Shown piece by piece: positions 1 to 64,000 of a DNA stretch of 64,000 bases. The DNA is taken from the NCBI RefSeq assembly GCF_000003855.2, contig NW_003101680.1, forward strand, positions 1,126,976 to 1,190,975, written 5' to 3'. The notes under the pieces are model-generated. The model saw nothing but the letters and a program-made list of their open reading frames with translations. It made no database searches and had not been told where the DNA came from. Source of the DNA: Blastomyces gilchristii SLH14081. Lineage: Eukaryota > Ascomycota > Eurotiomycetes > Onygenales > Ajellomycetaceae. How positions within the stretch are numbered: position 1 is the first letter of the stretch; each line of letters starts with the position of its first letter. A program made the position numbers and the translations under genes.

Positions 1-52
1 TCGAATCTTGAACAGTGTCGGTTTCTAGAGGAGTCAACAGGCAAAAAACAAA

Positions 53-571
53 ATGCAGCTCCAGAATATTTTGCCGATTGCGGCTCTTCTTGTGACTATA
101 GTCGCTGGAGCACCATCTTCCCCAGGTGAGATCTATATCTCAATGGCCACTGCACCTCCACAGAGGAGTAACAACTTCAAAAACATAGACACCCGTTCGG
201 AAGCTAATTTGCCGGTCCTGAACATGGTAGACAAGCGCTCTGACGCCGATGCTGCCACTATGTACGTGGTTGACAAGCGCTCTGACGCCGATGCTGCCAC
301 CATGTATGTGGTTGACAAGCGCTCTGACGCCGATGCCGCCACTATGTATGTGGTCGACAAGCGCTCTGATGCCGATGCTGCCACTATGTACGTGGTTGAC
401 AAGCGTTCTGACGCCGATGCTGCCACCATGTATGTGGTTGACAAGCGCTCCGACGCCGATGCTGCCACCATGTATGTGGTTGACAAGCGCTCCGACGCCG
501 ATGCTGCCACCATGTATGTGGTTGACAAGCGCTCCGACGCCGATGCTGCCACCATGTACGTGGTTGACTAG
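53..571 (+). CDS. Secreted Kex2-processed repeat precursor, candidate dikaritin-type RiPP precursor
   Basis: The 172-residue protein begins with a signal peptide (about residues 1-20, ending near VAGA). After a short leader comes a tandem array of a 14-residue unit, SDADAATMYVVDKR. There are seven full units plus a last one lacking KR (nt 239-568), preceded by one degenerate unit of the same length (residues 49-62) ending VDKR. Each unit ends with a Lys-Arg Kex2 site, so processing in the Golgi would release up to eight identical peptides. This layout (signal peptide, Kex2-spaced repeats, Tyr in each core) is that of UstA-like fungal RiPP precursors, where a short Tyr-containing core is cyclised. 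Here the core would centre on Tyr-Val-Val-Asp (inference). A UstY-family gene lies 3.2 kb away. The ATG has a good context (ACAAAATG). Alternative: a Kex2-processed repeat protein without cyclisation. Confidence 0.85.
   Translation: MQLQNILPIAALLVTIVAGAPSSPGEIYISMATAPPQRSNNFKNIDTRSEANLPVLNMVDKRSDADAATMYVVDKRSDADAATMYVVDKRSDADAATMYVVDKRSDADAATMYVVDKRSDADAATMYVVDKRSDADAATMYVVDKRSDADAATMYVVDKRSDADAATMYVVD
239..568 (+). repeat. Tandem 42-bp coding repeat, 7.9 copies
   Basis: Seven 42-bp units plus a 36-bp final unit encode the precursor's core peptides. Differences between copies are almost all synonymous single-base changes (tct/tcc, gct/gcc, act/acc, tac/tat, gtt/gtc). The amino-acid sequence is therefore fully uniform while the DNA varies slightly, as expected under concerted evolution plus purifying selection. 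Confidence 0.95.
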
Positions 572-1309
572 GTAAGTGCAATCAAAAGTGCAAATCTTCG
601 TCCAGTATGTCTAATTATCGAAAGATCCTGAAGAAGGGCAATCACTGCCGTATCGCCGCCATCCCTTCGGGGACGGTATCAGCTCTCCGGAGAGAAGAAT
701 TTGGGTAGGGGAATTGGAGGAAGAGGCACGGGACCGATCAACAGCGATATGGCAGCCCTCTTTGTTTCTTTTCTTTACATAAGAATCGCAGGATGTTATT
801 TCTTTCCGGGGTTTTCAAATAAGTGTTGCAGCTATGGGATATTATATTGTTGAGTTGTTGATATAGTTTTGGGATAGTTAGAGGAGACTGGAAGTTTTCG
901 GACCTAAATCACTCATTCATTATCAAGTTCTATTCGGTTTTTCATTGAAAACGCTTTATGTAGAACAAATGAATTCAACAACGCCTCACGTTAGTAGCAT
1001 GCACTGCGCGCATCACATCACGCTGGCTAGACGCACTCGGGCAATAATCAACAGTTTGTTAGCACTAGTTCAAATGCCATCCTTAGCATGCATATTAAGA
1101 TAAGCAGTCAAATACAATAGAAGTGGCTAAAAACTCATAGAAAAAATGAGGATAATAAGATATCATCAGTACGGAGTACGGAGTACAGAGTAACTAAAAG
1201 AGACGAGCGAAGAGGAGGTTGAAATCCGCCAACATATTAAATTATGCTGACTAATACGCGATCCTTGAACCCCCCTTGAATGGAACTCAAGATCGAATTA
1301 TTCTACACA
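572..1309. other. Intergenic, 3' ends of two convergent genes
   Basis: No gene is supported. The precursor stop codon is followed directly by GTAAGT, a perfect splice donor, so a 3'-UTR intron is possible (acceptor-like CAG near 602-604 or later). Two overlapping copies of the 9-mer TACGGAGTA lie at 1170-1185. Confidence 0.6.
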
Positions 1310-3285
1310 TTACCAGAACCACCACCGGATATACCACGGCCGAGTCTCTCTCGATTTTCTCTTCAACGCTATCTCCCTGAACTTTGGAAACAATGGTGTA
1401 CCCCATCCGGAGGCTGCATCCCACCCTTGCAGAGCTGGAAAGCCTGTTGTATTGCAGCCTCCATTTGTACCTTGAGTGACATCCTGAAATGCTTTGAATC
1501 CCTCCATGTATAGCCATGGGTTTAAAAATCCCAGTGGTGGCTTTTTCTCCGCTGCCAATGCATCATTGACCAAAGCTACAATGGCAGCGAATGTTGGAGC
1601 AGAAGCTGATGTGCCATCAATGAGTTTTGTCTCTCCGTTCCAAATCGTCACAAAGCGATACCCCTGCGCGGAAACATCGGGGATTGCACGTCCATATGGA
1701 TTGAACATGCCAGAATGGAGGTTGTTAATCTTTGAAAGATACCGAGCAATGCTATTGGGGTTATTGGCTTGGTAATCCGGACGCGGAAAGTAATTACTGA
1801 AGCCTCCGCCTGATGAGAATCCATTACGGCTGTTCACTGCAACAACTTCTGGCTGGATGCCTTTTGTAGCACCGACAGATGTGACCCACGGACAGGAATC
1901 TGGAAAGCTTACAAGGAACTCGGGAGTAGTGAGGCCGTCATTCGAATAACAGTGACCCGGATGACCAACACCATAATCTCCTGAACCCATTATAACAGAT
2001 ACCCCGCGTGCACCCAGCTGGGCAAAACCGTTGCACACTCGTCGAGCATATGAAATTGGAACAGTATGTTCGATGTCCCCATACGAAGTGGAAACCACGC
2101 TGGGAAGTTCCGAATCAGGCTGGTCAAGAATCCAGTTCAGCCATACCAAGAACGGCTCGTTAGTGTTGGTGGGAGTGAATGAGTCCGGGATAAACGGTGG
2201 CTCGGATTTACCAACTGAATATATAGTAAGAGGGATTGGGTGGGCAATGCCGAGCATAACTTCAGCGTCAAGATTGCCTTCCCTCCCAGCGCCGCGGGCG
2301 TATTGCTCTGGCGTTACAAGACTCTGCTGGTTGATCCCACCATTTATGCTGATGTCTTCGAAGCTCTCTGCGCCAGAAACAGCGTCTGGTCTATATATTT
2401 TGAGAAAATGAGAAACATCTGATCTGTTGTTGAACTCTCCCAAATAATTGACCAGCGCCATTTTTGTCCCTCGTTGAGAGTCCGCCCTGTAGTACAGGGT
2501 GCCATACAGCGTACGAAGGCAAAGGGACGTTACAGCGCTGGCGTTACATGCTTGTTGAGGGGTCAAATCCGGTGGGATATTATTCAAGTCGACATCCGTT
2601 CCGATACCCAATGCGGCGTCCTCTGCTTGTTGGTTAATGTTCGTGATCTCGTGGTCTTCATTCTGACGTGCTTTGACTTGGCCTGGGATGCGCATTAAGG
2701 AGGTTGTTGGTTGAATGGTGTCGATCGCGTCGTGTAGGTATTGGGGTACTGACCACTCCATTGCCCGAGCGGCTGTTTGATGCCCGTATCTGTATATATG
2801 ATATTTGGTATCAAGAAGGCGCTCCGCTTCCGCAATAGATACAGTCACCGCAAGCCAGTCTCCGGCCGCGTTAAAATTGTGACGACCAGTCGAAATACCA
2901 TGCTCTTCAAGCCACGCTTGCGTACGGTCTACGGCATCTCGATGCGGTCGAAGTAGCCTGGCTACTTCAAATCTAGTCAGAAACTGACCGTATCTCTTGT
3001 GGCGCGGGTTGGAAACTAGAGAAATGTTAGCAAATCTATACCAGAAAAGTTAAAGATACCAGACGCCTGACCTTCTTGAAGCCTATTTTCCAGCTCAGCT
3101 AAACGACCTTGCACAAGACCTATTTGAAGCGAGATATTCATAGACGGAGGTGCTGTGCCTTCGCGAATCCATTTGGACGGTGCTGGATGAGATTCCTTCA
3201 AAGAATAGGAAGCGGGACTGGTTGTTGAAGAGTTTACTGCCGAAATTCCCACCCCAAAGATCAAATATAGCCAACGTAAGTGCAT
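1310..3285 (-). CDS. Sedolisin-family (S53) serine-carboxyl peptidase 1, secreted
   Basis: Two exons, 3285-3072 and 3015-1310, separated by a 56-nt intron, give 639 residues. The ATG at 3285 starts a signal peptide with a hydrophobic stretch (LYLIFGVG). A propeptide with the S53 hallmark 'SNPRHKRYGQFL' follows. The catalytic set is complete: Glu317 and Asp321 (in GREGNLDAE), oxyanion Asp418 (SGDYGVG) and Ser541 (DGTSASAP). The C-terminal calcium-site region (DVTQGTNGGC ... GWDAASGWGTP) is also present. S53 enzymes are acid tripeptidyl- or endopeptidases, secreted or vacuolar. The gene is divergent from the UstY gene across a 490-bp shared promoter and convergent with the RiPP precursor, so a role in trimming Kex2-released peptides is plausible (inference). 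It is paralogous to the S53 gene at 11950-14027. Confidence 0.92.
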
Positions 3286-3775
3286 TTTGTTTAGGTAGAA
3301 GTATGGCCATCCACCCCGATTCCTTCCCAGCTGCCAGCCGATAAAGGAATGCAGCCACCATTTCTTTCCAGTCTTGTTCAAACTCCGTGTCCCATGCTAA
3401 GAGCAAGAAGCTCAAAATGGACCTGCTGCCAGGACAGTAAACCTGGTTCAATGTCACTGTCGTATAATGTCTTTGTGGCATGATTTCTGTGATGACATTG
3501 CAGCTGTTGATGACAGGGCTGAGGTCATGACCGAGGGTCATCAACAAGGTGACAAAATATCTCTATTCCTACACTCTTGGCAAGATTGTCACCCTTACTA
3601 ATGAATTCGCAGTGGTATCCATCTCTCTGTCCGAACCTCTGAAAATTTGCTTTGTTGAAAGTGATCTTTTGATTATCAGCATCCCCAATTATGCTCACTA
3701 TTCCACCTCTCCTACACATCCTCTGAACAAGGGGGAGTCTCCTGAACATTGACATAGCTTTCATTTTGTCTTATT
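3286..3775. promoter_or_regulatory. Divergent promoter between S53 peptidase 1 and UstY gene
   Basis: A 490-bp gap lies between the start codons of two head-to-head genes, so it probably drives both. No specific operator could be identified by eye. Confidence 0.5.
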
Positions 3776-5025
3776 ATGATGGCGTTTTTTGCCAGAGGTC
3801 GACTGTCTCAGTGGTACAAAAGTAGAAACCAATACGCTTACAAAGTCCCTGAAACTCCTGGTTCTTCTCCGAGAAGCCCATCAGAAGAAAAGGGATCAGA
3901 AGATGGACTTCTCGAAGAAATACAGTATCATACGTTTGCTGCACGACGATCTGTGTGGAAAAATGGTCGCTTCCTCATTATTTTTCACATCTTGCTCTTT
4001 ACTCTGTATATTGCGAGTTTGATGGCCGTGTGGGAAAGGAATAATACAAATCAGTTCCGAGCAGCTGGAATGCCCTTTTGTAAGTGTCTGCTCCGCTTCT
4101 CCTCTTACTAAACTTATCGACTTCCACCTTCTTCCTTATCAAATTGGTTAAAGGGCTAATTGTTCGGAAGCCCCGGCAGCGAAGATGGTAGAATGGAGAG
4201 ACACTAGATTTAGCCTGGAGGATCGGATCACGGAAAAAGGGTCTTTCTCGGGGAAACCGAGCGCGGAATTAGACAAAGCGTGGCATGATTTGCTTGATGG
4301 TAAGGCCCCTATACTTGGCGAGAATACTTATTTCAAGGTGAAATCATATAAAGGCATCAGTAACTGACTATCTTACGTAGATGAAAACATTATGGTGGAA
4401 CCGGAATACATCAAGCACTATGATCGAGAGGATATCACGGTCCGCATCCCTGAGGGTGATGGCTACATCGGCACCCTAAATGTGTATCATGAACTCCACT
4501 GCCTGAAACGTATCCACCAGTATATGTACCCTGACTACTACTTCGCGGGTTTGTCTGCAAGCGATATTGAAATGAACAGGCTCCATAATGGTAAGTTCTC
4601 CTGATCGCATAGTTCACTTTTGCGCACTGCAGATTCAAACGTTTTTTTTTTTTTTTTTTTTTTTTTTGTTTTCTCAAATATTCTTTAGAACATTGTATCG
4701 ACTTCCTCCGCCAATCTGCCATGTGCCATGGCGATATTGGATTGATCACGTTCGAATGGCGTGACAGCAGCCGCATCCCGGTTGCCAATGCTACATCCCA
4801 TCAATGCGTTAATTGGCAGAAGTTGGATCAGTGGACGAAAGCTAGATCTGTTGATATGATGAAGCCGGGTTGGCTCGTTCATCCTACTCTTGGTAAGCTA
4901 AATTGGATATTTGTAGCCTTTTTAAAGATCCGGAGTACCAAGTACTAATACTCACATTCTTTCTAGGTGTGGCATATCCAACCGGTGAAGGTGACAGAAT
5001 TGGTGCACTTAGTGAGCATAATTAA
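3776..5025 (+). CDS. UstYa/DUF3328-family oxidase, candidate RiPP macrocyclase
   Basis: Five exons (3776-4079, 4171-4299, 4381-4590, 4689-4892, 4967-5025) join in frame to 301 residues. The second exon's acceptor is GAAG, chosen because it yields the family's S-P-A motif; a CAG seven bases further would be in another frame only if used alone with a different donor. One transmembrane helix is at about 65-85. The lumenal domain carries both family motifs: HELHC (181-185) and a second HC (216-217) followed by Cys227. UstY proteins catalyse oxidative macrocyclisation or side-chain oxidation of Kex2-released cores in dikaritin pathways (ustiloxin, phomopsin, asperipin, cyclochlorotine). Intron 3 contains a long T-tract. 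ATG 3776 is followed at once by a second ATG (3779); either may be used. Confidence 0.9.
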
Positions 5026-6290
5026 CTGATCAACTACAAGGGAGAAAGCGAAGCAAAACCCTGGCAAATATGTCTTACTTTGGCGAGCCCTGTGGTGAAA
5101 TCCACATATTTCTTCTGTTGCTTAAACGTTGATATAGCTATGTTCCCTAAGTATTCACATGAAGAGCGACGGTAACGACACCTTTTTCTAGTATTTCTCA
5201 ATAGGTTGACACAAGAGTTCTTTCAGCACGCCAAGTATTGACAGCCGCTTTGAAGAAAGCAATAGAGGTACCAATTAAAAGCTCTTAACCTAAATCCGAT
5301 ACTAATTGACTATCGTCGTCCTATTTATACGGTGCACCCACCAAAGCCTTCTGAGCATTTTGTCATGGGTTTCAGTGCCACAGTTTAGAACCACTTGAGT
5401 CCATTCATTCTGCTTCTGTAGTCTAAGAACTGCCACTAAGATTCCCCTTGCACGATGGGGGATATCAGGTTGAGCGCCATCAGGTGCTTGTCCATTCTCA
5501 TACAAATCTGCGTTGCAATATCTCCTTTGGGAGCAGCGATGATGGCTCAACCCAAGTCTTAACCGGAATAAAAAATAAAAAATATATAAAATATACTCTC
5601 CCCAATTCCGGATTTTTTTTTTTTTTTTTCGCAGAGTCCACGGACAAGCCTTTTTTCACAACACGGTATCGAGACTTTTTGCCGGAACGGCATGAGTTGC
5701 GTAAAATACATTTCTATCGCCGGAAATCTGAGCCACACCAAGACGGAACCGCCCCTACTCCCAATCATGGCTGAATCTCCCAGACAGGCACATATATCCC
5801 TGAGAGCCTTTAGGAAAGACACGATCAAGAATGGGTCAAATATTTCTTCAATGAAATGAAGGATTGACTGCAGCGGAGTCTAGACTCAAGTTGCAGTGCA
5901 GTCGTTTGAGTGATGGTACATGCTGAGAAGTCAGGGGTAGAGGACTAATAGATACAGTACTTAGTACTCCGAATAGACGGGAAGTAGTGATTGTGATTAT
6001 TTCTAGGGTCTCAGGCTTGTGACTATATGTCATCGCTCAATCGATGGCACTTTCGGCTACCAATCTTCCGGTTGTCATGTAACCATTTTCCATTCAGGTT
6101 CCACGTTTAACAGTAAACGGCTGGAAATGGGGCATAACTTGAACACAATATTATATCTGAGCTCATGGCACTTATGGCTCATGCTAGGCATATTTCTTTG
6201 CTTGGAGATTATCCTCATCCTTTTCGTTTCGCTATATCTTCCCGCTCCCCCGTAGCTTAATGGCTTCAGGCATCCTCCAGCACCACTTAA
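5026..6290. other. Intergenic region, no gene supported
   Basis: 1.26 kb between the UstY gene and the 3' end of the MFS gene. Only short, low-quality open frames are present. A T-tract is near 5612-5630. I see no repeat or RNA gene. Confidence 0.5.
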
Positions 6291-8008
6291 CTACGGCATT
6301 GGCTTGCCCTTTGCGCGTAATTTCGCACCAAACTTCCACAGAATAAACGGGGACGGAATTCCCAGGCCCAGAAAAATGAAAGCCAATACACTATGACCCC
6401 AGCCGTACCCCAGCCGAGCGAAAAGCGCTGGCGCGAACAATGGAAACGCAAATGCAAAAATGCTTCGTAGAAACTGGCTGGCCGCTGAAGCCGATGCCAC
6501 ATAACCCCGATATGCCTCCATGACGTACTGCTGTTGTGAGTGTGTACTCATGATAACCCCGAAGTTGAACATTGCAATAGCGACGTCGACTACAATCCAT
6601 TTCTGCTTCGTTTCTGCCGTCCACCCATACCAGAACAAGCTGATAGGGATGACAATAGAGCCGGGAATCATCAGGGGAATCCGGTACTCCGGCGCCGTTT
6701 CGCCCCCTGCTCGTTTTTTCAGATATGCCCACAGGCGATCAGTGAGAGCTGCCCCAAGTTGGGCACCAATAGTTGAGCCGATGACGAGAGCAATATAATG
6801 CAACCCGGAGGCAGAAACAGACTGGTGGTATTGGGTTATCCAGATAGAGGCAAAGCTGGTCAGGACAAAGTAAAGAGTGCCAAAATTGTAAGCAAGGAAA
6901 AGGCTCACAAGTTGGATGATTGGCTGGGTGGCCAACATCCATACTGGCCTTGCCACACTACGCTTCAGTTTCTGGGTGAGCGGTTGGTTGTGGATGTCCC
7001 ATCGGGTATGATATTCTCTCCCAGTTTCCTTGCGTAATTTCATCGCCTTTCGGTGAAGAAGGAGCTGCTCATAACATTCCGGAAAAATCCAGAACGCAGC
7101 AACTGTGAGGATTGCATCAAATATGGATAAAACCCAGAACAACCATCGCCAACCGACTGAGTTAGTGATCACGCCCCCCAAAATTGGACCTATGGCGGGT
7201 CCAAGAAGAGGGATAAATGTTGCTATGGCAAAGGACCTTCCCCGCTCCTCTGGTCTCCAAGTATCACCTAAAACCGGATTCGTGACCTTGCAACATTATA
7301 AGCAGTGAAGTAGTCCAAAAGGAAGATGGGGAATTAGTTTACTCACAGCAAACTCTGCACTCGCTCCCAATCCTGCCAGAAGCCTTGCGGACAACATCAA
7401 ACCCTGGGAGTTTGCAAATCCACAGACACCGTTCCATAGGACATACCATGTTGAACAAAGGATCCATACCTTGCGGCGGCCAAATATTTCTGTCATAGGA
7501 GCTAAGACCATGGGGCCAAAGGCAAATGCCAGCACAAAAATGGATAGACACATGTTCGTTGTGCCAGGGCTGGTATTGAGATCCTTTGCGATGGCATCTA
7601 GGGCCGGAGCGAGCATCGCACCACTCATCAGTGTAACAAGACCCCCAAGGGACGTTAATAAAGCAACCGCCCATTTCCTGAACCGGCTCCAATTGAGTGG
7701 ATTTTTCGGATCATCAGGGCCATCCCAGTCTACCTAATACAGGCAGCTCAGATTAGCAATGTAGTGAGGAGATATTCGATCGAATCTGTCAATGGGCAGC
7801 TCCAGATACAAAGCATAGGCGCGGAAATCGAAAAAATAAAAAATAAAAAAATAAAGAAAAGAAAACCAGTGGCTATTACCAGCAGTTCATCTTGGTCCCA
7901 TTGGGAATTTGTCTGATTCTCCTCGGCCTCTTTATCTTCACTTCTAGACTCCTGTACTGCAGTCACCGATTTCTCGACGTCGCCCTTCGGGGGATTTGAG
8001 GGGGCCAT
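6291..8008 (-). CDS. MFS drug:H+ antiporter (DHA1-type), candidate cluster exporter
   Basis: Three exons, 8008-7880, 7733-7347 and 7286-6291, give 503 residues. The N-terminal tail is hydrophilic and acidic, followed by VDWDGPDDPKNPLNW, the signature that precedes helix 1 in fungal multidrug MFS proteins. Twelve hydrophobic segments follow in two groups of six, with the motif RPEERGRSFA before a mid-protein helix and a long cytosolic loop (KAMKLRKETGRE). The ATG at 8008 is preferred over the upstream ATG at 8149 because the added stretch is lysine-rich low-complexity sequence encoded by an A/T tract. In this cluster the protein would most simply export the mature peptide or protect the producer (inference); the sequence does not identify the substrate. 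Confidence 0.88.
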
Positions 8009-9312
8009 TTTTTTTAATTTTTTTAATTTTTTTTTTTTCGAAAGAACTTGGTTGGGTGAGGTGAGGTGAGCTGTTAACAGGCGGAAAAGTTTGTCATATA
8101 TCATCTGGTTGATAAAGGCAGCAACATTCGCAGCATTCATGTTCAACAATGAGCATCATAGTAGCCCGCTGCAGAGCGCTGAACAAATTGTGTAACCGGC
8201 ATGGACTACTGACGTTTTGTAAGCATTGTGTCTGCTGGCTCCCGCTTATAGTTAATTCCTGTAATTCAGTGGGTTGTTGACCTAGAAATTGCTGATATTA
8301 TAAACTTCCTGAATCGCACACCACAACGCAGTTAATATTCATTTCAAACACCTTGGGCTGCGTGGTTGCAATGTACTGTACAGGCTCATGCAGAAGTAAG
8401 CTTTGCTCATTGAGAGATTGGTTCCAAGGTTCAGCTCTACAAGGCTGAAAATTCGGCGCTTATTCTTTAGCAGAGTAGTTAGTAGCGTAAGTTAGACTTT
8501 CTGACTGGATGCCACGAACTATATAATATGCCTAGCTTTAGAATCAGCTGAAGAATCAACAAGATGAATGAGATACTACTAAGATTCTCGTTGCAATAAT
8601 TGTGGCTTCCAACTTATTAGCCTATGATTTGCCCTGTATATGACTAAATTCCACTCCGCTCGCCCCCGATTTATAATATGTAGTTGTCCAAACACCAGAT
8701 AAATATGTAGCTGAATGATCAGTGGTTGTACAGTTGGGGGTCGTGTTACAATAAGTGCACTAATCGAATACGAGCTTTCAAATCATTTCTATATTTGACA
8801 AACATGATGAATGCTTTTGAAACCAGGTCCATATGAATTACCAAGCCCTTCATGGATTAGAAGCTGGTCGTTCCAGACAGGACCTACAGAAACGAGCTGC
8901 TAGGAGCAACATTGAAAATACTTTCCGTTCCGAAGGCTGAAAACCTGCTGGATATTATCTTCTTCATTATCGTCTTGACGTTCAACTTGGCCCCATCAGG
9001 GTAGTATTGCTTTGGGCTGAGATCCCACCATATATCAGCTATCCATCGACCGTACCTAGTTTGCGCGGGTCTAAAATATGGGGGTTTTGCATATGTCCAA
9101 CACTCGGCTCGCATCGATAGGGATGTGCGGTGTAGTTATTCGATTTCCTGAGTCCAAAGGCTGTGGTTGGCTGCCTGGCTTCGAGAGGCCTTCCATGCCA
9201 TTTATAAAAGTTTGCGCAATTAGAATGAAGGTAAGAATAAAAAAACGTAGTCGGGAGCCAGCCCTGGAGATATTATACGGTAACCAAGAATGGCAAGGGG
9301 CAAAGTATAATC
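8009..9312. other. Intergenic region between MFS and bZIP genes
   Basis: 1.3 kb head-to-head spacer, presumably holding both promoters. It contains A/T-rich low-complexity sequence at 8010-8040. No gene, repeat or RNA recognised. Confidence 0.5.
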
Positions 9313-11056
9313 ATGTTCGAAAATTCTAAACCAAAGAGCAAAAGCGAGCTGCCGCCGCTAATGCTACCTATTGAACGCAGTCAAAAAGAAATTCGAAGAG
9401 AAAAGAATAGACTGGCTCAACGACGGCATCGAGAGGGTATTGTTCTCCCTTTTTCCTCTTTTCAAAACGGTCGAGAATGGTTCTGCGATGTATAGTATAT
9501 AGGTCTCGAGCAACTAATAAAATCAGCAGCAAAGCGAAAATGCGCAAGCAAGACACACACTCATGATAATATTCATCCAAACCAAACAGAAACGAGCGCT
9601 TCGTCACGGGAGCGACAACAACCACAGAGTCCGGCTCACAATGAGGTCGACCCAATGAAGTAAGTAGCCTCGGGTCCGAGAGGGGGAATTTAAATTGTCA
9701 TCCAAAGGAGCCCAAAAAGGGGAATAATGGTGCTGACGAATGGTTCATAGGCTTGATTTCTTTGAAGAAATAGAAAGCATTTCAGATAGACTAGGGCCCG
9801 AACTCATGGAGAAAGAAATGGTCGACGACCTAATCAACATTGATTCGTCATGGGAGCCGAGGTTCTTCCAAGAGACCTCGATGCAAAGCCGTGTATCTCA
9901 TACTACTTCAGAAACTGCAAAAATTCCTGATCCCCTACTAGATACCATGGGAGATGACCACGCAGAGCCAGCGATGCGAGATATCCATCGGCGGAGGCGC
10001 AACAGCGGGTGTTCTTCCACTTTTGGACTAGCTATGCTGAACACGCAGCCCAACCCACCACTGATTCCAGTGCACTCTTTAGACAAAGGGCAGCCATCAT
10101 TGTATTCTGATCGATGTCACTCCCAGCAACCTGGCTTCCAGCTAGCAGCAGCAGACACTTCGCCGCTACCCGATTTGAAGGGTGGGATCTTCCAAAGCGA
10201 AGACACAGAAACTCTTGAGGAACATCAATTCCCCACAGAAATCTATCGCTCAGATGATCTCGATAAATCCCTTCAATCCTTTTCACAAGAGATGATGGCA
10301 AGGGTTGGAGAGGCTTCGGGTATAAGAAGGAATAGTTGCAGAAATAAACGAAGGAGAACATCCTATGAAACTAGCGAACGGCGACTGGAGAGGATACTCT
10401 CGGTCATCGAAGAAGAGGGTTATGAGTCCCTGGATGATGTGGTTGCGGAATACTACGTAGGGCAGTTTCCAAAAGACTCCCTGCTTGCTTCTGAACAGTT
10501 CCATTCCCGGACTCGACGGCTCGGCAGGTTCTTGCACCAAGTACACAGAAGTTCCCGGGCTTGGAGTAAGAGAGAAGCAGCTGGCTATCACGACGTAGTT
10601 ACACGAGCTGCAGAAGAATTATTTCAGGAGGAAGTGCGGAGTCGAGCAAATGTAATCATGGAAGTGCCAATTCATCCGCATCGTCGTGCCTCTCCATCCC
10701 CTTCGTCGATAAATAATAGACTTTGGATGCCTCCTCACAAAGAGCCTGATATTCCGGGGTCGACAGCCAACCCCTCGCGCAATGACACGAGAGCATCCGC
10801 CCATACAGTTGTCCGAGACCTGCTGTTCGAGAGTGGCCTAACTCCAGTCCTCATGCAGGACTTGTCTCGACTTCAGAGTACGGTAGGTGGACAGCTTCAT
10901 GGCCCACTCTCCCGGAGTCCTGATGAACACGAATTAATTAAACTCTAGGTACCTGAAACTTTCACTCTCCTGACGGAACTAGCTAGAGCGAGCGGGCTTC
11001 GCCGGCCAGATCAGTCTATTTCTGTTTGTTTATTCTTACAGATGTTGGGGCTATAG
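9313..11056 (+). CDS. bZIP-type transcription factor lacking a clear leucine zipper
   Basis: Four exons are proposed: 9313-9436, 9527-9659, 9751-10882, 10949-11056 (498 residues). Residues 28-41 (RREKNRLAQRRHRE) match the bZIP basic region with its N-x-x-A-Q-R core. The next exon has no heptad leucines, as in the zipperless bZIP-like regulators often found in fungal clusters. The rest is acidic or low-complexity, plus a conserved-looking C-terminal block (residues about 220-300). Exon 2 begins at a CAGCAG tandem acceptor (9524-9529), either half of which keeps frame. The last intron (10883-10948, 66 nt) is inferred from GTAGGT/CTCTAG signals; if retained, the protein ends at the TAG at 10946-10948 instead. 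Likely the cluster's regulator (inference from position). Confidence 0.75.
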
Positions 11057-11949
11057 AGCTCTCACCAAGGCAGCTCAATAAGAGCCAGCTCTTTTTGCGT
11101 ATGACTGCCCCGTTGCAGTCCATTTTCGTTGATTTGGATGGATTTGAGCGTTTGTACGGAGTATTATGTGTGGAAGGTGGAGAGCTTGCTTCATTGAAGT
11201 ATATGTGCTCAACCAAAGCTGAATGTATCTGTTGAATGTCTTTGACTGTCTTGGTCATTTGCTCTTTGCTATAAGTAATGCAGTTCATTATAAGAGGGTT
11301 TGGCAGATATTCCATCAAAATTGCACTTGAGAGGCCAGTGTTGTGTTGAAAGACATTCAGATGAGGCAATGGCAGTTGGGCGCAAGAGTAATATGTATTC
11401 ATAAAACTGTGGCATATAGCCCCTGTCACATATGCCAGATTGCTTGAGGCTGTAATAAGCCCTGATTTCACAGTGAATGTGATTCAAGTCATGGACCCTG
11501 TTGTTGACATACCCAGCTTCTTCATTGTTGTGAAACTAGACAACATCAGGAGCTGGTGTGTTTGAGATGTAGCTGCTGATAACCAAGATACATACAACTT
11601 TCAGAGCGCGCGGCATGCCATCATAGTTCACATGGAATACTGACAATGCCTCTGACGATTTTCAGCTCTCTGGTAAACTTGATCTTTGTAGGATTGATCT
11701 CAATCCTAAAATTGTCGTCAAATCCGCTCGCCTTGTAGACGAATGTGAGATACTCGCGGTTTAGGCGTCATGGCCGGAATTAAGTTGTTCCCGACTCGGC
11801 GTCAAGCTGCCACATGTCATGTGACTGAAGGGAAAAGGAAAAAGGTCATCTTAGGTTCAACTTTAATTGGACGATCCAAAGCTGGCCTCTAGTCTAGTCA
11901 CGTGATGCTTCCTGCAACATAAACTCTCGCCAACCTCCTCCCTACCATG
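11057..11949. other. Intergenic region, no gene supported
   Basis: About 0.9 kb between the 3' ends of the bZIP and second S53 genes. It has one TACGGAGTA 9-mer at 11155-11163 and no credible exon in any frame. Confidence 0.5.
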
Positions 11950-14027
11950 CTATGCTGTATGTACTCCTTGCATGTACCACGGCTCATCTGCGCGAAACTT
12001 TGCTTTTATCGCCAAATCTTTCAACTTCGGGAACCACTATAATATGTTAACTTTGCTTAAGAGAAACATTCCCTCAGGATTCAATTCACTCACAGGAGTA
12101 CCTAGTCCTGTTGCTGGATCCCATCCAGCCAAAGCAGGGAATCCACTAGTGTTGCACCCTCTATTAGATCCCCAGGTGATGTCAGTAAATGCATCACGGG
12201 CTTCAGAATAGAGCCAAGGATTCAAGAAGCCTAGCGGTGGGTGCCCATTGTCAAGCAAGGCATCATTGACCAGTGCGATTATGGCAGAAACTGTTGGAGC
12301 TGAAGCACTTGTTCCGTCCTGGAGATGCGCTTGACCATTCCAAAGGACAGAGAAGTGATAACCTAGTGCGGCAATATCAGGATATCCGCGTCCCCTCCGA
12401 TTGAAAAGGCCTTGATGTTCATTTCCAAGAGCCTCCAGGTAATTTTCAACCGCCATGGCCTGATATCGTGGCCGTTCGAAAAGTTCACTGAAGCCACCGC
12501 CGCTGGCAAAATCTCCGCGACCATCGAACCCTACGATCTCGGAACCCACTAGTCGCGTAGCTCCTACGCTAGTAACATAGGGGCAGCTGGACGGGAAAGA
12601 GGGCGCAAAACGCCTTTGCTTGCCTCTGCCGTTATCCATTACGCACCGCTCACTTTTTCCGACCCCCCAGTCCCCACTAGCAACAAGGATCGAGACGCCG
12701 CGGGCTCCCAGTTTGGCGAACTCCCTACAGACTCTCCTTGCGTACTCTGGGGGGACGGATCGCTCGGTATCAGCATATGAGATAGAGATAACGTGAGGTA
12801 ATGTCTCTTTAGTTTGCATGTACTGGAGCCACGCCAGGTATGGTTCATTGGTGTTTTCTTGATGGTCCTCGACAGGTCGAAATGGGGGCTTCGAGCCTAC
12901 ATTATATGTCGTCATCGGAACCGGCCAACTGAGACCAAGGATAGTCTGTGCGTCCAAAGCACCTTCGAACCCTTTATTAGCATTATTCTGCTCTGGAGTA
13001 TTGGGTGTTTGTTGATCATCTCCATCTGCTATGATCTCCGTCGTGAATTGGTACGCTGCATTCGCTTTGGCGGCGGATGGATTATAACGGTTGAGGAATA
13101 GCTCGATGTCGGACCTATTGTTGACTTCGCCCAGGAAATTCACTAATGCGATACTATTTTTAGCGAACGCCTTCTGCGGATAACCCCATGTGCCGTAAAG
13201 CACGCTTAGGCATACTATTGAGATCGCTAGTCGATTGCATGCTTCCTTGACAGTGGGCGCCTGGGATAGCTCATGGGCTAGAGGGATGCCGAGATGGCCG
13301 CGCTCTAAGACATCCTCTTCCACCAGTTCCTCATAAGTTGGTATACGATGTTCTCTTTCCCAATCCGGCGGGGGTAGGCCCCCATATCTAGATTGCCCGC
13401 GTGGTATGAAAAACGAGTTGGTGGGTTCGACAACATCGATGTGATCGACTAGGCCGGCAGGTATTGACCATGTCAAGGATCGTATCATGGTGAATCCATT
13501 CTCGTTTTGATACTCCGCATAATTTGCCCTGAACAACCGTTCAACAACCCCGATCGGTGCATTAAATGAGATCAAGTCTTCAGAGGCGGAAACCGTCAAA
13601 TTTGACGGTAAGGAACTAGCTTCTTGGAGCCAGGCAGTTACCAGATTAGAGGACGTCGGCGCCACTCTAACTAACCGATTGACCTCAGTTGAAGAAAGGT
13701 ACTTGCCATATCGGGGGTGGGATGGATCAGAGACTACGTTTATTTTAACACATACTAGCAAAATCGATGGATAACAACACAAAACATACTTTCCATTAGA
13801 TGCTGCTCCAATGTTTCCCATCCATGCTGCTTGAGCCCAATGCTTACTCTAATGACTCGATCCCCTGAGACTGACGATTTTCGCGACCAGCCTGTCGGCA
13901 AGTCCACCGAGCTCTTCAGCACATATCGTGTCTCTAAGAGTAGTGATCCTATACCTAAATTGAAAAGAAAAAAAGAAAAGACAATTCTTTGAAGAACTCT
14001 AGGAATCATGATCATTCGATTTGTCAA
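11950..14027 (-). CDS. Sedolisin-family (S53) serine-carboxyl peptidase 2, secreted
   Basis: Three exons, 14027-13790, 13733-12094 and 12036-11950, give 654 residues. The last 87-nt exon restores the family C-terminus (GTP-WFPKL...PWY), which also occurs in the first S53 gene. A signal anchor or peptide lies at about 8-30. The propeptide motif SDPSHPRYGKYL is present. Catalytic residues are Glu336/Asp340 (GFEGALDAQ), Asp434 (SGDWGVG) and Ser555 (DGTSASAP), so the enzyme should be active. It resembles the S53 gene at 1310-3285 along its whole length, especially near the C-terminus (PPLGFLNPWLY). Starts at 14015 or 14009 are also possible. Its partner is probably the bZIP-controlled cluster; which bond it cuts cannot be told from sequence. 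Confidence 0.9.
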
Positions 14028-14462
14028 CTCTCAGACAGAGATATCAAAAATATAAACTCAATTTCATACATCATAACTACTTTCCTTAATTTAGCCCTGC
14101 CCATTATATCAAAACCGTTCCATGATGCTGACATTGAATGGTCCGCATGTCATGCTCGATGCGCTAGTGCCGTAGTTGCTGACACTGCATATCACTGTGC
14201 TCACCAATAATAGTTAAGTTAGTTAACGGTTTCATCGATAGTTACCAAACTAAAGACAGCCACGCCTTGCCATTCCGGGCAAAAAATTACAGTACTCTTA
14301 CTTGGCCTCGAACAGGTGTAACATTCCTAGTTGGCGATGTCTTGACTTTGCAGCTTTCTTCTTGGGCCATGGGATACCTAGATATGACTCCATTTACCTC
14401 CCGGACACGTTCGCGCCTCTCTCTCTTTCATGACTTCGCCAGCGGGATACTTCCTAGCTAAA
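14028..14462. promoter_or_regulatory. Divergent promoter between S53 peptidase 2 and DOMON-b561 gene
   Basis: 435-bp head-to-head spacer. No defined motif recognised; co-regulation of the two genes is possible. Confidence 0.4.
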
Positions 14463-15884
14463 ATGGCCATCCTTGGTAGATATCTTCTCGTATCGATTTA
14501 CGCCCTCATTTTGTTTATCACCACCTTTACTGTCTCAGAGCCTGTTCAATATTGTCGATTCGGCCACAATGAACATGGGCCATCTAGCGTTGACTTTTGC
14601 ATGGGCGTTGCGATGCATTACAATAGATCTTCGCTCCATCACGACATGTACCTAACGATGGAAATTCCTCGAACGTCTGCACTGGGATGGACTGCCATAG
14701 GTACTGGATCGTCCATGAGAGGATCATTAATGTTTATCATCTACGGGATCCCTTCCGACCAGCATGGCCCCATCGTCAGTATCCGCACGGTGGATGGCCA
14801 CACACAGCCGCAGTTGGTTTCTCAGAACCAGATGGGCGGAGCGGATCTTCGCGTGCTCCAAGCATCGTGGATGCAGGGTAGCCGTGCGATGACTACTGCG
14901 AAAATCGCCCTCGTGTGCTATTCATGTGAAAAATGGCCAGGTGCTCCGATCTCCGCTCAAGCCTCTTCACAGCCGTGGATTTGGGCGTGGAACGATAAAC
15001 AAGATATCCCGGTATACTCATACGATGTCCATCTGGATATGCATAAACACCATGCTGGAAACGGTGGTTGGGGAAATTTCTACGTGGATATGGCTCGATC
15101 AGCTAGCACTGCCAAAACCCCTCCATCATTGCCCCCGATTAGAACAGGGATGCCCCGACTGGGGACGTCGGACAGCCCTTTAAGCGCAGGCGGTATGATA
15201 TCGTCGATCAGAGACAACCCTATATCTTCTATACACGGTTTTGTGATGTTTGTTGCGTTCTTCATCTTGTTCCCCCTTGGTACAATAGCAATGCGATCTG
15301 GGTCCTCTAAGGCTTTCAAATATCACTGGTTCATCCAGCTGGTAGCCTCTCTGTTCGCTTGGTCCGGTATAATCATCGGACTCTTGATGAACCACCACAT
15401 AAACACCGTTCACCAATGGATCGGTGTATCTCTAGGTTCGTACCTCTTCATCCAGGGCCTGCTGGGCTGGCAGCATCATCGGGTCTTCGTTCGCATTCGC
15501 CGTCGGCACTGGGCCTCGTACTCACACATATGGCTTGGACGACTCACGCTAATCCTGGGCTGGACCAACATTATTACTGGCATGCTGTTGTCCGGAGCCA
15601 GCGTTTCTTGGTCCGCTTCTATGGCATGCATAATTGCCATAAACGCTTTGGTTCTGTCTTTCTGGGTGTGGAAGGCTTCTAGACGTCAGTTGCGTGCCAA
15701 GGTGGCCACAGCCGATCAGACTACCTCCCAAGCGGTGTGGCCTGAGCCCAAACAAGGGGACTACTTTGCCCTAGGCACAATTGATGAGGATGACGACACA
15801 GATTCGGAGGAGGAGAGAGAGAATAATAAGAAAAAGAAAACCCATACACAATATGACCCTGCGCCCGGGCCTTCTGGCCAATGA
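14463..15884 (+). CDS. DOMON (CDH-type cytochrome) - cytochrome b561 membrane oxidoreductase
   Basis: Single exon, 473 residues from the ATG at 14463 (an in-frame ATG at 14430 adds 11 residues before the signal sequence). A signal peptide (LLVSIYALILFITTF) leads to a DOMON domain (about residues 30-215) like the heme-binding cytochrome domain of cellobiose dehydrogenase, with a Met-containing CMGVAMHY segment. Five hydrophobic helices form a cytochrome b561-type domain (about 257-405) with candidate heme histidines in SIHGFV, KYHWF, HQWIGV and YSHIWLGR. The cytosolic tail is acidic then lysine-rich. Such proteins pass electrons across membranes. It may close the RiPP cluster or simply neighbour it. 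Confidence 0.85.
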   Translation: MAILGRYLLVSIYALILFITTFTVSEPVQYCRFGHNEHGPSSVDFCMGVAMHYNRSSLHHDMYLTMEIPRTSALGWTAIGTGSSMRGSLMFIIYGIPSDQHGPIVSIRTVDGHTQPQLVSQNQMGGADLRVLQASWMQGSRAMTTAKIALVCYSCEKWPGAPISAQASSQPWIWAWNDKQDIPVYSYDVHLDMHKHHAGNGGWGNFYVDMARSASTAKTPPSLPPIRTGMPRLGTSDSPLSAGGMISSIRDNPISSIHGFVMFVAFFILFPLGTIAMRSGSSKAFKYHWFIQLVASLFAWSGIIIGLLMNHHINTVHQWIGVSLGSYLFIQGLLGWQHHRVFVRIRRRHWASYSHIWLGRLTLILGWTNIITGMLLSGASVSWSASMACIIAINALVLSFWVWKASRRQLRAKVATADQTTSQAVWPEPKQGDYFALGTIDEDDDTDSEEERENNKKKKTHTQYDPAPGPSGQ

Positions 15885-16920
15885 TAGCTTTGGAGCTGGG
15901 AATTGTATTTTGCATTTAAATAGGGGTACGTCCAGCCTCACATCACCGCACGATCCTAGTCTAAAATTTAATCTGTTAGATACCGGCGGCCTGTATCCAG
16001 GTAATACGAAATTTAGCAGACAGAGCTCCATCCACTTTCCCAAATTCATGCCACCATATTCCGCGTCTCTCCGACAGCATGGCTGTCGCGGCCGATTCTC
16101 AAGCGTGCCATATAAAGGCCTATAAAAATTATAGTTCGATGGCCCTAATTTATACTACTTTGCTGGTAGGCTTGAGAAAAGATAGTTAATGAATGCCATA
16201 TTACAAACATGGGATAAATTCTTGTCATTCTGCGAGTCAGACGTGCTGTCTAGTTTCAGTTCCTTTTATGCATTACTCCAAGTGTTCATATCGTGTGTAA
16301 AATCCTAATGCTATATCCATGGATCTCTTTGTCTCATTTGCTGGCTTGCTTGGTACCTGTCCCAAGGAGCTGTCTGTTTCCATGTGTTACCTCCTGTGAA
16401 TTCCATGTTGTTAAGAAACCGTCAGGGATGTCTGAGTTAGTTACTTTCATGCGCCCTCGCGGTGGCACAGTTCATTTTCACTAGTGACATTATCAATAAA
16501 CGATCATATTATCCATTATAATTGTCTCTCTAACGCGATGCCGTCATTCTGACTATCTATATAAACGGGAAAAGAAAATAACAGAGGTAACATGATATCA
16601 TAAGCCAAGTATATCACGTAGAGACGATCCAAGCCCAAACAAAGAAAAATCGGTGTATCCCATAGTGGCGACGGGCGAATAGGATAGCGTGAGAATGTAG
16701 TTTGCACCAGTCCGACTTCCCAGGCCCAGTGAGAAGTTTGACATGAGTAGCAACATAAAGAGAAAAATACTCAAACGAGCATGAAGTGAAAGACTGAAGC
16801 ACGCTGTAATGAACAACTCCAACTTGCAACAGAGTGATGATGTAACAGATCCGAACACCATCCTGACAGGGTATCTCCAACCGAAAACGTAGTGTACAGC
16901 TTCACAGAGACACGTACGTC
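15885..16920. other. Intergenic region, no gene supported
   Basis: 1.0 kb of convergent 3' flanks. Short frames exist but show no coding character. Confidence 0.5.
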
Positions 16921-18648
16921 TCAGACCCACTCACCCGCCCTCTCATCAGCCATTGCAGCCGGATCAGTAGGCCCAACAATCACGATTCGATCCTTCAATG
17001 CCATCTTCCGCATGTCTGGACTTGATAGCCCTAATCCCAACCGTTCCCTCGTCATTGCCATACTCCTTCGAAACAAGCTTCCGCCCCGCAGACTCCGTCG
17101 ACTCTCCCGTTCTTTCTCCTGCTGACCTTGCTGTTGCTGCTCCTGCTCCAGCTGTTGTTTATCCAGTTGCTGTTGTTGTTCATCCTCCTGTTCCTTTGTA
17201 GGCGGGGGCGGCGGAGGCGGGGGAAGAGGTAGGAAATACCTCATCGGCGAAGGGGATGGAGGTCGAGGAGGTCGTAAGGGTCTAACAGGCGTGCTGTTAT
17301 TTCGGACATGAAAGGCTTTGGAAAGAAATGTTTTCATACGGCGGGGGAGAAGGGTTAAGGGGCTCGAGAAAAATTGGGATTGGCCTTGTGATTGCGATTG
17401 AGGCTGGGAGTAACGGTGGCTTTGCTGATAGTATTGCCGTAGGGGTATGGGGGACGGCGGCAATGGTGGGAGCTGAGGAGAAGGACGTTTGACTTTTGGT
17501 TTCATCATCTTACGCTTGAACATGGTACTGGGCCTGCGGTTACTTTTCGTTTTCCACGCTTTCGGCCCGTAGCGCTGGTAGTCGGAGATCGGGACAGCGA
17601 GTTGCTTGGTTCTCCGGCGATCAAATGTTGAGACTGTTGGGGTATTATTGGGAGTGGGGGTAATATTCAAGTTGTGGTCCGATACGCTGCTGTCAGAGGA
17701 GAAAGAGTATAGTTCTGTACGATTTCCGTATTGGGGTTGAACTTCGATTTCTGGCACTGATGTGATGGTGGCGCCTCGTGCAACGTTGGTAGCGGGAAGC
17801 TGGCCGGTAGAAGACAGTCCCATTTTCCGCGGGTGTTCTATGTAAATGTCAGAGGCAGCTTCCTCTGAGTACCGTCGAGGCCGCACAGGCTCGCTAAGGA
17901 CTTCGCAGCGGCACATCTCTGACCCACTGTCATCCACCACTGCCAACGACGACTCACGGCTTTCGTCCCTGCCACACCGATGATAGTCTAAAGCGGGAAA
18001 TAGTAGCATTGGGCCGACACTCTCAATAGTTGTATTTGAAATAGGATGGACTAGATCGCCAGTCGTGGAACCACCGTGCAGTGCGTGAGTCGAGTTGGAG
18101 CGAGACTTCGATTTCAGACCCCACGACCACCCGTAATGTGGGTGGTATGGGCCAGTGGGTGCCCTAAGTGACGCGCGAGTGGCCGCCTCGAGAAGTAGGT
18201 TCGGCGCTGACTGATACCCACAGGGCTGGAGAGATAACGACTTCTTCGGTATCCGTAGATGTACATCCTCATCCACCGGAGGTTCACGGGTCGCCTTGTG
18301 GTAGTGCTCTGACGAACCCAGGCTGTGAGCTCTTGATGGCGCACGCGGAGGCGGCTCAGGCATCAAGGTATTCCGAGGACAGGGGGGTAAATGGCTCTCA
18401 ATCACCCCGGCGGCTTCATCGTCAGGGCTGTAGACACTAGAAGTGGGGCGTGGAAGGTCTGGTAAGGGTTTATCGAACTTCCAACTCCTGCAGCTTGGAT
18501 TGCTGGGCGAGAACCCTCGTAGAGGAATGACTTTCTCCAAACCCTCCAGCGACTTCGAGGTGAGGAGCGGAGGTGTATGTCTATGAATTCCTCTGGACGT
18601 CATCTGTCCTGTGTCGCGAGTGTTAGAGAGACTGGGAGAGGGCAGCAT
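16921..18648 (-). CDS. Proline-rich, low-complexity protein of unknown function
   Basis: Single exon of 575 residues. I do not recognise a domain. The protein is basic and disordered, with Pro-rich stretches, a proline run near residue 485, and a Gln/Glu-rich segment (about 495-525). A well-formed C-terminal block contains MALKDRIVIVGPTDPAAMA, which looks conserved rather than disordered. There is no signal peptide or membrane helix. It is followed downstream by the DOMON gene in convergent orientation. Possibly a nuclear or cytoskeletal adaptor; this is a guess. Confidence 0.7.
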   Translation of the reverse strand: MLPSPSLSNTRDTGQMTSRGIHRHTPPLLTSKSLEGLEKVIPLRGFSPSNPSCRSWKFDKPLPDLPRPTSSVYSPDDEAAGVIESHLPPCPRNTLMPEPPPRAPSRAHSLGSSEHYHKATREPPVDEDVHLRIPKKSLSLQPCGYQSAPNLLLEAATRASLRAPTGPYHPHYGWSWGLKSKSRSNSTHALHGGSTTGDLVHPISNTTIESVGPMLLFPALDYHRCGRDESRESSLAVVDDSGSEMCRCEVLSEPVRPRRYSEEAASDIYIEHPRKMGLSSTGQLPATNVARGATITSVPEIEVQPQYGNRTELYSFSSDSSVSDHNLNITPTPNNTPTVSTFDRRRTKQLAVPISDYQRYGPKAWKTKSNRRPSTMFKRKMMKPKVKRPSPQLPPLPPSPIPLRQYYQQSHRYSQPQSQSQGQSQFFSSPLTLLPRRMKTFLSKAFHVRNNSTPVRPLRPPRPPSPSPMRYFLPLPPPPPPPPTKEQEDEQQQQLDKQQLEQEQQQQGQQEKERESRRSLRGGSLFRRSMAMTRERLGLGLSSPDMRKMALKDRIVIVGPTDPAAMADERAGEWV

Positions 18649-19330
18649 GGCAGCGAGTCGCAGTCAATAATATATAATAGAGCCCAACAGGTAACATTCC
18701 GGATTCGAATGTTAAACTGAGCAACATGCGCAAGCTCTTGGATTGGGTTGGCTTGTCAGCCGTGCTTCTCGTGGAGGGGGGTGGGAAATTGAATATTTCG
18801 AAATTGCTCTCAGCGACAAAGAAGCACAATACGAACAGCCATATTCGGTGATGATACGAGAGTGCGTCGACCCAAATCTTGCCGGAATATAACTTGCAGC
18901 ATGCATGCAAATGTAACTTCCACGCGGAGGTAAATCCATAAACATAAAGGAAAACAAACCACAACAGCAACAGAACAAATTCTAACAATGATGTAAACAA
19001 AGTTGAAGGTTTTTTTCCCTCTCTGGCAAACGCCGGAGAAGGACAAGGGGGGGGGATCTATATAACCTTCGAAGTTAAGTAACCAAGCCAAGCGTTGGGC
19101 CCAACAGCATATGAGCAAATGGTTGACGAAAACAAAGAAAAGCTCACAACCCATCTCCACGAACGCCAATAAAATCTCGCAAGCAACGCTAATGCGTTGC
19201 ACAGTGCGTGCCCAGGAAACCCCCCCCAAAAAAAAAGAAGAGAAAGAAAAGAAAAGGAACCAAACGCCAAATATTTAGCAGAAAGTCTGTGTCCTCACAA
19301 GTTCTGAGGGTCGGTCCGGCTGATTTAAAA
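18649..19330. other. Intergenic region, no gene supported
   Basis: 0.68 kb upstream of the proline-rich gene and downstream of the Nudix gene. Contains a short G-run near 19046 and an A-rich tract near 19227; otherwise nothing recognised. Confidence 0.5.
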
Positions 19331-20638
19331 TCACGTCAATTTGGAGGCTTTTTCAAACATTTCTGTAGTAAGTTCGTCCGCCGGGTCTCGGGTTTCCTTG
19401 AACCTGCCGATCTTTTTCAGCCGAGCGATCATGTCCTCGTCCCCAAAATGACTGTTATGTTCGAATTCAGGCTCTTCTGCGTAGGCCACTCGAGCAGCAT
19501 CGACTAGAATTCGAGCGGTCATACCGAATACTTGATAGCGGGTTAGTCCCATGGATATCTCCTGCCTCTCTAGTTCATCAACAGCGGCATCTTGGTCAAT
19601 GCTCTTTCTTCTTGGCTTTGTAACCTTTTGGTTCGTTATCGGAACGAAGAAATGGTGCACTACCCCAAGTTTTAGTAACTGAGGGACTCCAGGAGAGGGG
19701 GCGGGAAATTCCAGTTAGGTGGGAAGGAAGGGGGGAGTTATATTCATGACAAGTCAAACATACTGCGCCACCAAGTAGTGTTCCAGTTGGTCCATGTTCC
19801 ATCATACCACTCGGAAGGGTCGCCTGGAAGACTGAAATCATCCTCGCCACGGGGCTCGTCCCGCATCATCAGGAAATTGTGGAATGGCCCCGAGAAGACG
19901 GCCGCCACCTCCTTGGCGTCGAGTTGGGGCATGAACGCCTCCTCCGGATCAGCATCTTCACCTGTAACTTCGTCGTAAGAGTGGAGAAGCGCCACACACG
20001 GCCGTACGACCAGCTCGGTCCGTGCAAGATTGGCGGGGAGTTCGCAGAGATGCTCTACCCAAAAAGGGGATGGGAACTTCTGATCGATATTGGGCAGGCC
20101 GATTTCCTCAAATGCTTCGCGCCGAGCAGTCTCGAACGGCGTCTCTGATAATGAATCCGCCTTCCCACCTGGTAGTGCTGCTTGACCGGGGTCTAATTCA
20201 AATATTCAAAAAAGGAAAATGGGTGATCGGTTAGTGAACCTGCCAATTGAGCAGTTATATCCCCCAACCAAAAAGAACTACAAAAGAACCTGACGAACGG
20301 CTCGTGGCGCAAGCGTGACATACATGATTTGAGTGTGTTAGATCTGATGGTTAAGATAACCCGAAGATCGCCTCGTCGATCGGCAAAGAGCAGAAGCAGC
20401 ACAGCAGCCTGTCGCGACAGCGGGACGGAGTCGTAACTGGTTGGGGGCGGGACATAACGTCTCAGTCGTTCGATGGCTTGCTATTAATATATATCCCATC
20501 CCGGCGGAGTGGTCAGAAGGGCTTTTTAACTAGGAACAACAAGAAGAAGGTATATAATGCGCCGGCTATCAATTTGTTTTGGGGGTTGGACGGCCTGCAA
20601 AAACAACCAACCTTCGATGTGGGAGATAGCGGCGCCAT
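19331..20638 (-). CDS. Nudix hydrolase, peroxisomal-type coenzyme A diphosphatase (PCD1-like)
   Basis: Four exons, 20638-20612 (27 nt), 20480-20324, 20192-19764 and 19659-19331, give 313 residues. The Nudix box of CoA-pyrophosphatases is intact: PGGKADSLSET at about 69-79 followed by ARREAFEEIGL (84-94), with the metal-binding REAFEE glutamates. The upstream strand 'LTIRSNTLKSYPGQAALPGG' is also typical. Family members cleave CoA or oxidised CoA to phosphopantetheine and 3',5'-ADP. No clear C-terminal peroxisomal signal is seen (ends KLT). The short first exon was chosen because in-frame stops lie immediately upstream of exon 2. Confidence 0.88.
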
Positions 20639-21739
20639 GGTTCTCAGCAGCCTCGAACGCAATAATGAGCAACTTTGAACGCTATAAGTCTTACTTGCGT
20701 AGGTGTGCAATGATCTAAACAATGCCTGTCTCTTCATAACCCTCCCGGTGCCAACATATATACCGGTCTGGAGAGTTGGTTATTTCCCGGTTGCTGCTCC
20801 GGGGTGGCACGCTAACCATGTTCGTTCCCATGTCTGTGCCGAGGTTATCTGGCGTGGACAGATCTATCTACGATCTTTTTTATATAATTGTGATTTTTGC
20901 ACCCAGAGATCATTAAAGCTAGATACAGATATTCAGGCGCTTGATGATAAAGATACCTCGTATGTAACGTAGTTCATATCAAGTTGTACTCCTTAAAAGT
21001 GATTTCTGTATATACACGAAGACAACTCGGTGAAATAACCGCCCTAGGTACCAACATGTGTAAATGTCCCAAGAACCCAACTAACCAGCCAATTTAAAAA
21101 ACAATTTATTTATATTTAAATATCTTCCGTTGGGAACAGCAATGAAACCACAAAGAGATAATTTCACCAACCCAACCTAGACCCATCTATTCTGACACAG
21201 AAATAAAATCACTGTTGAAACCTTGTTAATTCCAAACAAACACCAACGTCTATCCCAGGAAACTAGTTAGTAAGCGGAGTAAAAATGTGCAAAAGGGAAG
21301 AAAAGAAAGAGAAAAAGCAAGAAAGGCATAGCAGGAAACAAGAACAACAAAGGAAAAGAGAAGGAGGAAAAAGAACGTTTGCACTAAGCAAGCCAAAGAA
21401 TAAAAGATAGAAGCCAGGGGTCGAAGCTGACAAAGGAGATCAAAGCCGTGCTAGTTGCCCTATGAAACTGAGGGAGAAAATGTAATCAGGCAGATCCGAG
21501 AATTCGAGAATGACGTGGGGAAATACTAGAAAAGATATGTTAATAATAATACAAATAAAAAAAATGGGCCAAGAAACGAAGAAGCAGCAAGGTGGAATTT
21601 ATTTCGTGACATAATAATTGCCGCGGGGGAGAATCTAGCACAGGCCACACCAGCAATTCAGGGGGTCTTTTACAATATAGACCAAGTAGTAGCAAGGCCA
21701 AGCTTGTGCGCTCGCTACCTCCGGAGACCAGGAATTGAT
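20639..21739. other. Intergenic region, no gene supported
   Basis: 1.1 kb between two minus-strand genes (promoter of the Nudix gene and 3' flank of the LETM1 gene). Purine-rich low-complexity sequence at 21290-21370. Confidence 0.5.
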
Positions 21740-23548
21740 TTAAACCTTCTTCTCCTTCTCCTGCTGCTTTTCGGCATCCCCTTCGGACGATTGGGCCTCT
21801 GAATTCTGGATTTCCTGATCTGGAGCAGCTGCTTCCATATTCTTGTCGTCCGACTCGTCGATGTCCTCATGATCCTTGGGAGTGGAAACACCAGCCTCTT
21901 CGTTTTCGGTGTTCTGCTCGTTTTCCTCTTCGATGAGCTCTTGCTGCTCCTTGATAACCTCAAGACGCTGCTTGTTGGTGGCTGCGCCTTCGGCGTTATG
22001 CACCTCGAGCTCAATTTCGTGGAAGAGCTCTTCGGGGATGCTGGACAGGACGGATCGGAGTGCATCGATCTGGGAGGAAATTTCGTATTCCTGGGACTTC
22101 TGCGTGTACATATAGGCATTGCTGAGAACGAGGAGGGTCGATGGTACGCGCTTCCTGAGGCGTAGGTCAAGCCACATGGACAGGTCGTCCCGCAGACGGC
22201 CCGGGGATACGCCGTGAGTGCGCAGTCCACGAGAAGCACAGGCCATCTGGAGTTCGGGAACGGAAAGCGATTCGACGCCTTCAAATGAAATGGCTTTGTC
22301 ATCACGCTTAATTTGACGCATCCGGTGACGTACATTGTACCGAAGCATTGAATCTGTACCGAAGGTATTGAGATTTATGTATTTGCACATCGCCACCAAT
22401 TGAGGTCGCGACAAGTTATCCAAGGTAAGATCATCTTTGAAGGTCTGGCAGACCTTGATAACATCTTCTTCCGAAGGCGACTCGCCAGTAGCTCGAACCT
22501 TCCTGAAAAACTCAGCGAACTCTTCTTTTTTGGCGTTTCTGGCGTTGACTGGAAGGCCAGTCTCCTTGAGTGTATTCTGCAGGAACGAGCCCATCTCCTT
22601 CCGTGTCGCGCGAAGTATAGCTGCTTTCTGCTCCTTGGACTTTTGGCCTTCATAGGTGCTGGGAAGCAAGTTCGGGAAGAGCTTCAGTGCGACCGGCAGG
22701 AGGAATTCGGCAAACGGGACGATAACAAAAACAGAGAAGGGTACCAGTCGAGCTAAATCTTGAACTGTACGTCGTAGCTATTATCTATACGTTAGCGATA
22801 TCATTCCGGCTTGGTCGGGCACATGGAAGGAGAGCGGAAATCAAAAGATATTCGCAGATGGAAGGCTAACTTGTCGATGTTCCCTACGGCTAAGTTCATA
22901 ACCAGCAGCCATCTTTAAGGCAAGCTGTGTACTGATCTTGACCTCCGTAGCCAATAGCTTAGTCCCATCCCAATAATGCTGGGCCTCTTTCTTGATCCTC
23001 TGACCCAATGTAAGTTTCTTAGCTTCCTTCTTCTCCTCAACAGTCCTTTTCTCTGCAGCTTCCACATCATGATAGTTTAAATCTTTCCCTTCCGCAACCA
23101 TCGCTTCTGCAGATGAACTATCGGTTGTGGATGTAACTTGGATCTGCTCACGAGGTTCGCCTCCGGTTTTATCCGGCTGTACCGATGCTGGTGTCGGTTT
23201 CTGCGCAGTCTTTGCTGGGAGTGGCTTCTTCGCCTGGTCTGCGTTAAACCCTGGAGGAGGGAATGATGGCGGCTCTAAGGGAGTTGAAGAGGAAGTGTGC
23301 TGCGTGGCATAGCCGCGCTGTTGGTGCTCGAGCGGGAGGAGAAGAGCCAGGGCTTGGACATGTTGGGGAAGGGAACGTCGGTAACGTGAAGTCGCGGCCG
23401 AATAAGGACCTAGAGTTCCTGGAATGCGGCAGCGTACTATTCGGGGTCAGTAACTGAATATTCACTGGAGAGTTGTCTTGATGCTCGACGCACATGCGGC
23501 CATTCTCTGTGCTGACACCGCATTGCGGGTCAGGGCAACCGATTTCAT
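21740..23548 (-). CDS. MDM38: LETM1/Mdm38-family mitochondrial inner-membrane protein
   Basis: Three exons, 23548-23494, 23436-22871 and 22777-21740, give 552 residues. The N-terminus is a basic, Ser/Ala-rich mitochondrial presequence without acidic residues, with RGYATQ-like cleavage context. One transmembrane segment (LVPFSVFVIVPFAEFLLP, about 217-234) precedes the ribosome-binding LETM1 domain, which contains the hallmarks LPSTYEG, LSRPQLVAMCKY and RLRDDLSMWLDLRLR. The C-terminal tail is a Glu-rich coiled coil. Family members maintain K+/H+ exchange and help insert mitochondrially encoded proteins. The 5' exon is inferred from the donor TGTGCGT and acceptor GAATAG, so the exact start is less certain than the rest. 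Confidence 0.9.
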
Positions 23549-24219
23549 GCTGCCGCGTCGAGAGAGTGAGAAAAATTCGAATAGCAACTTCCGGTATGCG
23601 TTGAATGGTATATAAGTAACAGCGAAGCGTGCAAGAACAGGGTTTTGAAGAATGGTGGGTTGAAAAAGATTTGCTATGGTCGAGGTTGAAACAGGCGGAG
23701 GTTATCAATGTGCAAACCGCGCTAGGTAAAGTTTGGACAATCACGTGACGTTTATGTCATCTCCAGGTTTTTGGTGGAGTCGCCTCAGCAATCTGAAGTC
23801 GACTTCGATGGGGAAACAGGGAAAAAGAATGGAATTGGAACGCAATCAAGTTACAATATCATGATCAGATTAGTAATGTCAGGTAATCACCCTACATAAA
23901 TCAACGGGGAACAGCAAGGTTCAAAACTCCTTGTCCAAAATTATCAAAGATAACTGACCCAGAAAAAGACATTGAAACTGGATTCGAAAAGCAAAAATGG
24001 ATACCACATATCCAGCTGGTTGGCGGGCAACACAGGAGGTAAAAAACACGCTGATGGGCAAATTTCGCCTCGCAGTATCGACAGATAACGCGCAGAAAAT
24101 AGAAAGTCCAAGAATAACGGGAACGCTTCAGGAGGGTATCCATAACGAAAGAAATTAACGAAAAAAAGTAAAAAGGCAAAAGGACGAAGAGACGAAAGAG
24201 GGTTGTGGGACCCGTGATT
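23549..24219. other. Intergenic region, no gene supported
   Basis: 0.67 kb; promoter of the LETM1 gene and 3' flank of the GPC1 gene. Confidence 0.5.
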
Positions 24220-25858
24220 TCAGGTTCTAGGATAGAGGCCGGAAGTTGAAGGAGAATCCACAGTTGTAGGGGCTGACTGCGTATCTAGGAGCGGGATCTG
24301 GTTGACTGCGCAGTGGACTGACGAGCCCGTTTGCTTGACCTCCATATCATCATGGCTGTATATCTTCCCATTGCCTGACTCGGGAACTAAAGTAGGACTG
24401 GTCGAGCCGCCTTCGGGAGAAGTATGCCATTTGGCAACATCTTTCTTAAGCTGCTCCAGCTCATTTTGGAACCTTTTCCCAAAAACGTCAATATAATATG
24501 TCGCGCCGTTGTAGACACTCCAGGAAAAAACGACCATTAGGAAAAGAGAGCTGGCCCAACTGTACCAAAACCACAAGGGGCATGGGGTTATAGTTAGCAG
24601 CGCATAGGCATATTGTATGAGCATGAAAGCTGGCTCTTGTAAGGAGAGCGGGAGGCTGAGGACAAATTTTCCAATCCAGGTCTTGGCGTATGACTTTCGA
24701 AGCCAAGTAAAGCTTGTCGGCCGCCCTGCGGCAATCTTTTCACGCCGACGAACCGTTATGAGGAGATGATATGATAGCTGCCACACCGCGTAAGGAACGG
24801 TAGCCCATATCATCATTGCGGCGAGCGAGTAATGTTCCGGGCTACCTGGTTCGCTGAATTTGATGCTGTAGACAGCGGGGAATCGGTTGCGCAATACATC
24901 AGAAGGGGTCATATGAATTAAGCAGTGGAGGGTAACGGGCGGCATAATATGAATAAACAGGCTAGATATCAACTCTGTCAGAAAACTGATATCGATATAG
25001 ATTCTCCGTAGGCCCTACTTACCTAGTAACTTTATCAAAACTGTGAAACACCAATGAGTTCCTCCACATGGCAATAGCAATGGCATTATTACCATATGCA
25101 AGGCAGTATGTGCTAAGGAACAATCTTTTCGAGCCCGGCAGCACCCAAATAGTCAAAACCGTTAAGAAATTGACGAAGTAGCAGAGATCAGCCAGGAAGT
25201 AATGGTATCCACGTCTGTGATAGGTGTAATAGCGTATTGGCATGAAATAACAAAACTGGGCCGTGTACCAGTAGAAGAAATATTCCGGGTAAGCACCAAG
25301 CAAATATCCACAGATAAGAATGTTAAGCACACCTGCGATGAAGGAAACCTTCTCACGAGCAGTGACTGTCGCAGTATCATTCCAACGAGCACCTAGCCGC
25401 TCAACAGAATCTTTCATGCGTTTCCGGTATTTCTCCAGCTGGTCGTCTGAAGACGGGACACGCTTGCGCCACTCCCCCACGACCCTTTGCTTCGCATGTA
25501 TGCCTGTGTTCTTCAGTTTTTCCTGTTGTTTCTTAACCTTTTCTTTCTGAACAGTCAATGTGTTCTGCCATTTTTCTAGCTTCTGGGGTAGTGCAAGGTT
25601 CCCTAGCAGATCAAAAACAGTGAGTTTGTCCAGAGGAGGGAAAGGCTCCCAATCTTCCTGGAACGAGCTGCTCGCCCCAAATGAAGATGTCCGCGATAGC
25701 CCAATATTGTATGACGGCGAAGCATCAGGCGTTGAATTGGAAGATCCATCCCGATCATATGCTATCGCGTCGAGGATTTCGGTGTTTGGTTCAGTCGCGT
25801 ATTCATTCAAACGATCTGGTTGTGACTTGCTCTTCGGTATCGAAATAGGCTCAGACAT
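24220..25858 (-). CDS. GPC1: Glycerophosphocholine acyltransferase (Gpc1, DUF2838)
   Basis: Two exons, 25858-25023 and 24961-24220, give 525 residues. The acceptor ATATCTAG was chosen over nearer AGs because it restores the family motif DKVTSLFIHIMPP across the junction. The protein has a hydrophilic N-terminus with a basic coiled-coil region (about 100-165), then about eight hydrophobic segments with the DUF2838 signatures AQFCYFMPIRYYTYHRRG and LADLCYFVNFL. Yeast Gpc1 acylates glycero-3-phosphocholine with acyl-CoA to make lysophosphatidylcholine at the ER. The C-terminal tail is hydrophilic and Ser/Pro-rich. Confidence 0.9.
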
Positions 25859-26748
25859 TTCGACCTAAAAGTGCCGGGCGCCGTACAAGGAGGGCTGGAC
25901 TCAGGAATATGACAGGAGGGAAATGCCTTTGATAAACTCCTCCTCAATATCAGCCCCAAATACCTGGGTTGCGATCGAATTCAAAACAGGCAAGAGTGGG
26001 CTGGGCATATATAACCACAGACATAACCGCAAGGGAAGAATATTGGCTCGGTTTCTTCACAAGTTAAACAGGGTATGCGACGGGATAATGCGGTGACTAT
26101 ATATAACGTAAATGAAAATATCCTCAAAATAAATTACACCTGTTGTGACTTCCTCATACGACGGAGAAAATGCGAGGAGAACGATGAGCAAAGGGCTAGA
26201 GAGCAGACCGGCCCTTAAATGGACCTAATGACAGAAAATAGGTCACCATGCCCACCATGCTCGCAGTGGTTCAACAAGAGGGAAAATGATGCTAACAGCC
26301 TGCTGTCCAAGAGAGATGAGAAGATCGTGCATGAAGCTTTCCACATGGTTGGTTTAGTTAATCTTTAATCCGAGCTTGAGCTGTCTGGTGATTCGCGCTA
26401 GCCGGACTGGGTCGCGAAGCCACCAGGTCACATGGTCAGACGGTTGCAGTTTGGCCCAAGAACTACGGAGTAGTCGCAATTGGGTCAATATCATTCGGAG
26501 ATATCATATATAGAGAATGTGTTCCTATTTGTTGTGTGCGAAGTGTCACTTGGTCAAAGATCACCTTTTTTGTCCCTAGGGCCCTGTTCTAGAGTAGCCA
26601 ACTTTAAGGACCTATGAATTTCTCCTCTCCTGTACAGTTTGCATCATAGTACTCCGTACGCTTTGGGTGAAAGATTCCGCAACAAGATATGAAAGCATAG
26701 TGTTATATTTATTTAAGTTCGCAAACTAGCACCTCTTAAGAGCTTCCA
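25859..26748. other. Intergenic region, no gene supported
   Basis: 0.9 kb upstream of GPC1. Contains the 9-mer TACGGAGTA at 26464-26472 and its reverse complement at 26650-26658. Confidence 0.5.
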
Positions 26749-28340
26749 TTACGCTACGAGGTCAGCTTTACTTAGAACCTCCTTCGGTGAAAGCAACTCC
26801 TGCCTATGAACTGCCCCTTTAGTCAATAGAAGCTCGACCATACGCTGCTGCTTATCGCCAGATAACCGCAGAATTGCAGTGTCCAGAGGAGCATTAGCCA
26901 CGGTATCAATGTGAACCACATTGATATCCTCTCTCAACAGCAATCTTTCCCGCAATCTCCACATTTCCTCGTAGAACAGCCACCGATAGCGGATCCGTCC
27001 TGAAAAGTTTGTTGACGATATTTGGATCTACTCCGTCCGTCGCCAGGAGGAGCTCCACCATCACCAGATCGTTTTTACGAACAGCAACCCACAGGTCGGT
27101 TGGACCCACCTTGTCCGCATTGACATCGCTTGATTGGCCTCAAGTAGCAATTTGGCAACCCCATGGTTACCGTTATAAACAGCGCCGCCCAGTGTCGTCC
27201 AGCTGACGTCACATTCAGTGTCGGGTTCAATATCTTCATGTCCAAGCAACAACTTGACGACCGTTACATGCCCAAGTTCTGAAGCCTTGGTGAGCGGAGT
27301 TTGATTGTGCCGATCTCTCAGGTTGACATCAAATCTTGTCATTTCCTAGCAGCAACTTCACAAATTCTGCGTTTCCAAATGTAGCAGCTATCCATAGAGG
27401 CGTTTGTCCATGCTCGACTGGGATGTTTGGGTCGACATGATCCGCTATAAGGAGGAGCCGGACAATATCCTCATTCCCCATGCATAGAGGCAACGACAGT
27501 GGTGTGAACCCAAAAATGGCTTGGTGGTTAGCGCGACTGCGGTATTTGTGAGAAGGGAGGTCACGGCAGCCTTATCGCTACGCACAACGGCAAATGTCAA
27601 GCGGGTTGTCCATTCATAGAGATACCTGGACTCCGTTGAGCGGCTAGGAAGCACTAGCAGCTTTTTCACAATATGTAGAAGCCCCATACTCAACGACTGG
27701 AGCAGCAAGTCACCCGCATCATGCTGGGAGAGCTCAACTTCTAGGCCATCCGTGCTCAGAAGCAATGAGACTGCAGAACACCGTTTCATATTGAATAAAA
27801 GAAGAACCAGCGCGCCGCCATCCGCCGCAGTTCGGGTACGGTCATTTTCGAGGAGCAATTTCAATACTGACTCGCACCCGTCTTTGGTTGCATGATGCAA
27901 CACCGACTAGCCCTAGCCGTCGGTAAAGTGTGGATTGACGCCAGGTTGGTCGAGCAATAGCTTCACTATGTCTGCATGATTCTCATGAGCCGCAAACAAA
28001 AGTGGAGACATAGTTTGCCGTGCAGACCCAAAAACTGAAAATTGGCGATCCGGAGGGGACCAGTCATTGACAACGCCGTTGAGATCGATGCCGTCTCTAT
28101 TGAGAAGGAGTTCAACGACCTTAACATGACCACGCTGGCATGCAATTATCAACGGTGTTTTATCATCAGTCCCCAACGCTCGCAATGAAGCACGTGCGTT
28201 CAAAGCTTTACGCGCAGTAATTTCATTCCCATGCTCCGCAGCCCAGAGTAGAGAGGAGTTGGCGCCAAGTCGATAGAGCTTAGCATCGAGAAGGGAGTAT
28301 AAGCGCCTGTTGGTTTGTACAAAGAGTTCAAGTCACCAAG
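26749..28340 (-). pseudogene. Broken F-box-like/ankyrin-repeat protein gene
   Basis: At least seven ankyrin repeats can be read on the minus strand, for example TPLIIACQRGHVKVVELLL, SPLLFAAHENHADIVKLLL and TPLTKASELGHVTVVKLLL. They are spread over three frames. Two in-frame TAG codons (27913-27915 and 27907-27909) sit inside one otherwise continuous repeat, both where CAG (Gln) would fit, so C-to-T changes are likely. Further frame changes occur near 27520, 27100 and 26940. The 5' part (about 28220-28330) reads like the start of F-box/ankyrin proteins (TNRRLYSLL ... LYRLGANSSLLWAAEHG), but no start codon is evident. Introns could explain one or two breaks, not all. Confidence 0.75.
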
Positions 28341-28905
28341 CGGGTAGTTCTTCACCGAGGACCAAAAATATTTCATTAGGTAGGTAGGTCGAGAAACTGC
28401 ATCTTTAAAAAGTGTAGACAGTGGTTGTAAGGGTGCTACGCGACTTGCTCCGCTTCGGGAAGGGAATGGAAACCAATATCGACTACACTGCCCTTAGCTA
28501 GGGACCATAGAACTCCCACGGCTCCCGGGGCGATGTCATAAAATTGCCATCCATATACGTAAATAATGGCGGCTCGCGATTGTACCTGTAGACTGATTCC
28601 AACCGTAATGAAGCTTGGCACGCTAACGGGAGATGGCATAGTATGACTAATAAATTACATTACGGCCACTGCTCCAGGTCGCGTCGCGAACGAGAAGCAG
28701 CATCAAAAAGTCGAAACCACCAAGTCCCAGCACCCGGATGGGGATTTCACGTACCTAGTTCATTGTTCCTCAGGCTACGCGATAGCTAATATCGAGTATT
28801 CCTAGCTATCCACAAGCATCTCATTTTCCGCGTCATACGCCTTAATTTGACTTGGAATCCCCGCTCGCCTGGCAACGGCGGGTGGGTGCGATTTGAGGAG
28901 AGACC
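28341..28905. promoter_or_regulatory. Upstream region of SMC1
   Basis: 0.56 kb between the broken ankyrin gene and the SMC1 start. An open frame on the minus strand (28436-28639) shows no recognisable domain. No defined regulatory site recognised. Confidence 0.4.
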
Positions 28906-31900
28906 ATGGGGAAACTAATTCGGCTCGAGCTCTTCAGTAAGTTCTATCCCCAGATGCTGCTTTTGGGATATTCTATGATATGTTAAGATGCTAATGTGCT
29001 GTGCTGTAATAGATTTCAAATCGTACAAAGGGCATCATACTCTGCTTTTCGGCGATGCCTTCTTCACGTCCATTATTGGGCCTAATGGCTCGGGGAAATC
29101 GAATTCGTTAGTGGTACCCTTCTCAGGTGTGCGCTGTTTGATTCTGACGAATATGTAGGATGGATGCGATTTCGTTTGTTTTAGGAATCAAGTCATCCCA
29201 CCTTCGTTCAACGCATCTGCGCGACTTGGTATACCGTGGGCGCGTGCTTCGTACATCGACCATCAATGACGATGGCTCCGCCTCGAAGAATGTCCAGAAT
29301 GGCGTGAACGGTGATGGCGACGTGGAACCGTCACAGGAACCCGCTGAACGAAATGACCCAAAAGTCGCATGGGTCATGGCCGTGTATGAAGATGACGCAG
29401 GAGAAGAGCAGCATTGGAAACGATCAATTACAAGCCAAGGAGTGAGCGAGTATCGCATCAACAATCGCGTTGTAACCGCACAGCAATACAACCAGTCACT
29501 CGAAGATGAAAATATTTTGATCAAGGCTCGCAATTTCTTGGTGTTCCAAGGAGACGTGGAGTCCATTGCTTCTCAATCACCAAGGGACCTGACCCGCTTG
29601 ATAGAGCAAATTTCCGGAAGTCTCGAATACAAGGCAGAGTACGAAAGACTTAAGGCGGAGCAGGAAGAAACAGCGGAAATCCAAAATGCGCAGTTGAACC
29701 GACGGAGAGGTATCAACTCCGAAATCAAGCAGTATCAGGAACAGAAGAGAGAAGCGGAAAATTATGCAAGGAAAGCGGACGAACGCGATCAAGCGATTAT
29801 TACACACATCCTTTGGAAACTCTTCCACTTCCAGCGCTTAATTGAGGAGTCAAGTGCCGAGATCCAGAAGCACCAAGACGAGCTGGAGGAATTCCGACGT
29901 GGCGTAGAAAAATACGAAAAGAACCTTGAGGAAGCCAAAAAAGATCATGCTCGCGCCGGAAGGAACGTGGCGAAAGTGGAAAAGAGCATTAACTCCAAGG
30001 AAAAAGATATCGAAGATACGACGAATTCGTTAGTTCCTGTCGACGAAAAAATTGAAATCTCGAAACAGAAAGTGGCGAGGTACGCCACCCGGATTTCCGA
30101 AATCGAGAAGGAAAGCGATGCGCAATCGAAAACCGTCAAGCAACTCGAAAAGGCCCTTAAAGTTGTCGAAAAAGCTCAATCTCAGTGGGAGGATGAGTGG
30201 AAGAAAACAGCAAGCAAGAGAGGAATCCAACTCAGCGATTCCGATCTTCACGAATATAACAAGCTCAAGGAAGACGTAAATAAGCGTTCCTCTGCTGCCC
30301 AAATAAAACTCACAAATTTAAAGCGCCAGAGAAAAGCCGATGCCGAGACTGTTAACAGTTTAAAGAGCAATTTCGAAAGTACAGAGTGGCAGGTCAAAAA
30401 TCTCCAGTCTGATGTAAATAATATGTTGGATCGCAAATCCAGTATGGCAGAGGCCATTGAGTCTACATCTAAGGAAATTGCTCAGAAGAAAAAAGAACTT
30501 AATAATCTTACTTCTGAACGGCTTCGGGTAGCACAGATGCGGACCGAACTCGAGGAGAAACTTCAAGTTACTTTGAAGAAGCTCCTCGAGGCAGACGATG
30601 GCCGAAAGCAAAGCGAGAAGGAGTTGCGTACCAAGGAGCTAATATCAACCTTGAAGCGCATATTTCCTGGGGTCAAGGGTCGGGTTAGCGAGCTTTGCAA
30701 GCCCAAACAGAAGAAATATCAAGACGCCGTCAGCACCGTCCTAGGCCGGCATTTCGACTCCATCGTAGTGGACAACGAGAAGACGGCCAAGGAATGTATC
30801 CAGCATCTCCGGGACCAAAGAGCAGGCCAAGCAACCTTCATCCCACTCGAGACCATCCAAGTGAAAGCTTTCAATTCAAGCCTGAAAGGCATGCACCGGG
30901 GAATGCGACCAGCCATCGAAACGGTCGACTATGATAATTCCGTCTCCCGCGCTATTACATATGCCTGCGGCAATGCGATCGTTTGTGATGATTTAGCCAC
31001 GGCGAAGTATCTTTGCTATGAGAGAGGAGTCGATGCCAAAGCAGTCACGCTTGATGGGACGGTTATCCACAAGGGTGGTCTCATGACTGGTGGACGCGGC
31101 CCGGGCCATCAGCAATCCAAACGCTGGGAAGATACTGATATCACCAACTTGCATAAACTAAAAGAGAAACTTATTGCGGACCTGGGCAATCTCCCCAAAG
31201 CTCACCGCAAAGGTGCAGAGGAAGAAAGTCTTCAGGGACAGCTTACAGGTCTGGAGCAACGTCTGGCGTACTCTCGGGATGAACTAAAAGCTTTGGACAG
31301 AAATATTGAAAGCAGGTCCGGCGAAGTCGACTTCTCCAAACGTCAAATGAAGAGTGTCCAGCCAAAATACCTTGAGAAGAAACGTGCCCTAGAAGAACTG
31401 GATGAATCTATTGCGGAAGCCCAAAGCTCAGTTAGCGGGGTTGAAGATGAAGTCTACCGAGCCTTCTGCCGTCGTCTGGGTTACAGCAACATCAGAGAAT
31501 ACGAAGCCCAGCAAGGGTCGCTGCAACAGGAAGCCGCAGAGAAGAAACTTGAGTTTACTACCCAAAAGAGTAAGATTGAGAACCAGCTCAGTTTCGAGAA
31601 GCAGCGGCTGCAGGCGACCGACGACCGTATCGAAGGACTCCGCTCGCAGGCAGAGCGAGATCGAGCTCTCATCTCTGAACTTGAAGCTGAGCGCAAAACC
31701 ATCAAGGATCGTCTTGATACGCTCAACGCAGAACTCGAGTTACTAGGCGAAGAACTCGCGGAGCAACAGGAAGCCTACTCACAATCCGCAGAAAACCTGG
31801 CCGCTCAGCGTCAAGAGGTTCAGAAACGTTCCAGGAATGTTGAGGCTACGCTCAAAGCGATCAGTTCACTGGATGGCGAGAGACAGCGGCATGCTTCCGG

Positions 31901-33065
31901 TAGGTATGCGCTTTTGCGCCGCTGCAAGTTGGAAGATATCGATATTCCTCTTGAAAAGGGCTCAGCTCCACTGTCTACCCTGCCTATTGATGACCTAGTC
32001 CAAAATGATGAGGATGCGATGGACGTAGACGAGGATCCCAACGTAGGGAGCATCCAAGCTTCTGCTATACACGACTATGGCATCGAAGTTGAATTCGAAA
32101 GCTTGGGTGACTCGCTGAAGGAGGTGTGTACCAACGTCGCCCATACTTATCATTATGCGTGTTACCTAACAATTTTCTACAGGATTCGGATGACAAGATC
32201 GATGAGGAGCTTCAGGACCGGGTCAAATCACTTAACAGCGAGCTCGACAAAATGGCACCGAACATGCGGGCGATGGAGCGCCTGGAAGGCGTCGAGAACA
32301 AGCTTCGGAGTACGGAGAAGGACTTTGAAGACGCCAGGAAACGGGCCCGGAAGGCCAAGGAAGACTTCGAGGCCGTAATGCGGAAACGCTCAGAGCTTTT
32401 CAACAAAGCATTCACGCATATCTCGGAGCAGATCGAGCCCATATATCGCGATCTAACAAAGACGGCTAGTTATCCCATGGGCGGGAAAGCGTAAGTGAAA
32501 ACCGGAAAGCAAGTATTTGGTTAGCTATATTGAAGACATTTTATCTGACTACTGGCGTTTTCCTGTTCTTTTTGATAGTTATCTCGACATCGAAGATTCC
32601 GAGGAACCCTATCTTGATGGTATCAAATACCATGCGATGCCGCCCCTCAAACGGTTCAGAGACATGGAGCACCTCTCTGGTGGAGAAAAAACCATGGCTG
32701 CCCTGGCATTGCTTTTCGCCGTACACTCCTACCAACCCTCACCCTTCTTCGTGCTGGACGAAGTTGATGCGGCCCTCGACAACACTAACGTAGCACGGGT
32801 TGCCAACTATATCCGCGACCATGCTGCACCCGGTATGCAGTTTATCGTCATCAGCTTGAAGACGGGCCTCTTCCAGAACAGCGAGGCGTTGGTAGGAATT
32901 TACAGAGACCAGGCTGCGAATAGTAGCAAGTGTTTGACGCTCGATGTATGCCCCTTTTCCATGAAAACATTTGTCGCGTTTCGTTTGCTCTAGTCCACAA
33001 CTCTCTGATTGTGTTCGTACACTAACTTACCTGGTTACAATCTACAGCTTCGGAAATATAGATGA
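28906..33065 (+). CDS. SMC1: Cohesin subunit SMC1
   Basis: Six exons (28906-28936, 29013-29106, 29159-32123, 32183-32490, 32579-32945, 33048-33065) give 1260 residues, the usual length for fungal Smc1. Walker A is GPNGSGKS (33-40). It is followed by the Smc1-type SHLRSTHLRDLVYRGR, long coiled coils, a hinge (about 515-660, containing LGRHFDSIVVDNEKTAKECI and HKGGLMTGGRG), a second coiled coil, the ABC signature LSGGE (1165-1169) and Walker B with DEVDAALD (about 1189-1200). It pairs with Smc3 and the kleisin to form the cohesin ring that holds sister chromatids together. The last exon codes only five residues plus stop (LRKYR), restoring the family ending. All motifs are intact. Confidence 0.97.
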
Positions 33066-33669
33066 TGTCCTTCGCTGTTTTCTTTATTTAGCTGATTCTC
33101 TCAATTTTCGTTTCAGCCTGTCCGTTTTGCTCCGCGATCCGCTGGAATGACGTTATTTCTTTTTCCAGCCAATGACAGCCAGCTTCGCTTCTATTTCATC
33201 TAGGTGGACAACAACCATTATCAGGCCTTTTCTAAGTTTTCTTTGAAGATGCGTGGATGTATGAAATATTGTTTCTTTTTGATAATGAGCACGATGGTAG
33301 GGTCGCTATGTTAACGATACGTATCGGGCGTTGCTATTCTTCTTCTGTGACGCTGTGCAATCTTAGCAACTTTCCACCGTACCTAGTAAAATTCATGTAA
33401 CTTCAGTTCCATACATATTCTTTTTATCACTTATGATTACGCCTGATACTAAATCTACGAGAAAGTATGTAATTTGAACATATTCCAAAAAAAAAACAAA
33501 GTAATAAATTAATTAAGTAAATAGGGACACTCAGATACATGACAGTGCTTTTCAAAGCAGAACAGCTTTTGCAGCGTTCGTAACATGACATACGTAAATA
33601 AAAAAGGTCCACCCTTTGACAATTTAGAACCGGGACGCATATAATACAGGGGAATTTATCCAAAAAAAT

Positions 33670-33701
<32 letters not shown>

Positions 33702-33939
33702 CAATTTAGATCACGATGCTCGTAGTAATTTGGTGTTGGGTAAAAGGGGGAGGATGCGCAGGTTACATATTGTACAGTGCATATATATACAGAGTAGATA
33801 GGGGAATATTTAGATTGCACACAGTGAAAAACATGTAAATATCCAAAGAGGGAACATAAACAACCAAATTTTAGCATGAAGTCCTAGTAGAAAAAAGCAA
33901 TCACGCCCTCGGGACCATAAAATTGAAAAACAGTGCGAT
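33066..33939. other. Intergenic region, 3' flanks
   Basis: 0.87 kb between convergent genes. Contains an A-rich microsatellite of AAAAAT-like units at about 33660-33705. Confidence 0.6.
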
Positions 33940-34681
33940 TTAATAAGGATTTGGCGAAGGCCCAGCGTTAAGGAGGACGCAAATCGGATCCCACTGTGTA
34001 ACGAACGCTGGGTCCAGCAGTTTAGGTAGAATCTACACATTAATTAGCATATCAAAAAAAGACAAAAAATAAACATTATCAACAACGAAAAATCAGCGAA
34101 ATACCTCTTTGAACCTCCGAATAAACTCCCCAAGGCGCTGACGAAGAGGGCTAAATCCGTCGTTAGGTGGGGCGCATAGGAGTGGCCGCCCATCTTCCTT
34201 GAGAAAAAGTTTTTTGCGGAGCCGATGGATTTGCTCCCAGTTGAGCATATCGAAATCTGGAATAGGATCGCCAGGGCAATAGATCCAAGAGTCTAGGCGG
34301 TAACGACCGTAGCCGCAGTACTCTCCACTTCGAGCAAGAACGATGGCAGGATCATCCCCGAGCTCTACAGCTTCTTCCCACTCCATGTCGTGCTCATGAG
34401 GGGGCCGCATATTGATCAGTTGGCGGTTGAGCTACTTTTTCCGGATTCGAGGTTTTCCGTCGAAAAAATGTTGGAAATTTCTTTATAATTCTATCTGGAT
34501 ATAAGCTATGTATTTTTGACTTGTTGCGGATATTCGGGCTCACATGTTTCTCAGCGTCTTTGCCGCTTGACTTGTTGAATGAATCAGTTGATTTCTGAAG
34601 AAAGCTCTTTGGGAAGTGCTCCGAAGGGGCCACGTCCGTTGGAGTCTCTTGATCCGTTGGAAGCAGCAACAGGCTCGCCAA
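33940..34681 (-). CDS. Uncharacterised protein, 5' end not resolved
   Basis: I do not recognise the family. Three exons are proposed: upstream to about 34546 (ending ...DAEKH before GTGAGC), 34431-34105 and 34032-33940. All junctions are phase 0 with good donors and acceptors. The central exon reads as compact, well-folded protein (GEYCGYGRYRLDSWIYCPGD, MLNWEQIHRLRKKLF) and the last exon ends LLDPAFVTQWDPICVLL...NPY. No in-frame ATG exists in the first segment, so an additional 5' exon upstream of 34681 is likely. The coordinate 34681 is an approximate limit of the open frame. Confidence 0.5.
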
Positions 34682-36382
34682 TAACCCCAGCAGAAGAGTC
34701 TTTTTTGGGGTTCGTCAGGAAGAGAGTCAGGTAAGAGCACAGCACTCCGAGATACTGGATCCTCTCATCAGTTGATGGCGCAGCTTCCTGGGATCTTTCG
34801 GGAATGCTAACTGCAGAAAGTTGAGAATAAAAAATAACAGAAAGGACAACCTCTGCAGCAAATACCTTTGGATATTTGCCGTGTGGTTTGTACCTTCTGT
34901 AAAAGTACAAATAACGGTGTGTCTTCTTGGAAGCAAGTCTGAAGCAAGTCTTTTTCTTTGACTTGGGCAAATAGTAGCTGGAGGCAGAATCAAGGCAAGA
35001 GGGACTCTGTCTGGCAAAAACATGATGATGATAGAGAAAAAAGGGAGGAAAAGAAGAGAAGAAAGAGCGACGGCGAGTCAGGTTTAAATGCTCTCGCCTG
35101 AACTTTCATGCAACGATTAGACTGTCGAGATGCTTGAGGAGCATTTTCCCTATATGGACAGAGCAAAGAACTCATACAAACCTACCGGAGAAATGATGAA
35201 GTTCCTCGGCCCCTACAGCGAGACCAGCTCCCAACTATAGCGCAGTACGGTGGTGGTTGGCCACTCATAAGGCGATGCAAGCAGAACGAACTTAACGGGA
35301 ACCGTTGAGAGGCCATCAAAAGACGGGTGTCAACGGCGTCCCAAAGCAGATGGTAAACCTAAAACCTAGTTCATTCATCTGGGGGAAAGACGACAGAATG
35401 GATTCCCTCCCCGCAGCACTCCCCAGTAAAACCATGTATTTGCTGGGACTCCTTTCCTCTGAGACTTTGAATGGCGAACAGTAAAAATTGTAGGCGCGAA
35501 GGTGAATTTCGCTCCCATGATATAACGCCTGTAAAGAAAGGAGTGGGAGATATACCAGGGGGATCTCAAAACAAAAAATGACGTCAAAAAACGGTTTCAC
35601 CGTTGGCCTTGGCTGATATAAACCTTCGAGAAAAGTATCCCAGGGCGGCGGCAATCCCAACTAGGAAGGAGCGAGCAATGAATGGCATACATAGTGTGTC
35701 CAAGGTTTAGGAAAATAGGCGAGTTGGGGAAGACCTCGATGTATGGGGGATGTATGCCCACAGCAACTGCCGTTTCGAGCTCGTAGGAAGTGGCAAAATC
35801 GCAACAAATTAGCCCGCTAGCATATAGAGAAGGTATTTCCCCATACTACTAGCAAAGAAGAGTGACTTTGTCCTTACGGGGGCTGGTATTTAAAATACCA
35901 CTGCGGCTGCTTATAGACATAGCGACCTCGCTCGTGTATGGTAGTCCTGCCTCTGGATCACGTAACTTTAAAGCATCCAAAAGAGGAGAGAAATGAAATC
36001 GAACTGGAGATGGTAGAAGGATGATAAGAAATGTTGCTAGAAAAACAGAAAACCAGGAAAGGGGAAACCCGAATACATGAAGGGTCCCATTGTCGAGTGT
36101 CTATCTGAAATTAGCCCCTGCCTTGAAACATAGTTATGCCCAGGCTACCTGTAGCAAACTCCGTTTGATTCAAAGCGCGAGGAGAAGTCCCGACACCAGT
36201 GTAAAAAGTAGATAATAGCATGGAATACCAATGTAAGAATGTTACCATCCAAAAGACAATCACCCACATTCCCCCACGAATGTCTTCGACTAAAGAGGAG
36301 ACGAACGGACGAAGGTCGACAATGTCTCAGGACCTAAAATAAGTCCGGCCTTTTATGAATTATCGCACTTCTCTTGCGTAAC
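34682..36382. other. Gene-poor stretch
   Basis: 1.7 kb with several open frames but no clear coding signal. It may include the missing 5' exon of the gene below it. A frame at 35316-35660 (minus) was examined and shows no domain. Confidence 0.4.
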
Positions 36383-37226
36383 TCAGTACGGAAAGCACAA
36401 CTCAGGGAGAATATATTCCGTGTCGCTCAAGTGAGGGGGTGGGATCCTTCTATTTATCAGCCGGGCGATGAATTCCACAACTAGGCACCTGAGATCATCT
36501 TGTGGGCCTAAACTCAGCACAAAGTATTCCACCTCCTTAAGAGAGAATCCATGGACTAATGCTGTGTCTCGCAGTTTCTGAAGAGTAGTTTCATAGGATC
36601 CAGGTGTGTCATAGCATTTTCCAAATTCATAGCCCCAAAGATAGCGCTGGTTGGTGGAGTTGAATAAATTTGTGTACAGCCACTCAACAAAAAGGAACTC
36701 AACAAAAAGGACGAATGCATGTTCAATACCTTCGAAAGTATTCAGCTTTGCATTCTTAATGGCGTCCTAGACGCAAGGGCCTCTGGTACACAGAAGGTTG
36801 TCGTGGAGGCATATATATATATATACATATATGCCAGGTTTGATTATTAGATCCCACCATGACGTCCATCATATTTTGATTTCCTATCCGTCTGCCTGTA
36901 GAAATAAGTACGCATAGAAAAGGAACACCTGAGAGGGGGATTGGAGGAGCACATGCTAAGGGGATTTCTTTAGCAAAGGATCCTTAAACCACTCAGCAGC
37001 CGTCCTGTTATCGCTGTAACAACCTGGAATTTCTCCGCACTTCACTTGCAGGTACCAGTCTGGAAAGGACTCATTTGGCAGCGGCTTTCCTAGGCGTTTT
37101 TGTCGGAAGTAGTAGAAGAGGCCCGCATAGTTCCAATGGCTTGGGGGGTCGAGTTGTAATGCGGTTCTCCAACGAGTCCTATACCCGAAAAGGCAGGGGG
37201 TTGTTGCGATGTATTTACCAACATTG
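36383..37226 (-). CDS. Two coding-like exons of an unrecognised gene
   Basis: Two segments without usable start codons read as protein. Segment A (37226-36956) starts after a TTTCAG acceptor and encodes about 89 residues with GYRTRWRTALQLDPPSHWNY and WYLQVKCGEIPGCY, then a TAG. Segment B (36766-36383) starts after a GTCTAG acceptor and encodes about 127 residues, including QRYLWGYEFGKCYDTPGSY and LVVEFIARLINRR, then a TGA. B carries a 14-bp tandem duplication (near 36685-36712) that repeats 'LFVEF/LFVEW'. Whether A and B belong to one gene, and where it starts, is unresolved; decay is possible. A (TA)n tract lies between them at about 36813-36832. Confidence 0.4.
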
Positions 37227-37457
37227 CTGAAATTTAGAGAAGTTTAGTGTAATGCTTGAAGGTGAAATAAAGTGAAAACAAGTGAGAGAAATTCAAGAGG
37301 AAATGAGAACTGGCCAAAGGCTTCATTATACGAGTACAGAAATGAAGGAGCAAAGGGAAGCAAATGGAAAAAAGAAAAAAAGGAAGAAAAGAGAAGAAAA
37401 GAGAAAGAAAGGCCGTTCCGGTTCCAAGGGGTAGGGTTTGGGATCGGTTGCCTCCCA

Positions 37458-38351
37458 TCAGCGAGATTCCTCAGCGACACATCTTTCAAAGGTGAGAAAC
37501 TCGTCGCCAAAATAACCCGTCATGTCGAGGCGAAATGCACCAGACATGCCCTCCACTTCGACGTAAACGAATCCTTCTTGGGTGAAAGCGCGCCGCATGT
37601 TGATGAGTGTTTTCCAAGTAAGGTAACTTATTTTCTTCAAGGGCTCTTTCCAGAACGATAACTGCGGTCCAATGTTGCGTTCTTGGAAAGCTTCACGTAT
37701 TCGCCTCATATCGTAGGTATGTAGGTGTTGTTTCGAGACAAATATGGGGCTAGATAACGTCACTTGCGATGGAGTGGTGACTATCTCGCGGGGTTTCAGA
37801 AACCCAAGCGTCCGCCGTACATTGATCCGAATTTCCGGCATACTCCCGCTGGCAGGCGCAGCAGTGATGCCAGTGATTAACTTTGTTCCACGACGGATGA
37901 ATACGGCCCCCATAGCACCCATCAAAATGCATATGCCACCCATAGCATAGGTCGTGAAGTAGCTTACTTCCAAAAGGGGATCGGAAGTGATGGTGTAGAA
38001 GTTCCAACCGGCATACAGAAAACAAAATGCTGCTGTAGTTCGGGTGGTCACAACGTAAGAACCAAGAGAAGTTCCTGCATAAAGCTTGGTCGCTTCTTTG
38101 TCTTTCGAAATGGCTCGAGTAAATTTTTGGTAAAGATCTTCTAATGGCTTTCTTGGACCCTGTGGTTGCGATAGGACCGGCGCGCCCTTAGGTGGCGCGC
38201 GCGATGGAGCGGCTTTCCGTGATAGATAACGCCTGAATGATCTTGAAGGGAAGAAATGGCAATTTGGCGGACATGAGGAATTCAAAGACGGGAAACTGAC
38301 GGAACCAGACAGCCGTGGAAAAGAATGACGGGGGAATAGATTTCGAAACAT
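37458..38351 (-). CDS. Mitochondrial inner-membrane protein, TMEM223-like
   Basis: Single exon of 297 residues. The first ~45 residues are Arg/Ser/Phe-rich with no acidic residues, a typical mitochondrial presequence (RSFRRYLSRKA). Two hydrophobic segments follow (about 103-122 and 131-151), separated by a short loop and followed by FIRRGTKLITGI. The C-terminal half is soluble. The layout resembles TMEM223/TMEM186-like proteins involved in respiratory complex assembly; this assignment is tentative because I rely on topology and a few motifs. The gene is divergent from the protein X gene, another mitochondrial protein, across 595 bp. Confidence 0.7.
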   Translation of the reverse strand: MFRNLFPRHSFPRLSGSVSFPSLNSSCPPNCHFFPSRSFRRYLSRKAAPSRAPPKGAPVLSQPQGPRKPLEDLYQKFTRAISKDKEATKLYAGTSLGSYVVTTRTTAAFCFLYAGWNFYTITSDPLLEVSYFTTYAMGGICILMGAMGAVFIRRGTKLITGITAAPASGSMPEIRINVRRTLGFLKPREIVTTPSQVTLSSPIFVSKQHLHTYDMRRIREAFQERNIGPQLSFWKEPLKKISYLTWKTLINMRRAFTQEGFVYVEVEGMSGAFRLDMTGYFGDEFLTFERCVAEESR

Positions 38352-38946
38352 CGTTGCGGAAACGTACCTGTATAGTGGCAGATGGTTAGCAAGCTAAGCT
38401 GAGGAGAGCTGAGGAGAGATTTCGGGGTTTTGGGATTTGCAATTGTCGAGGATTATAGCATTATAAAACATCGTGCGGGAAAGATAAAAATAAAGAGGAG
38501 ACGGAAGAACTCGAGTTTAAGTACTTACAGCAAAGGACTGAGTTAATTGAAGCCGCGATACATACCTGCCGGCTTCTTCCCGTCAAACGTTGCGATGATC
38601 AAAAGTTTGAACATTCAAGGAAGCTCTTGGCGGAACATCGATTAATCCGGCCAGTGAGCCCGCCGTCAGCCGCACCAAGCCCAAAGCAGCAAGGTTGGGG
38701 AGAACATGGAACTTCACCGCGCGGAATAGCTTCATTATTCGACTTTTTGCGGACAGGCTCCCGAGATCCGTGTGTTGCAGCTTCGAGTTATACTTCCCGC
38801 TTAATTCCTCTTCTTGATGTTTTAGGCGCGTCGGCTGCAGATTGCAAGGATCACTTTGCATTCCTACCATTTGAGCAGTATATATATACATCGACTCCAC
38901 TACAGCTCCGTCGTCATAGAGGGGGGGGCACTGACATTCGGGTGCC
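38352..38946. promoter_or_regulatory. Divergent promoter between two mitochondrial-protein genes
   Basis: 595-bp head-to-head spacer between the TMEM223-like gene and the protein X gene. No motif identified. Confidence 0.4.
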
Positions 38947-40067
38947 ATGGCTCAGGTTTCACGAATGCCATGTTGGATTTCGCGATGCCGTCTAAATGCC
39001 TACAGATCTGCTAGATGTGAGCTTTCTTGTCAATAAACTGCGTGTTTTTCCTTAGAATGAGGCACACATTTAATTTCCAGCTTAACCGGAAACCTCCCCC
39101 ATTCCTTCACCAGTTCAAAGCTGGCTGAGACTGATGTACATCTCTTCGCTCTGCAGATCTCCAAACCGCTTCAGGAACTCAATCCCAGGATCTCCCATAC
39201 CCCCTTTTCCCTTCCGTCTCGCAATTGCTTAATGAGAAAGGCATATCCGGCCCGGATGTCTCCAAAATACCTGCTTCCGGTCCCAAAGGCCGGCTCCTAA
39301 AGGGCGATGTACTTGCCTACACAGGGGCGATACCGCAAGACTACCCGTCCAACCTTTCTGCCCAAATTTCTCAACTCGCGCATCTAGACCTGAGTAATAT
39401 TAAAATCAAACAAGGTCTCGCAGAGCCGCAGGCTAAATCCGTAGCGGCACCTGAACCGACAACCACACCGGCACCACCCAGTCCAGCCGAGCCCTCCCCG
39501 CCGAAGGAAACGCAAATATCTCTTCCAATATCCCTCTCTTCCGTCCTTAGCATGCAAGAACGCCTCCAGAAGACCCTTGGCATTACAATTCCGCTAAGTA
39601 CCTTCCTCGCCCGTGCCGTAGATGTAGCCAACGACGCCCTCCCAGCATCCATGACCAAATCCCGCACCCAATCCGCCGATGTTCTATTCGACGAAATACT
39701 CGGGATATCCCCAACAAAGGCCACAGCCGCAAACACACACACTTCCCGCGGTAATTATGTCCCAGAGATAACCGCGCCGGAAGAAATCATGGCTCACCAG
39801 CCTCCCTCTGCTTCTCCACGCCGACAAGTTCATCATCAGGAACAAGATATCATCGACATATTATCCGGGAAGTCGCAGCTACCATCGGCATCTGCATCCA
39901 CGCTTATGCACGGCGAGGAATCCACATGCTTCAACTCCGCAGGTCTGGACCTAGCCACCAACATTTTCAGCATTAAAGTCCCCCCACCTGATCGAGTGCG
40001 CGGCGAGACCTTCCTGGCACGCCTTCGCGACGTGTTGCAAGATGAGCCGGAGAGTTTGGTGTTTTAA
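38947..40067 (+). CDS. PDX1: Pyruvate dehydrogenase complex E3-binding protein (protein X), lipoyl-less
   Basis: Two exons, 38947-39016 and 39157-40067, give 326 residues. The first exon encodes an Arg-rich mitochondrial presequence (MAQVSRMPCWISRCRLN). The second opens with a peripheral subunit-binding domain (about 40-78: FPSVSQLLNEKGISGPDV and SGPKGRLLKGDVLAYTG), the module that docks E3. An Ala/Pro linker and a shortened, non-catalytic E2-like domain (LSMQERLQKTLGITIPLS) follow. There is no lipoyl domain, in agreement with the protein X form known from filamentous ascomycetes. The C-terminus lacks the E2 catalytic His motif. Confidence 0.85.
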
Positions 40068-41294
40068 CTTTCTTTTTTTTTATGTACTCTTATTTCTACC
40101 TATACCGGGGAAAAAGTCTTGTAACAGGAAGCGCCGATCTGAGATATGTTTACTAAAATTTCCATCCTTCCTCCATTTGTTGTTTTTGTACTTTTGGTTC
40201 CATTTTGTGTCTAGCTAGCTTGCTACTAAGCTCTGTCCTTTTTATATATATAATTTTGCTTTCCACCCAAGGGTTCCCATTTCCCACCCCCTGTTTCTCT
40301 ATTAATCCTTTCGATTTAGCACTCTGCTGCTCCCTCGTTTTCTGTAAAACTGAACAATTTTCTGGTATCATGTACTAAAAACAAAGAGCAAAACAAATAT
40401 CCATCGGATGGGGATGGGGATAAGGAATATCACGTCGCCAATGCATCGCACTCATGTCAATTTTCTATTTCAGGACGAAAATGCGAAAATAGAAGAGCTA
40501 GGTGATACAGAAATCATTTCAACAAGTCAACCGGTAAAATTATAAATAAATACTAAATAGTATATAACTTCTCAATCACATTCCCTCCCCTTCCCTTCCT
40601 GCATTTAACATTCCATAAGCCCTCCCCATTCCAACGCTCTCCGGTTCACATTGCCGGATTCTAATGTCCCCCCAAACACCGCAAACGTTGATTGAACAAA
40701 GCGGCCGCCTCATGGACGGACAGCCTCATGGACGGAGGCGACAGTAAAAGTCAGAAGGGTACCAAAGTAGAAAAAAAGAAAGAAAGAAGTTGAACGCCGA
40801 CAAACGCCTATTATCTGCCCACCCCAAGAACCTTTCCCCTAAGTCCCGCCATCATCGCCAACGCTGAAACAAAAGTAGTCATGACTTCCAAATATCTCCC
40901 TCTAGTAGGGCCGGGCCGCTTTGAAAAATGCTTATAGAAGGTTTCAAAGAAAAGAAATACAGCACAGGGGAAAAGAGAAAAAGAAAAGAAGGAAAGGGAG
41001 AAAAGTGAACAAAGATCGAAGTTTCTTCCTTTAGAAAACAGTGACACAAAGAAAAAGAAGCAGGTAAGAAGGGGAGCAGGATTAAGTGGGCGATATTCGT
41101 TTCGATCGAGATTGAAAAATGGAAGAGAGAAAAAAAAAACGAAAAAGCAAAAACACAAAGCTTGGAACACGGGAAGGTGGAAGTAAGTGTTCCCCGTCCT
41201 CGTTAAACTGGAGGGATCGAAAGATGTAGCGAAGGTAGAAACCCGGTAGCGGTAAAAGGAGTCACCTGGGGAAAAGAGAAGAAAATCCCGCAAG
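40068..41294. other. Intergenic region, convergent 3' flanks
   Basis: 1.2 kb between PDX1 and CDH1. Purine-rich low-complexity sequence at 40960-41150 and pyrimidine-rich sequence near 40570-40600. No gene supported. Confidence 0.55.
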
Positions 41295-43377
41295 CTACCT
41301 GATAGTCGCGTAAGAGTGGTATTTACTTTCCCTGCCATCATCCTTCAACCCCTTCTTATTAAATATCTTCCAGAACCGCAACGTCTCGTCCCCAGCGCCC
41401 GTAACGACAGTTTGCCCATCAGGACTCATAGCCAGGTATAGAACTCGGAAGGTATGGCCCGTCAAAGATACAACCTGTTCCATGCGCGGGTATTTCCAGA
41501 CAACGATCTGGTTCTGGCTGTAACCATGGGTGCTGACGATTTCATCGGAGTTTTTCGACCAGGCGAGGTTGCACACTTGGCTTCCTGTGTCGACTTCTTT
41601 GATCTGATGACCAGTAAGCGTGTTCCAAAATTTTATTGTTCGATCTGCGGTACCACCGCCTGACGCTAATAGGGAATGTTGATGCGGAGACCATGCGATC
41701 GCTTTGACAGCTGCTATGTGGTCTGAAAATCGGAAAAGAGGTGTTTCGTTTAGTTTGTCCCAGACGATTAATTTATTGTCGTTCCCGCCAGATGCTAGTT
41801 GTCCATCCTCAGTATTCCATTTGAGTCCACAGATTTCTTGCTTGTGGCCTGTAAGTCGCCGTAGATATTGATCTGGAGATCGCACATCGCGGTGAAAGAT
41901 GGTTCTATCCCTGGAGCCCGATGTGAGGATGTGGTCGTTCCAGGCAAGAGCACCCACTCGTAGTGTATGGCCTGTCATTGTTCGTAACCGTCGACAGTGT
42001 TCGGCATCCCAGATTTGTACCAATCCCTTCCCAGTTCCGATCGCAAGGTGGGTCCCCTTAAGAGCAATCTTGTCAGCTTTCCATAAGTTTTAGTAATACA
42101 GGACAATGAAATCATTTATTTACCCTTTGAATCCAACTGACACTCGTTACGGTGTCATCTTGCAGCTGGCATAACTTGGTAACATGACCATTCACCGAAT
42201 CCCACATATAAACCGCCGACGCCAATCCCACACCCAGTATATTACTACTACCCCAATCCACTAGATTGAGGTAAAAATCGTCCGCTAGATCGGGCGCATC
42301 TAGAACTTTAAATGGCACTTTGTTCACATATCGCGGTTGCTTGCGCATGCTCTGCAGAATCCGCTGGCTATCGAATCGAATAGGGGACAAGCTATAGAGT
42401 TCAGATTGAACGTTGAGGTTTGGGCCATGCCCACTACGAGGCGTCCGAGAAGGTGTAGGGTTTCCAGAAACATGTCGAGGGGAGGCATAAGAAAAGAGGT
42501 TTTTGCTGGGAGTGGAGGGAGTTATGCTTGCGGGAGGTAAGGAGGAAGCGGCTTTGTATGAGGGTGGAGTTCGTGAGCGGGTAGGGTCATGGATTTTTGT
42601 TGAATACCCAGAAATCGGGTCAGGCGATAGCGAATGTAGATCGGGCTGTGGGACGGTATCTCCAAAGACTTCGCTCCGAAGCACTCTGGAGTATGTACGA
42701 TTGGCTTCCTCAGCTAAAATGGGAGTATTTATTTAGTATCGCTCGAACACGAATAACGTATGCACAGCCGCACTTACTCTTTTGGAAATGTAGCTCTCCA
42801 TGGGGCGTTCTCTTTTTCGCCTTTGAGGGGGTCGTAGGGCAGCCATCTTCATGAAGTAAGCTATAACTGGCTTGTAAATCCTGGCCTTCGCGGTTTGGGA
42901 TGAACCTGCAAAATGCCAACAACTATTAGCCAGTCCAAACGGCGAACGAATATATCGAGCCTCCCGCACGGCAAAGAAGTCATCGTGCCGTATCATTCCA
43001 TATCTTCTCTGATGCGTGGCTATCCCATCTACCCCCAAGAGAAGCAAAAAGAGAGCTTACCTATCTCCATAAACCCGTTGCCGCTTGCGACTCGGGCTCG
43101 TGCCTGGTGTTCTCTCCCGGGGCCGGCCCGCTTCTTCAAAATCCTTAAGCGCGCGAGCAAGAGCATCTGGATTTATTGGTTCTGAGTCTTGTCTATGTCG
43201 AAGTTTTGTTGAATCAAGTGAGGGATTGAAAATAGCGGCTCGAGGTTTTGTAGTAGTTGGCGGGGTATGGGACTTGGAGCCGGGTGGAGAAGCAAGTTTA
43301 GCAATTGCAGAGGAATCATTCTTAACCGCAAGGTGTGTGGCTATCATGCGTCCTTTCTCTCCCCCGGTTTCTGCCAT
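41295..43377 (-). CDS. CDH1: APC/C activator Cdh1 (fizzy-related WD40 protein)
   Basis: Four exons, 43377-43061, 42905-42778, 42713-42124 and 42056-41295, give 598 residues. The C-box DRFIPNR (105-111) is created exactly across the exon 1/2 junction. The Fizzy-family strand RYVNKVPFKVLDAPDL precedes seven WD40 repeats (GTHLAIGTGKGLVQIWD ... LTGHKQEICGLKWN ... VTGAGDETLRFWK), and the protein ends in the Ile-Arg tail that docks on Cdc27. The N-terminus is Ser/Thr-Pro-rich, as expected for CDK control. SPIRFDSQR and LYSLSP favour Cdh1/Ste9 over Cdc20. It directs the anaphase-promoting complex to cyclins in late mitosis and G1. Confidence 0.95.
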
Positions 43378-45449
43378 TGTTGACGGATATCGAATAGTGG
43401 TTTGGTGGTTTGGTTGTCTGGCGCCGCTCTATTCAGCTCTGTGATCTGGGGTTGGGGGACGGATACTTTGGAGGAATTGGGAAAGACGTTCAGTAAGGGG
43501 CTTTGGAATAATCTACGGCCAAGGAAAACCGCTTATAAAGAGCAAAAATGACGATATATGGAACCGAATATAGGATAGATTGGCAATGTTGACATGAGCG
43601 GCTTTCTTCTTGTGTCCCGGTATTTGCTGGGCGACAAACTTCTGCAAAACAATCAATCCCAGCGACAGGGGAGGACGACAGGGGTAGGAAAGACAGGCGG
43701 AACAAGGACAGGAGGGTTATTTGTCGCTACCTGAGGATGTAACTCCGACTCCTGAAAGCACCAACATCCGTAACAGACTGAGAAGAGGCCGACAGATGGA
43801 TAGTGAGTATGGCAGCGGGTGTGGGTGTGTATGGCCCAGCTCGGGACGTTTGATGTTGCTGCTCGAGCCGGTATGGCCAGAAAGGGAAGGAGCCCCCAGG
43901 CGCGACTTTTACGCGAAAACGCTACTCTGCTTCGGGACTAGCGCGCTGTCTATCATAACATTCCTCGATCTCTTGATGGGCTAATTCGCAGTATATTCCC
44001 CATTACCACATTGAAGAATATCTGTCACTAAGTACGAAGTTACTCCTAAAGTGTGTTCTTTCGCTTTTTGTGACCGCCTTGCGTCGTGGTTTTGTTCCAC
44101 CTAAATCTAATCCTCTTCCACAAACAAACTGATTCTTCACATGAAAGGAAGGAAGTAACTATTCACCCTAAATGTCACCCATGTCAGAGTGAATCCACGG
44201 ATTCACTCCTTTGTTTGTCTGTCTCGATTCTTGCCTTCAGTAGGCTTGTTGAAGAAGAGACTTCCAACTTTGGACTAGATGAGCCTCTAGAGCCATCTGA
44301 AGCCGTTTCCCCTCTATATCTCCTCCGTCCGCTGGATACAGATATGCGTACATGACTTCAGGGGGTTTCAAACGAACCGTCGAACCAAGTTTGTTTGCCA
44401 ATATCTAGGTATACCATGTGACTGAGATATAACAGCAGCAGTGTCCGTGGGAAAAAAAGCTTCATTCACAAAGTAATCTGGGAGTCTCAGTCATGAAACA
44501 GACATGCAACAGATTAGCTATACAGAGTCTGGGATCTAGGGGCTTAACAATGAGGTTTGAAGTTCTCAAACAGGTAGTTTTACTTTCATTGAGCTTTACT
44601 TTCAAGTAGTTTTGGTTGAACAAAGAATAGCATCAATGCAAAGGCTAATGGATGATTGGCCTCGGGTGGTTTTCTCAACAAGTCCATTGTGTGCTTATCA
44701 TTCAGGCTGAACCAGGCATCGTGGGACTGCGGGGATGCAAGGGTGGCTTTGCTAGCGCGTTGTTGATCCCAACCCCAGTTTGCCTCAAAACAAAACAATC
44801 GCGAAAAGTCGCGACTATTTCTAGAAAACGCCCGTAACCTTCCGACAACATCCTGGACGACCCACCATTCTTTTCTCCGCGCGGGGAAGAGCTAAGCAGC
44901 GCACCAAAGGCAAAATAACAAACCGTTTGAATGACGCGAGGTTTGCTAGGGACGATTGGATCTCAGATGAGGATTTCGCCCTGGAAGTCTAGCCGAATCT
45001 CTCGCTTCACTCCCCAGACAATATCATGGCCTTTGTATCACAACTTGATTAATAGGATCCCGTCACTAGGGATTTAAAATAGGTGCCTAGTTATTCACTC
45101 TGCCTGCTCACCTCCATCCTTCAAGTAACTTAGAACAACAGTAAAGAGGAAAATAAAACTAGCACAAGAGCAAATCGTGTCACTTCAAAGTAAAATAACA
45201 CATTCAAGTGAGCTCTTGATTAGTTATATGATAAGTTATGCGATACGATACTGAGTGAATCCCGGCCCACGGGGACTACCCCGAGCAGGCTGGTCCGTGC
45301 ATCGGGCCGAACATCCCAACCTAATTACAACGTCACCCCTCTTGCACTCCGCTTTTGACGGTGCGCTTTTCCTATTTCTTCGTATTACTCCACCCCAGCA
45401 GGAACAAAGGAAGGTTTGCGTCCTTCTGTCTACCAATTAAGCCCCACGA
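43378..45449. other. Gene-poor stretch
   Basis: 2.1 kb head-to-head spacer between CDH1 and the aminopeptidase gene. Short frames (for example 43721-43984 plus, 44586-44798 minus) have no recognisable domain. No repeat or RNA gene recognised. Confidence 0.5.
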
Positions 45450-47591
45450 ATGATCTCAAAACTCTGGGGAGAATCACTTAGCACAGCCCGCCATAGCATT
45501 CGTTCACTTGGTCGTGCATCTACTGCCCACCCCACCACTCACTTCGCCCACAACGCCCAGAGGGAGGCCTCACTTCACCCTCAATCTAACGCCCAGAAAA
45601 CACTGAGCCAGTGGCATATCATCAGCCATTCTCGTAGACTCTCCTCCTCGTCGCTTTCATCTTCGTCTACTTCAGCTACAATGACAGAAATCAACTTCAA
45701 AGCTCAGGCTAATGACTTTTTGTCCTTCGTCAATGCTTCCCCAACACGTAAATCTCCCACTTCCCGCCCCTCCATCCCCCGACTTTATTAGTTTATTTTC
45801 AATTTACTTGAATACATAGCTAACTATACGAGTATGTATATATAGCATTTCATGCTGTCGCTTCAGCTGGTAAGCGTCTGATCAACGCTGGGTTTCGAGA
45901 AGTCAAGGTGAGTAAAATCTCAACTTCACAAGACGTACCCACAGACCATTCATGCTAACCATAATTTCCTTCGTATTTTTTAGGAGAGAGATTCATGGGC
46001 ATCCATCTGCAAGCCGGGTGGGAAGTACTATGTGACTCGCAATGGTTCCACGATCATTGCCTTTGCAATTGGCAAAAAATGGAAAGTTAGTATTAATTCT
46101 CTATCTAATAATGGTCATATCATATACACTTTGCTAATCGGTTAAAATCTCTTCCTTGTGATCAGCCCGGAAATTCCATTTCAATGATTGGTGCTCATAC
46201 CGACTCTCCATGCTTGAGGATAAAACCAGTCTCGAAGAAGTCTGGCGATGGCTTTGTCCAAGTCGGTGTGGAGACCTACGGTGGCGGTATTTGGCATACA
46301 TGTATTTGTCTCCTTTACAACCTGGCATAATGTACTTATAGCTAAGAGTGAATTTAGGGTTTGATCGCGATTTGGGCATCGCGGGCAGGGCCATGGTGAG
46401 AAACGCCAACGGGACCATCGAGGCAAAATTAGTCCACATTGATCGACCAAGTATGATATATCCTCTCAACACCACTACATCAGGCCAAATATCTAACACT
46501 TGTTCCTAGTTCTGCGTATCCCGACACTAGCCATCCATCTGGATCGTCAGGAGACATTCTCCTTCAACAAAGAAACTCAACTATTCCCGATTGCTGGCCT
46601 AGTCGCTGCAGAATTAGCCAGGAGAGATGGAGATTCAAATTCTAAGGAGGATCTAGAAATCCGAACAAAAGGCAATGACAACGGAAACAACGCCGAGTCC
46701 AATACACCTTTTGCTCCGCTCAAATCAACTACGGATCGCCACCACCCTTACCTCGTCGAGTTAATCGCATCTGAACTCTCCGTCAACGCTCAAGACGTCG
46801 TCGACTTTGAGATGCTCCTCTACGATACCCAAAAGGCTTGTTTAGGCGGCCTTTTGGATGAATTCATTTTCTCAGCGCGCCTAGATAACCTTAACATGTC
46901 CTTCTGCGCCACAATGGGCTTACTAAATTCCCTGACAGATCCAAAATCTCTCGACAACGACTCTTCGATCCGTCTCATCGCCCTCTTCGACCACGAGGAA
47001 ATCGGTAGCCGTACCGCACAGGGTGCAGACTCAAACGCCCTCCCCGCAATCTTGCGCCGCCTCTCCGTTCTCCCAGGATCATCAACATCATCAGTCGACA
47101 TCTCAACAGCCTACGAGCAATCCCTCTCAACCTCCTTCCTTCTCTCCGCCGACATGGCCCACTCTGTAAACCCCAACTACGCCATCAAGTACGAGTCGGA
47201 CCACAAGCCAGAGATGAACAAGGGCCCTGTAATTAAAATCAACGCGAATGCCCGTTACGCGACGAACTCGCCTGGTATCGTCCTTTTGCAGGAATGTGCG
47301 CGCCTAGCCGGCTCTGCGGGCAATGATACAGGTGCGGAGACCGCCTCGTCATTCCAGGGTGTTCCCTTGCAGCTATTTGTCGTCCGTAACGATTCGAGCT
47401 GCGGCAGCACGATTGGACCCATGCTCTCTGCTGCGCTGGGCGTGCGGACGCTGGATATGGGGAATGCGCAGTTGAGTATGCATAGTATTCGTGAAACGGG
47501 CGGGACGAATGATGTGGGTTATGCAATTAAGCTATTTGAGAGCTTTTTCCAAAATTACTCGGGGTTGGCGAGGACGATCTTGGTTGATTAG
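45450..47591 (+). CDS. Aspartyl aminopeptidase (M18), with possible N-terminal targeting extension
   Basis: Six exons (45450-45747, 45846-45907, 45984-46085, 46166-46301, 46358-46450, 46510-47591). The canonical start is the internal ATG at 45681, giving 513 residues. The upstream in-frame ATG at 45450 adds 77 residues rich in Ser, Arg and His and poor in acids, resembling a mitochondrial presequence. M18 zinc ligands and motifs are present: [39 protein letters not shown] and the C-terminal [11 protein letters not shown] and [13 protein letters not shown]. The enzyme removes N-terminal Asp/Glu; yeast relatives are cargo of the Cvt/autophagy route. Residues about 190-215 form an acidic, variable insertion. 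Confidence 0.93.
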
Positions 47592-49296
47592 ATGGTTTCG
47601 AGTGGGATGCTTTTGAGGAGTTGTTTTAGGGAGGTAGGGGCTTTGGGAAAGTTCCGCAGCGGTCGAGCTATTGACGACCATTCAAAGTGCAAGATAAAGA
47701 ATGTTAGCTCGTTATTCGTTGTCGTTATTATACCTTCCCAGCAGCCTGTAAGCTCAAGTTTAGAATGAACGTGAGCATAAAAGCTTCAATATACAAATAT
47801 TGTTGCTATGGTTGCACCACAGATTTTATGTTACCCTTAGAACCATTGCTTCGCCCATTTGCTCTGGATTCAATGCACAGGTGTTATCTATACTCAATGT
47901 AAACACAATATGCATACGCCTTCGTTCAGCGCTTGCAGCTTGGTACTAAATATCATTCTCCTACGCTCACGACGTCATGATCCACAGACCCTCAAGCAGA
48001 CCCGATAATAAACGAGACACCTATTTCCTGTCTCCACTCCTTACGCAGAAATCGGGGAGGATATGAATCAGATTCCGGCACTGGTCAAGCAGAGCAGAGC
48101 CAATTGACATCCATGTGCTGCACAGAACACAGAACTGGGACAGTTTATATTTGAAAACAATTCATGATTGCTAATTGCGAAAACTAAATATATCAAAGCT
48201 GCAAGCTGTCAAACGTCCTCCAAAACTTGACAGGCTGTGAGGAGAAATACTTTGTAGAGGACACATCCCATTCCACATAACTTGAGTGAATCAAGTTTAT
48301 GAAGCCAACATGGAGGAAATATCAGGCCTCTTAAAAAATAGATGTAATGCGCAGGTTGCAATAGAAGAAGATACAGCAACAACACTTGCATGGTGCAATA
48401 TATTAGAGGAAAGACAAAATGGTGGGTAGGGCCATGTTTTATTTGGGGCAGTTAGTGAATGCAAATAGGGAGAGGAGTAAAACGGAAAGGGAGCCCCAAA
48501 TCCGGGGAAAAAAAGAAAAGAAAAGAAAAGAAAAAGAAAGAAAGAAAGAAAGAAATTGGAAATCACACACGAAATAAGAGTCCAAGAACTCTTTGAAAAA
48601 AACTTGGCCACTCCTTTCTGTGGTCCTAGGAATTCATGGATGCAACGCACTTGACAAATCTCGTCCATACGAACGAGTTAGCAGTTCCGCGGAAGCACTT
48701 CATCTCACTAGCAGCCTGCTAAACGGGGGGGAATCAAATAGGTCGTGTTGAAAATAGAACCATGGTGCTTAGATTCAGATCAAACGTGCGCACACAAAGA
48801 CCTCAAAACTGATAATGGGGACGAATGAGGGTAAAAAATAAAGAAATTGGAAATTGGAAAAAACAAGAAACCACATGAAACAAAGAGAAATTCAAATCTT
48901 ATTCCATCAAATTTACTGCCATCTGTCCACGATAGTTTCAGTCCCATATTCCTCTGAAAAGATGAAATTATGGATAGACACTTGGTGGTTGCCTATATTT
49001 CCATCGCTATTGCGCAAGGACTCTCTCGCTTGACGGTTGAACTTTTGGGAATTTGTAAGTGAAACAAGAAGCAGTTTGGTTTGCGAGCTGTCTAGGGTGT
49101 CTGGGCAAAGCTTGGGATCTGGCGAGTCTTCCATTCAAGTAGGGGATGGGGAGTTTGAGGAGATATCATCTCGAAGAGGTCCTGTAAAAAATCCACGGCC
49201 CTCCCAAACGATGAATACAGAACAGGACATGGGATGCTATTATTATTCTCGTCCTAATTTCGAAATTAGAGCACTAACTCCCTTATTCCATTCCGG
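47592..49296. other. Intergenic region, no gene supported
   Basis: 1.7 kb of convergent 3' flanks. An AAAGA/GAAA microsatellite lies at about 48510-48556. Confidence 0.55.
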
Positions 49297-51185
49297 TTAA
49301 CTGTCTTGTGTGACAAAGTCTTCACAAGACTCATCACCAGATTCAGCATCCTCTGTCGCGTTGAGAGTTTGGCTTAGAAGGGCTGGTCCATCTCTCTCCG
49401 CATCAGTTGGGGCTGGGTTAAGTGCTGTATTAACAATTAGGCGCGTATCCTTCGCCTCGCTCGCCATATGATCCATTGGCCTAGTGGATATTTCTGAGGA
49501 ATTCATGGGCGAATATTTCGTTTGCGCTTCGTGAGATGTACTCGCGGCAGGAATTTCAACTGCTGATAGCAGTTCCAAAGAACTCGTTTCAGATGGCGAC
49601 AGTATGGAAAATTCAGGTTGGGAGGATTCAGTGCGGTTTTCTTGCTGGATTGGGGCGGTCAGCTCATCAATCCGTTTATTCACAGTTTGAGAAATAGACG
49701 CAGGTTCTCCCTTAATGTTTGAACCACTTACACAGCTAATGCCACCCCTTTTCTTAATACCAATTTGTTCACATCCACCAGCCCAGACAATAGCCTTAGT
49801 CCAGAATTTTACTCGTTCCTCTTCTCCGGGTCCGTCGAACCAAGATGCAAAAATTGCAGGCTGGATAGTGAAATCTATCACTGAACCATCGAGGCTCTTG
49901 TCATCTTGTTTTAGTCGTAAGGCAGGGTGTGGTTCCATAGTTTCAGATGTGCGACTGAAAGTTTTACCCTGCAGAAGACCAGCATCGGAAGTGAGATATT
50001 TGACGTCGTAATTTTGCTGCCTGAGCCTCAATACCAAAGTCCCGGTAGTGGCCATAACGTGTACCAAGCTCCGAAGGCGATTGGCCACTGCTCCTTCAGT
50101 TAAAGGCTTAAGTAGAACAGCCGTCATATCGATAAAGCTTCGGGCAGATTTCTCGTAGAAAGTGGTCGTGCGACTGAGAATCCCATTATACTCAACAATA
50201 CGGCTGTTGCCACCATGTCCTTGCAGTTTGGGTTCCAACGTACGCAAAGTCCACCCAATCCATGCATCTTTCTTGTCTAGATGTGGAAGTCTGTTTAGCG
50301 CAAATACGGACAATTGTTCACTGGGTGCAACTTACGTCTGGGTACACACTCCATTAGCTCGTTGAGAAATTGTCGAGACGGACATTTTTTCTGTTCCTGA
50401 AATTCTCGGTTCAGAAAGAATATTGGATTTTCCACTATAAACCAGCAGACAAAGTGCGCCAAAAACGTATTTAGAAAAATGAATTTCCCATAAGTAAATT
50501 TGCTGAGGGCTTTCAGGTTTCCAGAACATGTCGTGTGCATGAACAGACTCTCGTGTAAAGAACGCGGCATATCAGAGGGCAATGAATCGAAATCAACTGG
50601 CTCCTCCGGGGAATACTCTCGTGCCCAGTCACGGTAGAGATTCATGAGGTTCTGAAGTCGATTGCGGACATCACTATCGTCCATCTTCGGTAAATTGTGT
50701 TCTTCACGCAACTCCATCATCGAGGTTTGGAGTTCCATATTCTGGTCCTTCAAGGTATTGTTCTCTCGTTTGAGCCGGGAACATTTGGTATTCAGAGCTT
50801 TAATCGATTTCTTTGCTTGGTCAAGCTCACTCTGTAGCATAGCCTTTGTTTTGGGGTTGTAGTTGGATTTGTGTTTCTTGTTCGTACGACCATCTTGGAG
50901 ATCGTTCTCAGATGGCCTCTTGAAACTGCTAGTGCTCGTTTGACCTTGCTCCCCTGATTCGAGACGTTCTGCTGGTCCACTCTGACTTTGATCGCCCTGC
51001 ACAGATCCGGCGTCCTCAGAACACATGTTGAAATTGTTGTCGTAGAAGTGCGGCGGTAAGAGACCACAGGTTAATTTTTCAAGGCTCGAAGGTATATGGA
51101 TACAACCGATGTCGAGAATGGAGAGTAACACATTGATATCTTGCTTTAGCTTGAAGGTGAATAACGAAACTGAAGTAGTTGCCAC
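49297..51185 (-). CDS. Coiled-coil protein of unknown function
   Basis: Two exons, 51185-50350 and 50290-49297, give 609 residues (a later ATG, MCSEDAGS, would give about 556). The donor GA-GTGTGT was chosen because it keeps the frame open with the CTAAACAG acceptor; the nearby GTAAGT would run into a stop. Features are a short basic patch (NKKHKSNYN), a coiled coil (about 120-165: ELDQAKKSIKAL, MELQTSMMELREEH) and a globular mid-region (DKKDAWIGWTLRTLEPKL, FASWFDGPGEEERVKFW). The C-terminus is Ser/Thr/Glu-rich. I do not recognise the family; it could be a lineage-specific regulatory protein. Confidence 0.7.
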
Positions 51186-51808
51186 CAGGCAACAGGATGG
51201 AAGTCAATCGACACTGACGCCAAACAACAACACAAAAAGTGAGACAGAAATAATTTGCTAATGCTGAATAGTTTCGCATGACTGAGGGCAATTAAATGAA
51301 AAGAGGAGAAAGGAAAGATTGCTTCATTGTTTATGAATAATAATCCCTGAAATTAAATAAAATCTACTACTGAGTGGGTTCCTCAAAACGTGAGGCTAGC
51401 TGAGTGTCCAAATGGCCATGATGCCCTGCCTGGAAAAAAGCAATTTGTTAGCTAACTGAAGAACGAGGCAGATAAACGAGCGAAAGAGACCTAACTTACT
51501 CGATCAGGTAAATCATCGAGGAGCTCCTCGGACACGAATGGAAGCGGCATCGCTCAACTAAACCCTAGACTCTCAATCAACATCCAAACGCAAAGAACAG
51601 GTGGAACAGAAAAGATGCCTATTCTCCAATTTGGGCTTGACGGTAGTTGGCCAATATACAGAGGATCGAATATAATGCCGAGACTGATATGATTTCCAGA
51701 CTCCCCAAAACCCGTCCAGACCCCGAAGTCGAAGCCAAGAGCTAGTAGCGGTATTCCAAATGGGGTGGTCAGAAAACGAGAGACAATCAAAAGTAAGTCA
51801 AGCCAAGC
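51186..51808. promoter_or_regulatory. Divergent promoter between unknown coiled-coil gene and Hsp70-like gene
   Basis: 623-bp head-to-head spacer; no heat-shock element could be pointed to with confidence. Confidence 0.4.
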
Positions 51809-54127
51809 ATGCCTCGAAGTAGGCTGATGGATTCCGCCATAGGGGAAGTAGAAGACGAGTCCGAGCTCGGTTCACCAGCAAAGAAAAGCAAAGATAGTAC
51901 CGCAACTGCCCATCTAATCGTTGGCATTGATTTTGGTACCACATATTCAGGTATGGATATCGGAAGAAATAAATGATGACATTCTGATCCGATTGCAGGC
52001 GTTGCTGTTGCGCATTCCGAGTTTGATCGTGAGAAAATCTATATCATTTCAGCCTGGCCAGGGAATGTAGAGGTCAGATATAAGGTCCCCACGATGATCG
52101 ACGACAAATCAGAAAACTCGAACTATAGGGGATGGGGTTATGCCCTATCATCCACAACGCACTGCTCATCATGGTTCAAGCTGCACATGGCTCCGGACAA
52201 CACATTATCTAAAAATGATGACCCCCTTCTATCCCAGAGTGTGGGCCCTAGCTTATTGAGAATCCCGGACGGGGAAACTCCAGAGATTCTGTGCGAAGAA
52301 TATCTTCGACGCCTTTATAAGCACGTCATGGGGAGGCTTAGCACGATATATGGGCAGTCAATTGTGGATATGCTACCAGTAAAGGCGGTATTGACAATCC
52401 CAGCGGACTGGGATAAGAAGTATAAAACAACCTTATGTGAAGCCGCACACCGTGCAGGCATTGCAACCGGAGAGAACGACTCAATCTTAACGATCGACGA
52501 ACCGGAAGCCGCTGCTCTCGCTGCATTCGAAACCAGCCTGGGGAAGAAACACAGTTCAATTTTCAAGGTAGGATCAAGAGCCTGCATTCGCAACCTTATC
52601 AATTATAACTCCAAGCAGTCGGTTCGAAAGACGTTAATCATTGGCATTTTCGCCCTCCCAGGTAAACAACAATGTTGTGGTGGTTGATATCGGCGGGGGA
52701 ACGATCGTAAGTGCATCGGCCTCAAGTTCTTACGGCAAAGTTGACAAGCAATCGTTAGGATATCATAACCTACAAAATTGTTCGGACAAATCCCCTCGAA
52801 GTAGGAGAGGCCTGTACAGGAACTAGTAAGTGCCCTCCGGGCGTGAGCATCTATGCCGTTATATCTGATAAGAAACAACATAGGCGCAAAGTGTGGGGCT
52901 ACCATGATTGATCGCGAACTGCATCGACTCATGGGAATAAAATACGGATCTGCATTTTCCAACCTCCCTGCCAAAGAAATAGGTCATGGTAGCGAGTTTA
53001 TGGCGGACATCGAAATAATCAAGAGGAGCTTCACAGGCCACGGCGACGAACACATAAAAGAGCACCTGATCCGTCTTGTTATGAACATTAACGATGCTGC
53101 CGGGTACGTCTACGAATTGGGACAAGTAAAAATCACTAGGTTCGTTCCATCTCGCATATCCTAACACGAATGTCTCAATTATTAAATCCATTATCCGCAG
53201 TGAGGAACTTGCGCAAATTTTTGACAAGGTCATAAGCCGCGCCTTCGATATGGTCTCCGAACAAATCGAAATGGCTCGAAAAAATAATGATAATCCCGTG
53301 AACGTAGGTGCTCCTAAAATGGTTGGTAAGAGTGCAATTTCATTGACAGGTGAACTTCTCAGTTAATAATACTTTGCGGCGGCATGGCCGACTCCCAATA
53401 CGTTCAGGAGCAGTTTAAAGAATTCTGCCAGAACAAACTGGACAAGAAAGTCGATGTAATTGTACCAGACGAAGCTTGGCCGGCCATTGCAAAAGGAGCG
53501 GCACTCCACGCTTTGGGACAATCGATAGTGGAGAGCCGCAAAAGTAGATGGTCCTATGGCATCGGCGTGCATAGAGCTTTTGATTCCAAACGTGATAACG
53601 AGGAAGATCAATACAAATGTCCTAGCAGGGGAGAGCGAGTTAAAGGATATGTTGAATGGTTCATTAAACGGGTACCAATGAACTTCCCATACTGCAAGAA
53701 TGATTGTCTCAGAATGAAAACTGGACACGCTAACGGATGCTGCAGGGCGAAAGCGTCAAAGACAAGGTGAAATGGATCCACGGGTACATCGTGATGCGAA
53801 AGGGTAGACAGCTGAGAGACACAGTTGGCGATTTGGTGTTGTACAAATCCAAGAGTCCAACCCCAGGGAATAAAATTGATGACCCAGGTGAGTGCCATTA
53901 TCATATGAAAGTAAGTAAAAAACGGCTAACAAGCAGTTATCATGATAGATGTCGAAAAGTTGACGACCCTTAGCATTTGCATTCCGGCTCGGAACTCGCA
54001 GGCCGACAAAAGTGTGAGGGTCGGGCACATAATCTTGGTGAACGAGAAGATGGTGAAGTTCGAAGCCAAATGCGGAAACAAACAGATCGGGCTCAAACAG
54101 ACTGATTATGAAGATGACAAAATATAA
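51809..54127 (+). CDS. HSPA12-like Hsp70-family ATPase
   Basis: Nine exons (51809-51950, 51999-52567, 52662-52706, 52759-52825, 52884-53139, 53201-53303, 53363-53671, 53746-53887, 53949-54127) join in frame to 603 residues. The actin/Hsp70 ATPase motifs are present: phosphate-1 VGIDFGTTYSG (about 37-47), LTIDEPEAAALAA (connect region) and phosphate-2 VVVVDIGGGT. The adenosine-like motif LCGGMADSQYVQEQF replaces the usual VGGxxxSP. The C-terminal part has no Hsp70 substrate domain and instead has the repeated 'RGE.VK..V.W' pattern of fungal HSPA12-like proteins. Many fungi carry expanded, fast-evolving families of these. Function is unknown. All splice sites have GT/AG and phases agree, so the gene appears intact. 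Confidence 0.88.
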
Positions 54128-54537
54128 GCTAGATAGACATCTTACCCGCGCGCTGGAATCCAGTGGGAATAGATGGAGGGAGGAAAAAGGGGTTGGTTGT
54201 TGGTTGTCGTGATAAGATGCGGCGGGATCGAAGCTCGATTAGGGTTCGGAGAAAAGAAGATCCGGTTTGTTCTGGGGAAAGCGGCGGCGGCCGGGGGAAA
54301 GCAGTTGTTACAAGCTCTATAAAGCCAGCCAGGCGCATTTTCATCCACGCCAGTAGGGAAATGTAACTACCAGCTGCTCGAGCAAGGACGGGTTTCGTTT
54401 GGTGTGTTTTCTATTTTTTTTAAAAAAAAATATCCAGTTTTTTGTCCTTCAGAATAGGTAGTTAGTTACGAAGCAATAATCCGATTGCCTCAAGCTGAGA
54501 TCGCTCCGCACTTCCTTGGAGTCCCCATGTCCCCTCT
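54128..54537. other. Intergenic region
   Basis: 410 bp between the Hsp70-like and DUF1746 genes on the same strand. An A/T homopolymer pair is at about 54414-54430. Confidence 0.5.
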
Positions 54538-55598
54538 ATGACCACTCCGGATGTCTTTCGAGATGCGCAGCACATCGCCGACGTCTCGAACATTCCCTAC
54601 GACTCCCGCGACGATGACGGAAATCCCGCTCACCTTGGGGTGTCGGGGTGGTCTCAACGGAGGGCTATTTATGCAAGCTCGAAGGCGGTCATGCTCGAGA
54701 GGCTGCTGCGTGACCTGGATATGTTGATCTATTGCGAGTTGTCTGCCGTTTATTATATGGAGTAGGTTCTCTGCTTCTCGCCGATATGTCTCTGTAATAT
54801 ATATATATTCTGATACTGATGTGTTTTGGTTCACAAAATAGCTGCTCAATCCTCCATTTTACTATCCGCGCTATAGTCCAATTCATCTTCTTCACACCTA
54901 AAGCCGGGCCATTACCCGAAACATCAACGAACGCGCCTCCCATCGTAACTGTTTTCTTGAGCAATATAGCCTGCATGATCCTCCACTATGTATCATCTGC
55001 TCCTACGGCTGGCGAGGCGTCTCGAGGTTATCTACATGGCGGCCTATTCATCGACTTCATCGGACAAAAAGGTCCAATATCAAAATTCCGCCTATTCCTC
55101 TTCGACCTTCTAATTTTCGGGATGCAACTTATCATGATGTGCGTCATTCTAGAAAAGGACAGGACGAAACAGCTTGCGAGACCAACAGACGCGGCAAACC
55201 GTACTCCAAATCTACAAGACCATGATTCCGAAGAACGAGGTGTAGCACCTGAGGACACGCACTTGCCGGGCAGTGCAGACGATATCGAAATGCAGGACCT
55301 ACCATCGCTCGAACGAGCTTCGGCTGAGGAGAGCAGGACTAGACTTCTTGAATTCGAAGATGAACGTGAAACTTCCGCTCTGGTTGGGGACAGGCATCCT
55401 CGTGACGCTTTTATATCGGCCCAGGCGGTCATCGCGGATATAAACATCTTTCAGGCCCTTCGAGATCAGTGGAATAGAGCCCCACAAACGAATGCCAGTC
55501 GGTCGACTGATTCTCAACCAACAATATCGACTCAGAATGGCATGGTGGTGCCCTTCCTGCAGCGACGCTTTCGATTCCAGTTGCGCACCGTTTCATGA
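54538..55598 (+). CDS. DUF1746 membrane protein, Dsc E3 ligase subunit 4-like
   Basis: Two exons, 54538-54761 and 54842-55598, give 326 residues. After a hydrophilic N-terminus (about 65 residues) come three hydrophobic segments: LIYCELSAVYYM and IRAIVQFIFFTPK, PPIVTVFLSNIACMILHYV, and FRLFLFDLLIFGMQLIMMCV. These make up the fungal DUF1746 domain. The tail is acidic (TEE/EFEDERE) and hydrophilic. In fission yeast the DUF1746 protein Dsc4 belongs to the Golgi Dsc E3 ubiquitin ligase that activates SREBP, and Aspergillus DscD is the counterpart needed for hypoxia adaptation; that equivalence is inferred here from topology and domain. Confidence 0.82.
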
Positions 55599-56050
55599 GA
55601 GCAAATATCCCACGGCGGCACATGTAAAGGTCATTGATTTTTCATGAGACATTTTACGGTGTTGGGTTGCCGGTTGGACATACTCATCCTTTTATTTCCC
55701 TTTATTACTAACGAAGCGTACTTTTGAACCTTTCTCTATTCATAATTCTGTACCATGTATATATCGCTAACGACATTAATCCTTTTCGTCTATATCATAT
55801 TGTACATTTACTGCACATGCACATCGTGAATTGTGCCCGTCACGTTACCATCTACTGTCAGGAACAGAAAACAACATGGAACGAAATATGGAAGACTGGT
55901 ATAAGAATTCGGGCAGGGATCTAAGGTCGCAAACACGAAACACACAAATACCATCTATCAAACAAATAGCACAAACAAGCCTAAACGTAACATAACCCAG
56001 AACATATTCATACAACACAAGCAGACACAGACGAAATCAGAAACAAAATA
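55599..56050. other. Intergenic region, convergent 3' flanks
   Basis: 452 bp between DUF1746 and ClpP genes; no gene supported. Confidence 0.55.
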
Positions 56051-57078
56051 CTACGAACTCCCCCCTTCGTTACCACCACCACTCTTCCCCCCATCCTCCG
56101 TCTTGGGCTTTATCCTCCGATCCAAAATCTCATCTACAATCCCCATCTCCAACGCCTCCCGCGCCCCCATGAAGTAATCCCTCTCCATCCACTTCTCAAT
56201 TTCATCCAGCGACATCTCCTTGGTCAAATGCAACTTATAGATCTCGTTGAGTTGGCGGCGGACGCGGAGGATCTCTTTGGCATGGATGGCGATGTCCGTT
56301 GCTTGCCCAAAGTAGCCGCCGGAGGGCTGGTGGACCATTACGGAGGAGTGGGGGAGGCAGTATCGTTTGCCCGGGTGGCCGCCGCAAAGGAGTAGGGAGC
56401 CCATGGAGGCTGCTTGACCGACGCAAATGGTGCTGACGGGGGCGGAAATGTAGGTCATTGTGTCGTAGACGGCGAGGCCTGTATGGGAAGAAAGGGATTA
56501 AAATTGCCAGGTTAACAAGGGATATATACGTAATAATTCATTGGCTGTGCGCCGCACCTGCTGTTACTGATCCTCCCGGTGAGTTTATGTAGAGATGGAT
56601 TGGCTTCTCCGGGTTATCAGCTTCGAGAAAGAGAAGCTGGGCAACGATGGATGCGGAGAGGGTTTCGTCGACTTCGCCATTGAGGCAGACTATGCGCTCC
56701 TATAAATATCATTAGCAGTCTGCAAGGCTCTCTCGTAATAATTGAGTGAGCTGGGGTGTTATGTCATACCTTAAGTAACCGGGAGAAGATATCATCTTTC
56801 GTACAGATATGTTGTCAGCGCTTTTTGCTTTGAGAAAAAGGTGATAAATTCGTCACACGCGCTCAATGCGTACATGTATGCCAGCCACCTCCCTGATCAG
56901 TTAGCCTCTAGGGTCTTATTCCGCAGTCCAAAAATATAGAACTTACCACAGTCTCAGTCACGAAAGGAGTGGGTGTCCATCCCCGCGGCGGAGTTAGACT
57001 CGGCCGATTCGAGTAGTTTCTAGTCGTCGCGAGGGATAATTGCCGGGCTGCTGGTCTGAGCCATCTAAAGGAATTCAT
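56051..57078 (-). CDS. CLPP: Mitochondrial ATP-dependent Clp protease proteolytic subunit
   Basis: Five exons, 57078-56947, 56892-56874 (19 nt), 56795-56770 (26 nt), 56699-56558 and 56478-56051, give 248 residues. The N-terminus is a mitochondrial presequence ([20 protein letters not shown]). The ClpP fold motifs run in order: [37 protein letters not shown] with catalytic Ser131, MVHQPSGG with His156, and ERDYFM with Asp207. The two micro-exons were placed because their splice phases restore the GGGWHTYDIFSR block exactly. ClpP assembles as a tetradecamer with ClpX in the matrix. The last ~25 residues are a Gly/Lys/Glu-rich tail. It is the last intact gene before the AT-rich block. Confidence 0.95.
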
Positions 57079-57310
57079 TTTGGGCCTTGATACTTAAAGC
57101 CTAAATGAGGTAGAGGAGTCAGATATAACAAGAATGGCAGGGGTCGTCGAAAGGGAGTGTGAGGTTGCAAGTTTGAACTCTTCAATGATTATCAGTCTCA
57201 GGCTTCGATGCCAAGCCTAAATATTTATTTACTCCATGTGCAAAACCTCAATCGCGGCTAAATATTTAAGTAAAAAATATCTTAATGCACATGAGCCTCT
57301 GTGTGCAAAG
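57079..57310. other. Transition from gene-rich to AT-rich DNA
   Basis: ClpP 5' flank. CpG and CC/GG dinucleotides are normal up to about 57260 (for example tcgcggc) and then almost vanish. Confidence 0.6.
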
Positions 57311-59052
57311 ACATTGCAGAGCTAAGCTCAAAACAGAAGACCCTGCAAGATTGATTTTACAGCTTATTATTAATAATAATAGAAGAGATAGAACTGTAAA
57401 AATATATAGAGATTCATTTTTCAGTGCAAAAGCATCAGCTAACTAAGTAAGAAAAAAAATAAAAAACATCTCACTCTGTCTTATCAGCTTATATATCATT
57501 CTTAAGAACAGTTTGAGTAATCTGAAGAAGACTTATAATAGTTCTGAATTTAGTCTTTAAAACTGTATTCTTCTTACACAGAGTCTCATTTTCAATATAA
57601 AGAGTTAAAATCTTAATATTATAATTATTAACTGACTTAATACTTACTGTTTATTTTTTTAAGACTCTAGTCTCTATATTCTCAGCTGCAGAGTATTTCT
57701 TAAATAAACTTTTCTTCTTAACTTTCTTTCTTTTTTTATTCTTTTATTTCTTTTCTTTCACTTTATCATTCTTCTTACTAACATTGACTATATATAACTA
57801 TTAATTAATTGTATTGAAATTAATATATTTTATATTAAAAAGTAACTCACTTCTATAATAAGAGTAGTAACTTTCAGTGTTATTATAATAATAACTGATA
57901 CAAGCTTTATAACACTGATTTAGAGTGTTGATATAGATGATAAAAAAGTCTTCTTCTCTAATATAGTAACTGTAGAAAACTGTAAAAACAGTACTATAGA
58001 ATTATAGAAGAAGAGCTTTATAATTTATATTAATTTTTATATTAATCTGATAACTCTTCTGTAAGACTGACTTATAAGTATAGAATAATTTAATAAGAGT
58101 CTATAACTTCTTTAACAGCTTCTCAGACATTCTTTCAGTTAAATAAGTTAATAATTAACTTAATAATCTAGAACTGATAGATGCAGCAGAGACAGACATA
58201 GATATAAATATAGAACTGAGAATAAAATTAATAACTGATAACTTAATAAATTAAATAAGATTATTAAGAACTGTACTGACTGTTAAAATTATAATTTTTA
58301 TCATTTTAAGAATCTTACTTATAATAAATATATTTCAAGATATTATTTTCAGTTATAATAACAGTATTAATGATTTTTTAAACTTTTAATGAATTAATAG
58401 AAGTAAATAATATAATTTCTGAAAAAAAAAAAACAGCTGACAGAGATGAAAGATAAGAGATAAGATAAATTCTTTAAAGAGAAAGAAAATACTCTGAGAT
58501 TCATTCACTTCTTCTTATATATATATTAATAACTATAAGAATTCAATATTTCTTATTATATAATGTAATACAGGTCTTAATAACACAGATCTCAGAAAAT
58601 TCTTAATCTCTTAGATTAAAGATATTATTATATTAAATTTAAACTATATAAATTAATATCTGAATTGTTTCAATATCTTCTGTAGACTGTTAACTACTCA
58701 TTCTCAGATTCAGTGATTATAATAGAATCAGCTATAATAGATTTATTAAATTCAATAATTAAATTCAGTGAATCTACAAGTAGAACAGATAAAGAGAATA
58801 ATAGAATAGAGAGTAAAGAACTTACAGTAATAAAGAATAAGTAAATAAGTAGATTAAATATAAACTGTGAAAAAGATGAAATAAAGAGCAGATAAAGTTA
58901 TATAAAATATAGATTAATAGAGATCTATAAAAAGAAAAGAAATATAACTTAGTTATCTATTAACTTTAATATCTTATATAATCAATTTTATACATCTGTA
59001 TACTTCTACTTACTTCATCATCAGATCAGTGAAATCTGAAATAATTAAAGAG

Positions 59053-60383
59053 TTATTTAAATAGAAGATCTTGATATATTTTAACCTGTGAAATCATAAT
59101 ATATATAAGATTAGTCTGAAATTCAGTCTCAGAAATATCAAGAATAGTCTGATCAAGTGATAATTCTTGAGATTTATAAACAGTAATAATATATACAACT
59201 GTAATAGAGAACTGTGTACAGCTGCAGACTTGATTAATATAAGAAAAGTTATAATAGCTGTAGAAAATAGACACAAGTTTAAAACTCTCTCATTTTAAAT
59301 AAGTAGAGCTATCATATTTATCAAAATTAATTAGCAGTGTAAATAAAGAATCTTGATAAGAATTCTTCATATCTGAACTTTATACAATATTATAAAGAAT
59401 CTCAAGAGCACTGTTAATAAGACTGCAGTCTATTCAAATATTCTGTAGAAATATAATTTAATAGCTGATAAAGAGAGAAAGATTCTGATAAAGATTATCA
59501 GTCTTATCAGAATCTAACTGAGAAGTATTTATATTAATATTTATAGTCTGAATATTAATAACAGATTGTTTACAGCTTTGAATAGTATTATTATTATAGA
59601 TATAAATATAACACTTCTTTATATAAATGTGAATTATGTTCTCAAAGATCAGAGCTTCATGAGAAATAAGAGTCTATACATACTTTGAAAGAAACTCTTA
59701 ATTATTCAGAGTTAACTAATCAAGATAAAGATTTTTTAAAATCTTATAAAACTAGCAGCTGATGATATCTTCACTCACTTATTATTAAATCACAGTAAAT
59801 TGAATAATTTTACTAAAAGTTAAGTAGATTTGATAACTCTGAATATCTTCTTTATAATTAATACATCTGTTATAATAGAGCAGAGTTTGAAAAATAGATA
59901 AGAGTTAATAGAAATCTTCACTAAGAATGACACTGAGACTATTAAAATGAGTATTTTTATAAGAGAATATATAATAATAGATCTGATTAATTTATAAAAG
60001 TTACTGTAAATTAATCATTGACTTTTCATTAATTAATAGATAGTGAACATTCTTAAAAAAGTCTGTAAAGATTGAAGATTTTGAGAATTAAGTAGTTTAT
60101 ATAATATATTCTTATGTATAAGAAGCTGAAATAATATATACAAGATTTAAGTGTTAATAAAGTGAGCAGTTACATCAGTTGATACAGCTTAAATAATTGA
60201 GATTGAGAGATCTTGAGTCTCTATAAGATTTTGAAGAGTTATAGATAAAATTATAATCAGATAAGTTTTATCAGTGTTATTTTTATTATCTAGATTAATT
60301 AGTAAAGAATCTGAGAATTCACTGTTAAGAATTGTAAGAATAAGTGCTCGCAGGTGATTATTCAGATATTTGCAGCTTGACAT
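59053..60383 (-). mobile_element. Decayed Helitron-type PIF1-like helicase
   Basis: Reading the minus strand across stops and frame changes gives the ordered motifs of a PIF1-family helicase as found in Helitrons. The mutated Walker A region (60255-60290) reads LDNKNNTDKTYLI, where families have GxGGTGKT/S. Walker B (60008-60045) reads LLINEKSMIN. Next come segments like SVILSEDFYQL and YNIV..SD, then the C-terminal block at 59053-59274: CSCTQFSITVVYIITVYKSQ followed by DQTILDISETEFQTN and IYIMISQVKIYQDLLF. The substitutions (Gly to Asn/Asp/Glu, Pro to Ser/Leu, Arg to Cys/Gln) are what C-to-T on either strand would give. The distance between Walker A and the end is right for an intact helicase. 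The Rep part was not found. Confidence 0.75.
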
Positions 60384-61176
60384 GATATATACTGTTAACT
60401 ACTAGAAGTATTCATAGTAGAAAGATAAAATATAGAGATTAAATATATAATAGTATTCAAGCTGAGTTATAAATAGTATTCATAAACTTCAGTCTATATA
60501 GTTGTGTGTAGTCAAGAGCTGCTAGCTCTATTGATTATATAAGAGATAGAAATAGAGATAAAGAATCTATAAGAAGTAGAATTTCTTACATATCTCTCTC
60601 TCTCTAAGACTTTGTCTGTGAAGTCTTTCACTAAGTGACTTCATAGAATCAGCTTAGTACTGCAGTGATACTCACTAAAAACTCTTCACATCTATAAAAA
60701 ATCTCAGTGAGAAAAAATCTCTTATTACTATAAAGAGAAAAGAGTCTGTTACTTAGTTTCTTATTCTGTAAGATTCTTTATAATCTACAGATTCTTCTCT
60801 AACTATCACACAGATTCATTTTACATCTTTCATATAGAAGAATTTCAGTTGACTCTTAATCATTTTCATGAGATTCTTATGTAATCATTACATAGATTCA
60901 TCTCACAGATGAATCACTCTCTGTGAAATTATTCTTATTAAAGAGAAGTATTTATAAGTTAATCTTTCACTCATTCTTACAAATTGTTGTTCTTTGACAC
61001 TGTAGAATTGTGAGGAATTTTTCATTCTTTTATCAACTCTATAGAATTATAGAATCAAGATGTTCACAGTCTGCAATTACTCTTTATAATTATATAGAAA
61101 GATTCAGGTCTGTAATTTATAATCACTCTTATTTACTAGAGTGATCTGACTGTTTCACAGAATCACTCACAGTATA

Positions 61177-61188
61177 AGTAAACCTCTC

Positions 61189-61190
<2 letters not shown>
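61177..61190. repeat. Target-site duplication, left copy
   Basis: AGTAAACCTCTCTA, identical to 61576-61589; flanks the SINE. Confidence 0.9.
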
Positions 61191-61223
<33 letters not shown>

Positions 61224-61575
61224 TTTCATTATACTTATATGCAAGCGGAGCTTATGATGAGTCCTTGTGTGATGTTAAATACAGGTCAAGTGTTGATTAT
61301 ACAGGAGGAAATACAGGTGTTGAGACCACGCCAAGATAACAAGAACATAGGAAAATACAAAGGAGTGACAATTAGATACATGCGATAATAACTTCCCAGC
61401 CCAGGAACATAGAGCAATTCATTGAAGTGATTTGTACACCTCTGTATTTATTAGAAACCTGAGGTGCTTGAGTTCTGGATTTAATGTATCCCCTGCAGGT
61501 TTCGAACCCACGTGCCTTGGTTTCCCACGCTAAGACGCTACCGGGTGGCCGCATTAACCATTCAGCCACCGGGGC
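61191..61575 (-). mobile_element. tRNA-derived SINE insertion with ATT-repeat tail
   Basis: A 385-bp element lies between perfect 14-bp direct repeats and has normal base composition, with intact CpGs, inside mutated AT-rich DNA. On the minus strand it starts with a tRNA-like head containing pol III promoter boxes: A box TGGCTGAATGG (61558-61568) and B box GGTTCGAAACC (61498-61508). A non-tRNA body follows, and it ends in an (AAT)n tail (61191-61221 as ATT repeats on the plus strand). This is the standard layout of a SINE mobilised by a LINE. The ~50-nt spacing between boxes suggests descent from a class II (Ser/Leu-type) tRNA; the acceptor stem no longer pairs fully, so it is not a working tRNA gene. 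Confidence 0.85.
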
Positions 61576-61589
61576 AGTAAACCTCTCTA
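61576..61589. repeat. Target-site duplication, right copy
   Basis: AGTAAACCTCTCTA, identical to 61177-61190. Confidence 0.9.
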
Positions 61590-62889
61590 GAGTAGTATAA
61601 ATATCTCAGATCTATTCATAAAATCTCATCTTCTTTTCTCTTTTTCTATAACAGCTTTTATTCTTATAAACTATGAGTATTCTCATTTATCTGTAAAGTG
61701 TTTTCACTTAGATAATAGAGAGAGAGTGTTTCTGATAATATCTATATATTAATTCAAGAACTTTTCAAGAATAAAAAATTTTTCAATTTCAATATCTTTA
61801 TAATAATATCTAACTATTACTAAGCTTCTTATAAGTGTCTCTATAACTTCTCTAATCACTTTTTATCAGCTGATAAAGTAGAAATATCACTGCTTATAAC
61901 TGTATCTTCACTTCTCTCAGCTCTATCACTGTACTCAATCTTCAGATCAGCAGTCAACTCTCTGTCTCTCTCAGATCAGTCTCTGACTTTAAGTAGTGTA
62001 GTTTCTCTCTTTACTGTAAGTCTTCTTATAAGTAATTTCTTACAGACTTTAGCTAATAATTCTTATAAAGCTTCTGATATTATCAGTGTCTTCTGTAATC
62101 TCACAGATCTATAATTATCTCTCTTCTACTCATACAATCTCTGATTAGATATATATAAATATGTCTAGATTCTCTATTAATGATTCTCACACTGCAGTGT
62201 ATTTTCACAATTTCATTATTAATAAGAGATAAGTTTTCAGATACCTGTAAAATCTAAGTAATTAAGATAATATAAATATTATAAATTTATAATAGAAGTT
62301 AATTTGAACAGATAAGTCTTCTCTTTATATCTTAATTATTTTCAGACTGAATATCTCAGTATAACTGAGAAAGTAGATATAGCTTTATAAGAAGTATCTG
62401 ATCACATACACAGATAGTCAGCTCTCAAGATTCTGCTATAACTATACACACTCTAGTATTCAGCTTCTCTGAAGTCTGTGTATTTCTAATAGTCTTTATA
62501 CTAAATATAATAATTATCTGTATTATGAGTATGATGCTTTCTGCTTCTTTAAAGAGAAAAATTGATAGTTATAAGAGAATTGAGTGTTATAAATAATAAG
62601 AGTATAAGTTTGAGTTTTCTTTATTTTTTCTTTATTAATCTTTAAATTATGTTCACAGTTCTGTTTATTTTCTTATTTTTTAACTTTAATAAGAATATAA
62701 TTTCTTCTTCTCTTATATATATTACAGACTGTTTATCTCAGTAGAAACTTATTATCTTATAGACTAGAATTTGTAAATGACAGTGTTAATATCTTTATTA
62801 TAATCAGATTCTTAGTAAAGACTGTATTATTCTGACTTATTAGAATTTATAGTATAAAAGTCATGTTTCAGCTTCTATAGATATCTTAT

Positions 62890-63840
62890 CTATCTGAATA
62901 ATTCTTAAGTAAACTTATTCATCTTATCAGAATACTCTTATTATTAAATCTTGAATCAGAGCTTATAATCTTACTTCTCTGAGTTAATAATTTCTTTAAT
63001 CTGATATTCTCTTTTACTCTCTAGTACTTTATAGACAGAGTAATAAGTTACAGAGTTCTCTTCTAAGAATTTCTTATATTTACAGAGTAAAGAGATATAA
63101 AAAATATTATATATCTATAACTCAGATAATAGTTTTAATCTGTAGAATTATAAACTAACTTTCTTTATAATTTTATAAAATTCTATCTGTAAGAGATTCA
63201 GCTTCTTACTAGATCTTTATATAATAATATTTTCTAAACTTAGTCAGACTCTATTATCTTTCTTAAAACTTTTTATAATATACTTAAAGTTATAGTATCT
63301 CTTCTGATACTCTTGAGTCTTTCTTAAGAATTTATAAGCTTTCTTCTGAATCTTCTGAATTCTCTCAGCCTGTTCATAGATATTATCATACTCTATAGTA
63401 TACTCTCACAGATTTATCAAGATTATCTATGAATAAGTTTCAGTGAGTATCTTAAAGAGAGTTTTATCTATACTGATATACTTTAAGTTATTATATATAA
63501 ACTCTGTAAGTAATAATCAATACACTCAGTCATTCTGATTATAATTAACAAAGTATCACAGATACTGTTTTAATATACTTATCAGATATTCTATCTAATT
63601 ATCTGTCTATTGATAAAAAGTTATACTTAGATCTTGTAAGATCTTCAGTATAGTTATTAGATTAGATTAGAACTCTTCTATAAAGATTAATTCTCTGTCT
63701 GAGATAATATTTATAGATAATTCATACAACTGAACTATATTATAGATAAGATATAAGTTAAATTCTTTGACTTCAAGTTCTTATAGATGAATATAAAGTG
63801 TGTTATCTTAGTAAAGTAATTCACTATCATCAGTATACTG
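62890..63840 (-). mobile_element. Decayed Ty3/gypsy chromovirus: integrase and chromodomain region
   Basis: On the minus strand, ignoring stops, the integrase core is readable from 63836 (IVNYFTKITHFIFIYKNLK, then ILSQTEN, then a decayed 'SDR-xx-FxS-FW' stretch) down to about 63490. The C-terminal part follows at about 63330-63100 (EYQKRYYNFK, VWLSLENI). At about 63015-62900 a chromodomain-like segment begins (REYQIKEIINSEK). This order is that of the 3' end of pol in Ty3/gypsy chromoviruses. Reverse transcriptase and RNase H would lie beyond the window end (upstream on the minus strand). An LTR is expected below 62890 but could not be proven without a second copy. Confidence 0.7.
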
Positions 63841-64000
63841 TTAAAACAGATATTATATATATTCTTACTTTCTGAAAAACTTATAAGAGTATTCATTTCT
63901 AGCTGTTCTCAAGATTTCTGTGAAATAAGTAGAGAAGTAAGTTCTTTATATAATTTAAATCACACTATTTATAAACTCTGATAAACAGTATAAGAATTCA

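Follow-up and report, generated by a model that had tools for sequence, protein, structure and literature searches.

Precursor, repeats and flanking UstYa genes

The window analysed here is a stretch of 64,000 nucleotides of Blastomyces gilchristii SLH14081 (contig NW_003101680.1, abbreviated C3; C3:1126976 is window base 1). At its left end lies a precursor gene whose product has a leader followed by eight identical units with Kex2 spacing, accompanied by two flanking UstYa-family genes, two complete S53 peptidase (sedolisin) genes and two transporter genes (Table 1). The cluster extends past the window, because the second UstYa gene and the OPT transporter gene are located upstream of the window start.

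Table 1. Features of the precursor locus, from left to right (window positions unless C3 is given)
Feature	Position	Strand	Description
OPT transporter	C3:1121801-1124606, outside the window, upstream beyond UstY2	+	Pfam match
UstY2, second UstYa gene	C3:1124959-1126279, outside the window, upstream	-	PF11807, 184.6 bits
Precursor	53-571	+	ATG 53, TAG 571; 172 aa; signal-like hydrophobic leader MQLQNILPIAALLVTIVAGA, then eight copies of SDADAATMYVVD with KR between
Repeat array inside precursor	239-568	+	8 units of 12-14 residues each; period 42 nt
Sedolisin 1 (sed1), S53	1310-3285	-	exons 3285-3060, 3015-1310; 643 aa
UstY1, UstYa-family gene 1	3776-5025	+	exons 3776-4079, 4171-4299, 4381-4590, 4689-4892, 4967-5025; GT-AG introns; 301 aa
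MFS transporter	6291-8008	-	exons 8008-7880, 7733-7347, 7286-6291; 503 aa; member by position only
Putative regulator	9313-10948	+	3 exons; 484 aa; basic stretch; no Pfam match over cut-off; member by position only
Sedolisin 2 (sed2), S53	12037-14009	-	exons 14009-13790, 13733-12037; 638 aa
CDH-cyt (heme-domain-like) + b561-like membrane protein	14463-15884	+	473 aa; right edge; member by position only

The Kex2-spaced repeat precursor proposed in an earlier, sequence-only reading of this DNA was borne out: the gene is intact and its eight KR sites are placed at a constant spacing of 14 residues. The array was detected as a 42-nt unit with a TRF score of 590. When the eight copies of the 36-nt unit were compared, six variable sites were found, and a seventh is in the Arg codon belonging to KR. 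Each of these sites is the third base of its codon, so that the variation is synonymous throughout. The array is a coding repeat under maintenance. A possible intron at about positions 126-163 was rejected, because its 38 nt would disrupt the frame and because B. dermatitidis record P0094 continues through the region. A genome search did not identify a further precursor of the same family elsewhere in the genome. In precursor homologues, the KR spacing and the segment SDADAAT (or near variants of it) are retained, and the core varies, being RYVVD in Histoplasma, AYKAD in Akanthomyces and SYATEAD in a metagenome protein.

UstY1 scores 202.6 bits against PF11807 (cut-off 25) and contains the HxxHC motifs HELHC and HNEHC, so that the profile check upheld the UstYa/DUF3328 protein with both His/Cys motifs claimed before. 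UstY2, whose start is 0.7 kb outside the window on the upstream side and which is divergent from the precursor, also has both motifs, and the precursor is thus flanked by one UstYa gene on either side. The genome search detected four UstYa loci, and a calculation that assumes uniform placement of four loci in 74.8 Mb gives a probability of about 7e-8 for two of them being no more than 4 kb from the precursor. A sequence search of the PDB with the UstYa proteins gave no relative and a fold search gave no match of worth, so that the chemistry ascribed to UstY1 and UstY2 rests on family membership.

Sedolisins, other genes and borders of the island

The two S53 peptidases are complete, as had been stated, and score 130.1 and 131.4 bits with Pro-kuma_activ. 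They have the prodomain and the catalytic stretches in common with the sedolisins TPP1 and kumamolisin. In sed1, the stretches with the catalytic residues typical of the S53 family (Glu/Asp, Asp and Ser) are aligned to TPP1 by a PDB match; in sed2, the stretches EGALD, SGD and GTSASAP were read by eye. Four S53 loci were found in the genome search, and two of these, together with two of the four UstYa loci, fall inside about 16 kb at the precursor locus. In the sedolisin tree, sed1 and sed2 are separate from the other two S53 genes of the genome.

The MFS transporter was confirmed (MFS_1, 160.2 bits). The putative regulator has an open frame with the basic stretch NRLAQRRHR, but the bZIP-like identity given to it was not supported, as bZIP models gave no match at E values up to 1 for the whole protein or up to 10 for its first 152 aa. 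The protein at the right edge had been described as DOMON-b561. CDH-cyt is matched with a score of 47.8 (cut-off 27), but cytochrome b561 falls slightly below its cut-off (21.8 versus 23) and DOMON well below (12.4 versus 32.7).

Certain enzyme families were searched for at the locus. For tyrosinase (PF00264), 12 matches were obtained in the genome and none within the locus; the nearest one, at C3:1084570-1085468, is separated from the precursor by about 42 kb on the upstream side and was rejected as a cluster partner because housekeeping-like frames, read by eye, intervene. The 26 genome matches of Methyltransf_25 (PF13649) include none from the OPT gene through the b561-like gene, there is no P450 match within the locus, and no reductase is present among its gene models.

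To the right, the locus is followed by housekeeping-like genes (LETM1, SMC hinge, CDC20 and M18), and by-eye reading shows housekeeping-like frames (alpha-mannosidase- and DEAD-box-like) to the left. Given these housekeeping-like surroundings, the accessory genes are at least within the same island. All gene models of the locus are open, with GT-AG introns, and homologues of UstY1 and sed1 that are 78-85% identical are present in Histoplasma, Paracoccidioides, Emergomyces and Emmonsia. Both observations, and the silent nature of the differences among repeat copies, argue against a decayed or silent locus retained by chance, which we regard as very improbable.

Recurrence in other fungi and relation to known systems

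In the clade of sed1, 18 of 68 proteins either are on a contig that also has a UstY hit or have a deposited model in which they are fused to UstYa, versus none of the 45 sister-clade proteins; in these counts, a shared contig was deduced from equal length of the source records, and the rows are phylogenetically non-independent. When only contigs of 10-100 kb are considered, the difference (8/32 versus 0/13) is not significant (p 0.08). On the sedolisin tree, the UstY-contig label requires 13 changes compared to a shuffled mean of 20.7; it is therefore clustered, in more than one clade. Locus tags of neighbouring genes point in the same direction. Those of A. tanneri, EYZ11_009511 (UstY2 sister, SH 100), 9514 (sed1 clade) and 9516 (UstY1 type), are in an order that matches the Blastomyces locus; others are TPAR_07844/45/46 in Tolypocladium, with UstY and sedolisin genes adjoining in T. 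paradoxum, and LMH87_005650 (UstY) and LMH87_005652 (precursor) in Akanthomyces. Sed1-type and sed2-type genes occur together on four contigs. Judged from such contig and locus-tag data, the sedolisin-UstY linkage and the two-sedolisin pair are also present in other Ascomycota. Hence, of the new gene combination claimed at first, the tyrosinase-less set with an S53 pair stands, but it is not unique.

These data also bear on which genes belong together. It may be that the RiPP core (the precursor, the two UstY genes and sed1) is real but that sed2 and the regulator-like, MFS, OPT and CDH-cyt/b561 genes, all of them or some, are unrelated neighbours, and we give this a considerable chance, somewhat short of even. 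The locus tags from other fungi show only precursor, sed1-type and UstY neighbours, and the genome has three further OPT loci; both points favour this version. For sed2 the evidence goes the other way: besides the four contigs with the pair, it groups, on a long branch, with two sedolisins from contigs that carry UstY and sed1-type genes. The housekeeping-like borders likewise place the accessory genes at least inside one island. This narrower version and the best explanation given below can both hold.

At the product level, dikaritins are cyclic peptides with an aromatic side-chain cross-link. According to PMC12048977, the criteria of Ding for a dikaritin cluster are a precursor with a leader and repeated core and recognition motifs, multiple DUF3328 genes with two HXXHC motifs, transporter or peptidase genes, a tyrosinase and a methyltransferase. 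The locus contains a leader/repeat precursor, two UstYa genes with both motifs, the MFS and OPT genes and two S53 genes; a tyrosinase gene and, by the PF13649 search, a methyltransferase gene are lacking. As stated in PMC7329392, cyclisation of ustiloxin and phomopsin requires tyrosinase, and their cores are YVIG, YAIG and YVIP. The Blastomyces locus resembles these systems in its leader, Kex2-spaced repeats, at least two DUF3328 genes and a YVVD core, in which Val takes the place of Ile; the Akanthomyces core is not Tyr-Val-Val. It differs from them in having an S53 pair and no tyrosinase, Methyltransf_25 or P450 match. The asperipin-2a cluster, for which the excerpts consulted describe one ustY-type gene together with a transporter and a reductase and do not mention a tyrosinase, shares precursor, UstY and transporter, but has one UstY gene instead of two, and its reductase has no counterpart among the gene models. 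Asperipin is there given two Tyr linkages, whereas each unit of our precursor has one Tyr.

The precursor family has very probably been catalogued in silico already, as KEP type G-6 (#13) of Umemura 2020 (PMC7329392), an identity that we infer because the genera, the presence of Tyr and the association with DUF3328 agree. In that survey, DUF3328 is nearby in 46 of 49 cases of this type, the repeats contain Tyr, and the genera include Blastomyces, Histoplasma, Paracoccidioides, Emergomyces and Emmonsia. Counted by eye, 17 of the 19 genera given in that text recur among our UstY, precursor or sedolisin matches, with Rutstroemia recurring through a sister-clade sedolisin only; Monosporascus and Ophiocordyceps are absent. 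In the main text of PMC7329392, the terms "S53", "peptidase", "Pro-kuma" and "kumamolisin" have no occurrences, and "protease" and "kuma" refer to Kex2/STE13 and author names. Among open-licence PMC papers, none was found that ties S53 peptidases to the G-6 precursor family. In the portions of such papers that were available, ustiloxin and sedolisin were co-mentioned only as unrelated genes in one table, and no UstY-type product was reported from Blastomyces or Histoplasma, those of PMC11856446 giving general mentions only.

The same survey is relevant to another alternative, namely that the Kex2-repeat precursor yields a linear secreted peptide, such as a pheromone- or hormone-like signal, and that the UstY proteins act elsewhere or modify it slightly. 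PMC7329392 indicates that DUF3328 does not accompany 6120 of the 7878 Kex2-repeat proteins surveyed, which, like the missing tyrosinase, fits this possibility. Yet it also reports that DUF3328 is almost never near annotated pheromones, and notes closely spaced W for mating-factor types, while our repeat has no Trp. As the precursor has a UstYa gene to its left and another to its right, and as UstY and sedolisin genes are neighbours in other genera too, we consider a linear signal unlikely.

Proposed pathway and its implications

We consider it likely that the locus is intact, lacks a tyrosinase and serves the biosynthesis of a ribosomal peptide of the dikaritin type, modified by UstY enzymes. 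With regard to the active RiPP pathway postulated earlier, a RiPP-type locus of precursor plus UstY with S53 genes, all models being open, is present, and the case is strengthened by UstY2 and OPT outside the window; activity of the pathway and cyclisation of the peptide are putative, as judged from gene content.

The precursor would pass into the secretory pathway, where Kex2 and then a Kex1-type carboxypeptidase would release as many as eight copies of the dodecapeptide SDADAATMYVVD. SDADAAT, which is kept between species, may be the recognition segment, and the variable stretch around Tyr the core. The UstY pair is predicted to form an oxidative bond between the Tyr side chain and a nearby residue; in the simplest case this would be the second Val of Tyr-Val-Val, bonded through its beta carbon, on the model of Tyr-Ile in ustiloxin (YVIG) and phomopsin (YVIP). 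The sedolisins, which are homologous to tripeptidyl peptidases, might trim the recognition segment, either one of them or both, and tripeptide removals of SDA and DAA would give TMYVVD, with a predicted [M+H]+ of 725.3175 if cross-linked (-2 H). For the repeat-derived ions of this locus, the calculated [M+H]+ values are 1255.5147 (dodecapeptide less 2 H), 982.4186, 725.3175 and 493.2293, with further variants at +15.9949, compared to 1257.5303, 984.4343, 727.3331 and 495.2449 for the linear forms. Transport of the peptide over a membrane may be the task of the MFS or the OPT protein; for the b561-like gene and the "regulator", any role is a guess.

A broader and more speculative possibility, which we put forward tentatively, is that the locus represents a sub-class of UstY RiPPs that is widespread among fungi but has yet to be described, in which a dedicated sedolisin pair counts off SDADAAT by tripeptides and halts at the UstY-made ring, so that the cross-link sets the N-terminus of the product. 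If this is true, the products would be TM[YVV]D in the Blastomyces locus and TR[YVV]D in Histoplasma. Since related genes are kept in several systemic dimorphic pathogens and in insect- and plant-associated fungi, all of these would then have secreted cyclic peptides of one shared type. Trimming of the recognition segment of UstY peptides would become directly testable, as a recurrent peptidase pair adjoins a precursor whose segment is conserved between genera. Because our searches with the UstYa proteins matched no solved structure, a second, simpler system free of tyrosinase would be useful for UstYa enzymology, and the predicted peptide masses provide search targets in Blastomyces and Histoplasma.

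The repeat precursor and its relatives

The precursor, a Kex2-repeat protein, is encoded by a single open frame in which a hydrophobic leader is followed by a short stretch containing a single divergent unit, SEANLPVLNMVDKR, and then by eight SDADAATMYVVD units separated by KR, with a KR spacing of 14 residues throughout. Across the eight copies, six nucleotide sites of the unit vary, plus a further site in the Arg codon; each is a third codon position, and the peptide is unchanged at every one. A search of the genome (74.8 Mb, 75 contigs) did not detect a second precursor of the same family.

The homologue search gave eight matches at E <= 10. Homologues were found in Histoplasma (units SDADAATRYVVDKR), Akanthomyces muscarius (SDADAATAYKADKR) and a metagenome protein (SPADADAATAYATNKR and ADADAATSYATEADKR), with weaker, fragment-like ones in Penicillium and metagenomes (SDADATTNYVVDKR or similar). 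Judging from the unit sequences, SDADAAT may be the recognition part of the unit and the Tyr-containing end its core.

The B. dermatitidis protein P0094 is 99% identical across 73% of the precursor. Its deposited model contains four full units and seems to be spliced out of the fifth at ...AT/GTAYGT, giving another C-terminus, which is also encoded in the window past the precursor stop (region 53-710). Every repeat in the window holds GTATGT or GTACGT, a good 5' splice signal arising from the Met-Tyr-Val codons, and TAG/GTAAGT is found after the stop. Repeat number could differ between strains or with splicing; alternatively, the P0094 model could be wrong.

In PMC7329392, type G-6 of the Kex2-processed repeat proteins (KEPs) comprises 49 Tyr-containing members from 19 genera, including Blastomyces, Histoplasma, Paracoccidioides, Emergomyces and Emmonsia, and 46 of the 49 have DUF3328 genes within 15 genes. 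Seventeen of these 19 genera, counted by eye, recur among our homologue matches. On that account, the precursor very probably belongs to G-6, and its association with UstY would therefore not be new.

The UstY pair and the extent of the locus

The precursor is flanked by two UstYa-family genes, UstY1 and UstY2, with sed1 located between the precursor and UstY1, and UstY2 divergent from the precursor. Both proteins far exceed the PF11807 cut-off and carry two HxxHC motifs. The seven PF11807 matches in the genome fall at four loci: UstY1, UstY2 and one each on contigs C13 and C17.

Features of the locus and related genomic matches (window, C3:1126976-1190975; plain numbers are window positions)
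Feature	Position	Strand	Remarks
Precursor	53-571	+	
sed1 (S53 sedolisin)	1310-3285	-	
UstY1	3776-5025	+	
Regulator-like gene	9313-10948		
sed2 (S53 sedolisin)	12037-14009	-	
CDH-cyt/b561-like gene	14463-15884		
Open frame, 573 aa	16921-18642	-	Pro/Ser/Gln-rich; no Pfam match
UstY2	C3:1126279 down to 1124959		outside window; PF11807, two HxxHC motifs
OPT gene	C3:1121801-1124606		outside window; left of UstY2, convergent; 236 bits
Tyrosinase-family match	C3:1084570-1085468		about 42 kb upstream of precursor
Precursor-like frame	near C13:1629757-1630719	-	150-nt repeat
UstYa match	C13:1631747		about 1 kb from precursor-like frame
Fourth UstYa locus	C17:1449228-1449762		

For UstY1, 93 homologues scored E <= 0.001, the closest being those of Histoplasma ohiense (84%), Paracoccidioides lutzii (PAAG_00679, 80%) and Onygenales sp. 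PD_40 (68%); others occur in fungi such as Aplosporella, Cordyceps, Claviceps, Xylariaceae, Colletotrichum and Usnea. The nearest tree row to UstY2 is Aspergillus tanneri EYZ11_009511 (67% across 201 columns, SH 100). Of the 75 tree rows over 240 aa, 66 carry two HxxHC motifs and the other nine carry one, a count that takes in UstY1, UstY2 and any cut fusions over 240 aa.

Beyond the OPT gene on the left, frames resembling alpha-mannosidase and a DEAD-box helicase were recognized by eye. To the right of the b561-like gene, a scan of the longest frames, reaching to 47.6 kb in the window, gave one frame without family assignment and then NUDIX, LETM1, DUF2838, SMC hinge, CDC20 and M18 matches. 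Because these flanks bound it, the locus extends over at most about 21 kb. The 573-aa frame lies by its right edge.

Genome searches, in which counts are lower bounds, gave no tyrosinase, P450 or Methyltransf_25 match within the locus; the upstream tyrosinase-family match was judged to lie outside the cluster. Genome-wide, CDH-cyt gave at least two matches, and OPT matches lie at four loci or more. For the regulator-like gene, no Pfam model scored over its cut-off.

On C13, the precursor-like frame, the second of Kex2-repeat type, has a secreted-looking leader followed by QDSFGYSDYDDNPEISKR / QDDFGYSSYDDQPEREKR / KFPSGDDRPVIVKR units, and together with its UstYa neighbour it apparently makes up another, Tyr-rich UstY RiPP locus distinct from this one. 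Around the C17 gene, Tandem Repeats Finder (20 kb) detected short simple arrays only and no Kex2-repeat-like array.

Sedolisins and their linkage to UstY genes

Both sed1 and sed2 are complete genes and account for two of the four S53 matches in the genome; the B. dermatitidis ER-3 peptidase P0102 is 99% identical along the full sed1. A FastTree tree of 124 rows was built from the best 120 of 1500 sedolisin matches, sed1, sed2 and the open frames of the remaining two S53 genes in the genome. Sed1 falls in a 69-row clade (SH 99) and sed2, on a long branch and with its exact placement unsure, in an 8-row clade (SH 90); the two other genes fall outside both.

A sedolisin was scored as UstY-linked when its longest contig equalled in size that of a UstY1 homologue, or when both domains occur in the deposited protein. 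Among the best 120 of 1500 matches, 18/68 were linked in the sed1 clade versus 0/45 in the sister clade (Fisher, 4e-5). Among the matches listed, the figures were 13/43 versus 0/30 for contigs of 10 kb-1 Mb (5e-4) and 8/32 versus 0/13 for contigs of 10-100 kb (0.08); as rows are related to one another, all these p values are a guide only. The deposited proteins in question, P0149 (Aphanocladium album, 943 aa) and P0152 (Cordyceps javanica, 841 aa), contain a UstYa domain as well as an S53 prodomain, and are either neighbouring genes fused by annotation or real fusions.

Sharing a large contig does not by itself establish neighbourhood; locus tags do. Five such neighbourhoods, not a systematic count, were present among the matches listed: A. 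tanneri (EYZ11_009511, 9514 and 9516; UstY2 type, sed1 clade, UstY1 type), T. paradoxum (TPAR_07844, 07845 and 07846; UstY, sedolisin, UstY), Xylographa (MMC11_006639/006640) and Pseudogymnoascus (V494_01756/01757), both UstY and sedolisin, and Akanthomyces (LMH87_005650, UstY; 005652, precursor). Also among the matches listed, sed1-type and sed2-type genes share one contig in Xylariaceae sp. FL0662B, Xylaria bambusicola, Lachnellula arida and Hypomontagnella monticulosa, with UstY matches on those contigs in the first two.

Proposed processing and standing of the locus

In the simplest model, Kex2/Kex1 would free a dodecapeptide from the precursor, UstY1/UstY2 would cross-link Tyr to a nearby residue, with UstY2 perhaps acting as a hydroxylase instead, the sedolisins would trim off the recognition segment, and the peptide would then be exported. 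S53 enzymes are tripeptidyl peptidases by family, a putative activity for sed1 and sed2. In the dodecapeptide, with its 4 x 3 residues, the hexapeptide TMYVVD starts exactly past two tripeptides.

The terms S53, peptidase, Pro-kuma and kumamolisin are absent from the main text of PMC7329392, and among open-licence PMC papers nothing relevant came up for UstY, ustiloxin, phomopsin or DUF3328 in combination with S53, sedolisin or tripeptidyl. By the original dikaritin criteria, as restated in PMC12048977, two features, the tyrosinase and the methyltransferase (Methyltransf_25), gave no match here, whereas under the later view given there, in which DUF3328 defines the class, the locus qualifies.

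As judged from sequence comparison, this is a real, intact predicted UstY RiPP-type locus, backed by related neighbourhoods in other genera. Its two-sedolisin accessory set, which the sequence-only reading had regarded as differing from those described, is on the same basis a recurrent one.
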